64,000 nt of DNA from positions 1-64,000 of the forward strand of contig NZ_JAFIWC010000024.1 of NCBI RefSeq assembly GCF_017163755.1, read 5' to 3'. Below, one piece after another: positions 1-64,000 of the stretch. How positions within the stretch are numbered: position 1 is the stretch's first letter; every line of letters starts with the position of its first letter. Under the pieces are notes generated by a model. It ran no database searches, was not told where the DNA came from, and saw only the letters and a program-made list of their open reading frames with translations. Origin of the DNA: Xanthomonas sp. GTDB taxonomy: Bacteria > Pseudomonadota > Gammaproteobacteria > Xanthomonadales > Xanthomonadaceae. The position numbers and the translations under genes were made by a program.

Positions 1-56
1 CGACTTAGCGGCCTGCCGCACTCCGCTCTCACCTCAACGGTATACCCGCATAAGAC

Positions 57-120
57 ACAAGCGGCTTCAGCCGCGACGGGCTTCACTGATGGAGCCTGTC
101 GCGGCTGAAGCCGCTCCTAC
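57..120. repeat. REP doublet A (REPIN-like inverted pair)
   Basis: Two copies of a REP palindrome (core GCGGCTTCAGCCGCGAC) face each other around a short spacer containing GGGCTTCACTGATGGAGCC. The left copy lacks its outer GTAGGA end; the right copy (98-120) is complete on the opposite strand. The same doublet recurs at 328-396 and a degraded one at 6194-6258. Such inverted pairs are typical of REPINs mobilised by RAYT transposases; no RAYT gene is in this window. Confidence 0.8.
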
Positions 121-194
121 GCAAGCGTGCGGTGCGCTTGCGGCAGCGCTGCAGCCATGCCACGCCCGTTGCGGGCGGGCGTTCGGAGTCGCCT

Positions 195-326
195 CGCTCC
201 CCGGCCATGCTCGGCAGGCCCTCGGCGGCCAGCCGGTTGGCCAGCCGGTTCAGCAACGCCTGCTCGCGCAGCCTTGAGCGAGCTTCCAGGCGTTTTCTCC
301 TGGATGCCGAAAGGCGCCGTGAATCC
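195..326 (-). pseudogene. decayed duplicate of the marR 3' end
   Basis: Read on the minus strand, this stretch encodes EQALLNRLANRLAAEGLPSM followed by G. This nearly matches the C-terminus of the MarR gene just upstream (EQALLNRLIDRLAAEGLPSM, then TGK). Similarity continues upstream in a shifted frame (TAPFGIQEK against VAPMVLECE), so the copy is frameshifted and has no start codon. The copy lies at a constant offset of about 273 bp from the intact one, and the REP doublets in front of each copy keep the same offset. The whole segment therefore looks like a tandem duplication of REPIN plus gene tail. It is non-functional remnant DNA. Confidence 0.7.
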
Positions 327-327
327 T

Positions 328-396
328 GTAGGAGCGGCTTCAGCCGCGACGGGCTTCACCGATGGAGCCTGTCGCGGCGGCTGAAGCCGCTCCTAC
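328..396. repeat. REP doublet B (REPIN-like inverted pair)
   Basis: A complete REP copy at 328-350 (GTAGGAGCGGCTTCAGCCGC, then GAC) faces an inverted copy at 371-396 that carries a 3-base CGG insertion in its stem. The spacer is almost identical to that of doublet A. It lies immediately downstream of the MarR gene and could fold into a stable cruciform or hairpin in the transcript. Confidence 0.85.
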
Positions 397-466
397 ACAA
401 GTGTGCGGTGCGCTGCGGCTGCGCTGCAGCCATGCAACGCGCTTTGCGGGCGGGCGTCCGGTCGTT

Positions 467-946
467 TCACTTCCCGGTCATGCTCGGCAGGCCTTCGGCG
501 GCCAACCGGTCGATCAGCCGGTTCAGCAGCGCCTGCTCGTCGGCGCTGAACGGCGCCAGCAGGCGCCGCTCGCATTCGAGCACCATCGGCGCCACCACCT
601 CGTAGACCTCCACCCCGGCCGCGGACAGGTGCAGCACCGAGCGGCGGCGGTCGTCGCCGTGGGTCTCGCGCTGGATGAAGCCGCGCTCGAGCAGGCGCGC
701 CACCGCGCGGCTCACCGCCACCTTGTCCATCGCGGTGCGCTCGGACACCTCGCCGGCCGACAGGCCCGGATACAGCGCCAGCACCGCCATCACCCGCCAT
801 TCGGTCACCGCCATGCCGTAGCGCTCGCCGTAGACGCGGGCGATGTTGCTGCTGATCCGGTTGGACAGGACGCTGATGCGATAGGGGAGGAACTGTTCCA
901 GGTCGAGCGTGGGCTGATCGGGGGCGGCGGGTTCGATGGGGGGCAT
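467..946 (-). CDS. MarR family transcriptional regulator
   Basis: A 159-residue winged-helix regulator of the MarR family. The core shows the wHTH region (about residues 50-105, LSAGEVSERTAMDKVAVSRA) and the wing with the characteristic DDRRR motif. The reading frame can be extended to 997. That would place codons across a perfect palindrome in the divergent promoter, so the ATG at 946 (MPPIEPAAP) is preferred. The gene is divergent from hppD, and the palindrome lies inside the hppD promoter spacer. It therefore probably represses hppD (and perhaps hmgA) and is relieved by an aromatic ligand. That role is inferred from position; the family assignment is firm. Confidence 0.85.
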   Translation of the reverse strand: MPPIEPAAPDQPTLDLEQFLPYRISVLSNRISSNIARVYGERYGMAVTEWRVMAVLALYPGLSAGEVSERTAMDKVAVSRAVARLLERGFIQRETHGDDRRRSVLHLSAAGVEVYEVVAPMVLECERRLLAPFSADEQALLNRLIDRLAAEGLPSMTGK

Positions 947-959
947 GCTGCATTGCACC

Positions 960-988
960 TTGCTGGTGGTTACATTTGTAACTATAAG
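960..988 (+). promoter_or_regulatory. hppD promoter with embedded MarR-type operator
   Basis: TTGCTG (960-965) and TATAAG (983-988) are separated by exactly 17 bp, a good sigma-70 arrangement pointing at hppD. The spacer contains the perfect palindrome GTTACATTTGTAAC (969-982). A dimeric MarR regulator bound there would block RNA polymerase. The site lies 23 bp upstream of the chosen marR start, so autoregulation is also plausible. Confidence 0.65.
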
Positions 989-1077
989 GGAGGACACTTC
1001 ACGTCCATTCTCGCGAGTCTGCCGTCCATCCGCATCCGAAATTTCGGGCGGCGCGGCCCGCGCTCCAGGAGACGATC

Positions 1078-2190
1078 ATGAGCGCACAACCGCAGTATCC
1101 ATCCCAGCCGACCAACCTGGGCATGCAGGTCACCACGTTCGAGAATCCGATGGGCATCGACGGCTTCGAGTTCGTCGAATTCGCCGCGCCGGCCGGACAG
1201 GGCGAGCAGCTGCACGCCTACTTCCGCAGCATGGGCTTCACCGCGGTGCTGCGCCATCGCGCGCGGCCGATCACCGTGTATCGCCAGGGCGGGGTGAACT
1301 TCCTGGTCAACGAGGATCCGGATTCGTTCGCCGCCGACTTCGCCGCCGCGCACGGTCCCTGCGCCTGCGGCTTCGCGATCCGTTTCCAGCAGCCGGCCGA
1401 CACGGTGTTCGCCCGGGTGCTGGAGAACGGCGGCGAAGCGATCGCCGACAAGGCCGACACCCGCGCGGTGCCGGCGCCGGTGGTCAAGGGCATCGGCGAC
1501 TGCATGCTGTACCTGGTCGACCGCTACGGCGACAAGGGCTCGGTGTACGCCGATTTCGAGCCGGTGCCCGGCGCCGAGCCGCATCCGGCCGGCTTCGGCC
1601 TGACCTTCATCGACCACCTGACCCACAACCTGTACTTCGGCAACATGCAGCGCTGGTCGGACTACTACGAGCGCCTGTTCAACTTCCGCGAGATCCGCTA
1701 CTTCGACATCAAGGGCGCCAAGACCGGGCTCACCTCCAAGGCGATGACCGCGCCGGACGGCGTGGTGCGCATCCCGCTCAACGAGTCCTCCGACCCGAAG
1801 AGCCAGATCAACGAATACCTGGACGCCTACCACGGCGAAGGCATCCAGCACATCGCCTGCTTCACCGACGACATCTACGAGACGGTGGAGCGCATGCGCG
1901 CCGCCGGGGTCGAGTTCCTTGACACGCCGGACGCCTATTTCGAAGTGATCGACCAGCGCATCCCCGACCATGGCGAGGACGTGCCGCGGCTGGCCCGGAA
2001 CAAGATCCTGATCGACGCCGACCCGGAGACCAAGCAGCGCAAGCTGCTGCAGATCTTCACCCAGAACTGCATCGGCCCGATCTTCTTCGAGATCATCCAG
2101 CGCAAGGGCAACGAGGGCTTCGGCGAAGGCAACTTCCAGGCGCTGTTCGAGAGCATCGAGCGCGACCAGATGAAGCGCGGCGTGCTCTGA
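1078..2190 (+). CDS. hppD: 4-hydroxyphenylpyruvate dioxygenase
   Basis: Converts 4-hydroxyphenylpyruvate to homogentisate, the second step of tyrosine degradation and the entry to pyomelanin-type pigment. The 370-residue protein has the two vicinal-oxygen-chelate domains. The non-haem iron ligands are visible as H180 (DHLTHN), H258 (GIQHIA) and E338 (FFEIIQR), in the expected C-terminal domain spacing. The ATG is preceded by AGGAG five bases upstream. It heads a catabolic unit with hmgA, now interrupted by a DUF559 gene, and is divergent from a MarR regulator. Confidence 0.97.
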   Translation: MSAQPQYPSQPTNLGMQVTTFENPMGIDGFEFVEFAAPAGQGEQLHAYFRSMGFTAVLRHRARPITVYRQGGVNFLVNEDPDSFAADFAAAHGPCACGFAIRFQQPADTVFARVLENGGEAIADKADTRAVPAPVVKGIGDCMLYLVDRYGDKGSVYADFEPVPGAEPHPAGFGLTFIDHLTHNLYFGNMQRWSDYYERLFNFREIRYFDIKGAKTGLTSKAMTAPDGVVRIPLNESSDPKSQINEYLDAYHGEGIQHIACFTDDIYETVERMRAAGVEFLDTPDAYFEVIDQRIPDHGEDVPRLARNKILIDADPETKQRKLLQIFTQNCIGPIFFEIIQRKGNEGFGEGNFQALFESIERDQMKRGVL

Positions 2191-2218
2191 CGCCGCATCG
2201 CGGCATGCGCCGACGCAT

Positions 2219-2663
2219 CAAAAGCCCCTCTCCCGACGGGAGAGGGGTTGGGGTGAGGGTACGGTGGCGTCATGACCGCAAAGCCGCCATTGCCTACAGC
2301 GACGCTCAGAAACGCCCGCAGGTTGCGCCAAGACATGACCGATGCGGAACGGAAGCTCTGGCAGTATCTGCGCGGCGGGCGTCTGCTCGGTCTTAAATTC
2401 CGCAGACAGCACCTGGTTCCACCTTACGTTGTCGATTTCTACTGCGAGGCATTAAAACTGGCCGTTGAGCTGGATGGTTCGCAACATTCGACAAAGGCCG
2501 ATGCCGAACGGACTCGCTATCTGCAGGCGCAAGGAATGCACGTACTGCGCTTCTGGAACAACGATGTAATGCTGCAACCGGACGCGGTACTGGAGTCGAT
2601 TCTGGGCTTTGCCAGCGTCCGCACCCTCACCCCAACCCCTCTCCCGGTGGGAGAGGGGCTTTC
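2219..2663 (+). mobile_element. DUF559 unit bounded by inverted hairpin repeats
   Basis: The DUF559 gene is bracketed by two inverted copies of a roughly 37-bp element. The left copy (2222-2260) is CCCCTCTCCCGACGGGAGAG followed by GGGTTGGGGTGAGGGT. The right copy (2622-2661) is its reverse complement apart from the loop. Each copy is itself a 10-bp hairpin with a GTTGGGGTGAGGG tail, so the layout is hairpin-gene-hairpin. It sits between hppD and hmgA, which are functionally a pair, and its base composition is less GC-rich than theirs. No target-site duplication could be identified by eye. Mobility is an inference. Confidence 0.5.
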
Positions 2664-2685
2664 AGAGCTAGAGTCCATGCCATGA
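2272..2685 (+). CDS. DUF559 domain protein, Vsr/PD-(D/E)xK-like endonuclease
   Basis: A 137-residue protein of the DUF559 family, which has a Vsr-like restriction-endonuclease fold. Visible hallmarks are an N-terminal [17 protein letters not shown] segment, then LKFRRQ, then VVDFYC and [10 protein letters not shown], the presumed acidic active-site strand (D and ExDG). The last about 20 residues ([13 protein letters not shown]) are simply the translation of the right-hand repeat, so the native C-terminus has been captured from repeat DNA. Its stop overlaps the hmgA start (ATGA). Substrate and biological role are unknown; members are often found as solitary genes near such repeats. Confidence 0.85.
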
Positions 2686-3995
2686 ACATCCAGCATCACG
2701 GCTACCAATCCGGCTTCGGCAACGAATTCGCCACCGAGGCCGTGCCCGGTGCGCTGCCGCAGGGGCAGAACTCGCCGCAGCGCGTGGCCCATGGCCTGTA
2801 CGCCGAGCAGCTATCCGGCACCGCGTTCACCGCGCCACGCGGCGTCAACCGGCGCAGCTGGCTGTACCGCATCCGCCCGGCGGCGGTGCACGGCACGTTC
2901 GCGCCGTATGCGCAGGCCAGCGCGTTCCACAACGACTTCGACGCCGGCCCGGTGTCCCCCGACCAGTTGCGCTGGAGCCCGTTGCCGCTGCCGCAGGCGC
3001 AGGCGTCGGTGGATTTCGTCGACGGGCTGTACACGATGGCCGGCAACGGCTCGGCCGCCGCACAGCACGGCGTGGCGGTGCACATGTACGCGGCGAACGT
3101 CTCGATGCACGGCCGCTTCTTCTACGATGCCGACGGCGAACTGCTGATCGTGCCGCAGCACGGCGCGCTTCGCCTGTGCACCGAGCTGGGCGTGCTCGAG
3201 GTGGCCCCGCAGGAGATCGCGGTGATCCCGCGCGGCGTGCGCTTCCGCGTCGAGCTGCCCGATGGCGCCGCGCGCGGCTACGTGTGCGAGAACTTCGGCG
3301 CGCTGCTGCGCCTGCCCGACCTGGGCCCGATCGGCGCCAACGGTCTGGCCAATCCGCGCGACTTCCTCACCCCGGTGGCCGCCTACGAGGAGGACGAAGG
3401 CGAGTTCGAGCTGATCGCCAAGTTCCAGGGCCACCTGTGGCGCGCGCCGATCGGCCATTCGCCGCTGGACGTGGTCGCCTGGCACGGCAACTACGCGCCG
3501 TACAAGTACGACCTGCGCCGCTTCAACGCGATCGGCTCGATCAGCTTCGACCATCCCGATCCGAGCATCTTCACCGTGCTCACCGCGCCCAGCGACACCC
3601 CGGGCACCGCCAACCTGGATTTCGCGATCTTTCCGCCGCGCTGGCTGGTGGCGCAGCACACCTTCCGCCCGCCGTGGTTCCACCGCAACGTGGCCAGCGA
3701 ATTCATGGGCCTGGTGCACGGCGTGTACGACGCCAAGGCCGAAGGCTTCGCCCCGGGCGGCGCGTCGCTGCACAACTGCATGAGCGGCCACGGCCCGGAC
3801 GCGGCGACCTTCGCCAAGGCCTCGCAGGCGGACCTGTCGCAGCCGGACGTCATCGCCGACACCATGGCCTTCATGTTCGAGACCCGCGCGGTGCTGCGCC
3901 CGAGCGCGCAGGCGCTGGACGCGGCGCACCGGCAGCGCGACTACCAGCAGTGCTGGGCGGGGCTGCGCAGGCATTTCGTCGCGCCGCCGCAGTAG
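2682..3995 (+). CDS. hmgA: homogentisate 1,2-dioxygenase
   Basis: Opens the ring of homogentisate to maleylacetoacetate, the step after HppD. The 437-residue length fits the family. The N-terminus [12 protein letters not shown] is diagnostic, and the iron-site region [12 protein letters not shown] and the downstream [11 protein letters not shown] segment (catalytic His) are intact. The start overlaps the stop of the DUF559 gene by four bases, so translation may now be coupled to it. Maleylacetoacetate isomerase and fumarylacetoacetase are not adjacent in this window. Confidence 0.97.
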
Positions 3996-4077
3996 CGGCG
4001 CAGGATGTGAACGGTGCACAGCCCGTTCACCCGCGCACGCGGTAGCCTGCGAACCTGATGCCGTGCGAGGAGTCGCG

Positions 4078-4728
4078 ATGAAGCCGAAGCTGCCTGCCAC
4101 CGCCATGCTCCTGCTCGCGCTGTGCGCCTGCGGCCGGCAGGAAACGCCGCCGCCCGCGCCCGCCTCCGGCGGCCAGGCCGACGCGTTGCCGCCGCCGCCG
4201 ATCGACCAGCCCGACGGCGACGTGCCGCCGGCGCAGGCCCCGGCCGGCGCGATGCCGCCGGAGATGGCGCGGGCCGACCGCACCCTGGCGCAGTTCGACG
4301 GCTACGGCGACGTGCGTTTCGGCATGAGCGCCGAGCAGGCGCGCCGCGCCTGGGGCGGCGAGCTCGACGGCAAGCCCGGCGAAGCCGGCGGCTGCTACTA
4401 CCTGACGCCGAAATGGGCGCAGGGCACCCAGGACTTCGGCTTCATGGTGGAAGGCGACAAGCTGGTGCGCTACGACGTCGGCCATCCGAAGGAGACCGCG
4501 CCGGGCGGCGGCAAGGTCGGCATGCGCGCCGAGGAACTGCGCCAGCGCTACGCCGGGCGCATCGAGGAGCAGCCGCACAAGTACGTCGAAGGCGCCAAGC
4601 TGCTGCGCATCCGCAGCGACGCCGGGCAGCCGGGGGTACTGGTGTTCGAGCTGGACGCCACCGGCACCGCCACCGCCTGGCGCGTGGGCGTGCCGCCGCA
4701 GGTGGACTACGTCGAGCGCTGTTCCTGA
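4078..4728 (+). CDS. hypothetical lipoprotein
   Basis: A 216-residue secreted protein with a lipoprotein signal (MKPKLPATAMLLLALCAC; lipidated Cys about residue 18), then a Pro/Ala-rich linker. The globular domain begins near YGDVRFGMSAEQARRAWGG. The phrase V-R-F-G-M-S-x-x-Q-A is typical of small periplasmic proteins of unknown function in Xanthomonadaceae. An in-frame GTG lies at 4063, but GAGGAG sits six bases before the ATG at 4078, which decides the start. No operon partner is evident. Confidence 0.7.
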   Translation: MKPKLPATAMLLLALCACGRQETPPPAPASGGQADALPPPPIDQPDGDVPPAQAPAGAMPPEMARADRTLAQFDGYGDVRFGMSAEQARRAWGGELDGKPGEAGGCYYLTPKWAQGTQDFGFMVEGDKLVRYDVGHPKETAPGGGKVGMRAEELRQRYAGRIEEQPHKYVEGAKLLRIRSDAGQPGVLVFELDATGTATAWRVGVPPQVDYVERCS

Positions 4729-5190
4729 CGCCACGCCAGGCGGTGCCGGCGCGTGGAGCATCTCCCGCCGCCGCCATGCACGCTATCGCCTCCTGGCGTT
4801 GTCGCCGACCCCGTACGCCGCGCTCGTCCAGAGCGCCGGGCGCGCACTTGGACTCGGCTTGATGACGGCCCGGTCCAGCAGATGCAGATACGCGATGTAG
4901 AAGAATCGGCGAGGCTCTTCCGCCTTCCGATCGGTCTTTGACGGGATTGATCGCAGCTTCGCGTAGCGCTGCAGCCGCTGCCAGCGCTGCGGCCGGAGCG
5001 CCTGGGTCCGCCCGCGCGGAAAGGGCGTGCGAATGCGCTGGACCCTCCGCATCGGCGTTGGCCAGGCGGCTGCGGCGACCGGGCAGCCCCCGCATTGCGC
5101 GCCAGCGCCAGCCGCCGCCGGCGCAAAAGACGCGGCGTGATCGGTCCAGCGCATAGAATCGCCGCATCGTCACGAGGGGAGGGCCGGGCC
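4729..5190. other. intergenic stretch, nothing recognised
   Basis: About 460 bases between the lipoprotein and exchanger genes. Reading frames on both strands are open only because of high GC and lack recognisable protein features or ribosome-binding sites. A strong GAGGGGAGGG ribosome-binding site appears at 5174-5183, for the next gene. Confidence 0.5.
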
Positions 5191-6141
5191 ATGCTGAGCG
5201 CGATCGGAGTGTTGCTGTTGGGGCTGGTGTTGCTGGCGTTGGGCGGCGACTCGATCGTCAAGGCCGCCTCCGGGCTGGCGCAGCGCCTGGGCGCGTCGCC
5301 GTTCGTGGCCGGCCTGCTGCTGGTGGCGTTCGGCACCTCGCTGCCGGAACTGGCGGTCAATGCGCGCGCCTATGTGGTCGGCGCGCAGGAGCTGGCGCTG
5401 GGCAACGCGATCGGCAGCAACCTGGCCAACGTCGGCCTGACCCTGGCGCTGGCGGCGCTGGCGGCGCCGCTGCTGGTGCGCACGCGGCTGTTGTCGCCGC
5501 TGCTGGTGCTGCTCGCGCTGGCGACGCTGGCGTTGATCGCGTTCGGCCTGGACGGGGCGGTCTCGCGCATCGAAGGCGCGGCGCTGCTGCTGGTCTTCGT
5601 CGGCGCGGTCGCGTTCCTGCTGCGCCGTGCGCGCAGCGAGGACGCGGCGTTACAGCTGGGCCTGTCCGGCTACGCGGTGACCCGCACCGCGCTGGGCCTG
5701 AATCTGCTGCGGCTGCTGATCGCCGTGGCGCTGCTGTACTTCGGCGCCAAGCTGGTGGTGGACGCCGCGCCGCGGCTCGGCGCCGCCTGGGGCCTGTCGC
5801 CGCTGTTGGCCGGCCTGCTGCCGGTGGCGATCGGCACCGCGCTGCCGGAAGCCGCCGCGGCGATCGCCGCCGCGCGCCGCGGACAGGGCGACATGGTGGT
5901 CGGCCACGTGATCGGCTCGAGCCTGTTCAACCTGCTGGTGGTGGTCGGCGGCATGGCCGCGCTGCGGCCACTGCCGTTGCCGGCCTCGTTCGTGCGGCTG
6001 GAGCTGCCGGCGGCGATCGCCTTCATCGTGGTGCTGTACCCGATGCTGCGCGGCGACCTGCGCATCAGCCGCGGCGAAGGCGCGATCCTGCTGCTGGCGT
6101 TCATGGCCTGGGTGGGGCTGGAAGTGGCGCTGCTGGCCTGA
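5191..6141 (+). CDS. calcium/sodium:cation exchanger, CaCA family (YrbG-like)
   Basis: A 316-residue inner-membrane antiporter with about ten hydrophobic segments. The two diagnostic alpha-repeats are present: GTSLPELAVNARAY with downstream GNAIGSNLANVG in the first half, and GTALPEAAAAI with GHVIGSSLFNL in the second half. Inverted duplicated repeats with acidic GTxxPE motifs form the cation site in this family. The ATG at 5191 is chosen over an upstream start because of the adjacent ribosome-binding site and because it yields a normal N-terminal membrane helix. The cation (Ca2+, Na+ or K+) cannot be told from sequence. Confidence 0.9.
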   Translation: MLSAIGVLLLGLVLLALGGDSIVKAASGLAQRLGASPFVAGLLLVAFGTSLPELAVNARAYVVGAQELALGNAIGSNLANVGLTLALAALAAPLLVRTRLLSPLLVLLALATLALIAFGLDGAVSRIEGAALLLVFVGAVAFLLRRARSEDAALQLGLSGYAVTRTALGLNLLRLLIAVALLYFGAKLVVDAAPRLGAAWGLSPLLAGLLPVAIGTALPEAAAAIAAARRGQGDMVVGHVIGSSLFNLLVVVGGMAALRPLPLPASFVRLELPAAIAFIVVLYPMLRGDLRISRGEGAILLLAFMAWVGLEVALLA

Positions 6142-6193
6142 GCCGGGACCGGGGACCGGGGACCCGGAAAGGCAGGCGGCACGTGATGCCACT

Positions 6194-6258
6194 GTAGGAG
6201 CGGCTTCAGCCGCGACCGGCGCACCTGTGAAGCCGGCCACGACTGGAGCCGCTTGCAC
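6194..6258. repeat. REP element with degraded inverted partner
   Basis: A full REP (GTAGGAGCGGCTTCAGCCGC, then GAC) at 6194-6216 is followed by a decayed inverted copy around 6240-6258 (GACTGGAGCCGCTTGCAC). It lies between the convergent exchanger gene and the Pha antiporter operon, a usual REPIN location. It may act as a transcript-end stabiliser. Confidence 0.65.
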
Positions 6259-6362
6259 ACGCCAGCTGGCTGCAAATCGCCGTTGGCATGCGCTGGCGGT
6301 CATGAGCCGAAAAGACCTGGCTAATCAGCGCGACCGCCCGCGCTACGCCGGTCGGGGCAACA

Positions 6363-6734
6363 TCAACGCGGATCTTCCTGCGCCGGCGGCGGCAGGCCTT
6401 CCTTCTCGGCGCTGTCGCTGCCGGGCACTTCCGGGCGGTCTTCCATCATCAGCGACAGCGCCGCCTTGGCCATCATGTGCGCGCTGATCGGCGCGGTGAT
6501 GAACAGGAACGCGGTGATCAGCAGCTCGCGCGGCTGCGGGTCCTGGCCCAGGAACAGGTGGTAGCCCACCGAGGCCAGCAGCACGCAGCCCACGCCGAGC
6601 GTGCTGGCCTTGGTCGGCGCGTGCAGGCGCTTGAAGAAGTCCGACAGCTTCACCAGTCCCAGCGCGCCGACCAGGATGAAGAAGCAGCCGACGATCAGCA
6701 GCAGCGACAGCCCCACCTGCAGCGCCGCGATCAT
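6363..6734 (-). CDS. phaG: Mrp/Pha antiporter subunit G
   Basis: The 123-residue MnhG/PhaG subunit of a multisubunit Na+(K+)/H+ antiporter in the inner membrane. Three hydrophobic helices are followed by a polar tail. The family signature LGLVKLSDFFKRLHAPTKAS and the following TLGVG are present. The start overlaps the end of phaF by four bases, and it is the last gene of the operon. The subunit is small and not catalytic itself, but Mrp complexes normally need all subunits. Confidence 0.93.
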   Translation of the reverse strand: MIAALQVGLSLLLIVGCFFILVGALGLVKLSDFFKRLHAPTKASTLGVGCVLLASVGYHLFLGQDPQPRELLITAFLFITAPISAHMMAKAALSLMMEDRPEVPGSDSAEKEGLPPPAQEDPR

Positions 6735-7015
6735 TCGACGATGTCCCGGCGCAGCACGTACTTGCTCAGCACCACGGTGCTGCCGAAGCCGAGCATCGCG
6801 ATGATCAGCGCCGCTTCGAAATACACCGGCGAATCCAGGTACATGCCGAACAGCATCAGTTCGGCGATCGCGGTCACCGACAGCGTGTCCAGCGCCAGGA
6901 TGCGGTCGGGCACGGTCGGCCCGCGCAGCAGGCGCCACAGCGCCAGCAGCATCGCCAGCCCGACCACGTGCATGCAGGTGGCGATGGTGGTTTCGATGAA
7001 CATGTTGCCTGTCAT
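6731..7015 (-). CDS. phaF: Mrp/Pha antiporter subunit F
   Basis: A 94-residue membrane protein of the MnhF/PhaF family. It has three helices with the typical RGPTVPDRILALD loop and a C-terminal helix ending GSTVVLSKY. The ATG at 7015 overlaps the phaE stop by four bases; a second ATG at 7003 is possible. Translational coupling with its neighbours fits assembly of a single membrane complex. Confidence 0.93.
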   Translation of the reverse strand: MTGNMFIETTIATCMHVVGLAMLLALWRLLRGPTVPDRILALDTLSVTAIAELMLFGMYLDSPVYFEAALIIAMLGFGSTVVLSKYVLRRDIVE

Positions 7016-7518
7016 GGGAAGATCTCCATCAGCGGCGCTTCGTAGCGCGTCTTGATCTGGCGGATCACCGCCTCGGCGTCGTCCAGGTGCAGCACGTGCA
7101 CCAGCAGGTACTTGCGGTCGTCCGACAGCGCCGCCGACACCGTGCCCGGGGTCAGCGTGATCATGCTGGTCAGCGCGGCGATGCCATGGATGTTGGCGAT
7201 GTCCAGCGGCACCCAGATGAAGCCGGGGCGGATCCTCGATTCGGGGCCGAGCACCTGCAGCGCCACGACCACGTTGGAACGCACGATGTCCCAGGCCACC
7301 ACGCACAGCATCTTCGGCACCGCGCGCAGCGAGCCGATGCGCGCGAACTCGCGGTCCAGGCGCGCGGCGAACAGCGGGATCGCCACGCCGAGCAGCGCGC
7401 CGAGCAGCGCCTGGGCGAGGTTGAAGCTGTCGCTCATCAGCAGCCAGAACACGGCCACGGTGATGGTCAGCGGCCACGAGGGAAACAGGCGTCGCCACCA
7501 GGGTGCGGGCGTGGTCAT
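7012..7518 (-). CDS. phaE: Mrp/Pha antiporter subunit E
   Basis: A 168-residue MnhE/PhaE subunit. Hydrophobic N-terminal helices (VAVFWLLMSDSFN) are followed by the soluble domain with the family phrase NIHGIAALTSMITLTPGTVS. Start and stop both overlap the neighbouring subunit genes by four bases. It contributes to the Mrp complex, which exchanges cytoplasmic Na+ (or K+) for protons and supports pH and salt homeostasis. Confidence 0.93.
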   Translation of the reverse strand: MTTPAPWWRRLFPSWPLTITVAVFWLLMSDSFNLAQALLGALLGVAIPLFAARLDREFARIGSLRAVPKMLCVVAWDIVRSNVVVALQVLGPESRIRPGFIWVPLDIANIHGIAALTSMITLTPGTVSAALSDDRKYLLVHVLHLDDAEAVIRQIKTRYEAPLMEIFP

Positions 7519-9059
7519 GGCTCCCTCAGCGCCGGTACGGTGGCGCGCAGCTGGGTGGCGTAGTCGCCGGGCCGCAGCAGCTGCGCGGCGGCCGCTTCGG
7601 TATAGCGCAGCAGCGGCCCGGCGGCCAGGGTCATCGCGATGCCGTAGCCGAGCAGCAGCACCGTCGCCGCGGTCTCCAGCGGCCGCGCCGGCGCCTTGCG
7701 CGGCGGCGCCGCCGCAGGCGGGGCGTCCTCGTCGCCGGGCACGCGCCAGAACAGGCGCACCCCGGCGCGGGTCAGGCCCATGATCACCATCAGGCTGCTG
7801 GCCAGGATCGCGGTCCACACCGGCGCGCTGCTGGCTGCCGGCGTCGCGCCCAGGATCGCCACCTTGGCCAGGAACCCGGACAGCGGCGGCAGCCCGGCCA
7901 CCGAGATCGCCGCGATCAGGAACAGCACGCCCGGCACGGTCTTGCCCGGCAGCGGCGCGATCACCTCCTTGCGGTCGCTGGCGCCGCCGCGGCGGCGCCG
8001 GATCAGGTCGGCGACCAGGAACAGCGCCGCGGCCACGAAGCTGCTGTGCGCCAGGTAGTACAGGCCGGCGCCGAGCGTGCCCGGCGCGTCCAGCGAGAAG
8101 GCGATGAACAGCGTCGCCGCCGACACGATCACCAGGTAGCCGATCAGCACCCGCAGCCGTGCCGCCGCCAGCACCCCGAGCGAGGCCAGCAGCAGCGTGC
8201 CGATGCCGGCCCACAGCAGCCAGTCGCGGCCATAGCCGGCCAGCGACTGCGCCTGGTCGCCGAGGATCAGCGTGCCGACCCGCAGCACCGCATACAGGCC
8301 CACCTTGGTCATCACCGCGAACAGCGCCGCCACCGCGGCCGGCGCGCGCGCATAGGTGTCCGGCAGCCACAGGTACAGCGGCAGCAGCGCGGCCTTGGCG
8401 CAGAACACCAGCAACAGCAGGCCCAGCGCCGCCTTGATCAGCGGCAGGTCGTGCACCGGCGCCTGCGCCACCCGCTGCGACAGCTCGGCCATGTTCAACG
8501 AACCGAGCAGCCCGTACAGCAGCCCCAGCGCGATCAGGAACAGCGTGGAGGAGGTGATGTTGAACACCACGTAGTGGAAGCCCACGCGCATGCGCAGCCC
8601 GCGCCCGCCGCTGAGCAGCAGCCCGTACGAGGCGATCAGCATCACCTCGAAGAACACGAACAGGTTGAACACGTCGCCGGTGAGGAACGCGCCGTTCAGG
8701 CCGACCAGCTGGAACTGGAACAGCGCATGGAAGTGCGGCGCGCGCCGGTCCCAGCCGGCGCAGGCGTGCAGCAGGCAGGCGCCGGCGAGCAGGGTGGTGG
8801 TCAGCAGCATCCACGCCGACAGCCGGTCGGCCATCAGCGCGATGCCCAGCCGCGAGGGCCAGTCGCCGAGCAGGTAGACCAGCACCTGGCCGTCGCCGGC
8901 GCGCGCGAACAGCGCGGCCGCCGCCGCCGCCAGCGCCGCCATCGACGCCCACGCCACCGCGCGCTGCGCCCTGCGGCCGAAGCGGCGGTGCTCGACGAAC
9001 AGCGACAGCGCCGCGCCCAGCAGCGGGATCAGGATCGGCAGGATCACCAGATGGTTCAT
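7515..9059 (-). CDS. phaD: Mrp/Pha antiporter subunit D (NuoN/NuoL-like)
   Basis: A 514-residue, 14-helix proton-translocating subunit homologous to NADH dehydrogenase subunits NuoL/M/N. Key features are the helix-7 region with conserved Lys (FCAKAALLPLYLWLPDTYA) and the GLPPLSGFLAKVAIL segment near residue 380. The start overlaps phaC and the stop overlaps phaE, each by four bases. Its C-terminal quarter carries a Pro/Ala-rich insertion (about residues 430-455), predicted to be a loop. Confidence 0.95.
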   Translation of the reverse strand: MNHLVILPILIPLLGAALSLFVEHRRFGRRAQRAVAWASMAALAAAAAALFARAGDGQVLVYLLGDWPSRLGIALMADRLSAWMLLTTTLLAGACLLHACAGWDRRAPHFHALFQFQLVGLNGAFLTGDVFNLFVFFEVMLIASYGLLLSGGRGLRMRVGFHYVVFNITSSTLFLIALGLLYGLLGSLNMAELSQRVAQAPVHDLPLIKAALGLLLLVFCAKAALLPLYLWLPDTYARAPAAVAALFAVMTKVGLYAVLRVGTLILGDQAQSLAGYGRDWLLWAGIGTLLLASLGVLAAARLRVLIGYLVIVSAATLFIAFSLDAPGTLGAGLYYLAHSSFVAAALFLVADLIRRRRGGASDRKEVIAPLPGKTVPGVLFLIAAISVAGLPPLSGFLAKVAILGATPAASSAPVWTAILASSLMVIMGLTRAGVRLFWRVPGDEDAPPAAAPPRKAPARPLETAATVLLLGYGIAMTLAAGPLLRYTEAAAAQLLRPGDYATQLRATVPALREP

Positions 9060-9441
9060 GCGCCCGTCCCCGCATCGCCGCCGCCGGGGGGCGCCGGCGC
9101 TGCCGGTTCCTCGTGCGCATCGACGTGGTCGCTGCGGTTGTCGGCGCGGCTGCGCATCGCCAGCACCAGGCTCACCGCGGTCATCGCGAAGGCGATCACG
9201 ATCGCGGTCAGCACCAGCGCCTGCGGCAGCGGGTCGGTGTAGTGGCCCAGCCCGGCCGGCACGCCGTCGCGCAGCACCGGCGCCTTGCCCTGCACCAGCC
9301 GGCCGCCGGCGAAGATCAGCAGGTTGGTCGCGTAGGACAGCGCGGTCAGGCCGAGGATCACGTCGAAGCTGCGCGCGCGCAGCAGCAGGTAGACGCCGAC
9401 CGCGGTCAGCACGCCGATGGCGCTCGCCAGGGCCAGTTCCA

Positions 9442-9442
<1 letters not shown>
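9056..9442 (-). CDS. phaC: Mrp/Pha antiporter subunit C (NuoK-like)
   Basis: A 128-residue NuoK-like subunit with three helices. The phrases GLTALSYATNLLIFAGG and DPLPQALVLTAIVIAFAMTA are characteristic, including the buried acidic residue region of MnhC. The charged, Pro-rich tail (SDHVDAHEEPAAPAPPGG) is cytoplasmic and poorly conserved. The start codon shares one base with the phaAB stop (TGATG). Confidence 0.94.
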
Positions 9443-12269
<2,827 letters not shown>

Positions 12270-12273
<4 letters not shown>

Positions 12274-12473
12274 GCAGGGAATGCGAGATTCGCGAGCAGG
12301 AACCCCGAGTGTAACAGGCGCACTTCCAGCGCTGGCCCGCGACGTGCGCTGCGTGTGCCGGCGCGCCAGCGGAGCACCAGCACCAGCAGCACCAGCAGCA
12401 CCAGCAGCATCAGCAGCATCAGCAGCATCAGCAGGAGCAGCATCAGCAGGAGCAGCGGCGGCAGCATCAGCAT
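12270..12473 (-). CDS. small poly-Leu/Met reading frame coupled to phaAB (doubtful)
   Basis: A 67-codon frame whose N-terminal half is almost only Leu, Met and Val (encoded by the antisense of the CAG/CAT repeat), followed by an Arg-rich segment. It could make one membrane helix. Its stop overlaps the phaAB start as ATGA, the same four-base coupling used between most of the downstream subunits. There is no clear ribosome-binding site, and low-complexity DNA opens such frames by chance. It may be a leader peptide or merely a repeat artefact. Confidence 0.25.
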
Positions 12474-12479
12474 CAGCGC
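12374..12479. repeat. 9-bp tandem repeat, CAC/CAT-CAG-CAG
   Basis: About eleven imperfect units of CACCAGCAG changing to CATCAGCAG, with two GAGCAG interruptions. They occupy the region between the divergently transcribed phaAB and SDR genes. A pure trinucleotide-based tract of this length is prone to slippage. Because the unit is a multiple of three, it would not shift a frame but could change promoter spacing or the length of the small coupled frame. Confidence 0.85.
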
Positions 12480-12522
12480 CAGGACCCGCGCAAGCGCGCG
12501 CGCCGCTCGCTATGCTTGGGCG

Positions 12523-13443
12523 ATGCCAGCCTCTTCCGCCACCACCACCGACATGCCTGCCACCGCTTCGGCCGCGCCGCGCGCGCTGGTCTTCGGCGGC
12601 AGCGGGCAGATCGGCGAGCGCGTGCTCGACGGCCTGCACGCGGCGGGCTGGCAGGTGCATGCGGTGTCGCGCCGCGCGCAGCCGCCGCGGCGCGGGGTGG
12701 TCTGGCTAGCCGGCGATCTGAACGCGGCCTCGCCGTTGCCGCTGCACGAGGTCGAGGCGGTGTTCAGCTGCGGCCCGCTCGACGGCTTCGCCGCCTGGTA
12801 CCGCAGCGCGCCGCTGCGCGCGCCGCGGGTGGTCGCGTTCGGCTCGACCAGCCTGGAGGTCAAGCGCGATTCCGGCGACGCCGCCGAGCGCGACGTCGCC
12901 CGGCGCCTGCGCGAGGCCGAGGCGCTGCTGTTCGACGCCGCGGCCGCGCGCGGCGCCGCCGCCACGGTGCTGCGGCCGACCCTGGTCTACGGCGCCGGCC
13001 GCGACCGTACCTTGACCGAAATCGCCGCGCTGGCGCGGCGCAGCGGCTGGTTCGTGCTGCCGCGCGCCTGCGATGGCCTGCGCCAGCCGGTGCACGTGCA
13101 GGACCTGGCCGACGCCGCGCTGGCGGTGCTGGCGCAGCCGCTCACCCACGGGCGCAGCTATGCGCTGGGCGGCGGCGAGGTGCTGCGCTATCGCGACATG
13201 GTGCGGCGGGTGCTGGCGGCGCTGGACCCGCCGGCGCGGCTGCTGCAGCTGCCGACGCCGCTGTTCGCGCTGGCGCTGGCGGCCGCGCATGCCGGCGGCC
13301 GCCTGCGCGGCATGAACCGCGCCGCGCTACGGCGCATGCGCCAGGACCTGGTGTTCGACCTGGCGCCGGCGCGGCGCGATTTCGGCTACGCGCCGCGCGC
13401 GTTCGCGCCGGACGCGGCGATGCTGCAGCCGCCGCGTCAGTAG
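12523..13443 (+). CDS. NAD(P)-binding epimerase-like SDR protein
   Basis: A 306-residue extended-SDR protein. The dinucleotide-binding motif is near the N-terminus (VFGGSGQIGERVLDGL, about residues 24-39). The middle has FGSTSLEVKRDSGD (catalytic Ser region) and the LRPTLVYGAGRD stretch typical of nucleoside-diphosphate-sugar epimerases. The usual catalytic YxxxK is not obvious, since the region reads SGDAAERDVAR, so it may be an atypical or non-catalytic member. Start alternatives are ATG 12523 and 12553. It is divergent from phaAB across the tandem repeat. Confidence 0.75.
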   Translation: MPASSATTTDMPATASAAPRALVFGGSGQIGERVLDGLHAAGWQVHAVSRRAQPPRRGVVWLAGDLNAASPLPLHEVEAVFSCGPLDGFAAWYRSAPLRAPRVVAFGSTSLEVKRDSGDAAERDVARRLREAEALLFDAAAARGAAATVLRPTLVYGAGRDRTLTEIAALARRSGWFVLPRACDGLRQPVHVQDLADAALAVLAQPLTHGRSYALGGGEVLRYRDMVRRVLAALDPPARLLQLPTPLFALALAAAHAGGRLRGMNRAALRRMRQDLVFDLAPARRDFGYAPRAFAPDAAMLQPPRQ

Positions 13444-13919
13444 CGCCAGTCCATGCGCCGGTAGAACTTGGCCAGCACCCAGGCCGGCCCGATCAGCAGG
13501 TACACCAGGTCGGTGAGGAAGCTGGGCTTGTGCCCTTCCAGCTTGTGGCCGACGAACTGCGCGATCCACGCCACCACGAACACGCCCACCGCCAGCCACA
13601 ACAGGCCCTGCGCGCCGAGCCGCGCCTCCAGCAGCCGGCACAGGCAGCCGCAGAAGAAGAACGCCGCCAGCATGCCGTAGCCCAGCGTGCGCGACAGCCG
13701 GTTGTAGAACATCCACGCGGCGAACATGCCCAGCGCCGCCCACAGCCCGCTCTGGAACCAGGTGCCGCCCACCGGGATGCTCCACAGCAGCGCCACCACC
13801 GACCACAGGATGGCCGGCACCGCGACGAGGTGGATGCGCTGATTGATCGCGTTGCGGTGGTCGTCCGAATAGCTGGCGAAGTAGCGGTCGACCGGGCGCG
13901 CGTAATCGGTGGTGTCCAT
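13437..13919 (-). CDS. Mpo1-like (DUF962) membrane protein
   Basis: A 160-residue protein with four hydrophobic helices. The family motif near the N-terminus (YFASYSDDHRNAINQRIHLVA, about residues 13-33, metal-binding His) and the later FVGHKLEGHKPSF are both present. Yeast Mpo1 is an Fe2+-dependent dioxygenase that shortens 2-hydroxy fatty acids by one carbon; bacterial members are usually annotated DUF962. The gene is convergent with the SDR upstream and overlaps its end by seven bases. Confidence 0.85.
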   Translation of the reverse strand: MDTTDYARPVDRYFASYSDDHRNAINQRIHLVAVPAILWSVVALLWSIPVGGTWFQSGLWAALGMFAAWMFYNRLSRTLGYGMLAAFFFCGCLCRLLEARLGAQGLLWLAVGVFVVAWIAQFVGHKLEGHKPSFLTDLVYLLIGPAWVLAKFYRRMDWRY

Positions 13920-14071
13920 GGTCCCTCCCAGCAGTGGCGCCAGCATAGCCGCATGCAGGCGGCGGCGCGGAGACATCTGCGGCGCGCGGGCGCGCCGCTT
14001 TTTCGCAGGCGGGCCGCGGCGATCGTGGCGGTGCTGCCGGCGGCGGCGCGCGCTGCAACCGCCGCTGCGCC

Positions 14072-15013
14072 TCAGTCGATCGAAATGCCCGCCAGCCGCT
14101 GCAGCGCTTCGGCGTACTTGGCGCGGGTCCGGTCGATCACGTCCTGCGGCAGGCGCGGGCCGGGCGCGGTCTTGCCCCAGTCCAGCGTCTCCAGGTAGTC
14201 GCGCACGAACTGCTTGTCGTAGCTCGGCGGGCTGGTGCCGAGCTGGTACTCGTCGGCCGGCCAGTAGCGCGAGGAATCGGGCGTGAGCATCTCGTCCATG
14301 ATGTACAGGCGGCCGTCGGCGTCGGTGCCGAACTCGAACTTGGTGTCGGCCAGCAGGATGCCGCGCTCGGCGGCGAAGTCGGCGGCGAAGCGGTAGATGC
14401 GCAACGTCGCATCGCGCACGCGCTCGGCCAGTTCCGCGCCCACGCTCTTGACCATCGCGTCGAAGTCGATGTTCTCGTCGTGGTCGCCGACCGCGGCCTT
14501 GGTCGACGGGGTGAAGATCGGTTCGGCCAGTTTCTCCGCCTGGCGCAGGCCGTCGGGCAGCTCGATGCCGCTGACCTTGCCGGTGCGCTGGTAGTCCTTC
14601 CAGCCGCTGCCGATCAGGTAGCCGCGCGCGATCGCCTCCACCGGCACCGGCTTGAGCTTCTTGGTCACCACTGCGCGCCGGGCGTACAGCGCCGCGTCCA
14701 CGCCGGCCGGCAGCACGCTGGCCACGTCGATCCCGGTCAGGTGGTTGGGCATCAGGTGCGCGGTCTTGGCGAACCAGAAGTTGGAGACCTGGCACAGCAT
14801 CTCGCCCTTGCCCGGGATCGGGTCGGGCAGCACCACGTCGAACGCCGACAGGCGGTCGGTGGCGACCATCAGCAGGTAATCGCCGCTCGAAGCCGCGCCG
14901 GAAGCGGCGTCGGCAGGCAGGCGCTCGCGGGGGATATCGAATACGTCGCGGACCTTGCCACGGTGACGCAACGGCAGGCCGGGCAGATCGGATTGCAACA
15001 GCGTGGTGGGCAC
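14072..15013 (-). CDS. purC: phosphoribosylaminoimidazole-succinocarboxamide synthase
   Basis: A SAICAR synthetase of purine biosynthesis that joins aspartate to CAIR with ATP. The 313-residue protein resembles the longer yeast-like ADE1 class. GKVRDVFDI and [18 protein letters not shown] mark the nucleotide and substrate sites, and LADTKFEFG and [13 protein letters not shown] mark the C-terminal half. A GTG start at 15013 is chosen because AGGAG lies five bases upstream. The frame extends further upstream only through GC-rich DNA. Confidence 0.95.
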
Positions 15014-15156
15014 AGGCACTCCTACGGACTTCGCAATGGCGGCTGTCCCGGGACCCGGCGGGCCCGCGGTGCGACAGCGGGCCGCGTAGTGTACGGCCGG
15101 AAAGCCCCGCTGTGCCGTAAAATGCGAGGCCTCCTCGGCCGAGCCCGCGATCGCCC

Positions 15157-15489
15157 ATGCACTGGTACGGAAAACTGCTCGGCGCGATCGCCGGGGCACT
15201 GCTGTTCCGGCCCAATCCGGTGATCGGCGCGGCGCTGGGACTGCTGGTCGGCCATGCCTTCGACGCCGGCTGGTTCAGTTTCCAGCGGCGCGAGGACCCC
15301 TACCGCGAGCTGGGCCTGACCCGCGACGCCACCGACGCCGAGGTCGAGCTGGCCTACCGCCGGCTGATCTCCCAGTACCACCCCGACAAGGTCGTCGGCG
15401 CGACGCCGGAGTTGCGCGCGCGCGCCGAGCAGAAGGCCAGTCGGCTCAACACCGCCTACGACCGTATCCGCACCCTGCGCAAGCGCTGA
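15157..15489 (+). CDS. small membrane-anchored DnaJ-domain protein
   Basis: A 110-residue protein with an N-terminal hydrophobic segment ([20 protein letters not shown]) and a C-terminal J domain carrying the essential HPD triad (SQYHPDKVV). The layout is that of a miniature DjlA, with a membrane anchor and J domain but no middle domain. It would stimulate DnaK at the membrane. It lies ten bases upstream of rpe and is probably cotranscribed with it. Confidence 0.85.
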
Positions 15490-15498
15490 GACCTTCCC

Positions 15499-16167
15499 AT
15501 GTCCGACTGCATCATCTCCCCGTCCATCCTCTCCGCCGACTTCGCCCGCCTCGGCGAGGAAGTGGACACCGTGCTGAAGGCCGGCGCCGACTGGATCCAC
15601 TTCGACGTGATGGACAACCACTACGTGCCCAACCTGACCATCGGCCCGATGGTGTGCCAGGCGCTGCGCAAGCACGGGGTCACCGCGCCGATCGACGTGC
15701 ACCTGATGGTCGAGCCGGTGGACCGGCTGGTGCCGGATTTCGCCGAGGCCGGCGCCAGCATCATCAGCTTCCATCCCGAGGCCAGCCGCCACGTGCACCG
15801 CACGATCCAGCTGATCAAGTCGCACGGCTGCAAGGCCGGCCTGGTGCTCAACCCGGCCACCCCGGTGGACATCCTCGACTGGGTGCTGGACGAACTGGAC
15901 CTGGTGCTGGTGATGTCGGTGAACCCGGGCTTCGGCGGACAGGCGTTCATTCCCTCGGCGCTGGACAAGCTGCGCGCCATCCGCGCGAAAATCGACGCCA
16001 GCGGCAGGCCGGTCCGGCTGGAGATCGACGGCGGGGTCAAGCCGGACAATATCGCCGCGATCGCCGCCGCCGGCGCCGACACCTTCGTCGCCGGCTCGGC
16101 GATCTTCAACGCGCCGGACTATGCCGAGGTGATCGCGCGGATGCGCGCGGCGGTGGCGGCACGCTGA
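15499..16167 (+). CDS. rpe: ribulose-phosphate 3-epimerase
   Basis: Interconverts D-ribulose 5-phosphate and D-xylulose 5-phosphate in the pentose phosphate pathway. The 222-residue TIM barrel shows [15 protein letters not shown] at the N-terminus, the metal ligands in [17 protein letters not shown] and [18 protein letters not shown], and [11 protein letters not shown] with the catalytic Asp. Position upstream of trpE follows the common proteobacterial rpe-trpE neighbourhood. The following GNAT starts one base after the stop. Confidence 0.97.
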
Positions 16168-16168
16168 G

Positions 16169-16651
16169 ATGGCCGCACTGCACATCCGCCCGGCCACCGC
16201 CGACGATGCCGGGCTGATCCTGCGCCTGATCCGCGACCTGGCGCGCTACGAGCGCGCCGAGGACGCCGTGCAGACCGACGAGGACGGCCTGCGCGCCAGC
16301 CTGTTCGGCCCCGGCGCCACCGCGCATGCGCTGATCTGCGAAGCCGGCGCGCAACCGATCGGCTACGCGGTGTACTTCTACAACTACTCGACCTGGCTGG
16401 GCCGCAACGGCCTGTACCTGGAGGACCTGTACGTGGCGCCGGAACACCGTGGCGCCGGCGCGGGCAAGGCGCTGCTGCGGCACCTGGCCAGGCAGGCGGT
16501 GGCCGAGGGCTGCGGCCGCTTCGAGTGGTCGGTGCTGGACTGGAACCGGCCGGCGATCGCGTTCTACGAATCCGTCGGCGCCCGCGCGCAGGACGAATGG
16601 ACCGTGTACCGGCTGCAGGGCGAGGCGCTGGCGGCCTTCGCCGCCGGCTGA
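16169..16651 (+). CDS. GNAT family N-acetyltransferase
   Basis: A 160-residue acyl-CoA-dependent acetyltransferase. The acetyl-CoA-binding motif A reads YLEDLYVAPEHRGAGAGKAL (R-x-x-G-x-G type), followed by the ECRFEWSVLDWN-like segment (here GCGRFEWSVLDWN) and a final FYESVGA loop. These features match the diamine/thialysine acetyltransferase branch, which modifies small amines such as polyamines or thialysine. It is directly linked to rpe. The substrate is not certain. Confidence 0.88.
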   Translation: MAALHIRPATADDAGLILRLIRDLARYERAEDAVQTDEDGLRASLFGPGATAHALICEAGAQPIGYAVYFYNYSTWLGRNGLYLEDLYVAPEHRGAGAGKALLRHLARQAVAEGCGRFEWSVLDWNRPAIAFYESVGARAQDEWTVYRLQGEALAAFAAG

Positions 16652-16667
16652 AACGCCCGCGGCGGGG

Positions 16668-16766
16668 ACAAAAAAAGAACCGCACTGTCGCCAGTGCGGC
16701 CCCTGGGAGAAGTCGGAGGCTGATCCTGCCTCCATCCGTCGTCCTTGCTATGGCCTTCCATTCTCC
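16668..16766 (-). ncRNA. candidate structured small RNA with six GGA motifs
   Basis: On the minus strand the gap between the GNAT and the lipid-kinase genes ends in a strong intrinsic terminator, yet no minus-strand gene precedes it. Upstream of the terminator lie six GGA triplets in about 55 bases. One is displayed in the loop of a perfect hairpin (GGAGGC-AGGATCA-GCCTCC, 16715-16733), and a closing helix GGAGAA/TTCTCC (16761-16766 with 16706-16711) encloses it. GGA in hairpin loops is the binding signature of CsrA/RsmA, so a CsrA-sequestering RNA is a reasonable guess. The 5' end is unknown and could lie as far as about 16850. Confidence 0.5.
16670..16699 (-). terminator. rho-independent terminator (minus strand)
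   Basis: Read on the minus strand: CCGCACTG, loop GCGA, CAGTGCGG, then TTCTTTTTTT. An 8-bp GC-rich stem with a GNRA tetraloop and a U-tract is a textbook intrinsic terminator. On the plus strand the A-tract precedes the stem, so it cannot serve the GNAT gene. Confidence 0.85.
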
Positions 16767-16891
16767 GTACCGACGATGACCGGCCGGTGACAGCGGCCGG
16801 GGTTCCGCGCGCCGCCGGCGGGCGCGGATTCACGGCGCGCAACGCACCGATTGCTAGCCTGCGCGCTCCACCCTCGACCCGTGATGCACGT

Positions 16892-17830
16892 ATGCCGCAG
16901 CCCCGATGGCGTCTGATCCTCAACGGCAAGTCGGCAGGCGACGACGCGTTGCGCGAGGCGGTCGTGGCGCTGCGCGAACGCGGCACCACCGTGGAGGTGC
17001 GGGTGACCTGGGAGGAGGGCGACGCCGAGCGCTACGTGACCGAAGCCCTGGACGACGGCGTGGACTGCATCGTCGCCGCCGGCGGCGACGGCACCTTGAG
17101 CGAAGTCGCCAGCGCGCTGGCGCACCGCGCCGAAGGCGCCGCCGGACTGCCCGCGCTGGGCCTGGTGCCGCTGGGCACGGCCAACGATTTCGCCAGCGCC
17201 GCCGGCATTCCCGACGAGCCGTTGCCGGCGCTGGAGCTGATCGCGCAGGCCCGCGCGTTCCCGATCGACCTGCTGCGCATCGAGGCCGAGCACGGCGCGC
17301 ACTGGTGCGCGAACGTCGCCAGCGGCGGCTTCGGCACCCAGGTGACGGTGGAAACCGACGACGGGCTGAAGAAGATGCTCGGCGGGCTGGCCTACCTGAT
17401 CACCGGCATGGCGCGGCTGGGACGGATCGACCCGATCCAGGCCCGCTTCGAAGGCCCGGACTTCGCCTGGCAAGGCGAGTTCATCGCGCTGGGCCTGGGC
17501 AACGGCCGCCAGGCCGGCGGCGGCCAGGCGCTGTGCCCGGACGCGGTGATCGACGACGGCCTGCTCGACCTGACCATCGTGCCCGAGCTGAGCGGCGAGG
17601 TGGCCGCCACGCTGGGCACGCTGGTGACCTCGGGCAAGCAGGCGGCGCTGGAGCGGGTGGCGATCCGCGCGCGCCTGCCGTGGCTGCGGATCCAGGCCGA
17701 CGAGCCGCTGACCCTGAACCTGGACGGCGAGCCGGAAACCTCGCGCCACTTCCGCATCGACTGCGTGCCCGGGCGCCTGCGCATGCACCTGCCGGCCGAT
17801 TCGGCGCTGCTGCGCGGCCAGACGCGGTAA
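16892..17830 (+). CDS. YegS-like lipid kinase (diacylglycerol kinase catalytic domain)
   Basis: A 312-residue member of the DAGK_cat/YegS family, which phosphorylates lipids with ATP. The nucleotide-binding [13 protein letters not shown] motif is at about residues 66-78, followed by [12 protein letters not shown], the second conserved signature. The C-terminal beta-sandwich contains [11 protein letters not shown] and the LNLDGEPE motif typical of the family. The ATG at 16892 gives the standard N-terminus ([14 protein letters not shown]). Likely cytosolic or membrane-peripheral. Confidence 0.92.
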
Positions 17831-17906
17831 CCGCGGCGCATGCCGAAGCCGGTGCCGGGCGACCGAATTCTTCCGCACGCGTATTCGGCGATGCAACCGG
17901 CACTTT

Positions 17907-18003
17907 GTGGGAGGGACTTCAGTCCCGACTGCACCCGGTCGACGCAAGCCGCTGCTTCGCTTATTGCAATGAAAGACCCCAGCGCGGCGGCGTCGCTCCC
18001 ACA
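17907..18003. repeat. REP-like inverted pair upstream of trpE
   Basis: GTGGGAGGGACTTCAGTCCC then GAC (17907-17929) is a REP of the same general consensus as those at 328 and 6194, but with a GGGACTTCAGTCCC stem. An inverted remnant, GTCGCTCCCACAGT, lies at 17992-18005. It separates the lipid kinase gene from the trpE leader. Confidence 0.65.
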
Positions 18004-18117
18004 GTCGCGTGCATCATCGCCCTCGCAGGAGGGTTCGACCCTCGGCGCCTTTCCCGGACCGCCATCCTGGCCGCGCATCGCCACGCGCCGCACGCCGATG
18101 GATGCCGGCTGCAACCG

Positions 18118-18145
18118 TTGCCAGCCTCGCCAGTTGCGGTAAAGT
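18118..18145 (+). promoter_or_regulatory. putative trpE promoter
   Basis: TTGCCA (18118-18123), a 16-bp spacer and TAAAGT (18140-18145) make a reasonable sigma-70 promoter. Transcription would begin near 18152, leaving a leader of about 110 bases before the trpE start. Confidence 0.45.
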
Positions 18146-18152
18146 AGCCGCC

Positions 18153-18299
18153 GTGTCCCGCCCGACGACCCAGCGTTCTCTCCCTTCCGCTCGCCGCGCG
18201 TGGCGATGGTGGCCTGTAGCCGTCGTCCGTCCCGCCACCGCGTCCTGGAAGGAAAGTCGTCTTGATCACCCGCGAGCAGTTCCAGCGCTACGCCGCTGA
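18153..18299 (+). CDS. putative Trp-rich leader peptide (trpL-like)
   Basis: A frame overlapping the 5' end of trpE encodes ARRAWRWWPVAVV, with three Trp codons within four positions (18201-18203, 18207-18212). Control codons for the end product just upstream of its biosynthetic gene are the hallmark of attenuation leaders. The Trp codons overlap one arm of the hairpin GGTGGC/GCCACC (18208-18213 with 18234-18239). The trpE ribosome-binding site GGAAGG (18247-18252) can pair with CCTTCC at 18183-18188. The start (GTG 18153 or an upstream ATG) is unclear; the frame itself stays open to 18299, inside trpE. Confidence 0.45.
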   Translation: MSRPTTQRSLPSARRAWRWWPVAVVRPATASWKESRLDHPRAVPALRR

Positions 18300-19737
18300 A
18301 GGCCACACCCGCATCCCCGTCGTGCGCGAAGTGCTGTCCGACCTGGACACGCCGCTGTCGGTCTACCTGAAAGTCGCCGACGGCACGCACACCTACCTGT
18401 TCGAATCGGTGGAAGGCGGCGAGCGTTTCGGTCGCTATTCGATCATCGGCCTGCCGGTGCGGCGCGTGTACACGTTCCGCGGGCACACCCTCGAGACCCG
18501 CGACCACGGCACGCTGGTGGACACCCGCCATATCGCCGACCCGTTCGCCGAGGTGGAGGCGCTGCGCTCGGCGCATTCGGTGCCGCAGCTCGACGGCCTG
18601 CCCGGGTTCACCGGCGGCCTGGTCGGCTGGTTCGGCTTCGAATGCATCGGCTACATCGAACCGCGCCTGGCCGGCGGCGACAAGCGCGACGAACTCGACA
18701 CGCCGGACATCCTGCTGATGCTGTCCGAAGAGCTGGCCGTGTTCGACAACCTCAAGGGCCGCCTGTACCTGATCGTGCATGCCGATCCGGGCGAGGACGA
18801 TGCCTGGGAGGCGGCGCAGGCGCGGCTGGACGCGCTGACCGCCAAGCTGCGCCGGCCCGGCGCCGGCTATCCCGCGCCGCTGGCGCGCGACGTGCTCGAC
18901 GAGAGCCATTTCGTTTCCGGCTTCACCCGCCAGGGCTTCATCGACGCGGTGGAGAAATCCAAGGAATACATCCGCGCCGGCGACATCTTCCAGGTGGTGC
19001 TGAGCCAGCGCCTGAGCGTGCCGTTCAGCGCGCGCCCGGTGGACGTGTACCGCGCGCTGCGCGCGCTGAATCCATCGCCGTACATGTATTTCCTCGACGT
19101 CGGCGACACCCAGGTGGTCGGTTCCTCGCCGGAGATCCTGGTGCGGCTGGAAGCGGGCCAGATCACCGTGCGCCCGATCGCCGGCACCCGCCCGCGCGGC
19201 AAGACCGTGGAAGAGGACCTGGCGCTGGAAGCGGAACTGCTGGCCGATCCGAAGGAGCGCGCCGAGCACCTGATGCTGATCGACCTGGGCCGCAACGACG
19301 CCGGCCGCGTGTCGCAGGCCGGCACCGTCGAGGTCGGCGAACGCTTCGTGATCGAGCGCTACAGCCACGTGATGCACATCGTCAGCGAGGTCACCGGCGC
19401 GCTGCTGCCGGGCCTGAGCTACGCGGACGTGCTGCGCGCCACGTTCCCGGCCGGCACCGTCAGCGGCGCGCCGAAGATCCGCGCGCTGGAAGTGATCCGC
19501 GAACTGGAGCCGATCAAGCGCAACGTCTACGCCGGCAGCATCGGCTACCTGGGCTGGCACGGCGACGCCGACACCGCGATCGCGATCCGCACCGCGGTGA
19601 TCAAGGACGGCCGCCTGCACGTGCAGGCCGGCGCCGGCATCGTCTACGACTCCGATCCGCAGAAGGAATGGGACGAGACGATGAACAAGGGCCGCGCGCT
19701 GTTCCGCGCGGTGGCCGAAGCGGCCAAGGGCCTGTGA
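18262..19737 (+). CDS. trpE: anthranilate synthase component I
   Basis: Makes anthranilate from chorismate using ammonia delivered by TrpG; the first committed step of tryptophan synthesis. The 491-residue protein has the N-terminal feedback-binding domain (YLFESVEGGERFGRYS) and the chorismate-binding domain with IAGTRPRGKTVEEDLALE, LIDLGRNDAGRVSQ, HIVSEVTG and FPAGTVSGAPKIRALE. A TTG start at 18262 is used, preceded by GGAAGGAAAG at ideal spacing. The rare start and a Trp-rich leader suggest post-initiation control. Its glutaminase partner TrpG is encoded 33 kb away. Confidence 0.96.
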   Translation: MITREQFQRYAAEGHTRIPVVREVLSDLDTPLSVYLKVADGTHTYLFESVEGGERFGRYSIIGLPVRRVYTFRGHTLETRDHGTLVDTRHIADPFAEVEALRSAHSVPQLDGLPGFTGGLVGWFGFECIGYIEPRLAGGDKRDELDTPDILLMLSEELAVFDNLKGRLYLIVHADPGEDDAWEAAQARLDALTAKLRRPGAGYPAPLARDVLDESHFVSGFTRQGFIDAVEKSKEYIRAGDIFQVVLSQRLSVPFSARPVDVYRALRALNPSPYMYFLDVGDTQVVGSSPEILVRLEAGQITVRPIAGTRPRGKTVEEDLALEAELLADPKERAEHLMLIDLGRNDAGRVSQAGTVEVGERFVIERYSHVMHIVSEVTGALLPGLSYADVLRATFPAGTVSGAPKIRALEVIRELEPIKRNVYAGSIGYLGWHGDADTAIAIRTAVIKDGRLHVQAGAGIVYDSDPQKEWDETMNKGRALFRAVAEAAKGL

Positions 19738-20810
19738 TGGACGGCGCGGCCGCCGCCAGGAGCGGTTTCCGCAACGACTACAGCGAAGGCGCGCATCCGC
19801 GCGTGCTGCAGGCGCTGGCGCTGGCCAGCGCCGAGCAGAACGGCGGCTACGGGCTGGACCGGCACAGCGCGCGCGCGGCCGCGCTGATCCGCCAGGCGGC
19901 CGCCTGCGAGCGGGCCGACGTGCACCTGCTGGTCGGCGGCACCCAGCTCAACCTGACCGCGATCGGCGCGTTCCTGCGCCCGCACCAGGCGGTGATCGCC
20001 GCGGCCAGCGGGCACATCGCCACCCACGAGACCGGCGCGATCGAAGCCACCGGGCACAAGGTGCTGACCATCGCCAGCGCCGACGGCCGGCTGACCCCGG
20101 CGCAGCTGGCGCCGGTGCTGGCCGAGCACGGCAACGAGCACATGGTGCAGCCGAAGCTGGTGTACGTATCCAACCCCACCGAGCTGGGCACCCTCTACCG
20201 GAAACAGGAACTGCAGGCGCTGCGCGGGTTCTGCCGCGAGCACGGGCTGTGGCTGTTCCTCGACGGCGCGCGGCTGGGCAGCGCGCTGACCGCCGACGGC
20301 AACGACCTGAGCCTGGCCGACATCGCCGCGCTGACCGACGCCTTCTACATCGGCGGCACCAAGAACGGCGCCTTGCTCGGCGAGGCGCTGGTGGTGGTGG
20401 CCGATGCGCTGAAGCCGGACCTGCGCTACCTGATCAAGCAGCGCGGCGCGCTGCTGGCCAAGGGCATGGTGCTGGGCGCGCAGTTCGCCGCGCTGTTCGA
20501 GGACGGCCTGTTCTTCGAACTGGCCGCGCACGCCAATGCCATGGCCGCGCGCCTGCGCGCCGGGCTGGCCGCGGCCGGTGCGCGATTCGTCTCCGATTCG
20601 CCGACCAACCAGCTGTTCGTGGCGCTGCCGCCTGCCGCGGTGGACGCGCTGGCGCGGCGCTACGACTTCGAGCGCTGGCAGGTACTGGACGACGGTTGCG
20701 TCGTCATCCGCTTCGTGACTTCGTGGGCCACGCGCGCCGACGCGGTCGATGCGCTGTGCGCGGACTTCGCTGCAGTAAGCCGGCCGGCGACGGCGCATGG
20801 CACCGATTGA
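19737..20810 (+). CDS. ltaE: low-specificity L-threonine aldolase
   Basis: A PLP enzyme cleaving L-threonine or L-allo-threonine to glycine and acetaldehyde. The 357-residue sequence has FRNDYSEGAHPRVL at the N-terminus, the substrate-site GGTQLNLTAIGAFL, FLDGARLGSAL (Asp contacting PLP) and the Schiff-base Lys in FYIGGTKNGALLGE. Its ATG shares a base with the trpE stop (TGATG), so translation is coupled to trpE. That pairing links a Trp-regulated transcript to glycine/threonine metabolism. Confidence 0.9.
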   Translation: MDGAAAARSGFRNDYSEGAHPRVLQALALASAEQNGGYGLDRHSARAAALIRQAAACERADVHLLVGGTQLNLTAIGAFLRPHQAVIAAASGHIATHETGAIEATGHKVLTIASADGRLTPAQLAPVLAEHGNEHMVQPKLVYVSNPTELGTLYRKQELQALRGFCREHGLWLFLDGARLGSALTADGNDLSLADIAALTDAFYIGGTKNGALLGEALVVVADALKPDLRYLIKQRGALLAKGMVLGAQFAALFEDGLFFELAAHANAMAARLRAGLAAAGARFVSDSPTNQLFVALPPAAVDALARRYDFERWQVLDDGCVVIRFVTSWATRADAVDALCADFAAVSRPATAHGTD

Positions 20811-20829
20811 CGACCAGGAGATGGCACGG

Positions 20830-21594
20830 ATGAAGACGCTCGCAAGGTGGTGCATGGCGCTCGCGCTCGCCGCGCCCGTATCGGCGCTGGCCCAGGTCAA
20901 CAGCCTGCCGTCGTCGCCGCATCTGCTGGTCAAGGGCCAGGCGCAGCGCGAGGTGCTACCGGATCGGTTCTTCCTGAGCATCAACCTGCGCGCGGTCGAT
21001 CCGGAACCCGATCTGGCGCGCAAGCGCGTGCAGGTATCGGCGGCGCTGATCCTCGAGGCGCTGAAGAGGAATCGTGCGCTGCCGGACAGCGTCTCGGCGT
21101 CGTCGCTGCAGATTCAGCCTGCCTATCGCTACCTTCCGCAAGGCACGCAGGAGTTCGAGGGGACCGAGGTCAAGCGCGGCATCGGCGCGGCATTCCGCTC
21201 GCTCGAGGATGCGCGCCAGTTCCTGGCCGGGTTCAAGACCAGCCGCGAGGTCGAGCTGTCGGGCATCAGGACGTCCTACAGCAAGGAGGACGAAGTGCGC
21301 GCCCAACTCAAGCGCGAAGCGGCCGAACAGACCCGCGCTTCGGCAAGCGAACTGGCCAAGGCGTATGGCGTGCGCATCCAGGGGCTCTACACCATCTCCG
21401 ACGTCGCGCCGAGCTTCTCCTACGGCACCCAGGCCGGCACCTGGCCTGGCGCGCAGAGGGTCGGGGCCGCAATGCCGGCGCCCCCGGCGCCGCCCGCACC
21501 GGCCGCCGATGCCGCCGCGATCGTCGAATCGCTGGAAGCCGGCAGCCTCACCCTTTCCGAAAACGTCTATGCGGTGTTCCTGATCGGGCAATGA
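20830..21594 (+). CDS. SIMPL (DUF541) domain periplasmic protein
   Basis: A 254-residue exported protein: a signal peptide (MKTLARWCMALALAAPVSALAQ) and a SIMPL/DUF541 domain beginning LLVKGQAQREVLPDRFFLSI. The middle contains SASSLQIQPAYRY and the later EAAEQTRASASELAKAYGV, the characteristic repeat-region helix. The role of SIMPL proteins in bacteria is not settled; several are linked to envelope or oxidative stress. ATG 20830 is preferred over 20797 and 20821 because AGGAG lies nine to ten bases before it. Confidence 0.85.
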   Translation: MKTLARWCMALALAAPVSALAQVNSLPSSPHLLVKGQAQREVLPDRFFLSINLRAVDPEPDLARKRVQVSAALILEALKRNRALPDSVSASSLQIQPAYRYLPQGTQEFEGTEVKRGIGAAFRSLEDARQFLAGFKTSREVELSGIRTSYSKEDEVRAQLKREAAEQTRASASELAKAYGVRIQGLYTISDVAPSFSYGTQAGTWPGAQRVGAAMPAPPAPPAPAADAAAIVESLEAGSLTLSENVYAVFLIGQ

Positions 21595-21721
21595 GTCCTG
21601 CACTGCCGGCGTCAGGTGGAACGCTTGCCGATGGAAGCCGAAGCACAATCGCCGCATTCAAGATCGCGGCCGATCCCGGTCAGGCAGCCGCGTCCAGGAG
21701 CCGCGTCGCGCATTCCCGCCA

Positions 21722-21747
21722 GGGCGCCGGCACGAGGGCCGGCGCCC
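21722..21747. terminator. bidirectional GC hairpin between convergent genes
   Basis: GGGCGCCGGC (21722-21731), loop ACGAGG, GCCGGCGCCC (21738-21747): a perfect 10-bp stem between the SIMPL gene and the convergent SDR. There is no U-tract, so it may act as a transcript-end stabiliser or a weak terminator. Confidence 0.5.
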
Positions 21748-21756
21748 GGCGGTGGA

Positions 21757-22524
21757 TCACTTGCCCCATTCGGGACCGCCGTCGGTGCAGGTCTGCCCGC
21801 CGTCGACCGGCAGCGCGATGCCGGTGATGTAGGCCGCTTCGTCGCTTGCCAGGAAGGCGATCGCCGCGGCCACTTCCTCCGGCGCCGCGGCGCGGCGCAG
21901 CGGGATCCGCTCCCACGCCTTCTGCAGCAGTGCTGCGTCGTCCATGATGCCGTCCACCATCGCGGTGACCGTCAGTCCCGGGCACACGGTGTTGGCGCGC
22001 ACGCCGTGGCGGCCGTTGTCGCAGGCGATGGCGCGGGTCAGGTTGGCCACGGCCGCCTTGGCGGCGCAGTACGCGGCATGGCTCCAGCCGCCGCCAAGCG
22101 AGGACACCGAGCCGACGTTGACGATCGAGCCGCGGCTGGCGCGCAGGTGCGGCAGCGCGGCGCGCGCGATGTAGAAGATGCTGTCCAGGTCGGCGCCCAT
22201 GCACTGCCGCCAGTCGTCGTCGCTGGTGTCGCTGAGCGCGCCGACCAGGTTCATGCCGGCCGCGTTGACCACGGTATCCAGGCGCCCGAAGCGCTGCGTT
22301 GTGGCGGCGACCAGCGCGTCGCACTCCGCGCGCACGGCCACGTCCGCCGCCACGAGGAGCACGCGATCGGCCGGCAATGCGGCCGCGGCGGCCTCCAGGC
22401 GCTGGCGGTTGCGGCCGGCGATCGCCACGCGGGCGCCTTCGTCCAGGAAGCGCCGCGCGCTGGCCAGGCCGATCCCGGAGCCGCCGCCGGTGACGAGCAC
22501 GACTTTGTCGTTGAAACGATTCAT
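21757..22524 (-). CDS. short-chain dehydrogenase/reductase
   Basis: A 255-residue classical SDR. The cofactor motif is TGGGSGIG (residues 12-19), followed by VNAAG at 86-90, the catalytic Ser in GSVSSLGG and YCAAK (152-156). The C-terminus GIALPVDGGQTC is the usual SDR end. Its preference for NAD or NADP cannot be set from sequence. It is the last gene of a minus-strand cluster of three SDRs and a monooxygenase-like protein, probably controlled by the AraC genes upstream. The substrate is unknown. Confidence 0.9.
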   Translation of the reverse strand: MNRFNDKVVLVTGGGSGIGLASARRFLDEGARVAIAGRNRQRLEAAAAALPADRVLLVAADVAVRAECDALVAATTQRFGRLDTVVNAAGMNLVGALSDTSDDDWRQCMGADLDSIFYIARAALPHLRASRGSIVNVGSVSSLGGGWSHAAYCAAKAAVANLTRAIACDNGRHGVRANTVCPGLTVTAMVDGIMDDAALLQKAWERIPLRRAAAPEEVAAAIAFLASDEAAYITGIALPVDGGQTCTDGGPEWGK

Positions 22525-22544
22525 GTGGATGTCTCCAGGGAAGG

Positions 22545-23381
22545 TCAGGGTTGCGGGAAGTCGGCACCGATCGCGGCATCGCGCCAGCGCATGAATTCCT
22601 CGCGCATTCGCTCGATCTTGCGCAGCGCGTCTTCGTGGGCGCGCCGGCCGAGCAGCAGCCGCTCGGGCGGTCGCTGCGCATCGATCGCCTGCACGATGGC
22701 GGCGGCGGCGCGTGCCGGATCGCCCGGCTGCCGGCCGACCGACTGGTGGTAGGCGCGCCGCGCCTGCTCGGCGCTGGCGTCGTAGTCGGCGATCGCGTCG
22801 GCGGCCTCGTCGGCCGAGCCCGCCCATTCGGTGCGGAACGCGCTGGGCTCGATCGTCAGCACATGGATGCCCAGCGGCGCGACTTCGTGGCGCAACGCGT
22901 CCGACAGGCCCTCGACGGCGAACTTGCTGGCGCAGTAGTGGCCCACCGCCGGGTATCCGCACAGGCCGCCGATGGAGGTGAGGTTGGCCAGCGTGCCGCG
23001 GCGCTGCGCGCGCATCACCGGCAGCGCGGCCTGAATCATGTTGGCGGTGCCGCGGTAGTTCACCGCGAACAGCCGGTCGATCGCGCTCGGCGGCGTTTCC
23101 TCCACCGCGGCGAAGTAGCCGATGCCGGCATTGTTGACGACCACGTCGAGCCGGCCCAGCCGCCGCTGCACCTCGGCGACGACGCCGGCGCACTGGCCGG
23201 CGTCGGTCACGTCGAGCGCGAGCAACGTGGCGTTGGCGTACGCGCCGAGGTCTTCGATGCTGTCCAGGCGCCGCGCCGTCGCCACGACCTGGCGTCCTTG
23301 CCGCAGCAGGTGCAGGGCCAGTTGGCGTCCGAATCCGCTCGAGCAGCCGGTGATCAACCATGTGGTGTTTTCAGTGCGCAT
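22545..23381 (-). CDS. short-chain dehydrogenase/reductase
   Basis: A 278-residue SDR with TGCSSGFG cofactor motif, VNNAG, and the catalytic LTSIGGLCGYPAVGHYCASK region (Ser, Tyr, Lys). TGCSSG-type sequences are typical of the retinol dehydrogenase-like or DltE-like branch of bacterial SDRs. The start overlaps the end of the ABM monooxygenase gene by eleven bases, which implies tight coupling and perhaps a shared substrate pathway. Confidence 0.9.
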   Translation of the reverse strand: MRTENTTWLITGCSSGFGRQLALHLLRQGRQVVATARRLDSIEDLGAYANATLLALDVTDAGQCAGVVAEVQRRLGRLDVVVNNAGIGYFAAVEETPPSAIDRLFAVNYRGTANMIQAALPVMRAQRRGTLANLTSIGGLCGYPAVGHYCASKFAVEGLSDALRHEVAPLGIHVLTIEPSAFRTEWAGSADEAADAIADYDASAEQARRAYHQSVGRQPGDPARAAAAIVQAIDAQRPPERLLLGRRAHEDALRKIERMREEFMRWRDAAIGADFPQP

Positions 23382-23706
23382 GTTCGTCTCCAGGAAACGG
23401 GCGGCGGTCGCTGCTCGAGCGCTTGTGGTAGGTGCGGATATCCGGCTGGCCGTCGCACAGCGACGGCACCTGCCGCATGAATGCCTGCACGTACTCCGTC
23501 GCCATGTGCAAGTCGAAATCGGCCTCGCTACGCCAGTCCTCCAGTACGGTCCACAGTCCGTCGTCGTGGCCGTCCTGCAGGATTTCGTAGCGCAGGCTTC
23601 CGGGTTCGGCCCGGCTGGGGCCGACGAGGGCCAGCAGCTGCTGGCCGAGCTTGGCCTCCTCGCCGCGCCTGGCGGCGAAGAAGGCGATCTTGCTGATCGC
23701 GGTCAT
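23371..23706 (-). CDS. antibiotic biosynthesis monooxygenase (ABM) family, YgiN-like quinol monooxygenase
   Basis: A 111-residue small dimeric ferredoxin-like fold protein of the ABM family. The pattern K-x-G-x-x-x-x-L (RRGEEAKLGQQLLAL), EPGSLRYEILQD and WRSEADFDLHMATEYVQAFM is conserved with putative quinol monooxygenases. Such enzymes need no cofactor and oxidise quinols or aromatic alcohols. Nested among SDR genes it fits a quinone-handling pathway. The Arg/Ser-rich tail is variable. Confidence 0.85.
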   Translation of the reverse strand: MTAISKIAFFAARRGEEAKLGQQLLALVGPSRAEPGSLRYEILQDGHDDGLWTVLEDWRSEADFDLHMATEYVQAFMRQVPSLCDGQPDIRTYHKRSSSDRRPFPGDEHAH

Positions 23707-23740
23707 CGGAAAAACTCCTCGCAGCGCCGGCAGGCGCAGG

Positions 23741-23759
23741 CCCGCCCCCATCGGGCGGG
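23741..23759. other. intergenic hairpin between SDR and ABM genes
   Basis: CCCGCCC (23741-23747), loop CCATC, GGGCGGG (23753-23759). It lies in the 71-base gap between two co-directional genes and could stabilise processed transcripts or attenuate downstream expression. Confidence 0.4.
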
Positions 23760-23777
23760 ACTGCCGCCGGCAGGGGA

Positions 23778-24524
23778 TCACCAGGGCTGGTCGGTGGGCA
23801 GCACGAACAGTTCGGCGACGTTGACGTAGTCCGGCGCCTGCAGCGCGAACAGCACCGTATCGGCGATATCGGACGCCTTCAGAAACGCCATCTGCTCGCG
23901 CAGGCCTTCCATCTGTTCGCGGTAGCCCTGGTCGCTGACGTGCTCGAACAGCTCGGTGTCCACCGCGCCGGGCTGGATGCAGGTCACGCGGATGTTGTAC
24001 TTCTTCGCCACTTCCAGGCGCAGCCCTTCGGAGAACGCGGTGACCGCGTGCTTGGTGGCGCAGTACACCGACAGGCCCGGAAACACCTTGCGGCCGGCGA
24101 TGGAGGAGGTATTGACGATGTGGCCGTGGCGCTGCTGCTGCATGTACGGCAGGACCGCCGCGGTGCTGTTCAGCAGGCCCTTGATGTTGACGTCGACCAT
24201 GCAGTGCCACTCGTCGGTCTTGAGCGACTCGATGTCGGAGATGGGCATCAGTCCGGCGTTGTTGAACAGGATGTCGATGCCACCGTAGGCGTCGGCCAGC
24301 TGCCTGGCGCCGGCCTGGACCGACGCGGCGTCGACCACGTCCATCTCGATGGCCAGGGCCTGGCCGCCGGCAGACCTGATCCGGTCGGCCAACGCGTGCA
24401 GGCGATCGACGCGGCGCGCGGCCAGGCCCACCTTGGCGCCGTTGGCGGCCAGTTGCAGCGCGGTGGCGGCGCCGATGCCGCTGGAGGCGCCGGTGACGAG
24501 AGCGATTTTGTCCTTGAGGTTCAT
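23778..24524 (-). CDS. short-chain dehydrogenase/reductase (YdfG-like)
   Basis: A 248-residue [15 protein letters not shown] and the catalytic SSIAGRKVFPGLSVYCATK stretch. FSEGLRLEVAKKYNIRVTCI is typical of the clavulanate or serine dehydrogenase-like (YdfG) branch. The C-terminus carries DTVLFALQAPDYVNVAELFV, the signature of these oxidoreductases. ATG 24524 is preferred to the GTG at 24533 because AAGGTGA precedes it. First structural gene after two AraC regulators on the same strand. Confidence 0.9.
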   Translation of the reverse strand: MNLKDKIALVTGASSGIGAATALQLAANGAKVGLAARRVDRLHALADRIRSAGGQALAIEMDVVDAASVQAGARQLADAYGGIDILFNNAGLMPISDIESLKTDEWHCMVDVNIKGLLNSTAAVLPYMQQQRHGHIVNTSSIAGRKVFPGLSVYCATKHAVTAFSEGLRLEVAKKYNIRVTCIQPGAVDTELFEHVSDQGYREQMEGLREQMAFLKASDIADTVLFALQAPDYVNVAELFVLPTDQPW

Positions 24525-24652
24525 GAGATTCACCTTTCAGTCGGGGGAAGCGCCGCCGATGCACAACGCATCGGTGCGGCACGGGGCGTAGGTTGCGCCC
24601 GCCCGGAAAGTGCTTCTCTCGTCCTCTTGCCCAGCCTGTCGGGATCTTGCGC

Positions 24653-25558
24653 TCAGGCCTTGCCGCGGTACTCGCTGGGGGTGACGCCGGTCTCGCGCCG
24701 GAACACCTGGGAGAAATGGCTGGCGCTGGAATAGCCCACTTCCAGGCCGATCTCGATGATCGAGCGGGAGGTTTCGCGCAGCAGCCGGCGTGCGCGCTCC
24801 ATCCGCATGCGGATGAAGTAGCGCGAGGGCGCGTAGCCGGTGTTCTGCTTGAACGCCCTGCAGAAGTGGAACTCGCTCAGGCCGGCGGCGCGGGCCAGAC
24901 GGCCGAGTTGGAACTCCTGTGCCAGGTGCTGTTCCATCAGCGCCATCGTGCCGCGCAGCTTGAACGCAGGCAGGCCGCCGCGCGGCCGTCGCCGGGCGTG
25001 GGCGACGCCGCCGTAGCGCCGGACCAGATGGACCGCCAGGCTCTGCGCGAGGCCCTGCACGAACAGGGCGCTGGGCTCGTGGGCCGATACCAACTCGGCA
25101 CGCAACGGTTCCAGCAAGGCGCACAGGACGGCGTCGCGCGCGCCGGAGACATCGCGCAACTCCAGTTCGCTCGCATCGGGGAACACGTCCTGGAAAGCGC
25201 GCTGCAGCAGCGGCAATCCCAGATACAGATGCATGACGGCGAACGGCCCCTGGCCGTCGGCGGTCCAGCGCAACTCGTAGGGTTCGGTCGCATGGGTGAG
25301 GAAGAAATCGCCGACCGACACCCGGTTGGCATGCCAGGCGCCGTCCAGTTCGCGTTCCTCCACCGTCGCCGCACCGGCCAGTACCCACACCACCAGGGGC
25401 TCGGGAACCGCGGGGACGAGCAAGCTCTCCTGGCTCGGTTCGCGCTCGAAGATCTGCACCAGCAGGTCTTCCCAGGCTCGCCCGCCGCTGCTGGCCATGC
25501 ATCTGCCGGGGATGCGTACGTCGAGCGCCTGGGCGGAACTGCGCGGGGAGTCGGCCAT
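24653..25558 (-). CDS. AraC family transcriptional regulator
   Basis: A 301-residue regulator. The C-terminal third has both AraC helix-turn-helix motifs: LGRLARAAGLSEFHFCRAFK and SIIEIGLEVGYSSASHFSQV, followed by FRRETGVTPSEYR. The N-terminal part is a cupin-like ligand-binding domain of unknown ligand. It lies thirteen bases downstream of a second AraC gene and 128 bases upstream of the SDR/ABM cluster, which it most likely controls. Confidence 0.92.
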   Translation of the reverse strand: MADSPRSSAQALDVRIPGRCMASSGGRAWEDLLVQIFEREPSQESLLVPAVPEPLVVWVLAGAATVEERELDGAWHANRVSVGDFFLTHATEPYELRWTADGQGPFAVMHLYLGLPLLQRAFQDVFPDASELELRDVSGARDAVLCALLEPLRAELVSAHEPSALFVQGLAQSLAVHLVRRYGGVAHARRRPRGGLPAFKLRGTMALMEQHLAQEFQLGRLARAAGLSEFHFCRAFKQNTGYAPSRYFIRMRMERARRLLRETSRSIIEIGLEVGYSSASHFSQVFRRETGVTPSEYRGKA

Positions 25559-25571
25559 CGACGGTCCTTCC

Positions 25572-26537
25572 CTAGGAGGACAGGGTTCGTGCGTGCACGG
25601 CGCCCGACCGCGCGGGGGAGGACAGGTTCAGCACGTCCTTCAGGTGCCGCGCTTCCTCCAGCGGGCTGCGCCCGAACATGCGCTTGAACTCGCGGCTGAA
25701 CTGGGAGGCGCTCTCGTAGCCGACGCGCTCGGAGGCGGTGAGCGCGGTGAGCCCGCTACGTATCATCAACAGCCTCGCCTGGTGCAGGCGCATCGCCTTG
25801 ATGTACTGGATCGGCGAGGTGGCGGTGACCGCCTTGAAGTGCGCGTGGAACGCCGGGACGCTCATGCTGGCCTCGTTGGCCAGCGTCGCCACGTCCAGGT
25901 CGCGGTCGTACTGGCTGTGGATGCGGCGCAAGGCCTTTGCGATGCGGCCGAAATGGCCGCCGTGGGTCAGCGCCGCGCGCAGGCCGCCGCCTTGCTCGCC
26001 CGCGAGCACGCGGAAGGTCAGTTCGCGCACCACGCCCGGTCCCAGCAGTCTGGCTTCGGTCGGGTCCGACAGGGCCTCCAGCAGCCGCACCGTCGCATCG
26101 GCGATGCGCTCGTCGATGGGCGTGGCATACAGGGTGTGGGGCGCGGTGACGCTGTGCGGCCGGCCTTCGTCCACGGCCAGCGCCAGCTCGGCGGTCATGG
26201 CCGGATCGATGCGCAGCGCGATGCCGAGCATCGGCTCCTGCGGGCTGGCCTCGGTCTCGATCTCGAACGGCAGCGGCACGGCGAGCACCAGGTAGTGCTG
26301 TGCGTCGTACACGTAGGTCTGGCCGCCGTGGAAGCCGCGCTTGCGGCCCTGCGCGACGATCACGATGCTCGGCTCGTACAGCGCGGCGGTGCGCTCCAGC
26401 GGCCGGTTGGAGCGCATCAGGGTGACGCCATCGAGGTGCGATTGGGTGTAGCCCTCGGCCGGGGCGAGCCGGTCGATCAGGTCGACCATGCGCGCTTGGC
26501 GGTCGAGCGCGGCCGAGGGAGCGTGGGGGCGGGCCAT
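25572..26537 (-). CDS. AraC family regulator with AraC_N domain (YqhC-like)
   Basis: A 321-residue regulator of the AraC_N subgroup. The N-terminal domain contains YEPSIVIVAQGRKRGFHGG and the LVLAVPLPFEIE segment, and the C-terminal double HTH includes VATLANEASMSVPAFHAHFK and ASERVGYESASQFSREF. YqhC-type members sense reactive aldehydes and switch on oxidoreductases. It is divergent from the SDR at 26808 and directly upstream of the second AraC gene. The ATG at 26537 has TGGAG eight bases upstream. Confidence 0.9.
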   Translation of the reverse strand: MARPHAPSAALDRQARMVDLIDRLAPAEGYTQSHLDGVTLMRSNRPLERTAALYEPSIVIVAQGRKRGFHGGQTYVYDAQHYLVLAVPLPFEIETEASPQEPMLGIALRIDPAMTAELALAVDEGRPHSVTAPHTLYATPIDERIADATVRLLEALSDPTEARLLGPGVVRELTFRVLAGEQGGGLRAALTHGGHFGRIAKALRRIHSQYDRDLDVATLANEASMSVPAFHAHFKAVTATSPIQYIKAMRLHQARLLMIRSGLTALTASERVGYESASQFSREFKRMFGRSPLEEARHLKDVLNLSSPARSGAVHARTLSS

Positions 26538-26807
26538 GCGGCGGCTCCAGGAGAGGAACAGGCTATATCTCACCACAGGCCGGGCGCCGGCGGGTGGGTA
26601 CGGAGAGGATTGGGCAATGTCCGCAGACGATCCGGCCTTAGCGCCGGGCGCGGCGCTTCCTAGCATGGCCACACCTGGAGCGGTCCACCGCGACCGCGGC
26701 AGGTCCCACCCTCCGAGGCCGCCATGCCTTGTCGTTTCCCTGGCCATGGCGGCTCCCTTCCTGTTGCAGCGCCGTGCCGGGCGCTGCATGAAATCTGGAG
26801 TCTGCCC

Positions 26808-27545
26808 ATGAACACCGCCCTCTCGTCCAAGGTCGTCCTGGTCACCGGTGCCAGCAGCGGCATCGGCGAAGCGACCGCCCGTTGCCTGGCCCGGCAGGGC
26901 CATCGCGTGGTGCTCGGCGCGCGCCGCACCGACCGGCTCGAAGCGCTCGCCGCGCAACTGCGCGACGACGGCGCGCAGGTCGCCTTCCGCGCGCTGGACG
27001 TGACCGACATGCAGGACATGAGCGCGTTCGTCGCGTTCGCCGAGGCCACCTTCGGCCCGGTCGACGTCATCGTCAACAACGCCGGCGTCATGCCGCTGTC
27101 GCCGTTGAACGCGCTCAAGGTCGAAGAATGGAACCGCATGATCGACGTGAACGTGCGCGGCGTCCTGCACGGGATCGCCGCCGTGCTGCCGGGCATGGAG
27201 GCGCGCGGCCGCGGCCATGTGGTCAACGTGTCCTCGATCGGCGGCCACGCGGTGTCGCCGACCGCGGCGGTGTACTGCGCAACCAAGTACGCCGTGCGCG
27301 CCATCTCCGATGGCCTGCGCCAGGAGACCGACAAGATCCGGGTCACGGTGGTGTCGCCGGGCGTGGTCGAGTCGGAACTGGCCGACACGATCTCCGATGC
27401 CAGCGCCCGCGATGCGATGAAGGCGTTCCGGCGGATCGCGCTGCAGCCGGAGGCCATCGCCGCCGCGATCGCCTACACGATCGGCCAGCCCGACGAGGTC
27501 GACGTGAGCGAACTGATCGTGCGCCCGACCGCCAGTCCCTACTGA
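26808..27545 (+). CDS. short-chain dehydrogenase/reductase (YdfG-like)
   Basis: A 245-residue SDR closely similar in organisation to the one at 23778 ([42 protein letters not shown]). It is divergent from the YqhC-like AraC gene, the classic arrangement of a regulator and its aldehyde or ketone reductase target. CTGGAG ten bases before the ATG at 26808 sets the start. It begins a small operon with the Atu4866-type and DUF1330 proteins. Confidence 0.9.
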
Positions 27546-27645
27546 GGCAGCGGTACGCACGCGCCGCAGCAGCGATTGCGGCGCACGTGCCGCTTTCGTC
27601 CTGCGTCTGCGACGCAGCGACCCCACCATCATCGAGAGGCCCTCC

Positions 27646-27885
27646 ATGAATGCACCGTCCCATGTCGGCATGTGGGTGACCGCCGACGGCCATATCCGCC
27701 ACGAACTGCTGCCCGACGGGCGCTACGACGAAGCGCGCGGCACGCGCCGCAGCGCCTACCAGGGCCGCTACACGCTCTGCGGCGACCACATCGAGTACGT
27801 GGACGACACCGGCTTCAGCGCCGATGGCGACTTCGTCGACGGCGTGCTGCATCACGCCGGCATGGTGCTGTACCGCGAGCGCTAG
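27646..27885 (+). CDS. Atu4866 domain protein
   Basis: A 79-residue protein that is almost entirely the Atu4866 domain: HVGMWVTADGHIRHELLPDG, then GRYDEARG, YQGRYTLCGDHIEYVDDTGF and the terminal HHAGMVLYRE. It is a small beta-rich fold of unknown function that recurs next to SDR genes under AraC control. Probably a partner or ligand-binding accessory; nothing in the sequence indicates catalysis. Confidence 0.85.
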   Translation: MNAPSHVGMWVTADGHIRHELLPDGRYDEARGTRRSAYQGRYTLCGDHIEYVDDTGFSADGDFVDGVLHHAGMVLYRER

Positions 27886-27930
27886 CGCATCCGCGTTTTC
27901 CCTTTCTCTTTCCTCGCTGGAGACGAAAAA

Positions 27931-28218
27931 ATGCCTGCTTACCTGATCGGAAACGTCGAGATCCACGACGAGCACGCCATCGCCGAGTACCGCCGCATGG
28001 CGCTGCCGCTGGTCGAGAAGTTTGGCGGCAAGGCGATCGCCATCGATGCCACGCCGGTGTTCTTCGAAGGGAACTGGGTTCCGCGCAACATGATCCTGCT
28101 CGAGTTCCCCGACGTGGCGGCGGTCCACAACCTGCTGTCTTCGCCCGAGTACGCGCCGCTTGCGGCCTTGCGCCAGGCGAGCGCGCACACCGACCTGGTC
28201 GCCTTCGGCACCGACTGA
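27931..28218 (+). CDS. DUF1330 domain protein
   Basis: A 95-residue DUF1330 (dimeric alpha+beta barrel) protein: MPAYLIGNVEIHDEHAIAEY, then PLVEKFGGKAIA and NMILLEFPDVAAVHNLLSSP, all family-typical. Function unknown. It lies in the small operon downstream of the SDR and Atu4866 genes. The next gene in the operon, a carboxymuconolactone decarboxylase, is broken. Confidence 0.88.
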   Translation: MPAYLIGNVEIHDEHAIAEYRRMALPLVEKFGGKAIAIDATPVFFEGNWVPRNMILLEFPDVAAVHNLLSSPEYAPLAALRQASAHTDLVAFGTD

Positions 28219-28234
28219 CCGCTGGAGTGACGAC

Positions 28235-28428
28235 ATGTCCGATGTCCCGGATCGCCACGCCATCGGCCTGGCGCGCTGAACGCCATCACCGGCAGCAGCG
28301 GCCAGGCTGTGGTCGAAAGCCTGAGGGACATCGCGCCGGGCTCCGCCGACTGGATCGTCGCGTTCGCCTAGGGCCAGGCGACGGCCCGGGCGAGCCTGGA
28401 CAAGCGGACCCGGCAGATCGCCGTGCCC
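28235..28428 (+). pseudogene. broken carboxymuconolactone decarboxylase (N-terminal remnant)
   Basis: The remnant starts with an ATG after CTGGAG and reads MSDVPDRHAIGLAR. A frameshift near 28276 then moves the match to another frame, giving LNAITGSSGQAVVESLRDIA and WIVAFA. A TAG stop follows at 28369, and similarity resumes as RASLDKRTRQIAV. These are the conserved N-terminal phrases of carboxymuconolactone decarboxylase-family proteins. The gene is cut off after about 60 residues, where an unrelated tail begins. It was probably the fourth gene of the SDR-Atu4866-DUF1330 operon. Confidence 0.75.
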
Positions 28429-28433
28429 CGCCG

Positions 28434-28612
28434 GCATCGGCCGACGAGATCGTGCGCGCGGGGGTGACCGCGCAACGCGCGGCGCTGCGGCGCTTGCTGT
28501 GCGACGACCGGCTGCCGCAGGACGCGTTCCGGATCCTGCAGGAGGAGCTGGACTGGCGCGAGTTGAGCCTGACCCCGCACGCGCAGCGGGAAATAGCGAA
28601 GCCTAGGCGTCT
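28434..28612 (+). pseudogene. C-terminal remnant of a CPA1-type Na+/H+ antiporter
   Basis: A frame without start reads ADEIVRAGVTAQRAALRRLL, then DDRLPQDAFRILQEELDWRE and LSLTP. This matches the cytoplasmic C-terminus of NhaP/YjcE-type CPA1 antiporters (AQRxxLLRLRxxGxIxxxxxRxLExELDxxE). Only about 55 residues are left, fused directly to the broken decarboxylase. It marks a deletion junction. Confidence 0.6.
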
Positions 28613-29050
28613 CATGCCGCACAGCCCTTCAGGATGGATGCCACGTCGCAGATTGGTCGGCGTCGGGTTTGTGGTGCTGTGCAAGTCGCTCGCGTCGGCT
28701 AGGCGATTACCAGGGACCTTGATAAGATTTTTTGAAGGGACGGCTGCAACGGAATGCATGCGCGAAGCGTCGCGCCGGCCCGGATGCACGCCTTCATCGT
28801 GGCGTACCCCCGTCGCTTTTGCGCTGCCGGTCGCAGGGTACGCAGTGCTGCAACCGGCGGCGTCCACTCCGGCAGCCTGGATCGGCGACTGAGCACTCCG
28901 CTGGACGCGGGGCCGCTCGCGCACGCATGGAAGCAGGGCACGCGTCTGTGCGCCAAGGGGAGGGCGCCTGGAGCCGGTCGCCCGAGGCGGGCATCGCGAT
29001 GGGCACCGGTGTCGAAACAACATGTGAGCCAACGTTTGGGGTAGGTGCCG
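28613..29050. other. upstream region of the sensor kinase, nothing recognised
   Basis: About 440 bases without a supportable gene. A short AT-rich patch (TTGATAAGATTTTTTGAAG, 28719-28737) may be part of a promoter. No clear -10/-35 pair or repeat was identified. A GTAGGTG ribosome-binding-like stretch lies just before the kinase start. Confidence 0.4.
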
Positions 29051-32000
29051 ATGAGGGTGGTGTCGTGGAACGGGATGCCCTTGGGCTTCCGGTTCGGTGT
29101 GGCCTTGCTGTTGCTTGGGCTGGCGCTTTGCGCGCCCGCACGCGTCGCCGCGCAGCAGGCGTCGTTCGTCGTGGACCGCTACCGGGTGGACACGTGGAGG
29201 TCGCAGGGCGAGATCAAGCTGGCGTTTACCTCCAACCTGGTCCAGACCCGCGACGGCTATCTCTGGCTTTCGTCGCAGTCCGGCCTGCTGCGCTTCGACG
29301 GATACCGTTTCAAGGCGTTCACTGCCGACAACTCGCCGGCGTTGCGCGGGCGCATCCGGCTCATCACCATTCCGCTGGCCGAGGATCGCGACGGCGGGCT
29401 GTGGATCGGCAGCGGCAGCGGCGTGTTCAGGCTGGCGGGCGGGACGATTCGCGCAGTGGCGAGCAACGAGACCTTCAAGCCGGACATCGTCAATGTGGCG
29501 GCGGTGGACCGCCACGACCGCCTCTGGGCGGTGACCCGAAGCGGCCGCATTTTCGCCATCGATCGCGACGGGCGCCAGCAGGAGATCGACGATACGGTCG
29601 TCAGCTACGCCGGCAGCAGCATGTCGGTCGACAATGCGGGGGACATCTGGATCGCCGCAGGGGAAGGCGCCGTCTATCGGGTCCATGCAGGGGCGTTGAG
29701 CAAGGTCGCCTTTCCCGATGGCGCCAGGCCAGGCAATACCAACCGGGTGTACGCGGCGCGCGACGGGTCGGTCTGGTTCGGCACCGATACGGCGGTGTTC
29801 CGCCTGAGCCAGGGCCGGCTTCGCCGTTTCGCCCTGCCCGCTACCCAGGGCAGGGGTTCGGTTTCGGTGATCACCGAAGCGGCGGACGGGACGCTGTGGA
29901 TAGGCACCCACGGGGCCGGCCTGCACTGGTTCGACGGCGAGCGATTCCGCTCGTTCTCGCGCAAGGACGGGCTGTCGGACGACCGCGTCATCGACATTCT
30001 GCCCGACCGGCAAGGCAACGTCTGGGTCGCCACGCGCGACGGATTGAACCGGTTCCAGCCGCTGCCCTTCGCCTCCTACACCGCGTACTCCGGGCTGCCG
30101 GTCGAGATGCCGGGCGGCATGGTCCGCGACGCCGCCGGCGGCGTCTGGCTCGCCCCGCCCACTGGCGGGGTGTTCTTCGGGAAGCTCGATGCGCAAGGCG
30201 CGCGGTTCGCCCGGGTCGACCGGATCGGCGGGGATTTCGTCACCGCGCTCGCGCCCGCGCGGCGCGGCGGCATCTGGGTGGGCCAACCCGATGGCACCGT
30301 CATGCGCCTGGCCGAAGGGAAAAGGACGGTCGATCCCGCGTTCACGGGCCTGCCGCCGGTGACCGACATCGTGGAGGACGCCGACGGCCGTGTGTGGATC
30401 GCCACCTGGCGGGGTCTGTACCGGGCCATCGACGGCCGGCTGAGCCGCGTGCGACCGCATGGGAGCGGGCGCGACGACTACCTGCTGCGGTTGTTTCAGG
30501 ACACGCGCGGCGCGATCTGGAGTGCGGGCCTGGCCGGGATGAGCCGCATCGACAAGGCGGACAACGCCAGCTTCGTGCGCTGGCCGGAGCAGGTGGCGGT
30601 GCGTGCGAACGTGGTCTTCGAAGTGCCCGGCGGGTCGATCTGGGCCGGTTCCGAAGAGGGCCTGGTGCGCGTGGCCGGCGGCCGCCTGGCGGTGGTGGCC
30701 GCCCGGCAAGGGCTGCCCGCCAGCTGGGTCGGAGCGGTGGAATCCGACGCGTCGGGCCACCTGTGGCTCGGCCAGCTGGGCGGGATCACCCGCATCGACG
30801 CCAGCGAGCTGGAGGCGGTGGCGGACGGGCGGCTGGCCGAGCTCACCGACGTGGTCAGCTACAAGGCGCTGGACGGCCTGCCGGGGGGCGATCCGGCCGC
30901 CTGGCCGCATCCCTGGTCGCACGACGATGGCAGCGGGAAGCTCTGGTTCGCCATGGGGCACGGCATCGTCGCGATCGATCCGGCGGACGCGAACGCGCCG
31001 GGATTCGCGCCGAAGGTGCTGATCGACGAGGCGGCGGTCGATGGCGTGCCGCAGCCAGACCCGCGACGGGTGACCCTGGACGCGGGAGCGCGACGGGTCG
31101 AGCTGAGCTACACCGGCGTGGACCTATCGCATGGTCCCGATGCCCGGTTCCGCTACCGGCTGGAAGGATTCGATCCGGACTGGGTCGATGCGGGGACGCA
31201 GCGGCTGGCGGCCTACACGCGACTGGCGCCCGGATCGTACCGGTTCCGGGTCTCGGCGCGCGACGTGCAAGGCAGGTGGACGCCCGCCGAAGCGGCGATC
31301 GACGTGGTGGTGCTGGCGCCGTTCTATCTGCAGGCCTGGTTCCTGTCGGCATTGGCGCTTACCGTCGTCTCGGTCCTGTGGCTCTACCATCGGGCCATCC
31401 TGCGCACACGCAGTGTCGCCATCCACGACGAACGGACCCGGCTCGCGAGGGACATCCACGATTCGCTGCTGCAGGGGTTCGGCGGCATCGCGCTGCAGCT
31501 GCATGCCGTTGCCCAGGGCGTCGGATCGCACACGGCGGAGCGGCCGCGCCTGGACCGGATCCTGGCGCTCATCGATCGCACCCTGACCCGCGCGCGGAAG
31601 GTGGTGTGGGACATCCGGCAGCCCCACGAGCTGGGCGACCTCGCCGCGGCCCTCCATACGTCCGCCCACCAGATCTTCGCCGAGACCGATACCACCGTGG
31701 CGCTGCAGGTCGACGGGCGCATCCGCCACTTGCCCCAGGATGCGGCGAGCGAATGCGTGCGCATCGTCGAGGAAGCGCTCACCAACGTGCGCAAGCATGC
31801 AGGCGCAACGCAGGTCGGCATCACGCTGGCCTACACCTGGAGCAGCCTGCTGATCTCCATCCGCGACGATGGTTGCGGCTTCGACGCCGACAGCGTCGCC
31901 ACCCGGCGCGGCCACTGGGGGCTGCAGGGCATCCAGGAACGTGCGCGGCGACTGAGGGCGCGGCTGGCGATAGCCGCACGACCGGGCGCCGGCACGCGCA

Positions 32001-32083
32001 TCGCGCTCACGGTGCCGCTGCGACGCTGGCTGGTCTTGCCGTTGCGCGGGCCAAGCCCCGGCACGCGGCCGGCACCGCGATAA
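29051..32083 (+). CDS. propeller-type sensor histidine kinase
   Basis: A 1010-residue membrane kinase. It has a signal peptide (GVALLLLGLALCAPARVAAQ), then a long periplasmic beta-propeller built from two-component-propeller repeats (LWIGSGSGVFRLAGG, VWVATRDGLNRFQPLP, LWIGTHGAGLHWFDG). A Y_Y_Y domain (FRYRLEGFDPDWVDAGTQR) follows, then one transmembrane helix (WFLSALALTVVSVLWLYH). The HisKA_3 domain (ERTRLARDIHDSLLQGF) has phospho-His near residue 803, and a HATPase_c domain ends the protein. Such kinases sense periplasmic saccharides or small molecules. The LuxR-type response regulator follows immediately. Confidence 0.93.
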   Translation: MRVVSWNGMPLGFRFGVALLLLGLALCAPARVAAQQASFVVDRYRVDTWRSQGEIKLAFTSNLVQTRDGYLWLSSQSGLLRFDGYRFKAFTADNSPALRGRIRLITIPLAEDRDGGLWIGSGSGVFRLAGGTIRAVASNETFKPDIVNVAAVDRHDRLWAVTRSGRIFAIDRDGRQQEIDDTVVSYAGSSMSVDNAGDIWIAAGEGAVYRVHAGALSKVAFPDGARPGNTNRVYAARDGSVWFGTDTAVFRLSQGRLRRFALPATQGRGSVSVITEAADGTLWIGTHGAGLHWFDGERFRSFSRKDGLSDDRVIDILPDRQGNVWVATRDGLNRFQPLPFASYTAYSGLPVEMPGGMVRDAAGGVWLAPPTGGVFFGKLDAQGARFARVDRIGGDFVTALAPARRGGIWVGQPDGTVMRLAEGKRTVDPAFTGLPPVTDIVEDADGRVWIATWRGLYRAIDGRLSRVRPHGSGRDDYLLRLFQDTRGAIWSAGLAGMSRIDKADNASFVRWPEQVAVRANVVFEVPGGSIWAGSEEGLVRVAGGRLAVVAARQGLPASWVGAVESDASGHLWLGQLGGITRIDASELEAVADGRLAELTDVVSYKALDGLPGGDPAAWPHPWSHDDGSGKLWFAMGHGIVAIDPADANAPGFAPKVLIDEAAVDGVPQPDPRRVTLDAGARRVELSYTGVDLSHGPDARFRYRLEGFDPDWVDAGTQRLAAYTRLAPGSYRFRVSARDVQGRWTPAEAAIDVVVLAPFYLQAWFLSALALTVVSVLWLYHRAILRTRSVAIHDERTRLARDIHDSLLQGFGGIALQLHAVAQGVGSHTAERPRLDRILALIDRTLTRARKVVWDIRQPHELGDLAAALHTSAHQIFAETDTTVALQVDGRIRHLPQDAASECVRIVEEALTNVRKHAGATQVGITLAYTWSSLLISIRDDGCGFDADSVATRRGHWGLQGIQERARRLRARLAIAARPGAGTRIALTVPLRRWLVLPLRGPSPGTRPAPR

Positions 32084-32180
32084 TCGTGGTCTTCCGTCGC
32101 CGGCCCGGTGCAAGCGCTTCCAGCCAATACTAGCCAATCGGTGAATTGCCCGCCCCCACCCACCAGGCCACCCTGTGCCA

Positions 32181-32846
32181 ATGTCCGTCGGCAACAACCA
32201 TCGCGAGCCAGTCCCTGCAGCGGGTCGACGGATTCGGGTCATGGCCGTGGACGATCATCCGATCTACCGCGACGGACTGGCCGCGGTCCTGTCGCTGCAC
32301 GAGGATCTGCAACTGGTGGCCGAGGCCGCGGACGGCGCCGAAGCGATCCGCCAGTTCCGCGAGCACCAGCCCGACGTCACGCTGATGGATCTGAGCATGC
32401 CGGTCATGGGCGGCGTGGATGCCATTTCCGGCATCGTGGCCGAGTTCCCCGCGGCGCGGGTCATCGCCTTGACCACCTACCAGGGGGACACGGATATCCA
32501 TCGCGCGCTGGAGGCGGGCGCGCGCGGCTATCTGCTGAAGGACGTGCTTCGCAACGAGGTCGCCGACGCGGTGCGGGCCGTATGGCGGCAGGGATGGATC
32601 CTGCCCGACGCCATCGCGCGCCGCCTGGCGCAATACGTGCCGCGGGTCGAGCTGACCAGCCGCGAACTGGAGGTGCTGAAGCTCATCGCCAAGGGACTGC
32701 GCAACAAGGAGATCGCCGAGCGCATCTGCAGGACCGAGGCCACGGTGAAGGTCCACGTGCTGCATATCCTGAGCAAGCTGCGGGCGCAGGACCGGACCGA
32801 AGCGGTCGTCATCGCGCTCAACCGGGGCATCATCCACCTGCCTTGA
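32181..32846 (+). CDS. LuxR/NarL family response regulator
   Basis: A 221-residue response regulator: receiver domain with the acidic pair (AVDDHPIYRDGL), phospho-acceptor D70 (LMDLSMPVMGG), conserved Thr (ALTTYQG) and Lys (YLLKDVL). A C-terminal GerE HTH follows (LTSRELEVLKLIAKGLRNKE, with TVKVHVLHILSKL). It is the partner of the adjacent propeller kinase and likely controls the redox-gene cluster that follows. The start is ATG 32181; an in-frame GTG lies two codons upstream. Confidence 0.93.
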   Translation: MSVGNNHREPVPAAGRRIRVMAVDDHPIYRDGLAAVLSLHEDLQLVAEAADGAEAIRQFREHQPDVTLMDLSMPVMGGVDAISGIVAEFPAARVIALTTYQGDTDIHRALEAGARGYLLKDVLRNEVADAVRAVWRQGWILPDAIARRLAQYVPRVELTSRELEVLKLIAKGLRNKEIAERICRTEATVKVHVLHILSKLRAQDRTEAVVIALNRGIIHLP

Positions 32847-33051
32847 GCGTCGCCGCGCGCTCCGCGCCGGCCGGGGACGATCGGGCCGCCGCATCGCCGC
32901 GCCGGGCTTCATGCGCGCGTGGCACGCGTACGCTACGCGATGCGTCCGGCGCCGGACATCCACCAAAAGGCGTAGATAAATTCTGCGCCGATGGCGGATT
33001 TCCGCCTTCCGCGCTTGGCCGTAACGTGATCCCACTTTCGAGGAGAACGTC

Positions 33052-33717
33052 ATGGCAAGCGAAGTGCGCAACAACAAGGTCGGGCTGGATGCCTTGCTCA
33101 CTCCCGACAACTGCGTCCTGGTGCTGATCGATCATCAGCCGTTCCAGGTAAGCGGGGTCAAGAACATCGACGGCGCCTTGCTCATCAACAACGTGGTGGC
33201 GCTCGCCAAGTCGGCGAAGGTGTTCGGCGTGCCCACGCTGCTGACCAGCGTGGTGCAGGACCGCGGCGGCTACATCGTCAAGCCGCTGCTGGACGTGTTT
33301 CCCGAGCAGACGCCCATCGACCGGACCACGGTCAACACCTGGGAAGACCCGGCGTGCGTCGAGTGGATCAGGAAGACCGGACGCAAGAAGCTGGTCATCG
33401 CCGCGTTGTGGACCGAGATCTGCCTGGCGTTCCCGGTGATCCACGCGCTGGGCGAGGGCTACGAGGTCTACTTCGTCACCGACGCCTCCGGCGGCACCAG
33501 CGTCGAGGCCCATGAGATGGGCATCGCCAGGATGATCCAGGCCGGAGCGGTTCCGCTGACCTGGAACGTGTTCGCATCCGAGTTGCAGCGCGACTGGGCG
33601 CGCGAGGACTCGGCCAAGAAGCTGGTCGAGGTGCTGCTCGAGCACGGCGGCGCGACCGCCACCAACCTGGCCTGGGAGTTCCAGCTCCTGGCCGGCAAGC
33701 CTGGCCAGGGCGTCTGA
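33052..33717 (+). CDS. isochorismatase-family cysteine hydrolase (YcaC-like)
   Basis: A 221-residue alpha/beta hydrolase-like enzyme of the isochorismatase/YcaC family. Asp in [11 protein letters not shown] (about residue 26) and the catalytic Cys in [16 protein letters not shown] form the active site with a Lys. It has the YcaC pattern ([20 protein letters not shown]). Substrates of YcaC proteins are small amides or acids and are mostly unidentified. It opens the plus-strand redox cluster. Confidence 0.88.
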
Positions 33718-33776
33718 GCGGCCGCGCACGCGCGCGTGGAACCGAAACCCTTCAAGCAACGATCTGGAGCAAATCC

Positions 33777-34376
33777 ATGGCCAAGGTATTGGTGCTGTAT
33801 TACTCGTCGTACGGCCACATCGAAACGCTGGCCGAGGCGATAGCGCAAGGCGCGCGCAGCGCCGGCGCAACCGTCGACATCCGGCGGGTTCCGGAGACGG
33901 TGCCCGAAGCGCTGGCGGCAAAGAGCGGCTTCAAGCTGGACCAGCGCGCGCCCGTCGCCAAGGTCGAGGAGCTCGAGCACTACGACGCCATCGTGGTCGG
34001 CACCGGTACCCGCTATGGCCGCATGTCCTCGCAGATGGCGGCCTTCCTGGACCAGACCGGCGGCCTGTGGATGCGCGGAGCGCTGAACGGGAAGGTCGGC
34101 GCGGCGTTCGCCAGTTCGGCGACGCAGCACGGCGGACAGGAAGCGACGCTGTTCTCGATCATCACCAACCTGCTGCATTACGGGATGACGATCGTCGGCC
34201 TTCCCTACAGCCACCAGGGCCAGATGAGCGTGGAGGAGATCGTCGGCGGCGCGCCGTACGGCGCCACCACCGTGGCCGGCGGCGACGGTTCGCGCCAGCC
34301 GACGGAGATCGACCTGGCCGGCGCCCGGCACCAGGGCGAACTCGTCGCCAGGACCGCGGCCAGGCTGTTCGACTGA
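33777..34376 (+). CDS. wrbA: NAD(P)H:quinone oxidoreductase WrbA
   Basis: A 199-residue FMN-binding flavodoxin-like enzyme that reduces quinones by two electrons, avoiding semiquinone radicals. The FMN phosphate loop is [17 protein letters not shown], and [20 protein letters not shown] and [15 protein letters not shown] are the diagnostic WrbA segments. The [10 protein letters not shown] and C-terminal [13 protein letters not shown] helix complete the family pattern. Together with DoxX, the QOR and SDRs it points to quinone or electrophile stress. Confidence 0.96.
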
Positions 34377-34456
34377 CCGCAGCCGGCGCGAGCGGATTCC
34401 GCCAGCTTGCGTTGCAGGCCGCCAGCGCCGTCGTTCCCCACTACCGGAGATTTGCA

Positions 34457-34879
34457 GTGACCCAGGCATCCGAGGCGGCCAAGGCCATCGTGCGCAGGAA
34501 CACCGAGCAGGTGCAAGGGCAGGGCGATTTCGCGCTGTTCGAGCAACTGTTCGCCGACGATTTCGTCGACCACACGCCGCAGCCGGGCACCACCGCCGAC
34601 AAGGACGGCGTGCGCGTGCTCTACCGCCGCCTGCGCGAGGCCTTCCCCGATTTCCATCCGGTCATCCACTGGCAGACCGTCCAGGACGATGTGGTGACCA
34701 CGTTCAAGACCTATCACGGCACCCATCGCGGGCCGCTGTTCGGCATCGCCCCGACGGGACGCAAGGTCCAGTTCGAGACCGTCGATGCGATGCGCGTGCG
34801 CGACGGGAAGATCGCCGAGCACTGGGGCGTGGCCAACCTGTTCTCGCTGATGCAGCAACTCGGCGCGCTGCCGTCCTGA
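34457..34879 (+). CDS. SnoaL-like ester cyclase family protein
   Basis: A 140-residue SnoaL-like/polyketide-cyclase fold protein. The conserved core runs NTEQVQGQGDFALFEQLFAD, DFVDHTPQP, REAFPDFH and the terminal AEHWGVANLFSLMQQLG. A GTG start at 34457 follows CCGGAGA. Substrate unknown; SnoaL proteins catalyse aldol-type ring closure, hydrolysis or act as hydrophobic-pocket enzymes. Paralogues lie at 35034 and 38383, which suggests cluster expansion. Confidence 0.85.
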   Translation: MTQASEAAKAIVRRNTEQVQGQGDFALFEQLFADDFVDHTPQPGTTADKDGVRVLYRRLREAFPDFHPVIHWQTVQDDVVTTFKTYHGTHRGPLFGIAPTGRKVQFETVDAMRVRDGKIAEHWGVANLFSLMQQLGALPS

Positions 34880-34945
34880 TGCGGCGGGCGCCGATACGTC
34901 CATCCACCCACCTGGTTCCTGCGATCGCAGGCCTGGAGCATGACC

Positions 34946-35033
34946 ATGAACCACCGTTCTTCTCCTGCGAAGCGCGCTGCCGCTTCCCGTCTTGCCGGGC
35001 ACGGGCGCGCCACTCGCGGCGGGGATGTCTGAC
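34946..35033 (+). pseudogene. frameshifted leader sequence of the second SnoaL-like gene
   Basis: An ATG at 34946 with CTGGAG seven bases upstream begins MNHRSSPAKR. In the frame of the downstream gene the same DNA reads LLLRSALPLPVLPGTGAPLA, a plausible signal-peptide core running straight into the SnoaL-like start. A single frameshift (near 34960) would explain the two frames. If so, the protein once carried an export signal and is now made without one. This is an inference from sequence only. Confidence 0.35.
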
Positions 35034-35510
35034 ATGGCCGACCTCCATGCGAACAAGGCGGTCGTGCTGCGCTATTTCGACGCCTTCAACCAGGGCGATC
35101 TGGCCCATCTCGGCGACATCGTGACCGAGGACTACGGCGACCGCCTGGAAGGGCAGACGGCCGGGATCGGCGTCGTCCGCAGCTACCTGCAAGGGTTGAA
35201 GGCCAGCTTCCCCGACTTCACCTGGACCATCGAGCAGATCGTCGCCGAAGGCGATCGCGTGGCGGTGATGAACCGCGTCTCCGGGACCCATCTCGGCGAT
35301 TTCGGCGGACTCGCCGCCACCGGCAACCGGGTGGACTTCCGCGCCTTCCAGATCTACCGGATCCAGGACGGCAAGCTGGCCGAGCACTGGGAGGTCGCCG
35401 ATTTCGCTGCCTTCCAGGCGCAGCTCGGCGTGGCGTCCGAAGCCTCGGCGTTCCGCAACTTCCAGAAGACGCTCGAGCGCGCGCCGGAACACCAGGAGCC
35501 CACGCCATGA
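35034..35510 (+). CDS. SnoaL-like ester cyclase family protein
   Basis: A 158-residue SnoaL-like protein (ANKAVVLRYFDAFNQGDLAH, LKASFPDFTW, FQIYRIQDGKLAEHWEVADF). The ATG at 35034 has GGGGA at optimum spacing; MSDMADLH at 35025 is an alternative. Upstream in frame lies a hydrophobic stretch that may be a lost signal peptide. The stop overlaps the SDR start by four bases, so the two are translated together. Confidence 0.82.
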   Translation: MADLHANKAVVLRYFDAFNQGDLAHLGDIVTEDYGDRLEGQTAGIGVVRSYLQGLKASFPDFTWTIEQIVAEGDRVAVMNRVSGTHLGDFGGLAATGNRVDFRAFQIYRIQDGKLAEHWEVADFAAFQAQLGVASEASAFRNFQKTLERAPEHQEPTP

Positions 35511-36277
35511 CCGAGCTTCTGGCCGGCAAGGTGGTGGTGGTCACGGGGGCGGCGAGCGGGATCGGCCGGGCCATCGCGATCGCCACCGCCCGGCACGGCG
35601 CCAAGGCCGTGGTCGTGTCCGATGTCACCGAGGCGCCTCGCGAAGGCGGCGAGTCGACGACCCGCGAACTCATGGCGCTGGGCGTGCCGACGCGTTTCGT
35701 CCGTGCGGACGTGAGCAGGCGCGAGGAGGTCGAGCGCCTGGTCGAGGCGGCCGGCGAGTTCGGCGGCGTCGATGTCATGGTGTGCAACGCGGGCATCACC
35801 CTGCGCTCGGACGGCGTCGATGTCGCAGAAGACGACTACCGCCGCCTGATGTCGGTGAACCTGGACGGCGTGCTGTTCTGTGCGCAGGCGGCGGCCAGGC
35901 AGATGCAGGCGCATTCCAGGCCGGGCAGCATCGTGATGATGGCCAGCATGGGCGGGATCAAGGGCGCCGGCATGACCGTCGCCTATTCCACCAGCAAGGG
36001 CGGCGTCGTGCTGATGGCCAAGGCGATGGCCGATGCGCTCGGCCCGGCGGGCATCAGGGTGAACGCGGTCTGCCCCGGCACCATCGACACCGCGTTGCTG
36101 CGGAACACGCCCGGCGTGGCCGAGGCCTCCGAGGGCTTTCGCCGGCGCACTCCGCTGCGCCGCCTCGGCAAGCCGTCGGAGATCGGCGATGCCGTGGTCT
36201 GGCTGGGATCGGACATGTCCAGCTATGTCACCGGCATCGCCTTGTACGTCGATGGCGGATTGCTGTCGGTGCTCTGA
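35507..36277 (+). CDS. short-chain dehydrogenase/reductase (FabG-like)
   Basis: A 256-residue classical SDR: TGAASGIG (residues 14-21), CNAG, MASMGGIKGAGMTVAYSTSK with catalytic Ser, Tyr and Lys, and the PGTIDTALLRNTPGV loop. The terminal YVTGIALYVDGG is the 3-oxoacyl-ACP reductase-like end. It overlaps the SnoaL-like gene (ATGA). Its substrate is unknown; coupling to a SnoaL-like protein suggests a carbonyl or cyclised intermediate. Confidence 0.9.
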   Translation: MTELLAGKVVVVTGAASGIGRAIAIATARHGAKAVVVSDVTEAPREGGESTTRELMALGVPTRFVRADVSRREEVERLVEAAGEFGGVDVMVCNAGITLRSDGVDVAEDDYRRLMSVNLDGVLFCAQAAARQMQAHSRPGSIVMMASMGGIKGAGMTVAYSTSKGGVVLMAKAMADALGPAGIRVNAVCPGTIDTALLRNTPGVAEASEGFRRRTPLRRLGKPSEIGDAVVWLGSDMSSYVTGIALYVDGGLLSVL

Positions 36278-36342
36278 CCGCCCGGATCGCCACCGCCTGC
36301 ATGCATCGTCATCCATCTGCGCCACGCACCGGGAGTATCGCT

Positions 36343-36801
36343 ATGCCCGTTTCAACCGTACGCGACGCCGCCGGCGGCGCGCGCCTGGCGTCGGCGCTGG
36401 CGCTGGCGCTGGCCGGCAGGCTCGCGATGGCCGCGATCTTCCTGATCTCGGGCGTCGGAAAGTTGGCCGCGCCGGCGGCCACCATCGGCTACATCGCCTC
36501 CGCCGGCCTGCCAGCGCCACAGGCGGCCTTCGGCATCGCGGTGCTCGTCGAGATCGGTGGCGGCGTCGCCTTGGTGCTCGGCTACCGCAGCCGATGGGTG
36601 GCGGCGGCGCTGGCGCTGTTCTGCGTGGCCACCGCATGCGGCTTCCATGCCCGGTTCTCGGACCAGAACCAGTTCATCCATTTCTTCAAGAACCTGGCCA
36701 TGGCGGGCGGCTTCCTGCAGATCGCAGCCTTCGGCGCCGGCCGCTACAGCCTGGATGCACGGGCTGCGCAGCGTCGCCGCGTGCCGACGGTCGGCGGGTG
36801 A
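36343..36801 (+). CDS. DoxX family inner-membrane protein
   Basis: A 152-residue membrane protein with four hydrophobic segments. DoxX-family hallmarks are FLISGVGKLAAP, the AGLPAPQAAFGIAVLVEIGGGVAL segment and FKNLAMAGGFLQIAA. These proteins associate with quinone reduction and oxidative-stress systems. CGGGAG precedes the ATG at 36343. The Arg-rich C-terminus is cytoplasmic. Confidence 0.9.
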   Translation: MPVSTVRDAAGGARLASALALALAGRLAMAAIFLISGVGKLAAPAATIGYIASAGLPAPQAAFGIAVLVEIGGGVALVLGYRSRWVAAALALFCVATACGFHARFSDQNQFIHFFKNLAMAGGFLQIAAFGAGRYSLDARAAQRRRVPTVGG

Positions 36802-36904
36802 GGCAGAAAGACCGGCGCCCTGACGCATCCATCGGACAGGCGGCTGGTTCGCCGCCGCCGACGGTGGATTCCAACCACTATCGCTCCCAACCACGCGTGC
36901 CCTT

Positions 36905-37858
36905 ATGACGACAACGATTCGCTTCCATCGCTACGGCGGTCCCGAGGTTCTGCTGCCGGAGGACGAGCAGGTCGGCGCGCCGGGACCCGGACAGGTCCGG
37001 CTGCGCCAGGAGGCGATCGGCGTCAACTTCATCGACACCGCCTTTCGCCAGGGCATCTTTCCCATGCCCTTGCCCGGGGTCACCGGTGTCGAAGGCGCCG
37101 GCGTGGTCGAGGCGGTCGGGCCCGATGTCGCGGACATCGCCGTCGGCGACCGGATGGCGTACTTCCTCGCCCCGGGAAGCTATGCCGAACAGCGCCTGGT
37201 GAACGCGTCCGACCTGATCCCCACGCCGCACGACCTGTCGTCGGCGCAGGTGGCCACGGTGCTGACCAAGGGCCTGACCGCGTGGGCCGCAATGAACGGC
37301 TTCCATCGGCTCCAGGCCGGCGACACCGTGCTGGTGCAGGGCGCCTCCAGCAACGTCGGGACGCTGCTTTCGCGCTGGGCCAAGGCCCGTGGCGCGGCGG
37401 TCATCGGCACCGCGAGTTCGCAAGCCAAACGGGCGGCGCTTGGCGAGGCGGTCGACTGCGCATTGCTGTCGGGCAGCGACGATCTGGCGGCGCAGGTCCG
37501 CGCCTTCGCGCCCAATGGCGTGGATGTCGTGTACGAATTCGTCGGCAACGCCACCTTTGCCGCATCGGTGGCCGCGGTGCGCGATGGCGGCACGATCGTC
37601 GCCCTCGGCGCCGCATCCGGGGCGCCGGTGGTGGACCAGGCAGGATTGGCGTCGCGCGGCGTGCACATGGTCGGCGGCCCCATGGCGCAGCATCTCCAGG
37701 GCAGGGCGGTGCAAGCCGCCAGCGAGGTGTTCGATGCGTACCGAAAGGGCGTCTTCGGCAAGCTCGAAGCCGCCCGCTATCCGCTCGCCAGCGCGGCGCT
37801 CGCCCATGCGGACATCGCGGCGCGGCGCACCTCGGGGCCGATGCTGTTGATTCCCTGA
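36905..37858 (+). CDS. zinc-independent quinone oxidoreductase (MDR family)
   Basis: A 317-residue medium-chain dehydrogenase/reductase similar to QorA. The N-terminal catalytic part has GVNFIDTAFRQGIFP and GVTGVEGAGVVEAVG; Zn ligands are absent, as in quinone reductases. The Rossmann fold carries VLVQGASSNVGTLLSRWAKA (variant of AxGGVG). NADPH-dependent one-electron quinone reduction is the family reaction. It closes the contiguous part of the redox cluster. Confidence 0.9.
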   Translation: MTTTIRFHRYGGPEVLLPEDEQVGAPGPGQVRLRQEAIGVNFIDTAFRQGIFPMPLPGVTGVEGAGVVEAVGPDVADIAVGDRMAYFLAPGSYAEQRLVNASDLIPTPHDLSSAQVATVLTKGLTAWAAMNGFHRLQAGDTVLVQGASSNVGTLLSRWAKARGAAVIGTASSQAKRAALGEAVDCALLSGSDDLAAQVRAFAPNGVDVVYEFVGNATFAASVAAVRDGGTIVALGAASGAPVVDQAGLASRGVHMVGGPMAQHLQGRAVQAASEVFDAYRKGVFGKLEAARYPLASAALAHADIAARRTSGPMLLIP

Positions 37859-38382
37859 GTGCACCTGGCCGGGAGCGCGAGGCGTCCCATGCCGCCGACA
37901 TCGCTTTTTCGTTCGCGCCAGCCGGCCGCTGCGCGCGCTCGCGGCGCGACACCCGCCTGGTGGTGCCTTCGCGGCGGCGGGAGGCGGGCTGCATCGGCTT
38001 CGAACTCCATCGTTCGGTGCATGACGGCCAACGGTGCTGCTCGTGCGAACGCTGACGGCTGGTGCAGGACCTGGACCGCTGGCGTCCAGTTCCAGCGGCC
38101 GTACATGCAGGCGTTCACCGCTGAGGCGGCCGCACCAAATCGCAGGCGAGACGGACCTGCGCAGCTTCGCCATTTCCCACGCCGCAGCCTGTCGAGCTTG
38201 AGTGCAGCGGCCGGCGATGAGCATGCATGCGCGGTCCGCATGTCCAAGAGGAATCGGCAATGCCGGGACACGAACCGGCATTAGCGCGGCCAGCACCCGC
38301 GCCTAGGATTCCACCACGGCCTCGCACCCGGTCCGGTTGCCGGGCCGCCGACAACAACCACCCTCGACCCAGGAGCATGCAG
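37859..38382. other. gap of about 520 bases, nothing recognised
   Basis: Open frames on both strands lack protein-family features. CCAGGAG at 38369-38375 is the ribosome-binding site of the next gene. Given remnants elsewhere in this island, it may be fully decayed coding DNA, but no identity can be read. Confidence 0.4.
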
Positions 38383-38814
38383 ATGATCAACCAAGCGAAC
38401 GAAAAGCTGATCCGCGGCCTGTACGACGCCGTCAACAGCAAGGACCTGAAGACGATCGCGGACTTCGGTGCGCCCGAGAGCGAATGGCTGGACGTGCCGT
38501 TCGACTTCACCACCTATGGGGTCAACGCCATCGTCGACCCGTGGAAAAGCTGGTTCGGCATCTTCCCGGATGCGAGCTGCGAAGTGCGCAGCATCGTGGC
38601 GATAGACGACTACGTGGTCGCGCAGGGCATTGGCCGCGGCACCCACCTGGGCGTGTTCAACTCGCCGGCGGGCGAACTGCAGCCCACCGGCCGGACGATG
38701 CAGGTCAATTTCTGCGACGTCTACCGGCTCAAGGACGGCAAGATCGTACGTGCCGATTCCTACTTCGATTTCTACGGCCTGTTCAAGCAGCTTTCGCCGG
38801 CCCCGTCCGCCTGA
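38383..38814 (+). CDS. SnoaL-like polyketide cyclase family protein
   Basis: A 143-residue SnoaL-like protein of a slightly different branch: NEKLIRGLYDAVNSKDLKTI, ITDxPF-like region SEWLDVPFDFTTYGVNAIVD, IGRGTHLGVFNSPAGELQPT and VYRLKDGKIVRADSYFDFY. AGGAG at 38371-38375 favours the ATG at 38383 over 38377. It is the third SnoaL-like gene of the island, set apart by the 520-base gap. Confidence 0.8.
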   Translation: MINQANEKLIRGLYDAVNSKDLKTIADFGAPESEWLDVPFDFTTYGVNAIVDPWKSWFGIFPDASCEVRSIVAIDDYVVAQGIGRGTHLGVFNSPAGELQPTGRTMQVNFCDVYRLKDGKIVRADSYFDFYGLFKQLSPAPSA

Positions 38815-38817
38815 GTG

Positions 38818-39063
38818 ATTGGGCCGGCATGCGCAGGCGTCCTGCCGCGCTGGGTCGCCCGGGACATCACGCTGGACGGCAATACGTTCCGCCACAGCCA
38901 TGGCGGCGCCAAGCGGCCATGGATCGGGACGATGACGTATGGTTTGGTGGTGCCGAAAGGGCCATGGCGGGTCGCCCTTTCGCGGACGCACGGCACGCGC
39001 GAGTTCGATGGCCAAGATGATGCGCCGGTCTACGGGAGCGCAATGGTCAGCTATGCGCCATGA
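38818..39063 (+). pseudogene. C-terminal remnant of an LpxR-like lipid A deacylase (DUF2219)
   Basis: About 80 residues reading WVARDITLDGNTFRHSHGG, then WIGTMTYGLVV and HGTREFDGQDDAPVYGSAMV, ending SYAP. This matches the final strands of LpxR/DUF2219 outer-membrane 3'-O-deacylases (ARNIFLDGNTFRDSHSV, RTREFEGQ). The N-terminal two thirds, including the catalytic His, are missing, and the usual C-terminal aromatic residue is replaced by Pro. It is a non-functional fragment. Confidence 0.65.
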
Positions 39064-39163
39064 GCGGACGTCGCTGGCGAAGCGCGTGCCGCGCGGCAGA
39101 CGGTGGCCGGTGCGAGGCTGCGTTGCCCGATGCCGGGGTGCCGCCTAAGTGCGAGTGGGCCGA

Positions 39164-39180
39164 GCGGCACGTCGTGCCGC
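39164..39180. terminator. palindromic hairpin downstream of the sensor kinase
   Basis: GCGGCACGTCGTGCCGC is a perfect palindrome about 30 bases after the kinase stop on the minus strand and after the LpxR remnant on the plus strand. No U-tract follows on either strand, so it is at best a weak or rho-aided terminator. Confidence 0.35.
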
Positions 39181-39210
39181 CACCGCGGCGAGAGAGTGGC
39201 GGATCGGCAG

Positions 39211-40398
39211 CTAGCCGGGACGCGGCAGTCTCACCCGCGCGCACAGCCCGCCGCCGGTGCGGTTGGCGAATTCCAGCGTGCCGCCGTGGGCTTGGCAGAT
39301 CGCCGCGGCGATGGACAGGCCCAGCCCGCTGCCGCCCCAGTGCCGCGCACGCGAATCCTCGGCCCGCCAGAACCGGTCGACCATTCGCGGCAACAGTTCG
39401 GGAGCCACGCCGGGGCCGCGATCGCAGACGCAGACCAGCAGGTGGCCGGGTTCGGCGCTGGCTTCGATCAGCAGGCTCTTGCCGGCAGCGGCATAGCGCA
39501 GCGCATTCTCGATCAACACCGACAGCACCTGGCCGATGCGGTCGCGGTCGGCAGCGACTTCCAGCTCGCCCGCTGTGCGCACCTGCACATCCATCTCGGC
39601 CGCCTGCAGCGCCTGCGCCACCCAGGCCAGGCGCTCGCCGATCAGTGTGTCGATCGGAAAGGTATGCGGCTCCAGCATCAGCTGGTTGGCGCGGGCCATC
39701 GACAGCAGGTGCAGATCGCCGACCAGGCGATTGATCTGCTCCAACTGGCGATGCACCATCTGCAACTGCTCGTCGTTGCAGGGGAACACCTGGTCCAGCA
39801 TGCCCTGCACCCGGCCCATCGCCGCGTTCAGCGGGGTACGCAGTTCGTGCGCCAGCATCGCGCTTGAATCGCGCACCTCGCGCTCGTATTGCTGCAATTG
39901 CGCGGTCATGCCGTTGAAGTCCGTCGCGAAGCTGGCCAGTTCGTCCGGCGCGCCGGGGATCACGTTCGCGCGCGCGGCGAAATCGCCATCGCTGATCCGG
40001 CGCGCGGCTTCGGCGACATCGGAGAACTGTCGCGACAACGGCCGCGATGCCAGCAGCCCGCAGACTACGATGACCGGGATCGAGGCGATCACCGCGGCCG
40101 CCAGCAGCAGCCAGTCGCGGCTGGCCAATCCGGGCAGGAAGTCGGCTACGTCGTAGTAGCGCTCGAACAGTTGCCATAGGCGCTGTTCGTTGCTGTGCGG
40201 ATCGTCGCGCAGTTGCATCATTTCCTGCCGCGCCGCCGGCGGCAGCTGCCGCAGTGTCAGGAGATCCCAGATCGAGAAGCGCAGCACCATGACGAACACG
40301 ATGGCCAGCACCGCGAGCACCGCCAGCGCGCTCATGCGCAGGCCGACCCACTGCCATAGCGGCGCATGCGCATTGCGGCGGGCGAACGGCCATTTCAT
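39211..40398 (-). CDS. sensor histidine kinase of an RND-linked two-component system
   Basis: A 395-residue inner-membrane kinase: two transmembrane helices (about 20-40 and 95-116) around a short periplasmic loop, HAMP region (RQFSDVAEAARRISDGDFAA), HisKA with H184 (AMLAHELRTPLNAAMG) and HATPase (IENALRY, DRGPGVAPELLPRMVDRFW, GGSGLGLSIAAAICQAHGG). It overlaps the response-regulator gene by four bases. The pair is divergent from an efflux operon, as with SmeSR/SmeABC in Stenotrophomonas; the stimulus is unknown. Confidence 0.93.
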   Translation of the reverse strand: MKWPFARRNAHAPLWQWVGLRMSALAVLAVLAIVFVMVLRFSIWDLLTLRQLPPAARQEMMQLRDDPHSNEQRLWQLFERYYDVADFLPGLASRDWLLLAAAVIASIPVIVVCGLLASRPLSRQFSDVAEAARRISDGDFAARANVIPGAPDELASFATDFNGMTAQLQQYEREVRDSSAMLAHELRTPLNAAMGRVQGMLDQVFPCNDEQLQMVHRQLEQINRLVGDLHLLSMARANQLMLEPHTFPIDTLIGERLAWVAQALQAAEMDVQVRTAGELEVAADRDRIGQVLSVLIENALRYAAAGKSLLIEASAEPGHLLVCVCDRGPGVAPELLPRMVDRFWRAEDSRARHWGGSGLGLSIAAAICQAHGGTLEFANRTGGGLCARVRLPRPG

Positions 40399-41084
40399 CG
40401 GAAGCGATAGCCGATCGCGCGCACCGTCACCAGCACGCCGCTGATGCGCTCGCTTTCCAGCTTCCTGCGCAGGTTGTGCACGTGCGCATCCACCACCCGT
40501 TCCAGCGCGTCGCTGTCCGGCAGGCAGATCTCCAGCAGTTCGCTGCGCGTATAGGCCTTGAACGGCGTTTTCAGCAAGGTGGCCAGGATATTGAATTCGG
40601 TCGGGGTCAGGTCGAGCGGAACCTCGTTGTCGTCCGCATCGCGCACCGTGGCCAGGACCGCGGCCGTGTCGACCGTGAGCCGGTCGTATCTCAGTGCTTC
40701 CTCGGCCGCCCTCGCCGGCCCGGCGCGACGCAGCACCGCGTACACGCGCGCGACCACTTCCTTGGGACTGTAGGGCTTGACCACGTAGTCGTCGGCGCCG
40801 TAGCGCAGCGCGCCGAGCTTCTCCGGCTCGTCGCCCATCGCGGTCACCATGATCACCGGCGTGTCGCTGCTGCGGCGGATCGTCGACAGCACTTCGGTGC
40901 CGCTGCGCTTGGGCAGCATCACGTCCAGCAGCACCAGATCCGGCTTCCACTGCGCATGCAGCTGGATCGCCCGCTCGCCGTCGCCGGCGACCGCAACGTC
41001 GAAACCGTCCCGGCGCAGGTAGGCCTCGAGGATGCTGGCGCTGTCTGCATCGTCTTCGACGACGAGAACCTTCTTGGAACCCAT
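40395..41084 (-). CDS. OmpR family response regulator
   Basis: A 229-residue regulator with receiver domain (VVEDDADSASILEAYL, D54 in VLLDVMLPKRSG, Lys in DDYVVKPYSPKE) and a C-terminal winged helix (LDLTPTEFNILATLLKTPFK, VVDAHVHNLRRKLE, VRAIGYRF). Likely binds the repeated CTTGA sites in the 111-bp divergent region and controls the efflux operon and itself. Confidence 0.95.
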   Translation of the reverse strand: MGSKKVLVVEDDADSASILEAYLRRDGFDVAVAGDGERAIQLHAQWKPDLVLLDVMLPKRSGTEVLSTIRRSSDTPVIMVTAMGDEPEKLGALRYGADDYVVKPYSPKEVVARVYAVLRRAGPARAAEEALRYDRLTVDTAAVLATVRDADDNEVPLDLTPTEFNILATLLKTPFKAYTRSELLEICLPDSDALERVVDAHVHNLRRKLESERISGVLVTVRAIGYRFR

Positions 41085-41106
41085 GGCGTGCAGCCCTTGT
41101 CGCGCG

Positions 41107-41146
41107 TCTTGATGAAATCTTGAAGATTCCTAGAAGCCAGCTTGAA
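41107..41146. promoter_or_regulatory. four tandem CTTGA half-sites, 11-bp phased (response-regulator operator)
   Basis: CTTGA at 41108, CTTGA at 41119, CTAGA at 41130 and CTTGA at 41141 are spaced exactly 11 bp apart, one helical turn. They lie in the divergent region between the OmpR-type regulator gene and the outer-membrane-factor gene. Direct repeats on one helical face are how OmpR-family dimers bind. The two outermost sites are part of longer TCTTGA and GCTTGAA matches. Confidence 0.6.
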
Positions 41147-41195
41147 CTTGCGGCCCGATTCTATCCGTCGAGATTTGGCCACCCGACCGATACCC

Positions 41196-42644
41196 ATGAT
41201 TCTAACGCCTGCAGACGGCGCGTCGCGCCGCCTGTTCCCCGCCCTGTTGGTCGCACTGCTCGGCGGCTGTTCGTTGGCCCCGGTCTACGAGCAGCCGCGG
41301 GCCACGGTGCCGCATACCTTCGGCGGATCTTCCGCAACACCCGCAACCCGGCCGGCCAGCGCGGCGGTGGCGCTGTCGGATGCGGAGCTGCAGTTCCTGC
41401 GCCAGTTCTCGCCGGACCACGACCTGGCGCCGCTGCTGGTCCAGGCGCTGGCGCACAATCCGGATTTCCGCAACACCGTCGCGCAGGTGCAGCAGGCGCG
41501 CGCGCAGTACCGGATCGAGCGATCGCCGCAGCTGCCGCAGGTCGGGATCAGCGCGCAGAGCGCCCGGCAGAGCTACGGCGACCCCGCCAATCGGGAGCGC
41601 TACGGGCAGAAGCTGATCACTGCGGCGGTGGGCATCGACGCGTTCGAGCTGGACCTGTTCGGCAGGCTGGCCTCGCTGTCGGCGGCCGCGCAGCAGCGCT
41701 ACCTGGCGTCGGCCTTCGGCCAGCAGGCGGCGCGCGGTGCATTGATCGCCGAAGTGCTGCGCGCCTATACCGTGGAACGCGCAGCGGCGCAGGCGCAGGC
41801 CCATTGCCGCACCATGGCCGAGGACAGCGCGGCGTTGCTGGCGTTCGCCAGCGGCCAGCGCGACGTAGGGCTGATCTCCGACGACGAATACAGCCGGCAG
41901 CGCCGGCAGGCCGACCAGGCGCAGGTACGCGCGCTGCAGGCCGCAAGCGACCATGCCGCCGCGTTGCGCGCATTGCAGCTGCTTGCCGGCTTCGACGCGC
42001 CGGCCGCAACCGCCGGGCTGCAGGACCTGCTGCCGGCCGATGCCACCGGCCTGGCGCTGCGCGACCTGAATTCGGCGCTGTTGCTGCAGCGCCCCGACAT
42101 CCAGCAAGTCGAGGCCGAACTGCGCGCGCGCAACGCCGATATCGGGGCCGCACGCGCCGCCTTCTTCCCCTCGTTGCGTTTGAGCACGTCGTTGGGCACC
42201 GCCAGCGCCGACCTCGGTGGCCTGTTCGCCTCCGGCAGCCGCGCCTGGAGCTTCGTGCCGCAGCTGGCGATGCCGATCTTCGACTTCGGGCGCAACCGCG
42301 CCAACCTGGACCTGGCGCAGTTGCGCGAGCAGGCCGGGGTGGCCGACTACGAAAAGGCGATCGAGTCCGCTTTCCGCGAAGTCGCCGACGCGCTCGATGC
42401 CGGTCCCGGCCTGCGGCAAGGCGAACAGCGCGCGCGGGAACACGCCGAGCGCGAACGGCAGCGCGTCGCGCGCATGGCCAGGCGCGTGGCGGACGGACTG
42501 CAGGACCGGCCCGCGCTGCTCGGCGAGCGCATCGAAGCCGAGCAGGAGGAGCTGGACCACCTGCAGGCGCGCCAGGACCTGATCCTCAATCGCATCGCGC
42601 TGTTCCGCGCGTTCTATGGCGTGCGCTTGCCGCACGCACCTTGA
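41196..42644 (+). CDS. RND efflux outer-membrane factor lipoprotein (NodT/OprM type)
   Basis: A 482-residue TolC-like outer-membrane factor. It has a lipoprotein signal (LFPALLVALLGGC; Cys at about residue 25) and paired OEP repeats, including LQRPDIQQVEAELRARNADI and FFPSLRLSTSLGTASADLGG typical of the NodT branch. It forms the outer-membrane duct of a tripartite pump. An ATG at 41196 is chosen because the signal peptide follows directly. First gene of the operon. Confidence 0.93.
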   Translation: MILTPADGASRRLFPALLVALLGGCSLAPVYEQPRATVPHTFGGSSATPATRPASAAVALSDAELQFLRQFSPDHDLAPLLVQALAHNPDFRNTVAQVQQARAQYRIERSPQLPQVGISAQSARQSYGDPANRERYGQKLITAAVGIDAFELDLFGRLASLSAAAQQRYLASAFGQQAARGALIAEVLRAYTVERAAAQAQAHCRTMAEDSAALLAFASGQRDVGLISDDEYSRQRRQADQAQVRALQAASDHAAALRALQLLAGFDAPAATAGLQDLLPADATGLALRDLNSALLLQRPDIQQVEAELRARNADIGAARAAFFPSLRLSTSLGTASADLGGLFASGSRAWSFVPQLAMPIFDFGRNRANLDLAQLREQAGVADYEKAIESAFREVADALDAGPGLRQGEQRAREHAERERQRVARMARRVADGLQDRPALLGERIEAEQEELDHLQARQDLILNRIALFRAFYGVRLPHAP

Positions 42645-42670
42645 ATCATCCCACTCCGATAGGTTCTCAC

Positions 42671-43474
42671 ATGAAGACACTCGCGTTTCTCTCGACCCTG
42701 GCCTGCGCCCTGGCGCCACTGGCGGCCAACGCCGCCGATGCGGACGCCTCCGGGTTCCGGTTGTTTGGCCGGCAGACCGACCTGAGCGTCGGCGTCGGCA
42801 CGGTGGTGGCGCCGCGCTACTTCGGCTCCAAGGACGATCGCGCGCAGCCCGTCCCCGTACTCGCGGCGCGAAGCGGCGTCGTGTTCTTTGACACCGTACG
42901 TGGCCTGGGCGTGCAGATACAGACCGACGGCGGCTTCTACGCCAGCCAGTCCTTCGGCTACGACTTGGGGCGGCTGGACCGCAACAGCAGCTGGCGTCCC
43001 GGCTCAAATACCCTGGCTGGAATGGGCGACGTGCCCGGCTCGGTGACCAGCCGCACGATGATCGCGCAGCAATTCAATCAGTACCTGATGCTGAACGCCG
43101 AAGCCGAAGTCACACTGAAGGATGGCGCGCGCCGCAACAACTACCGCGCCGGCGCCAAGCTGACCCTGCTGCAGAACGACAGGGATACGGTGACCATGGA
43201 TCTGGATGCCCACGGGGGCGACCACCGCTACAACCAGGCCTACTTCGGCGTGACCCAGGCGCAGAGCGCGCGCAGCAGATTCGCGACGTACAGCGCCGGC
43301 TCCGGGTTCTATGCCTACTCGGTCGGTGCCAACTGGGATCACGCGCTCTCCAAGCACTGGAGCAGTTCGCTAACGGTTGTGGGTACGCGCTATATCGACA
43401 ACGCCGATGGCAGCCCGATTGTGCAACGCCGCGCCTTCGCCAGCGGCGTCGCCGCCGTCACCTACACGTTCTGA
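42671..43474 (+). CDS. MipA/OmpV family outer-membrane protein
   Basis: A 267-residue beta-barrel: signal peptide (MKTLAFLSTLACALAPLAANA), then VGVGTVVAPRYFGSKDDRAQ and later barrel strands ending SGVAAVTYTF with the C-terminal Phe expected for outer-membrane insertion. MipA/OmpV proteins act in scaffold, adhesion or antimicrobial-peptide responses. Placement between the outer-membrane factor and the RND adaptor is unusual for an efflux operon. Confidence 0.9.
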   Translation: MKTLAFLSTLACALAPLAANAADADASGFRLFGRQTDLSVGVGTVVAPRYFGSKDDRAQPVPVLAARSGVVFFDTVRGLGVQIQTDGGFYASQSFGYDLGRLDRNSSWRPGSNTLAGMGDVPGSVTSRTMIAQQFNQYLMLNAEAEVTLKDGARRNNYRAGAKLTLLQNDRDTVTMDLDAHGGDHRYNQAYFGVTQAQSARSRFATYSAGSGFYAYSVGANWDHALSKHWSSSLTVVGTRYIDNADGSPIVQRRAFASGVAAVTYTF

Positions 43475-43495
43475 CGGCAACATAGAGCAGCCGCC

Positions 43496-44611
43496 ATGAA
43501 AGCCAGTTTTGCGATCCTCTTCTCCGTCTGCATGCCCTTGGCTGCAATCTCGCTGTCGGCTTGTAGCCGCGAAGCGGCGCCTCCGGCGGAGGCGCCGCGC
43601 GCGGTGAAGCTCGAAACCGTCGGTGCCGACGCCGGCGCCGACACCAACCGCTTCGTGGCCCAGGTCCGCCAGGCGCAGCGGGCCGAACTCGGCTTCGAGG
43701 GCGGCGGCCGCATCGCTTCCATCGAGGTGGACGCCGGCGACCGCGTGCGCCAGGGCCAGATCCTGGCGCGCCTGGACCCGGAGCCGAGCCGCCTGCGCGT
43801 GGAGCAGGCCGAAGCCAGCGCCAGGATCGCCGCCGCCGACCTGGAGCAGCAGCGGACCCAGCTTGCGCAGCAGCAGGCCATGTTCGAGGACGGCGCCGCG
43901 TCGGCGACGACCCTGACCGGCGCCAAGACCGCGTTCGCCAGCGCAAAGGCGCGGTTGCGCAGCGCGCAGGCGGATCTTTCGCTGGCGCGGCGCGGCCTGC
44001 GCCAGGCCGACATCCGTGCACCGTTCGACGGCAGCGTGGTCGCGCGGCTGCAGCAACCCGATGGCAATGTCGCGGCAGGGCAGCCGGTGCTGCAGGTCGA
44101 GGGCCAAGGCCGCCTCCAGCTGACGGTGGCGCTGCCGGCGGCACGGGCAGCGTCGCTGCGCCCCGGGCAACCGGCGACGGCATATCGCGCCAATGCGCCC
44201 GAGCAAGCGCTGCCGGTGCAACTGCGCAGCGTTTCCGATCGCCTCGACGGCGGCGCCACCGCGCAGGCGCTGTTCGAAAGCGCGGCGGGCGATGCCAGCT
44301 TGCGCAGCGGCGAGAGCGTGCTGCTTGCGCTGCCGTCCGACGCGACGCGACCGTTGAGCGTGCCGCTCAGCGCGCTGGTACCGAGCAAGGGCGACGGCAA
44401 GATGATGGTGTTCGTCTACCAGGGCGGGAACGCCACCGTGCGCCGGCGCCGGATCGTGACCGGCGACGCCGGCGGCGATCGCGTGCAGGTGCGCCAAGGG
44501 CTGGACCCGGGCGAACGGATCGTGGCGGCCGGGGCGGCATTTCTCACCGACGGGCAGCCCGTCGTTCCCTTCCTTCCCGATTCGGGCCTGACCGGCAACG
44601 CCTCGCCATGA
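43496..44611 (+). CDS. RND efflux periplasmic adaptor subunit
   Basis: A 371-residue membrane-fusion protein: lipoprotein-like signal (CMPLAAISLSAC; Cys about 23), lipoyl half-motifs (RIASIEVDAGDRVRQGQILA and APFDGSVVARLQQPDGNVAA), an alpha-hairpin (about 95-155) and a beta-barrel/membrane-proximal domain. Its stop overlaps the pump gene start (ATGA). It bridges the RND pump to the outer-membrane factor. Confidence 0.94.
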   Translation: MKASFAILFSVCMPLAAISLSACSREAAPPAEAPRAVKLETVGADAGADTNRFVAQVRQAQRAELGFEGGGRIASIEVDAGDRVRQGQILARLDPEPSRLRVEQAEASARIAAADLEQQRTQLAQQQAMFEDGAASATTLTGAKTAFASAKARLRSAQADLSLARRGLRQADIRAPFDGSVVARLQQPDGNVAAGQPVLQVEGQGRLQLTVALPAARAASLRPGQPATAYRANAPEQALPVQLRSVSDRLDGGATAQALFESAAGDASLRSGESVLLALPSDATRPLSVPLSALVPSKGDGKMMVFVYQGGNATVRRRRIVTGDAGGDRVQVRQGLDPGERIVAAGAAFLTDGQPVVPFLPDSGLTGNASP

Positions 44612-47600
44612 ACCTGACCCGTGCCACCCTCAATTCGAGCCGCTTGGCGCTGTTCACCGCAGCGCTCCTCCTGGTCGGCGGCATCGCCACGTTTCTCGGC
44701 TTTCCTTCGCAGGAGGAGCCCAGCGTCACCGTGCGCGAGGCCGTGGTGCAGGCCGCGTTCCCAGGCATGCCCAGCGAACGCGTCGAGCGCATGCTCGCCC
44801 GTCCGCTGGAAGAGCGCCTGCGCGAAATCACCGGCATCAAGAAGATCGCCACCACCGTCCGCCCGGGCAGCGTGATCGTGCAGTTGACCGCCAACGACAA
44901 TGTCAAGGATCTGCCCGCGCTGTGGCAGCGGGTCCGCAACAAGGCGGCCGAGGCCGGAGCCGAGCTGCCGCCCGGAACACAGGGGCCGTTCGTCGACGAC
45001 GACTTCGGCCGCGTCGCGATCGCCTCGATCGCGGTGACTGCGCCGGGCTTTGGCACCAGCCAGATGCGCGGGCCGTTGCGGCAGATGCGCGCGCAGCTTT
45101 ACACCGTGCCCGGCGTGGAGCGGGTCACCTTCCACGGATTGCAGGACGAGCGCATCTACGTCGCCTTCGATCGTACACGGCTCGGCGAGGCCGGGCTGAC
45201 GCCAGCCGCGGTGGCGCAGCAGCTGCGCGCGCAGAACGTGGTGTCGGCCGGCGGCCAGATCGCCGCGTCCGGCCTGGCGATGACCGTCACCACCTCGGGC
45301 GAAGTGCGCACGCTGGACGAGCTGCGCGACACCCTGGTGTCCGTTCCGGCTGCCGATGGTGCGCGCCAGGTCCCGCTGTCGCAGCTGGCGCGCATCGAAC
45401 TGATGCCGGCCGACCCACCGCAGGCCGCGGCCATCTATCAGGGCCAGCCGGCCGTGGTGGTCGCGGTGTCGATGGCGCCCGGCTACAGCATCGGGCAAGT
45501 CGGCAAGGCGCTACGACGCAAGCTCGACGAAACCGCGCGGATGCTGCCGGTGGGATTCTCCCAGCACGTGGTCACCTTCCAGGCCGATGTGGTTGAACGC
45601 GAGATGGGCAAGATGCACCACGTCATGGGCGAGACCGTGGTCATCGTGATGGCGGTGGTGATGCTGTTCCTGGGCTGGCGCACCGGCCTGATCGTCGGCG
45701 CGATCGTGCCCCTGACCATCCTCGGCACGCTGATAGCGATGCGCGCGCTGGACGTAGAGCTGCAGACGGTGTCCATCGCCGCGATCATCCTGGCGCTCGG
45801 GTTGCTGGTGGACAACGGCATCGTCATCGCCGAGGACATCGAGCGCCGCCTGGCTGCGGGCGAAGAGCGCCGCCAGGCCTGCGAGGCCGCCGGCCGCACG
45901 CTGGCGATCCCGTTGCTTACGTCTTCGCTGGTCATCGTGCTGGCGTTCTCGCCGTTCTTCTTCGGCCAGACCAGCACCAACGAATACATGCGCTCGCTAG
46001 CGATCGTGCTGGCGGTGACCCTGCTCGGTTCGTGGCTGCTCAGCGTCACCGTCACTCCGCTGTTGTGCATGCGCTTCGCGCGCGCCCATGGCCACGCGCA
46101 TGCCGGCGGCGGCGCCGGCCACTACGATTCCCGGCTGTACCGCGGCTACCGGCGCATCATCGAGCAACTGCTGAGGCACAAGGCGGTGTTCCTGGGCAGC
46201 ATGCTGTTGTTGCTGGCGGTGGCGGTCGCCATCCTCGGCGCCATTCCCTACAGCTTCCTGCCCAAGTCCGACCGCCTTCAGTTCCAGATGCCCGTGACCC
46301 TGCAGCCGGGCAGCGACTCGCGCCAGACCCTGCGCACCGTGCAATCGATCAGCCGCTGGCTGGCCGAACGCAAACATACCGCGATCGTCGACAGCATCGG
46401 CTACGTCGCCGACGGCGGGCCACGGATCGTGCTGGGCCTGAATCCGCCGCAAGCCGCGGCCAATACCGCCTACTTCACCGTCAGCGTCCGTCCCGGCACC
46501 GATATCGACGCGGTGATCGCAGACGTTCGCCGGCACATCCGCGAGAACTATCCGGCGGTGCGCGCCGAGCCGAAGCGCTTCTCGCTGGGCTCCACCGAGT
46601 CGGGCGTGGCGATCTACCGCGTCGTCGGGCCGGACGAGGCGCAGTTGCGCCGCATTGCCGCCGGCATCGCCGAGGCGTTGCGGCAGCTGCCGGGCACCGT
46701 CGATGTCAGCGACGATTGGGAGATCCGCATTCCCCGCTACGAGGTCAGGGTCGACCAGGCCAAGGCGCGCCGGACCGGGGTGAGCAGCGAGGACATCGCC
46801 CAGGCGCTGCAATTGCGCTACAGCGGCATCGACGCATCGGTGGTGCGCGACGATGGCGTCGACGTGCCCATCGTGCTGCGCGGCGGCGCCGAAGAGCGCA
46901 ACACCGCGCGCGACCCGGGTACCACGCTGATCTATCCGCAGGCCGGTGGCGCGCCCGTGCCGCTGTCGGCGATCGCCGCTGTCGCACTGTCCTCCGAGCC
47001 GTCGGCGATCCAGCGCCGCAACCTGAGCCGCGCCATCACCGTCACCGGCCACAACCCTGGCATGACCACCGACGAGGTCGTGGCCGCGCTGGCCGACAAG
47101 ATCGCGGCCCTGCGCCTGCCGCCAGGCTACCGCATCGAAATGGGCGGCGAACTGGAGGATTCGGCCGAAGCCAACCAGGCGCTGATGCAGTACATGCCCC
47201 ATGCGCTGGGCGCGATCCTGCTGCTGTTCATCTGGCAATTCAATTCGTTCCGCAAGCTGTTCATCGTCGTCGCCAGCATCCCGTTCGTGCTGATCGGCGC
47301 GGCGCTGGCGCTGCTGCTCACCGGCTATCCGTTCGGCTTCATGGCCACCTTCGGACTGCTCGCGTTGGCCGGCATCATCGTCAACAACGCGGTATTGCTG
47401 CTGGAGCGGATCGACGCCGAACTGGCCGACGGCCTGGGCCGGCACGACGCCGTGATCGCGGCGGCGATCAAGCGCTTGCGACCGATCGTGATGACCAAAC
47501 TGACCTGCATCGTCGGCCTGGTGCCGCTGATGCTGTTCGCCGGGCCGCTGTGGACCGGCATGGCGATCACCATGATCGGCGGCCTAGCGCTGGGCACGCT

Positions 47601-47688
47601 GGTCACGCTCGGCGTGATCCCGGTGCTGTACGACCTGCTGTTCTCGCTGCGCAGCGGCCGCGGCGCGACACAGGCGGCCGCGCCGTGA
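44608..47688 (+). CDS. RND family efflux permease
   Basis: A 1026-residue proton-driven inner-membrane pump with twelve helices. Visible are the periplasmic porter loops, VVMLFLGWRTGLIVGAIVPL (TM2/3) and helix 4 motif LGLLVDNGIVIAEDIERRLA. The first proton-relay Asp is kept and the second is Asn, a substitution also seen in other members of this branch. PFGFMATFGLLALAGIIVNN lies in TM10/11. Hydrophobic AcrB/HAE-1-like class; a heavy-metal pump is less likely, as no CusA motifs are seen. Substrates are unknown. Confidence 0.94.
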   Translation: MNLTRATLNSSRLALFTAALLLVGGIATFLGFPSQEEPSVTVREAVVQAAFPGMPSERVERMLARPLEERLREITGIKKIATTVRPGSVIVQLTANDNVKDLPALWQRVRNKAAEAGAELPPGTQGPFVDDDFGRVAIASIAVTAPGFGTSQMRGPLRQMRAQLYTVPGVERVTFHGLQDERIYVAFDRTRLGEAGLTPAAVAQQLRAQNVVSAGGQIAASGLAMTVTTSGEVRTLDELRDTLVSVPAADGARQVPLSQLARIELMPADPPQAAAIYQGQPAVVVAVSMAPGYSIGQVGKALRRKLDETARMLPVGFSQHVVTFQADVVEREMGKMHHVMGETVVIVMAVVMLFLGWRTGLIVGAIVPLTILGTLIAMRALDVELQTVSIAAIILALGLLVDNGIVIAEDIERRLAAGEERRQACEAAGRTLAIPLLTSSLVIVLAFSPFFFGQTSTNEYMRSLAIVLAVTLLGSWLLSVTVTPLLCMRFARAHGHAHAGGGAGHYDSRLYRGYRRIIEQLLRHKAVFLGSMLLLLAVAVAILGAIPYSFLPKSDRLQFQMPVTLQPGSDSRQTLRTVQSISRWLAERKHTAIVDSIGYVADGGPRIVLGLNPPQAAANTAYFTVSVRPGTDIDAVIADVRRHIRENYPAVRAEPKRFSLGSTESGVAIYRVVGPDEAQLRRIAAGIAEALRQLPGTVDVSDDWEIRIPRYEVRVDQAKARRTGVSSEDIAQALQLRYSGIDASVVRDDGVDVPIVLRGGAEERNTARDPGTTLIYPQAGGAPVPLSAIAAVALSSEPSAIQRRNLSRAITVTGHNPGMTTDEVVAALADKIAALRLPPGYRIEMGGELEDSAEANQALMQYMPHALGAILLLFIWQFNSFRKLFIVVASIPFVLIGAALALLLTGYPFGFMATFGLLALAGIIVNNAVLLLERIDAELADGLGRHDAVIAAAIKRLRPIVMTKLTCIVGLVPLMLFAGPLWTGMAITMIGGLALGTLVTLGVIPVLYDLLFSLRSGRGATQAAAP

Positions 47689-49574
47689 CCATCCGATGCG
47701 GATACGGCCTGGCCTGGCGCATGCTTGCCGTGCTGTGTCTGGCGCTGGGCGCCAGCGGCTGCGCCATGGTCAAGCTGAAATCCGTGAGCGCGGCGGAGTA
47801 CATCCAAGCCAAGCGCGGCGACCCGCTCAGCACCGGCCATCTCGGCACCCAGGCGACCGAGACGCTCGCGGTGCTCGGCCTGAGCGAAAGCGCCTGCAGC
47901 ACCCAGACCCGGCATTGCGCCGAGCAGTTGCTCGACAGCGACGGCCTGGCGCAGGAGCGCAAGCTGGCGGCCATCGCCGAACTGTGGCTGCAGGCATCGC
48001 TGCGCACGTCAAGGAGCCAGCCGAGCAGCGACATGGAACTGACCGCGTGGCTGGAGACCGCGCGCTACGCCTATGCCTACCTGTTCTTCAGCGATCGCGC
48101 GCCGGACGAACGCGCCTTCGAGGACCGTCAGACCCAGGTTCGCGACTATTACAACTTCGCGGTACAACAGGCGGTGTCGTTGCTGTTCGTGCGCTTCCAG
48201 CGGCAGGGCCAGCAGGCCGACAGCGCGGCGGAACTGTCGGCGCTGCCTGGCTGGAGGATCGTACTGGACGTGAGCCAGTTGGGCGCACTGCAGGAGATGC
48301 CGATGCCGGGCGCGATGCTGCCGGCTGGCGGCATGCGCTTCACCGGGCTGCGCGGCCTCCACCGGCGCGACGGGTTCGGTTCGGAGATGGTGGCGCTGCT
48401 ACCCAATGCGATGTCGCTGCGGGACGAGGCAAGCGAGCCGGACGAGGCGAGTGCGGCCTACAGCGCAATGCCGACGCCGAACCTGACCGTGCTGCTCCGC
48501 TTCGATGGCGGCACCCTGGCCAAGGTACTCGCCAGCCGTGCGGTACGGGTGGAAGCCTACGATCCGTACCTGAGCGCCCGCACCACGCTGGGCGGCCGCA
48601 CAGTGCCCTTGGCCGGCAACTTCAGCGCTGGCTACGGGGTCTGGATGGCACGCTCCGGCTTCGCCAAGCAGTCGTTGCGTACGTTGTTCGGCATGGCCCA
48701 TGGCATCGACCGGCCGCATATCTTCCTGACCCAGCCCTACGATCCCAACCGCCGGGTGCTGGTGCTGCTGCACGGCCTGGCCAGCAGTCCCGAGGCATGG
48801 GTGAACCTGGCCAACGAACTGCTGGGCGACGAACAGGTGCGCGCCCGCTACCAGATCTGGCTGGTCTATTACCCGACCAATCTGCCGATTGCCTACAACC
48901 ACATGGAGATCCGCAACGGCCTGGAACAGGCGCTGGATCATTTCGATCCGCAACGGCGCAGCGCCTCGGCGCACGGCATGGTACTGGTCGGGCACAGCAT
49001 GGGGGGCGTGCTGGCGCGGTTGATGGTGTCCTCCAGCGAGGGCGACCGACTCTGGCAGCGCCTGTTCGGCAACAGCACCCTGTCCGCGCAGGCGATGCAG
49101 GCAGTGCAATGCAAGTTGTCGCCGATGATGCATTTCGAGCCGATGCCTGAAGTCTCCGAGGCGATCTTTCTGGCCTCGCCGCATCGTGGAACCCCGCATG
49201 CGACGGGCACGCTCGGCACCCTGGTGGGACGCCTGATCGGCATACAAGCGCGCATTGTCAACCAGTTCCAGGACATCGCCCGCACCGGCGCGGTCGGCAA
49301 GCTGCCGACCAGCATGGACAACCTGAGCGATCGCGACGACTTCGTCCGCGCCGCCGCGGAGCTGAAGATCTCGCCGCACGTCGCCTATCACTCGATCATC
49401 GCCCGTCGCGACGCCCAGGTGCCGCCGCCGCAATCCGACGACGGGTTCGTGCCGTACTGGAGCGCGCACCTGGACGGCGCGGCGTCGGAGACGGTCATCG
49501 CGTCCGGGCACAGCGTGCAGGAAACGCCGCAGGCGATCCTCGAGATCCGCCGGCTGCTGCGAGCGGCGCCGTAA
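47685..49574 (+). CDS. lipoprotein with alpha/beta-hydrolase (lipase-like) domain
   Basis: A 629-residue secreted lipoprotein (MLAVLCLALGASGC; Cys as lipidation site) with an N-terminal region of unknown fold (about 1-340). The C-terminal alpha/beta hydrolase has the oxyanion motif VLVLLHGLASSPEAW, nucleophile GHSMGG (in VLVGHSMGGVLARLM) and FLASPHRGTPHATG. The GTG at 47685 overlaps the pump stop; an ATG at 47721 is possible and starts at the signal core. Role in the efflux operon is unclear; it may trim membrane lipids or a substrate. Confidence 0.82.
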   Translation: MTIRCGYGLAWRMLAVLCLALGASGCAMVKLKSVSAAEYIQAKRGDPLSTGHLGTQATETLAVLGLSESACSTQTRHCAEQLLDSDGLAQERKLAAIAELWLQASLRTSRSQPSSDMELTAWLETARYAYAYLFFSDRAPDERAFEDRQTQVRDYYNFAVQQAVSLLFVRFQRQGQQADSAAELSALPGWRIVLDVSQLGALQEMPMPGAMLPAGGMRFTGLRGLHRRDGFGSEMVALLPNAMSLRDEASEPDEASAAYSAMPTPNLTVLLRFDGGTLAKVLASRAVRVEAYDPYLSARTTLGGRTVPLAGNFSAGYGVWMARSGFAKQSLRTLFGMAHGIDRPHIFLTQPYDPNRRVLVLLHGLASSPEAWVNLANELLGDEQVRARYQIWLVYYPTNLPIAYNHMEIRNGLEQALDHFDPQRRSASAHGMVLVGHSMGGVLARLMVSSSEGDRLWQRLFGNSTLSAQAMQAVQCKLSPMMHFEPMPEVSEAIFLASPHRGTPHATGTLGTLVGRLIGIQARIVNQFQDIARTGAVGKLPTSMDNLSDRDDFVRAAAELKISPHVAYHSIIARRDAQVPPPQSDDGFVPYWSAHLDGAASETVIASGHSVQETPQAILEIRRLLRAAP

Positions 49575-49864
49575 GCCGCGTCACTTGCGCCGACTGGCGG
49601 GGAGTACCAGTGGAGTGTCTGCAGGTCGCGTTCCGGTCAGGCGAAGCCGGTGGAACCGGCGCTATCGGGTCGAGCGCGAATCGCCATTGCCGCAAGCCTT
49701 GGCGTTCGGCGCCTTGCGTTCTCGCGATGGCCGGGCGCGCGCCGGCCTCAGGTTCCGCGGGCGCCACGGCGGCGACGCTACACTCGCTCGGTGACGGTTG
49801 AGTCATTCTGCGCAGATGGCGGCCCGCCACGGCTGCTCGGGCTGCCTGCCGGTCGGCGTTCGCC
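49575..49864. other. intergenic stretch, nothing recognised
   Basis: About 290 bases between the convergent lipase and LysR genes. The stretch ATTCTGCGCAGATGGCGG (49805-49822) closely resembles ATTCTGCGCCGATGGCGG at 32980-32997. The match is short and may be coincidental. Confidence 0.35.
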
Positions 49865-50770
49865 TCACCGCTCAAGGTGAGGCCGCATCAAGGCTTCGAA
49901 CCATTCGATGAACGCGATGAGGCGATGCGAGCGCTGCCGCCGATTCGGGTAGATGAGCGACACCGGCATGGGCGCGGCGCGGAAGTCAGGCATGACCTCC
50001 ACCAACTCGCCCCGGTCGAGCAGGTGCTGCACGTCGAAGCGCGGAATCTGGATCAATCCCATCCCGGATACGCAGCAGGCGATATAGTTCTCGGCGTTGT
50101 TGACGATCACCCGGCTGGGTACGGGCACACGCTGTTCGGCGCCCGAAACGCGGTACTCCCAGGGCAGTTCCCGTCCTGTGGAGGCGGAGGCATATCCCAC
50201 AGACCAGTGGCTCCTGGCCAGTTCATCGGGATCGCCGGGCATCCCGTGCTCATGCAGATAGCCCGGACTGGCGCAGTTGATCAGCGCGATATGGCCGATG
50301 GAGCGCGCGACCAGGCTGCTGTCGTGCAGTGTGCCGATCCGCACGGCGCAATCCACGCCTTCGTGCACCAAGTCGATCACGCGGTCAGTGGCGCCCAGGG
50401 CCAATTGAAGACGGGGATAGCGACGCAGAAATCCTGGCAGGGCAGGGGCTATGAGCCGGCGGGCGATGCGGCTGGGCACGTCCACGTTGAGCCGCCCTGA
50501 GATCTTGCGTTGGCCGGCCTGGAACAGCTGGCCGATGTCTTCGGCTTCGGCGAGGAACAGACGGACGCGCTCGAGCAACTGGACGCCATCGGCCGTCAAT
50601 CGCACCTGCCGTGTCGTCCGATGCAGCAAGCGCGTGCCCATCGCCGATTCGAGGTGCTGGATGGCCGCCGACACCGATGCGCGCGGCAGGTCCAGTGCGT
50701 GGGCGGCCTTGATGAAACTGCCCATCTCGGCCACTTGAACGAAGACGCGATACTGGTCGAGTTTGTCCAT
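49865..50770 (-). CDS. LysR family transcriptional regulator
   Basis: A 301-residue LTTR: N-terminal winged HTH (FVQVAEMGSFIKAAHALDLP, PRASVSAAIQHLE) and a type-2 periplasmic-fold effector domain. Features such as LQLALGATDRVIDLVHEGVDCAVRIG and the C-terminal IYPNRRQRSHRLIAFIEWFE place it in the large CrgA/DmlR-like branch. It lies on the same strand and downstream of an SDR, its likely target. Confidence 0.92.
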   Translation of the reverse strand: MDKLDQYRVFVQVAEMGSFIKAAHALDLPRASVSAAIQHLESAMGTRLLHRTTRQVRLTADGVQLLERVRLFLAEAEDIGQLFQAGQRKISGRLNVDVPSRIARRLIAPALPGFLRRYPRLQLALGATDRVIDLVHEGVDCAVRIGTLHDSSLVARSIGHIALINCASPGYLHEHGMPGDPDELARSHWSVGYASASTGRELPWEYRVSGAEQRVPVPSRVIVNNAENYIACCVSGMGLIQIPRFDVQHLLDRGELVEVMPDFRAAPMPVSLIYPNRRQRSHRLIAFIEWFEALMRPHLER

Positions 50771-50947
50771 TCGGCCTTTTTACATGACCTCGCAGGTGCC
50801 GGCAGCCGGATCCCGCATGGCAGGTTTCATCCGCCGAAGCCGCCCCAGGTCGAGGAATGCCCGCTCCTGGGAGCGCGGTCTCCCGCCCCACGAGCCCATT
50901 GCAGTGCAGGACGCGGTCGAAATCGGCGACTCATGTCCAGATAGCCG

Positions 50948-51721
50948 CTACTTGGTCGTGTAGCCGCCATTGATGAGAATGGTCTGGCCGGTGATCCACC
51001 AGCCGTCGCTGACCAGATGGCGAATGAAGGGCACCACGTCCTCGATGTCGGTCAGGCCGGTCTTGCTGAAGCCCGAGAGCGCCGCGGCTGTCTTGTGATA
51101 GGCCACTGCATCGGCGCCTTCGGCCGGGTAGAAGAACGGCGTGTCCATCGGACCTGGACCCACGGCCGTCACCGAGATGCCGCGCGCGCCGAATTCCTTG
51201 GACGCTGCCCGGGTGTAGTGCTCCACTGGCGCTTTGGTGCCGGCATAGGCGGCGTAGAACGGGGTGAACGCGCCAAGCAGGGACGTGACTACGGTGCAGA
51301 TCTTGCCGTTGTCGTTGAGGTTCTTGCCAGCTTCCTTGAGGAAGAAGAACGCCGTCTTGGAGTTGACGGCCGTCATCTCGTCGTACTCGGCTTCGCTGAT
51401 CTCGGCCATCGGCTTCTTGAGCACCTTGCCCACGGTGTTGATGGCGATGTCTGGCTTGCCCGCAGCGGCGATAGCGTCGGCGAACAGCTTCTCGACCGCG
51501 CCGGCCGTCGTCAGGTCCGCCTGGATCGCCGCGGCCTGCGCCCCTGCCGCCTTCACCGCGGCGACCGTCGCGTCGGCGTCGGCCTTGCTGCCCTCGCTGT
51601 TGTAGTGGACAACGACGGCCTTGGCGCCCTGCTGCGCGAGATCGCGGGCGATGAGTCCGCCGAGGTTCTTGGCCCCGCCGGCGATGAGCACGGTCTTGCC
51701 CTTGATGGAATGGTCTGCCAT
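50948..51721 (-). CDS. short-chain dehydrogenase/reductase
   Basis: A 257-residue SDR with a divergent N-terminal cofactor motif (VLIAGGAKNLGGLIARDL), VVHYNSEGSKADADAT (NADP-binding loop) and catalytic FTPFYAAYAGTKAPVEHYTR. Ser and YxxxK are intact. The end WWITGQTILINGGYTTK is standard. ATG 51721 is used; the frame can be extended upstream without support. Its expression is probably controlled by the LysR gene 177 bases downstream. Confidence 0.9.
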   Translation of the reverse strand: MADHSIKGKTVLIAGGAKNLGGLIARDLAQQGAKAVVVHYNSEGSKADADATVAAVKAAGAQAAAIQADLTTAGAVEKLFADAIAAAGKPDIAINTVGKVLKKPMAEISEAEYDEMTAVNSKTAFFFLKEAGKNLNDNGKICTVVTSLLGAFTPFYAAYAGTKAPVEHYTRAASKEFGARGISVTAVGPGPMDTPFFYPAEGADAVAYHKTAAALSGFSKTGLTDIEDVVPFIRHLVSDGWWITGQTILINGGYTTK

Positions 51722-52355
51722 GGCGGCCTCCTCTGAAGGCGTGTTGGGAGATCTGAGTCTAGAAGGCAGAAAGAGATAGATAAGCCATGTATGGCTGGAT
51801 GGATTGTCCAGCAAAACGATCCAATCAAGGCTTGGAGAAAGTCGTGCCCGGTCTTCCGCCTCCACGGGCAAGGCACGCACTCGCACTGCGCGCGGGCCAA
51901 GCGCTGATACACGTGGCTCAACGGCCGGAAGATGGCATCGGGAAAATCGATGCGTCCGAACCGACACCGTCTCCGCTGATCCGCCAGGCTTCATTGACCC
52001 CATCCCCGTATGTGCGTTTTCCTGGGTGCCTGTCGATACTCTTCAAGTCCTGTTTCCATGGCAGGACGAATCGATCGGGCGTTTCCATCCGGAGCCGCCT
52101 TCGGATGGAGACCCGTATTACGTACGTGTGCGCATGACCGGGAGGCATGCGGTGCGCGATGCGGGAGACAAGCGGCTCGCGACGAGAGTGATGCTGCTGA
52201 GATCGGCGCGGGAGGGGCGGCCCTGTCCCCGCCATCCAGTTCGTCGGATAATGGCGCTCCAAGGCTGCTTGGCGGCTGCCGATGAGTGCAATGGAGCGTG
52301 TATCAAAGCCGTCGAAATCCCGAATATCCTTCAAAATCAATTGGATGATGCAGAC
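51722..52355. other. 634-base gap upstream of trpG with stable hairpins
   Basis: No supportable gene. Two hairpins stand out. One is GTCCTG/CAGGAC at 52047-52052 and 52062-52067. The other is longer, at 52076-52116 (CGGGCGTTTCCATCCG with CGGATGGAGACCCG, about 15 pairs with one bulge, ten-base loop). The last 50 bases before trpG are AT-rich (TATCCTTCAAAATCAATTGG, 52325-52344), perhaps a promoter. The region resembles neither a known riboswitch nor an insertion sequence. Confidence 0.4.
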
Positions 52356-52934
52356 GTGCTGCTGATGCTCGACAACTACGACAGCTTCACCTACAACCTC
52401 GTGCAGTACCTGCAGGCGCTCGGCGCGGAGGTCAAGGTGGTGCGCAACGATGCGCTGAGCGTGGACGAGATCGAGCAGCTGGCGCCGGAACGCATCGTGA
52501 TCTCGCCCGGCCCGTGCACCCCGGACCAGGCCGGGGTTTCGCTGCAACTGATCGAGCGGCTCGGCCAGCGCACGCCGATCCTCGGCGTGTGCCTGGGCCA
52601 CCAGAGCATCGGCCAGGCCTACGGCGGCGACGTGGTCCGCGCCGGCACCATCATGCACGGCAAGACCTCGCGCATCCGCCACGAAGGCCGCGGCGTGTTC
52701 GCCGGCCTGCCGGACCGCTACGAGGCCACCCGCTACCATTCGCTGGTGGTCGAGAAGACCACGCTGCCGGCGTGCCTGGAAGTCACCGCCTGGACCGAGA
52801 ACGAGGACGGCTCGATCGAGGAGATCATGGGCCTGCGCCATCGCCAGTTCCCGGTCGAGGGCGTGCAGTTCCACCCCGAGTCGATCCTCACCGAGCATGG
52901 CCACGCGTTGCTGAAGAACTTCCTGGAGCGCTGA
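52356..52934 (+). CDS. trpG: anthranilate synthase component II (glutamine amidotransferase)
   Basis: A 192-residue class-I glutaminase that feeds ammonia to TrpE. The triad is visible: C79 in [11 protein letters not shown]173 and E175 in [13 protein letters not shown]. The N-terminus [17 protein letters not shown] is diagnostic. A GTG start at 52356 gives the standard [10 protein letters not shown]; the inner ATG (52365) is less likely. It is not followed by trpD or trpC in this window and lies 33 kb from trpE. Confidence 0.96.
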
Positions 52935-52943
52935 TTCCGGCGT

Positions 52944-53522
52944 TCAGCCGGCGGCCGCCACCGGTTCGCCGAGGTTGAGCATCAGCCGGTTGGCCCAGGC
53001 GAAGATCGCGATGCCGTGGATCAGGTCTAGGATCTCAAGATCGTCCAGGCCGGCCTCGCGCAGCGGGCGCAACTGTTCGGCGCCGATGGCGCTGGGCGCC
53101 AGGGTCAGTTCGACCGCGAAGTGCACGATGGCGCGTTCGCGCGGCGTGGTACCGGCGCTATGCGGGTCCTCGAAGACCTGGATGATCGCGTCCTCGCGCC
53201 GTGACAGTTGCTCGAAGCGACGCGCGTGCACCGAGCCGCAATAGACGCAGCCGTTGACGCGTGAGACCGCGGTGGCGGCCAGTTCGCGCTCGGCGCGCGG
53301 CAGCCCGCCGGGGGCGTACATGATCGCGTTGTAGGTGCGCGAGCGTTGGCGCAGCACGTCCGGCTGGTGCGCCAGGGTCAGGTAGTACGGCGACTGGCGG
53401 GCGTTGGCGCCGCTTTCGTCCAGCACTTCGAGTTGGGCCGGGCTGGCCCGCTGCGGATCGACCGTTTCCAGCCATGGCGACCAGGCCAGTGGCGCGTCGG
53501 TGAAGCCGTGGATCTCGATCAT
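52944..53522 (-). CDS. alkylhydroperoxidase AhpD-like protein
   Basis: A 192-residue CMD/AhpD-family protein with the peroxidatic centre VNGCVYCGSVHARRFEQL (C92, C95, H99). Near-complete family features include RERAIVHFAVELTLAP and the C-terminal LDLIHGIAIFAWANRLMLNL. It resembles a named subgroup of alkylhydroperoxidase-domain proteins that pair with a second CMD protein. The two genes overlap by four bases, and they end a ten-gene transport operon. It probably reduces a peroxide formed during substrate oxidation. Confidence 0.87.
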   Translation of the reverse strand: MIEIHGFTDAPLAWSPWLETVDPQRASPAQLEVLDESGANARQSPYYLTLAHQPDVLRQRSRTYNAIMYAPGGLPRAERELAATAVSRVNGCVYCGSVHARRFEQLSRREDAIIQVFEDPHSAGTTPRERAIVHFAVELTLAPSAIGAEQLRPLREAGLDDLEILDLIHGIAIFAWANRLMLNLGEPVAAAG

Positions 53523-54031
53523 GCCGCCGCCTCCAGTGCGGCAAGCGCGCGTAGCCCGGCGGCGAGCCGGACCTGGTAGGACAGGAAGGCGATCAGTTGC
53601 GACAGTGCGACGATCTGTGCGGTGTCCAGCCCGGCCACGGCGAGCACTTGCAGCGCCGCGCGGTCGCCGTCCAGCGGGCGCAGCAGCAGGGTGCGTGCGT
53701 AGCGGAGCATCGCCTGCAGCCGGGTGTCGGCGATGGCGTCTTCCCGGCCGCGCTCGGCCGCCTCCAGCAGCGCCGCGTCGGCCGGCAATTCCAGCAGGCG
53801 CCGGCGGTAGTGCGACGCCAGTTCCGTCGCGTCGGACAGGCGCGCGGCGTGCAGCGCGACCAGCAGCCGGTCGCGCAGCTCGGGCGGGGGAAGAGCGGAA
53901 TCGAACAACGCTTCGTAGCTGCCCTGGGTGCCGTCGCGGACCTTGTCGCGGCGCCGGCGCAGCGCGTCCAGCGGCGAGTCGGCGGCGATGCCGAGGGCAG
54001 CGTCGATACAGTCGGGCGTCGAAGGGGTCAT
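53519..54031 (-). CDS. CMD-domain protein lacking the redox cysteines
   Basis: A 170-residue carboxymuconolactone-decarboxylase-fold protein. The core LALHAARLSDATELASHYRR-like region (here LLVALHAARLSD), LAVAGLDTAQIVALSQLIAF and SYQVRLAAGLRAL are recognisable. Unlike its neighbour it has no CxxC; the sole Cys is near the N-terminus. The two genes overlap (ATGA) and may form a mixed oligomer in which only AhpD is redox-active. The family resemblance is partly by context. Confidence 0.75.
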   Translation of the reverse strand: MTPSTPDCIDAALGIAADSPLDALRRRRDKVRDGTQGSYEALFDSALPPPELRDRLLVALHAARLSDATELASHYRRRLLELPADAALLEAAERGREDAIADTRLQAMLRYARTLLLRPLDGDRAALQVLAVAGLDTAQIVALSQLIAFLSYQVRLAAGLRALAALEAAA

Positions 54032-54059
54032 GGAGTGTCCGTCGAAGGGAGGGAGGGGC

Positions 54060-55564
54060 TCAGCGCGGTGCCGGCGCGATGTCGTAGGCGCGGATCCAGT
54101 CGTCGCCGCGCGGCTGCCAGTGGATCCGCGGCGAGGCGGCCCAGGTTGCCGGCTGGGCGTAGAGGAAGATCACCGGCGCCTGTTCGCACAGGTGCGCCTC
54201 GGCGCGGTGGTAGATGCGCTCGCGCGCGACCGCGTCCAGCGTGCCGCGGCCCTCGGCCAGCAGGCGGTCCAGTTCCGGATCGCGGTAATAGGCGTAGGGG
54301 CTGTCGCTGTGCAGCAGCGACAACAGGCCGTCGGCGTCGATGGTCGGCCAGGCGTGGGTCAGCAGCGACAGCGCGCCGAGCTTGCGCGCCTTGATGTACT
54401 TGTCCATGTAGTAGGCCGAGTCCAGCTGGGTCAGGCGCACGTCCAGGCCGACGGCCTGCAACTGCGCGGCGACCACCTGCGCGACCTCCTCGCCCTGTGG
54501 GGTGTAGTTGACCGGCACTTCCAGTTCCAGCCGCGTGCCGGCGGCTATCCCGGCCTCGCGCAGCAGCGCGCGGGCGCGCGCCGGGTCGTAGGGATAGGGC
54601 TTCAGCACCGGGTCGAAGCCGAGGTACTCGGGGGTTAGCAACTGGCACTGCAACACCGGCGCCTGACCGTCGAACAGCGCTTGGGAGATCGCCTGCTTGT
54701 CGATCGCGTAGTTGAGCGCCCGGCGCACGCGGACATCGTCCAGCGGCGGTGCCAGCGTGTTGAGCTTGACGAACACCGAGCGGATCGACGGCACGCTGCC
54801 GGCCTGCGCGCGGCCGCTGGCGCGGATGCGCGCGACCTCGGCCAGCGGCAGCCCGGTGATCAGATCGACCTCGCCGGCCAGCAGCGCGGCCACGCGCGCG
54901 GTGGCCGCGGGGATGATGCGGAACTCGACCTCGGCGAAGGCCGGCTTGCGTCCCCAGTAGCCGGGATTGCGGCGCAGTCGCAGATGGTCGCCGGGGACGT
55001 TCTCGACCAGTTCGTAGGGGCCGCCCGAGCTGACCTCGGTGGCGGGGTCGTGGCGGGCGGCCCAGCGCGGCGGCAGCAGCAACAGCATAGACAGCTGCGC
55101 CGGCAGTGCCGGGAACGCAGTGCGGGTGTGGATGTCGAGCGTGCGCGCATCCGGCGCCTCGACCCGTACGATCGGCTCGAACCAGAACCGGATGCGGGCG
55201 TGGATGGCCGGGTCGAGCACGCGCTCCAGGTTCCACTTGACGGCGGCCGCGTCCAGCGGCTCGCCGTCGGCGAAGCGCGCGCCGGGCGCGAGGCGGAAAC
55301 GCCAGTGCGTCGGCGAGAGCGCCTGCCACGACTCGGCCAGCGCCGGGCCCAACTTCAGGTCCGGGCCGCGCTCGACCAACGCCGGATACAGGTGGCCGAG
55401 CACGCTGAGGTTGCCGCCCACCGCAGCGGTCATGTGCGGGTCCAGCGTGGCGAGGTCGGCCGGCAGCGCGATCACCAGCGCTCGCGCGGCGGACTCGGGT
55501 GCGGTGCGGGGGGCGCAGGCGGCCAGCGCCAGCGCGAACAACATCGACAGGAGCAGCCGTGGCG

Positions 55565-55568
<4 letters not shown>
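54060..55568 (-). CDS. ABC transporter substrate-binding lipoprotein (DppA/OppA family)
   Basis: A 502-residue periplasmic solute-binding protein, family 5: signal with lipobox ([14 protein letters not shown]; Cys about 18), [20 protein letters not shown] and [40 protein letters not shown]. Family 5 proteins bind peptides, nickel-chelates, haem or amide compounds. Gene order in the operon (permease, permease, ATPases, SBP) is standard. The start overlaps the ATPase gene by four bases. Confidence 0.93.
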
Positions 55569-56460
<892 letters not shown>

Positions 56461-56464
<4 letters not shown>

Positions 56465-57567
56465 GCGCACGACTCCTCGGCCAATGCGCGCCGCAGGTCG
56501 TACCAGGCCGCGACCAGGTGGCCGGGCGCGGCGTCCTCGGCCGGGCGCAGCGGCGGCAGTTCGCGCCGGCAGCGCTCGGTGGCGTAGGGATTGCGCGGCT
56601 CGAACGGATCGCCCGGTGGCGGCGCGAACGGGTCCGGCGGCTGTCCGGGGATTGCGCGCAGGCGGCCGCCGTGGGGACGACGAGGCGACACTGAGCCGGG
56701 CAGCGAGCGCAGCAGGCCCAGGGTGTAGGCGCTGCGTGGGTCGTGGAACAGCGCATCGACCGGGCCGCGCTCGGCGATGCGGCCGGCGTACATCACCTGC
56801 ACGGTGTCGGCCAGGCGCGCGACCACGCCCATGTCGTGGGTGATCCAGACCAGCGCCATGCCCAGCGCATCCTTCAGTTCGCGCAGCAGGTCGACGATCT
56901 GCGCCTGCACGGTGACGTCCAGCGCAGTGGTGGCTTCGTCGGCTATCAGCAGGCGCGGACGGCAGGCGATGCCGATGGCGATCATCACGCGCTGGCGTTG
57001 GCCGCCGGAAAGCTGGTGCGGGTACTGCTGCAGGCGCCGCGACGCGCGGTCGACGCCGACCTGCTCCAGCAGTTCGAGGCAGCGATTCCTCGCCGCTTCC
57101 CGGTCCAGCCGCAGGTGCCGGTACAGCGGCTCGGCAAGCTGGCGGCCGATCGTCAGCAGCGGGTTCAGCGAGGTCATGGGGTCCTGAAATACGAAGCCGA
57201 TGTCGCGGCCGCGGATCTCGCGCAGCGCCGGCTCGCCCAGCGCCAGCAGGTCGCGCCCGCCCAGCATCACCCGGCCGGACACGCGCGCGACCTTCGGTTC
57301 CAGCAGCCCGGCGATCGCCAGCGCCTGTACGCTCTTGCCGCTGCCGCTTTCGCCGACGATGGCCAGGGTCTCGCCGGCGGCCACGCTGTAGCTCACACCG
57401 TGCACGATCCGCACGGTCCCGCGCGGGGTGGTGAAGCTCACCTGGAGGTCCTCGACCTGCAGGAGCGGCGCTGCGCGGTCTCGGGCCATCAGCCGCGGGG
57501 GGCTTTCCGGGAAAGGCCCGGCCGCAACGGAAGTCGCTCCTGCAGGTGGCGATGCGCTGTTGCTCAT
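56461..57567 (-). CDS. ABC transporter ATP-binding protein (DppD/OppD type)
   Basis: A 368-residue ATPase with about 30 extra N-terminal residues: Walker [11 protein letters not shown]-loop [14 protein letters not shown], signature [16 protein letters not shown], Walker [14 protein letters not shown]-loop [14 protein letters not shown]. The C-terminal oligopeptide domain has cysteines (RCRRELPPL) typical of DppD; some family-5 ATPases carry a Fe-S site here. It starts one base after the M24 peptidase gene. Confidence 0.95.
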
Positions 57568-57568
57568 C

Positions 57569-58744
57569 TCAGGCCTGCACGAAGCCGTCGTGGCCGCCGG
57601 TCAGGAACTCGTGCCCGTCGGCGCTGATCAGCACGGTGTCGGAGATCTGCGTGCCGCACACCGGCGGCACCCGCAGGTTCGGCTCGAAGGTGATCAGCAT
57701 CCCCGGTTCCAGCACGTACGGCGAATGCGCGTCCAGCGACAGCGCCTCGTGCGCGCCCAGGCCGATGCCGTGGCCGATCCGGCCGGGAATGTTGCGTGGG
57801 TAGCCGCGCCGCTCCAGCCCGGCCTTGGCGGCCTGGAACAGCTCGGCGATCGGCGTGCCGGGGCGCAGCAACGGGCGCAGCGCTTCGCGCAGTTCGAAGA
57901 TCGTGTCCAGCGCATGGCGATGGCTGTCGGGGATCGCGCCGCGGGCGACGGTGCGCTCGATCTCGGCGTGGGTGCCGTTGGCGCTGGTCCAGATCAGGAT
58001 CGAGCTCAGCTCGCCCGGCTGCGGCCGGCGCGTGGTCGGCACGTCGGCGTTGACGAACATGCGCTCGCCGCTCAGCACCCAGGTCTGCAGGCCGTGGAAC
58101 ACGCCGCCCTCCAGGCTGCCGAAGTCGGCCACCTCCACCTCGGGATAGCGTTCGTTCCAGTGCCGGCCCATCGCTGCCTGTGAGGCCAGGGCGATCTCGC
58201 GCTCGCTGCCGCCCTCGCGCAACGCGCGCACCGCCGCGTCCATGCCGACGTTGGCCAGGTCCGCGGCGATGCGCGCGTCGGCGATCTCGGCCGCGCTCTT
58301 GAGCATGCGCGCCTCGAAGAACAGCTTGGAGCTGTCGGCCCAGCGCGCCTGCGGCAGCGCCTGGGCCAGTTGGCGCTGGCGCTGCACGGTCAGGAATTCC
58401 TCCTCCACGCCGATGCGCGCGCGCTCCAGGCCAAGCTCGGCGACGATCGTCGCCAGCGCCTGGAGCCAGTCCGGCCCCATCGTCACCTTGGTCGACCAGG
58501 CGCCGTACAGGTGGATGTGCTCCAGCGCGGTGCTGGCGCGCGCGTGGTCGTCGCGCAGCGCGTGCACCAGCAGCCGCGGCTCGCCCTCGCGCGGCAGCAG
58601 CGCCACCACCGGGTGGCTGTAGATGATCGGGTTGAAACCGCCCAGGTAGTAGCTGTGCTCGGGCTTGAGCGTGATCAGCAGGTCGATGTCCTGCTCGGCC
58701 ATCGCGCGGCGCAGGCGCTGGAGCTTGTCGTGGGGGTCGGTCAT
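57569..58744 (-). CDS. M24 family (creatinase/aminopeptidase P-like) protein, metal-site altered
   Basis: A 391-residue pita-bread protein: N-terminal creatinase domain and C-terminal M24 domain. The catalytic His motif is GHGIGLGAHE, and EPGMLITFEPNL retains one ligand position. The second metal Asp is replaced (NGTHAEIERT where sD-x-T-R-T is expected), and the last Glu region reads ISDTVLI. Creatinase and ectoine hydrolase lack metal in the same way and cleave C-N bonds in small amides. It may therefore hydrolyse an imported amide and not be a peptidase. Confidence 0.85.
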   Translation of the reverse strand: MTDPHDKLQRLRRAMAEQDIDLLITLKPEHSYYLGGFNPIIYSHPVVALLPREGEPRLLVHALRDDHARASTALEHIHLYGAWSTKVTMGPDWLQALATIVAELGLERARIGVEEEFLTVQRQRQLAQALPQARWADSSKLFFEARMLKSAAEIADARIAADLANVGMDAAVRALREGGSEREIALASQAAMGRHWNERYPEVEVADFGSLEGGVFHGLQTWVLSGERMFVNADVPTTRRPQPGELSSILIWTSANGTHAEIERTVARGAIPDSHRHALDTIFELREALRPLLRPGTPIAELFQAAKAGLERRGYPRNIPGRIGHGIGLGAHEALSLDAHSPYVLEPGMLITFEPNLRVPPVCGTQISDTVLISADGHEFLTGGHDGFVQA

Positions 58745-58771
58745 GGCGATTCCAGGTTCCGGAAGAGAAGG

Positions 58772-59590
58772 TCAGCGGCGGGGATCGAGGTGGTCGCGCA
58801 GGTGGTCGCCGCCCAGGTTGATGGCCAGTACGGTGGCGACGATGGCGATGCCGGGGTAACTCACCACCCACCAGGCGCTGGCGATGTAGGGTTCGCCCTC
58901 GGCGAGCATCCGGCCCCAGCTGGCGGTGGGCGGCTGTACGCCCAGGCCGAGGTAGCTCAGCGCCGCCTCGATCAGGATCACCCGCGCCAGCTCCAGCGTC
59001 GCCAGCACCAGCAGTGGGCCGAGCAGGTTGGGCAGCAGGTGGCGCAGCATGATCCGCAGCGGGCCGGCGCCGATCGCGTGCGCGGAGAGGATGAACTCGC
59101 GCTCGCGCAGCGCCAGCACCTGGCCGCGCACCACGCGCGCGAAGCGGGTCCAGCCGGTCAGGGCGAGAATGATCACGAGGTTGGCGATGCCAGGCCCAAG
59201 CGCGGCGACGATCAACAGCGCCAGCAACAGCGTCGGCAGCGCCATCTGCATGTCGGTCAAACGCATCAGCACGCGCTCCCAGGCCCCGCCCAGGTAGCCG
59301 GCGACCAGTCCGAGCGCGGTGCCGGCCAGGCCGCCGAGCAGCACCGCGCCCAGCGCCAGCGACAGGGTGATGCGGCTGCCGTGCAGCAGCCGCGCCAGCA
59401 GGTCGCGACCGAGCGGGTCGGTGCCGAGCCAGTGCTGCCAATTGGACGCGCGCAATCGCTGCGCCAGATCGATGTGGTCCGGGTCGGGCAGGCCCGGCCA
59501 CGACGCGCCGAGCAGCATCAGCAGCGGCAATGCCAGCAGCGCCGGCATCAGCCAGCGGCCGCGCGCGCGCGGCAGCGCGACGGCGTTCAT
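58772..59590 (-). CDS. ABC transporter permease (DppC-like)
   Basis: A 272-residue permease with six helices, NWQHWLGTDPLGRDLLARLL and the EAA loop (EREFILSAHAIGAGPLRIML). The WGRMLAEG and YPGIAIVATVLAINLGGDHLRD end is DppC-specific. Overlaps dppB by four bases. Confidence 0.94.
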   Translation of the reverse strand: MNAVALPRARGRWLMPALLALPLLMLLGASWPGLPDPDHIDLAQRLRASNWQHWLGTDPLGRDLLARLLHGSRITLSLALGAVLLGGLAGTALGLVAGYLGGAWERVLMRLTDMQMALPTLLLALLIVAALGPGIANLVIILALTGWTRFARVVRGQVLALREREFILSAHAIGAGPLRIMLRHLLPNLLGPLLVLATLELARVILIEAALSYLGLGVQPPTASWGRMLAEGEPYIASAWWVVSYPGIAIVATVLAINLGGDHLRDHLDPRR

Positions 59591-60522
59591 CGCCCGCTCC
59601 TGCGCAGGCGCGGGTCGAGCAGGCCGTAGCCCAGGTCCACCAGCAGATTGATGCCGACGTAGGCCAGCGCGATCACCAGTACCGCTGCCTGCACTACGGG
59701 AAAGTCGCGCCCGCCGATGGCCTGGATCAGCAGCCGGCCGATGCCCGGCCAGGCGAACACGGTTTCGACCACGATCGCGCCGCCGAGCAGCTCGCCGGCG
59801 AGGATGCCGGTGAGCGTGAGCACCGGCGCCAGCGCGTTGCGCAATACGTGCCAGCACAGGATCGTCGCCGGCAGCAGGCCTTTGGCGCGCGCGGTACGCA
59901 CGTGGTCCTCGGTCAGCACCTCCAGCACGCTGGCGCGCAGCAGCCGCGCCACGCTGGCGGCGATCGCCGCGGCCAGCGTCAGCGCCGGCAGCAGCAGGTG
60001 CGCCGGGCCGCCGTTGCCGCCGGTCGGCAGCCAGCCCAGGCGCACCGAGAATCCCATGACCAGCACGATGCCGAGCCAGAACGCCGGGGTGGCCTGGCCG
60101 AGCGCGGCCAGCGCCATAGCCGTCGCGCGCAGCCAGCGCGGACGCGCCAGCGCGCCGATCAGGCCGGCCGCCAGTCCCAGCGCGACGCCCAGTCCCAGCG
60201 CCGCCGCGGCCAGCGTCGCGGTGGCCGGCAGCCGTTCCAGCACCAGCGCCAGCGCCGGTCGCCCGTGTACGAACGAGGTGCCGAAGTCCCCGTGCAGAGC
60301 CGCCAGCAGGTAGTGGCCGTATTGCAGCGCCAGCGGTCGCTCCAGGCCGAGCGCAGCGCGCAGCGCGGCCAGCTGTTCCGGGCCGGCGCCGACCGGCAGC
60401 AGCAGCGCCGTCGGATCGCCGATCATGCGGGTGGCGACGAACACGATGCTGACCGCGCCCCAGACCGCCAGCAAGGCGCCCAGCGCGTGCCCGCCGACGT
60501 GGCGCAGCAGGCCGGCCGTCAC
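59587..60522 (-). CDS. ABC transporter permease (DppB-like)
   Basis: A 311-residue permease: N-terminal HVGGHALGALLAVWGAVSIV, LGLERPLALQYGHYLLAALHGDFGTSF and the EAA motif (EDHVRTARAKGLLPATILCW). Six helices are expected. It follows the FAD protein on the same strand and forms the channel with the DppC-like permease. Confidence 0.94.
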   Translation of the reverse strand: MTAGLLRHVGGHALGALLAVWGAVSIVFVATRMIGDPTALLLPVGAGPEQLAALRAALGLERPLALQYGHYLLAALHGDFGTSFVHGRPALALVLERLPATATLAAAALGLGVALGLAAGLIGALARPRWLRATAMALAALGQATPAFWLGIVLVMGFSVRLGWLPTGGNGGPAHLLLPALTLAAAIAASVARLLRASVLEVLTEDHVRTARAKGLLPATILCWHVLRNALAPVLTLTGILAGELLGGAIVVETVFAWPGIGRLLIQAIGGRDFPVVQAAVLVIALAYVGINLLVDLGYGLLDPRLRRSGR

Positions 60523-60558
60523 CGCAGGCTCCCTGCTGCAACGATCGGGCGGTCGCCG

Positions 60559-61995
60559 TCACGCATCGGCATCGGTCCACTCGTCGCCGAACAGTTCCGG
60601 TTCTTCGTAGGCCTGCAGCGCCGCGAAGTGCTGCTCGCGATCCTCGGCGTAGAAGTGCCCGGCCAGCGCGTGGGCCAGGCGCCAGGCGCCGACGCTGATG
60701 CCGGGAATGTCACCGGACAGCTTGCCCAGGCTCAGCGCCGCCGGGTAGTTGAAGCAGTGCACGCGCGCCAGCCATGGGCACGCGCCGGGCTCGCGTTGCT
60801 GGAACGCGAAATCCAGCCCCAGGTCGGGCGAGTTCTCCAGCTCGGCGTCGTCCTGGCCGGGCGGGGTGGGGAAACGGTGCTTCCATAACCGGATGTGCGG
60901 GGCCAGCGCCGCCAGTTCCGGGCGCTGCGCCAAGTCCACGCCGAAGCCGGTGCCCACGATCAGGAAGTCCAGCCGGTACTCGCCCTTGGGCGTGCGCAGC
61001 AGCAGCTCGCCGTCCTCCTCGCACAGTTCCAGCACCGGGCTGGCGAAATGGAAGCGGGCATTGGCGTGGCGCGACACCCGCAGCGTGCTGTCGCGCGGCG
61101 GCGGCACCTGTTGCTGGTTGACGTAGTGCTGGAAGCGCCACTTCCACGCGTCCGGCAGCCCGGCATAGCCGAGGAAGTTGCCGGGGCCACTGCCGCCCTT
61201 GCCCTTGTTGATGGTCGGCATTCGCGCGCGGCGCACGAACAGGTCCAGCTCGGCGGCGCCAGCCTCCAGCGCGCAGGCGGCGTTGTCCATCGCCGAGGCG
61301 CCGGCGCCGATCACCCCGACCCGGCGCCCGCGCAGCGCGGCGAAGTCGATCGGTTCCGCCGAATGCGCCCACAGCCTGCGCGACAGCCCGGAGCAGAAGT
61401 CCGGGATCACAGCCCCGCCCAAGGCGTCGCGGCCGGTCGCCAGCACCAGCCGCCGTGCGAACAGTTCGCGCTCGCCGCCGGCGTCGCGCAGACGCAGCGC
61501 CAGCAGGTCGTCCTCGCCGCGCAGGCCGAGCAGCTCGGTGTGGTTGGCCACCGGCACCTGCATCACCTTGCGGTACCAGACCAGATAGTCCATCCACTGC
61601 GTGCGCGGAATCTTGTCCAGTGCTTCCCACGCCTGCGTGCCGAAGCGGGCCTCGTACCAGGCGCGGAAGGTCAGTGCAGGCAGCCCCAGCGCCGGGCCAG
61701 TCAGTTGCTTGGGCGAGCGCAGCGTCCGCATCCGCGCGTAGTCCAGCCATGGACCTTCGCGGCCCGGCCCGGAACGATCGAACACCTGCGCGCGCACGCC
61801 GCTCAGGCGCAGCGCGGTGGCGGCGGCCAGCCCGGCCATGCCGCCGCCTATCACCGCCACGTCCAGCAGCTGCTGTCCATGCCGGCGGCGTTCGGGTACC
61901 CACGGGCGCGGCGGCAGTTCCAGCCACGCCAGGTCCTGGCGCAACCGCGCTTCCAGGGCTTCCAGATTCGTGGGGGGAGGGGGGAGGTGGCTCAT
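60559..61995 (-). CDS. FAD/NADPH-binding flavoprotein monooxygenase-like
   Basis: A 478-residue enzyme with FAD motif VAVIGGGMAGLAAATALRLS (residues 46-65) and the second dinucleotide motif RVGVIGAGASAMDNAACAL. LWAHSAEPIDFAAL precedes the second motif, as in flavin-containing/Baeyer-Villiger monooxygenases. The protein probably inserts oxygen next to N, S or carbonyl groups. It is coupled by overlap to the LysR gene and lies upstream of the permeases, so its substrate is likely that imported. Confidence 0.87.
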   Translation of the reverse strand: MSHLPPPPTNLEALEARLRQDLAWLELPPRPWVPERRRHGQQLLDVAVIGGGMAGLAAATALRLSGVRAQVFDRSGPGREGPWLDYARMRTLRSPKQLTGPALGLPALTFRAWYEARFGTQAWEALDKIPRTQWMDYLVWYRKVMQVPVANHTELLGLRGEDDLLALRLRDAGGERELFARRLVLATGRDALGGAVIPDFCSGLSRRLWAHSAEPIDFAALRGRRVGVIGAGASAMDNAACALEAGAAELDLFVRRARMPTINKGKGGSGPGNFLGYAGLPDAWKWRFQHYVNQQQVPPPRDSTLRVSRHANARFHFASPVLELCEEDGELLLRTPKGEYRLDFLIVGTGFGVDLAQRPELAALAPHIRLWKHRFPTPPGQDDAELENSPDLGLDFAFQQREPGACPWLARVHCFNYPAALSLGKLSGDIPGISVGAWRLAHALAGHFYAEDREQHFAALQAYEEPELFGDEWTDADA

Positions 61996-62942
61996 GCGTC
62001 GCCGTGGATCCGTTGCAGCAGCGCATCGTGGGCGCCGAGTTCGTGGCGCACGAAGCCGGGCAGCAACGCGCGTGCGGTGTCCTCCAGCGATCCGATCAGC
62101 GCCCGCGTGCTGGCCGAGAGCGGGTGCGCGTAGGGCGTGATCGTGCCGAAGAAGAAAGGTATGTCGACTTCCAGCGGACGCACCACGACGCCGTCCTGCG
62201 GGATGCCCAGCGCGCTGACCGGATCGACCAGGGCGATGCCCAGCCCGGCGCGCGCCATCTGCGTGGCGTTGAGCGAGGCATTGGTCTCCAGCACGTGCAG
62301 CGGCTGCGGCGCACCCGCCAGCACCTTGTCGATGCGCCGGCGCAGCCGGAACGGGTTGGCCAGGGTGATCAGGGTCTGCCCGGCCAGTGCCTCCAGCGTC
62401 AGCCGCGGCGCGGCGGCCAGCGGCGAGCCGGCCGGCAGCACCGCCACGCACGGCGCCTCGCCGATCCAGTGCACGTCCACGCCGCGATGCTCCAGCGGCA
62501 GGCTGACCACGCCCAGGTCCATGGTCCTGCTCAACACCGCGTGCACCACCTGCTCGGCCGGCAGGCTGCGCAGCTGGACATGCTGTGGCCGTGTTTCGGC
62601 CGGCAGCCGTGCCAGCGCCGCCGGCACTAGCCCGGCGGCAAGCGCCGGGGTGGCGACCAAGCGCACCTCCAACGTCTCGTCCTGGCAGATGCGCTCGGCG
62701 CGCTGGCGGATCTGGCGCACCCCGGCCAGCGTGCCCTCGACCTCGGCCTGCAACAGGAACGCCTTGTCGGTGGGCGTGACCTTGGGGCCGTTGCGCTCGA
62801 ACAGCAGGAAGCCCAGCTCATCCTCCAGGTCACGGATCAGCCGCGTCACTGCCGGTTGCGAGCGGCCGAGCATCTGCCCGGCCCCGGTGATGCTGCCGAC
62901 CGACATCACCGCGGCAAAGGCTTCGAGCTGGCGCAGGTCCAT
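61992..62942 (-). CDS. LysR family transcriptional regulator
   Basis: A 316-residue LTTR: HTH (AFAAVMSVGSITGAGQMLGR, SQPAVTRLIRDLEDELGFLL) and an effector domain. It is first in the ten-gene minus-strand operon and divergent from the TonB receptor, so it probably controls both. A 9-bp inverted repeat in the 288-bp divergent region (62973-62994) is a likely site. Downstream overlap with the flavoprotein gene means the operon is autoregulated if it activates its own promoter. Confidence 0.93.
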   Translation of the reverse strand: MDLRQLEAFAAVMSVGSITGAGQMLGRSQPAVTRLIRDLEDELGFLLFERNGPKVTPTDKAFLLQAEVEGTLAGVRQIRQRAERICQDETLEVRLVATPALAAGLVPAALARLPAETRPQHVQLRSLPAEQVVHAVLSRTMDLGVVSLPLEHRGVDVHWIGEAPCVAVLPAGSPLAAAPRLTLEALAGQTLITLANPFRLRRRIDKVLAGAPQPLHVLETNASLNATQMARAGLGIALVDPVSALGIPQDGVVVRPLEVDIPFFFGTITPYAHPLSASTRALIGSLEDTARALLPGFVRHELGAHDALLQRIHGDA

Positions 62943-62972
62943 GCTGTCTCCGGATCATCAATAAATTGAAAG

Positions 62973-62994
62973 AAAACGGATATTGATCCGTTTT
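62973..62994. promoter_or_regulatory. perfect inverted repeat in the LysR/TonB-receptor divergent region
   Basis: AAAACGGAT (62973-62981), spacer ATTG, ATCCGTTTT (62986-62994), 31 bases upstream of the LysR start. Flanking ATCATCAA (62954-62961) and TTGATGAT (62996-63003) form a second, asymmetrically spaced inverted pair. Both sit in an AT-rich island within GC-rich DNA. Likely LysR binding sites controlling the operon and the receptor gene. Confidence 0.6.
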
Positions 62995-63230
62995 GTTGAT
63001 GATATTTCACCAGGGATGTGGATCGAAGATGGCGAATGCATAAGCAAATGCCAGATGGAGATGACCGGAAGTCATGAATTTATTGCGATTCGCGGCATCC
63101 GGAATTTAGCATCGGATAAACGCATGAATAATCAAGAAGAATTCATAAAAAGCATTCTTCATTCGATTTCTGCATGCAGCCGTGCAGCCGTACAGCCGCA
63201 GGCGTCATCCCTACCGAACCGGACTCCTTC

Positions 63231-64000
63231 ATGCATCCCGTGCCATACCCCCCCAACTCCGCCCCGGGCCTCTCCCGTTCCCCCCTGGCATCGCTGATCG
63301 GCTTGGCGCTGGCAGCCTGCGCCGGCGGCGCGCTCGCCCAGCAGGCCTCCACGCTCGACACCCTCACCGTCACCGGCACCCGCGGCCAGACCCGCACGGT
63401 GGCCGCCGCGCCGGCGCCGATCGACGTGGTCCCGGCGGCACAGTTGCAGACCATCGGCCGCGACGGCCTGCAGGAGGCGCTCAACGCCCTGCTGCCCTCG
63501 TACAACCTGCCGGCGATGACCGGCTCGGGCACCGGCGGCGTGGTCCGCGCCGCCGGCCTGCGCGGTCTCAACGCCGACCAGGTGCTGGTGCTGGTTGACG
63601 GCAAGCGCCGCCACAACAGCGCGCTGTTGCAGAGCAGCTCGTGGACCAGCAGCGGCGCGACCCCGGCCGACCTGGACCTGATCCCGGTCAGCGCGATCGA
63701 CCACATCGAGATCCTGCGCGACGGCGCCGCCGCGCAATACGGCTCGGACGCCATCGCCGGCGTCATCAACATCATCCTCAAGCGCGACGACAGCGGCGGC
63801 CAGGCCCAACTCGGCTGGGGCAGCAACTACGAGGGCGACGGCATCACCGTCCAGCAGAGCGTGAGCCACGGCTTCGCGCTGCCCAACGACGGCTTCCTGC
63901 ACCTGGCGCTGGACAACCGCGACCAAGACAATTACACCCGCGCCGACAAGGCCACCCGCTACGACGCCGACGGCAACTCGCAGGGGCTGCAGCTGATCAA
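63231..64000 (+). CDS. TonB-dependent receptor (partial, runs off the right edge)
   Basis: The first 256 residues of an outer-membrane TonB-dependent transporter. It has a long signal peptide (ending LALAACAGGALAQ), the TonB box-like region TLDTLTVTGTR, and the plug domain with AAGLRGLNADQVLVLVDGKR, RHNSALLQ, IPVSAIDHIEILRDGAAAQY and GSDAIAGVINIIL. The barrel begins near residue 185. It is divergent from, and surely co-regulated with, the Dpp-type operon. TonB receptors in Xanthomonas often import plant-derived nutrients. Confidence 0.9.
   Translation, partial: MHPVPYPPNSAPGLSRSPLASLIGLALAACAGGALAQQASTLDTLTVTGTRGQTRTVAAAPAPIDVVPAAQLQTIGRDGLQEALNALLPSYNLPAMTGSGTGGVVRAAGLRGLNADQVLVLVDGKRRHNSALLQSSSWTSSGATPADLDLIPVSAIDHIEILRDGAAAQYGSDAIAGVINIILKRDDSGGQAQLGWGSNYEGDGITVQQSVSHGFALPNDGFLHLALDNRDQDNYTRADKATRYDADGNSQGLQLI

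Follow-up and report, generated by a model that had tools for sequence, protein, structure and literature searches.

Known Csr/Rsm RNAs and the present locus

In Xanthomonas, genes for virulence, biofilm and secretion are under the influence of RsmA. As of 2012, the RNAs assumed to act on RsmA, and the way these are themselves regulated, counted as unknown (PMC3528676, excerpt). Homologues of CsrB and CsrC are given as absent from Xanthomonas in the available part of PMC7286519, those of CsrB/RsmB/X/Y/Z are stated to be absent in the available part of PMC7694677, and xanthomonads are said to be without rsmB (PMC3937308, excerpt). Among titles and abstract beginnings of the open literature, no PhoB-controlled CsrA sRNA was found for these bacteria.

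CsrB/CsrC and RsmX/Y/Z are noncoding RNAs that end in a terminator, carry GGA motifs in a 5' stretch as well as in the loop of a hairpin, and occur where CsrA is present. These features are common to the RNA gene described here, which lies in a window of 64,000 nucleotides of Xanthomonas sp. DNA. The window RNA differs from them in its lack of an Rfam match, in having two invariant GGAs and not many, and in a core promoter that has a Pho box. McaS and GadY, base-pairing sRNAs of E. coli that bind CsrA, are small and contain at least two GGAs, like the window RNA (PMC7652899, excerpt). Their sequences were compared with it through Rfam only. The promoter type of McaS and GadY differs from that of the window RNA.

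Within the genus, the RsmA-binding sRNA RsmU of Xanthomonas campestris carries four GGAs in its long form and is cut from the comEA 3' UTR; changing the four GGAs altered its binding without abolishing it, and overexpression phenotypes remained (PMC7694677, excerpt). In contrast, the window RNA would be transcribed from a promoter of its own, situated between rpe and trpE, and its flanks are rpe/GNAT and YegS/trpE instead of comEA.

The locus was best read as the gene of a phosphate-starvation RNA that would titrate RsmA/CsrA, with a rough probability of 0.5. The further reading, that the Xanthomonadaceae have here their missing conserved antagonist RNA of Csr/Rsm type, a minimal RsmA sponge for one dimer with PhoB acting at the core promoter, was judged somewhat short of an even chance. 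If the sponge reading is true, phosphate starvation would directly free the RsmA regulon, instead of or besides a GacA-type signal. The locus is a conserved candidate RsmA-modulating RNA that has a separate promoter and, by prediction, a phosphate trigger, so the questions of identity and of regulation are both directly testable with one RNA.

A terminator-bounded noncoding RNA gene

The sRNA gene lies on the minus strand at approximately 16793-16668, between the GNAT gene (16169-16651) and the YegS-like gene. The transcription unit runs leftward in window coordinates up to an intrinsic terminator (16668..16704, minus strand) comprising a 13-pair stem (16704-16675) followed by a T (U) run to 16668. 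This terminator was the starting point of the sequence-only reading and proved to be strong. Terminator-like hairpins were present in 62/75 relatives and in 1/75 control windows. The sequence-only reading had extended the locus to 16850; the upstream limit was moved to approximately 16793 because conservation fades upstream of the Pho box.

A small protein-coding ORF was considered and rejected. The minus-strand frame (ORF 16564..16989) continues through the terminator, as had been noticed from the sequence alone, and orthologues do not keep it. The stretch from CARGGA to the end of the hairpin measured 27-33 nt, with a remainder of 0, 2 or 1 modulo 3 in 43, 31 and 1 of the 75 sequences respectively. 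The small-ORF reading was set aside because the frame crosses the terminator and the length of the conserved stretch shifts by single bases. By its sequence, the locus therefore has the form of a stand-alone noncoding unit with an intrinsic terminator. A phage origin was also rejected: the phage collection gave no match, and the element is a syntenic, single strong copy.

At gathering thresholds the sRNA matched no Rfam family. The best weak match was NsiR4 (E 0.28, under its gathering score). An sX-type identity, which the sequence-only reading had suggested, was not borne out as far as the published Xanthomonas sX RNAs are in Rfam, which holds at least sX9.

In each of the 75 aligned loci, rpe, YegS or trpE, or more than one of them, is a neighbour. 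The flanking genes that were found all run antisense to the RNA; in 71/75 loci they cover both sides. These flanks bear on the proposal that the RNA is already published under another name, for instance as sRNA-Xoo3 of X. oryzae or as one of the 612 Xcc sRNA candidates that exist according to PMC7694677 (excerpt). sRNA-Xoo3 is of similar size (93 nt, approximately 80 nt by Northern), Hfq-dependent, encoded in a 353-bp intergenic region and conserved in Xanthomonas (PMC3039613, excerpt). Its flanking genes, however, reportedly lie in different orientations, and a CsrA or PhoB link is not mentioned in the available part of that paper. The published RsmA-binding RNA, RsmU, has the separate origin given above. 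Earlier publication was considered unlikely on balance, if a real possibility, and would be compatible with the other readings.

As a sequence feature, a conserved sRNA gene at this position is near certain. Judged from the alignment, the locus is a conserved noncoding RNA gene and not a chance arrangement.

Distribution in the family

By blastn, the element was present in 20/20 same-genus genomes, the own genome included, and 83/198 genomes across the family matched. The remaining 115/198 family genomes gave no blastn match, some of them in genera whose other members have the element. A covariance model (R1) was built from 35 sequences and run on 397 genomes of the order. It was positive in 103/397, all within the window's family and in 24/98 genera; 294/397 order genomes gave no match to the model, again including some in genera with positive members. 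Each positive genome carried one strong copy, and one (G450) carried an extra weak match.

The alignment (n=75) comprised 35 of 40 distinct segments, five similar ones being omitted, plus 40 of the 103 model matches, picked mainly for low scores. Homologues were collected by sequence and conservation is therefore partly ascertained. In eight blastn matches (L031, L032, L035-L039, L049), the aligned part does not begin before query position 31 and so leaves out the Pho box, which spans positions 9-26. Two GTCAY half-sites were present in 8/8 of these orthologues, though the match had excluded the box.

A predicted Pho box next to the -10 element

The sequence-only reading had not included a Pho box. 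One was found at 16776..16793 (minus strand), CTGTCAC-N4-CGGTCAT, a direct repeat of 11-bp period and a predicted PhoB dimer site according to the E. coli PhoB matrix. From the alignment of 75, a -10 element, GAGAAT (16760..16765, minus strand), was placed 10 nt past the box. Transcription would likely start in the CCAT just 5' of AGCAAGGA (16751..16753, minus strand), an estimate from the -10 distance and the conservation of CCAT. Relatives showed the layout TGTCAY-N5-NGTCAY with an 11-bp period, followed 10 nt on by a hexamer GAnnnT. In 75/75 the second-position A and the sixth-position T of this hexamer were invariant, at a constant distance from the box. The phoA promoter has the same 10-nt (10-bp) distance from Pho box to -10 element.

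The PhoB matrix was made from 58 E. coli sites printed in PMC10294691, and the two half-sites only were scored. The window's box ranked first of 127,966 positions. In 74/75 cases the orthologous box ranked within the top 1e-4 of a null of 613,820 positions, the exception (L045) standing at 1.06e-4. Boxes shifted by 1, 2, 3 or 5 bases scored far lower. As a positive control, 30/30 upstream regions of same-genus pstS-type genes exceeded the 99.99% quantile of the null, compared with 0/30 equal stretches inside the genes; the weakest upstream site (L146) scored 8.7 against a quantile of 8.35. The exact pattern TGTCAYNNNNNNGTCAY occurred three times in the whole genome and the backward-read control zero times.

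PhoB was above the cut-off in 80/80 carriers tested, of 103 known. PhoB-activated promoters hold the Pho box at a strict distance from the core promoter (PMC10294691, excerpt), and X. citri PstS and PhoX are induced by phosphate limitation (PMC5439949, excerpt). TGTCA repeats of 11-bp period are common to the window locus and to the PhoB-activated promoters of pstS and phoA (site list of PMC10294691, excerpt), whereas the predicted product at the window locus is an RNA. As read from the sequence, the layout is that of a PhoB-activated promoter. PhoB control of the sRNA is considered likely, with a modest remainder of doubt, and the Pho box thus gives the RNA a likely trigger.

A competing account of the promoter is that another OmpR-family regulator binds the direct repeat and that the trigger is a signal other than phosphate. 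PhoB relatives are many (71 PhoB-model matches in the own genome, one of them above the cut-off), which leaves room for such a regulator. Against it, no position in the window scores higher with the E. coli PhoB matrix than this box, and that matrix also picks out sites upstream of each of the 30 same-genus pstS-type genes examined. Another regulator was considered very unlikely; it would be compatible with the other readings of the RNA.

Further sites were noted during the scans. The second exact Pho-box-like site in the genome (L056 1997-2013, G000:C9:82396-82412) lies 100-160 bp upstream of an ORF resembling a PQQ-dependent sugar dehydrogenase (by eye), possibly another member of the Pho regulon. 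The third exact TGTCAYNNNNNNGTCAY (L057 2027-2043, G000:C24:46026-46042) is on the minus strand, shortly after the 3' end of an ORF judged LysR-like by eye. The second-best PhoB-matrix score in the window (16.3, compared with 16.9) was at 465-482 on the plus strand; this site overlaps the 3' end of an ORF judged by eye to be MarR-like and is probably due to chance. Tandem pstS-like genes with differing Pho boxes were seen (L058/L163 and same-genus loci L138-L166); one type carries a pair of boxes, CGTCATNNNNNCGTCATG followed by CGTCATNNNNNGGTTATG, at a distance of 33 bp, and another type has CGTCATNNNNNTGTAACA.

GGA motifs and RNA structure

With a start near 16753-16751, the predicted RNA is approximately 85 nt long; terminator-bounded RNAs (n=62) had a median length of 83 nt. 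The sequence-only reading had counted six GGAs in the transcript. Six are indeed present, within 43 bases (16766-16724), but those at 16766-16764 and 16759-16757 are promoter letters that lie in or just after the -10 element, and the predicted RNA therefore keeps four. Within 55 bases, six or more GGAs occurred at 29/127,890 window positions on both strands, and four or more within 47 nt at 480/127,906, the locus itself being counted in each.

Site A is CAAGGA at 16742..16747 (minus strand) near the 5' end, and its consensus CARGGA was present in 75/75. Site B (16735..16737, minus strand) was not conserved and is GGG in many relatives. Site C (16731..16733, minus strand) is part of the hairpin 5' arm and was not invariant. 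Site D (16726-16724) is the loop GGA of the hairpin GGAGGC-AGGATCA-GCCTCC (16715..16733, minus strand), for which covariation and the loop reading were used; the loop AGGATCA on a 6-bp stem agrees with the hairpin first drawn from the sequence. Conservation of the GGAs across relatives accordingly divides, site A and the loop being kept in all 75 and sites B and C varying. Counted as far as the end of the hairpin, each RNA had 2-4 GGAs, with a mean of 3.36 compared with 2.08 in shuffles.

The loop GGA was counted in 75/75 by reading; the alignment column gives 74, since AGGGAC in L107 is shifted by a gap. The hairpin script found the loop in 73/75 (it missed L104 and L136) and in nine favoured another stem with an 8-nt GGA-bearing loop. 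Site A and the loop GGA were 18 nt apart in 67/73 measured loci and 16-19 nt apart in the remainder. Loop variants keeping GGA comprised AGGATCA, GGGATT, TGGATT, AGGATC, AGGAC, AGGGAC, ATGGAA, ATGGAG, ACGGAG and others. Three divergent relatives have ANGGAN hexaloops (L098 ATGGAA, L102 ATGGAG, L101 ACGGAG).

In the stem, 99.3% of cells were paired and 3/6 pairs had changed on both sides (5 cells, compared with 0.3 in shuffles). Stems slid along the alignment were 38.5-66.5% paired; the control at -3 had higher covariation (0.065 vs 0.057) but was only 53.6% paired. The alignment was fitted to the covariance model and the pairing counts therefore lean towards structure.

A pyrimidine-rich linker, GACTTCTCCC (16705..16714, minus strand), separates the hairpin from the terminator and is often AATnTTCC in relatives. 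TCC occurred within 14 nt past the hairpin in 48/75, compared with 15.7 expected from shuffling. Folds were predicted for the 62 terminator-bounded RNAs with the start set 4 nt before CARGGA. The loop GGA was predicted to be open (probability at least 0.5) in 60/62 and site A in 16/62. In folds running past the terminator the corresponding counts for predicted unpaired GGAs were 61/75 and 13/75. In the window's own RNA, site A had a mean predicted unpaired probability of 0.08 and would be mostly paired. Site A is mostly paired in the predicted folds because pairing with the linker TCC is possible.

The TTCC/CTCC of the linker is conserved (window 16714-16705 and relatives). It could mask site A by pairing, or could be an Hfq or anti-Shine-Dalgarno element. 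An upstream ATGG...CCAT hairpin in the MFE fold was rejected; by eye it is absent in relatives, L043 and L108 among them, and its 5' half lies in the promoter.

Possible RsmA titration and base-pairing

In the titration reading, low phosphate would cause phosphorylated PhoB to bind the Pho box and recruit polymerase to the -10 element (16765-16760). The RNA would display two GGAs, usually 18 nt apart, in the 5' CARGGA and in the hairpin loop. One RsmA/CsrA dimer would bridge both, and RsmA would be pulled off its mRNAs during phosphate starvation.

The CsrA SELEX consensus is RUACARGGAUGU, and one CsrA dimer bridges sites 10-63 nt apart, with the optimum given as >18 nt (PMC7652899, excerpt). 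For RsmE, the bound motif is A(N)GGAX where it lies in a loop or a single strand; GGAs buried in helices are bound only weakly (PMC4005645, excerpt). Site A conforms to A(N)GGA in 75/75, and its variable letter is a purine throughout (A or G), in agreement with SELEX; conservation does not extend to the first A of the SELEX ACA. The loop conforms in 49/75, and 26/75 loops (GGGATT, TGGATT, TGGAT, GGGATCA) are without the pre-GGA A that RsmE contacts (both tallied by hand). Two GGAs kept amid changing loop and stem letters fit binding by CsrA/RsmA.

The own genome encodes one CsrA, whose first 54 residues are nearly identical to solved CsrA/RsmA chains, with R44 kept. CsrA was found in 192/198 family genomes and in 179/179 near-complete ones; the six without it were at most 86% complete. 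CsrA is thus nearly universal in the family and its presence does not discriminate between the readings.

The sequence-only reading had proposed an RNA that titrates CsrA/RsmA. A conserved noncoding RNA with two GGAs kept in 75/75 supports this in part; the prediction that site A is paired in most folds counts against titration. The invariant GGAs number only two, compared with eight in RsmZ (PMC4005645, excerpt), and a site A buried in a helix would, going by RsmE, be bound only weakly. Conservation also covers letters beyond the GGAs (CCAT and columns 62-63 of alignment A2), and this would be explained by a base-pairing seed. Taken from these sequence features, RsmA titration by the sRNA has about an even chance.

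The pairing of site A, the 26 loops without A and the conserved outside letters make base-pairing a serious rival and a dual RNA possible. The RNA would then be a PhoB-activated sRNA of Hfq type, in which the 5' stretch GCARGGACGACGG and/or the loop base-pairs with phosphate-response mRNAs, the A/U-rich linker and terminator bind Hfq, and the GGAs belong to the seed. The promoter evidence is equally compatible with it, and conservation that extends past the GGAs, the linker AATnTTCC (TCC in 48/75) and the U-tailed terminator (terminator-like in 62/75) would suit it. In X. oryzae, loss of hfq affected three of eight verified sRNAs (PMC3039613, excerpt). The positions between the GGAs vary, however (columns 57, 61, 64, 67 and 68 of alignment A2), the loop is fixed at GGA only, and some stem pairs are maintained through compensatory changes. 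An Hfq-type sRNA, the main rival to titration, was considered rather unlikely.

A dual RNA like E. coli McaS would base-pair and also titrate CsrA through at least two GGA motifs. Two GGAs with conserved flanking letters are present here, and the CsrA-binding RNAs McaS and GadY contain two or more GGAs (PMC7652899, excerpt), but nothing separates this from either simple reading; it was taken to be quite unlikely. Titration of RsmA was kept as the preferred reading.

Two observations on csrA were made in passing. The E. coli PhoB ChIP-seq table has a weak site at csrA, with no pronounced change of expression among the numbers given (PMC10294691, excerpt), a possible second link between PhoB and Csr in another bacterium. 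In genus g13, four genomes (G078, G130, G151, G200) had five to nine CsrA matches each and three others had one to three; most other genomes of the family had one.
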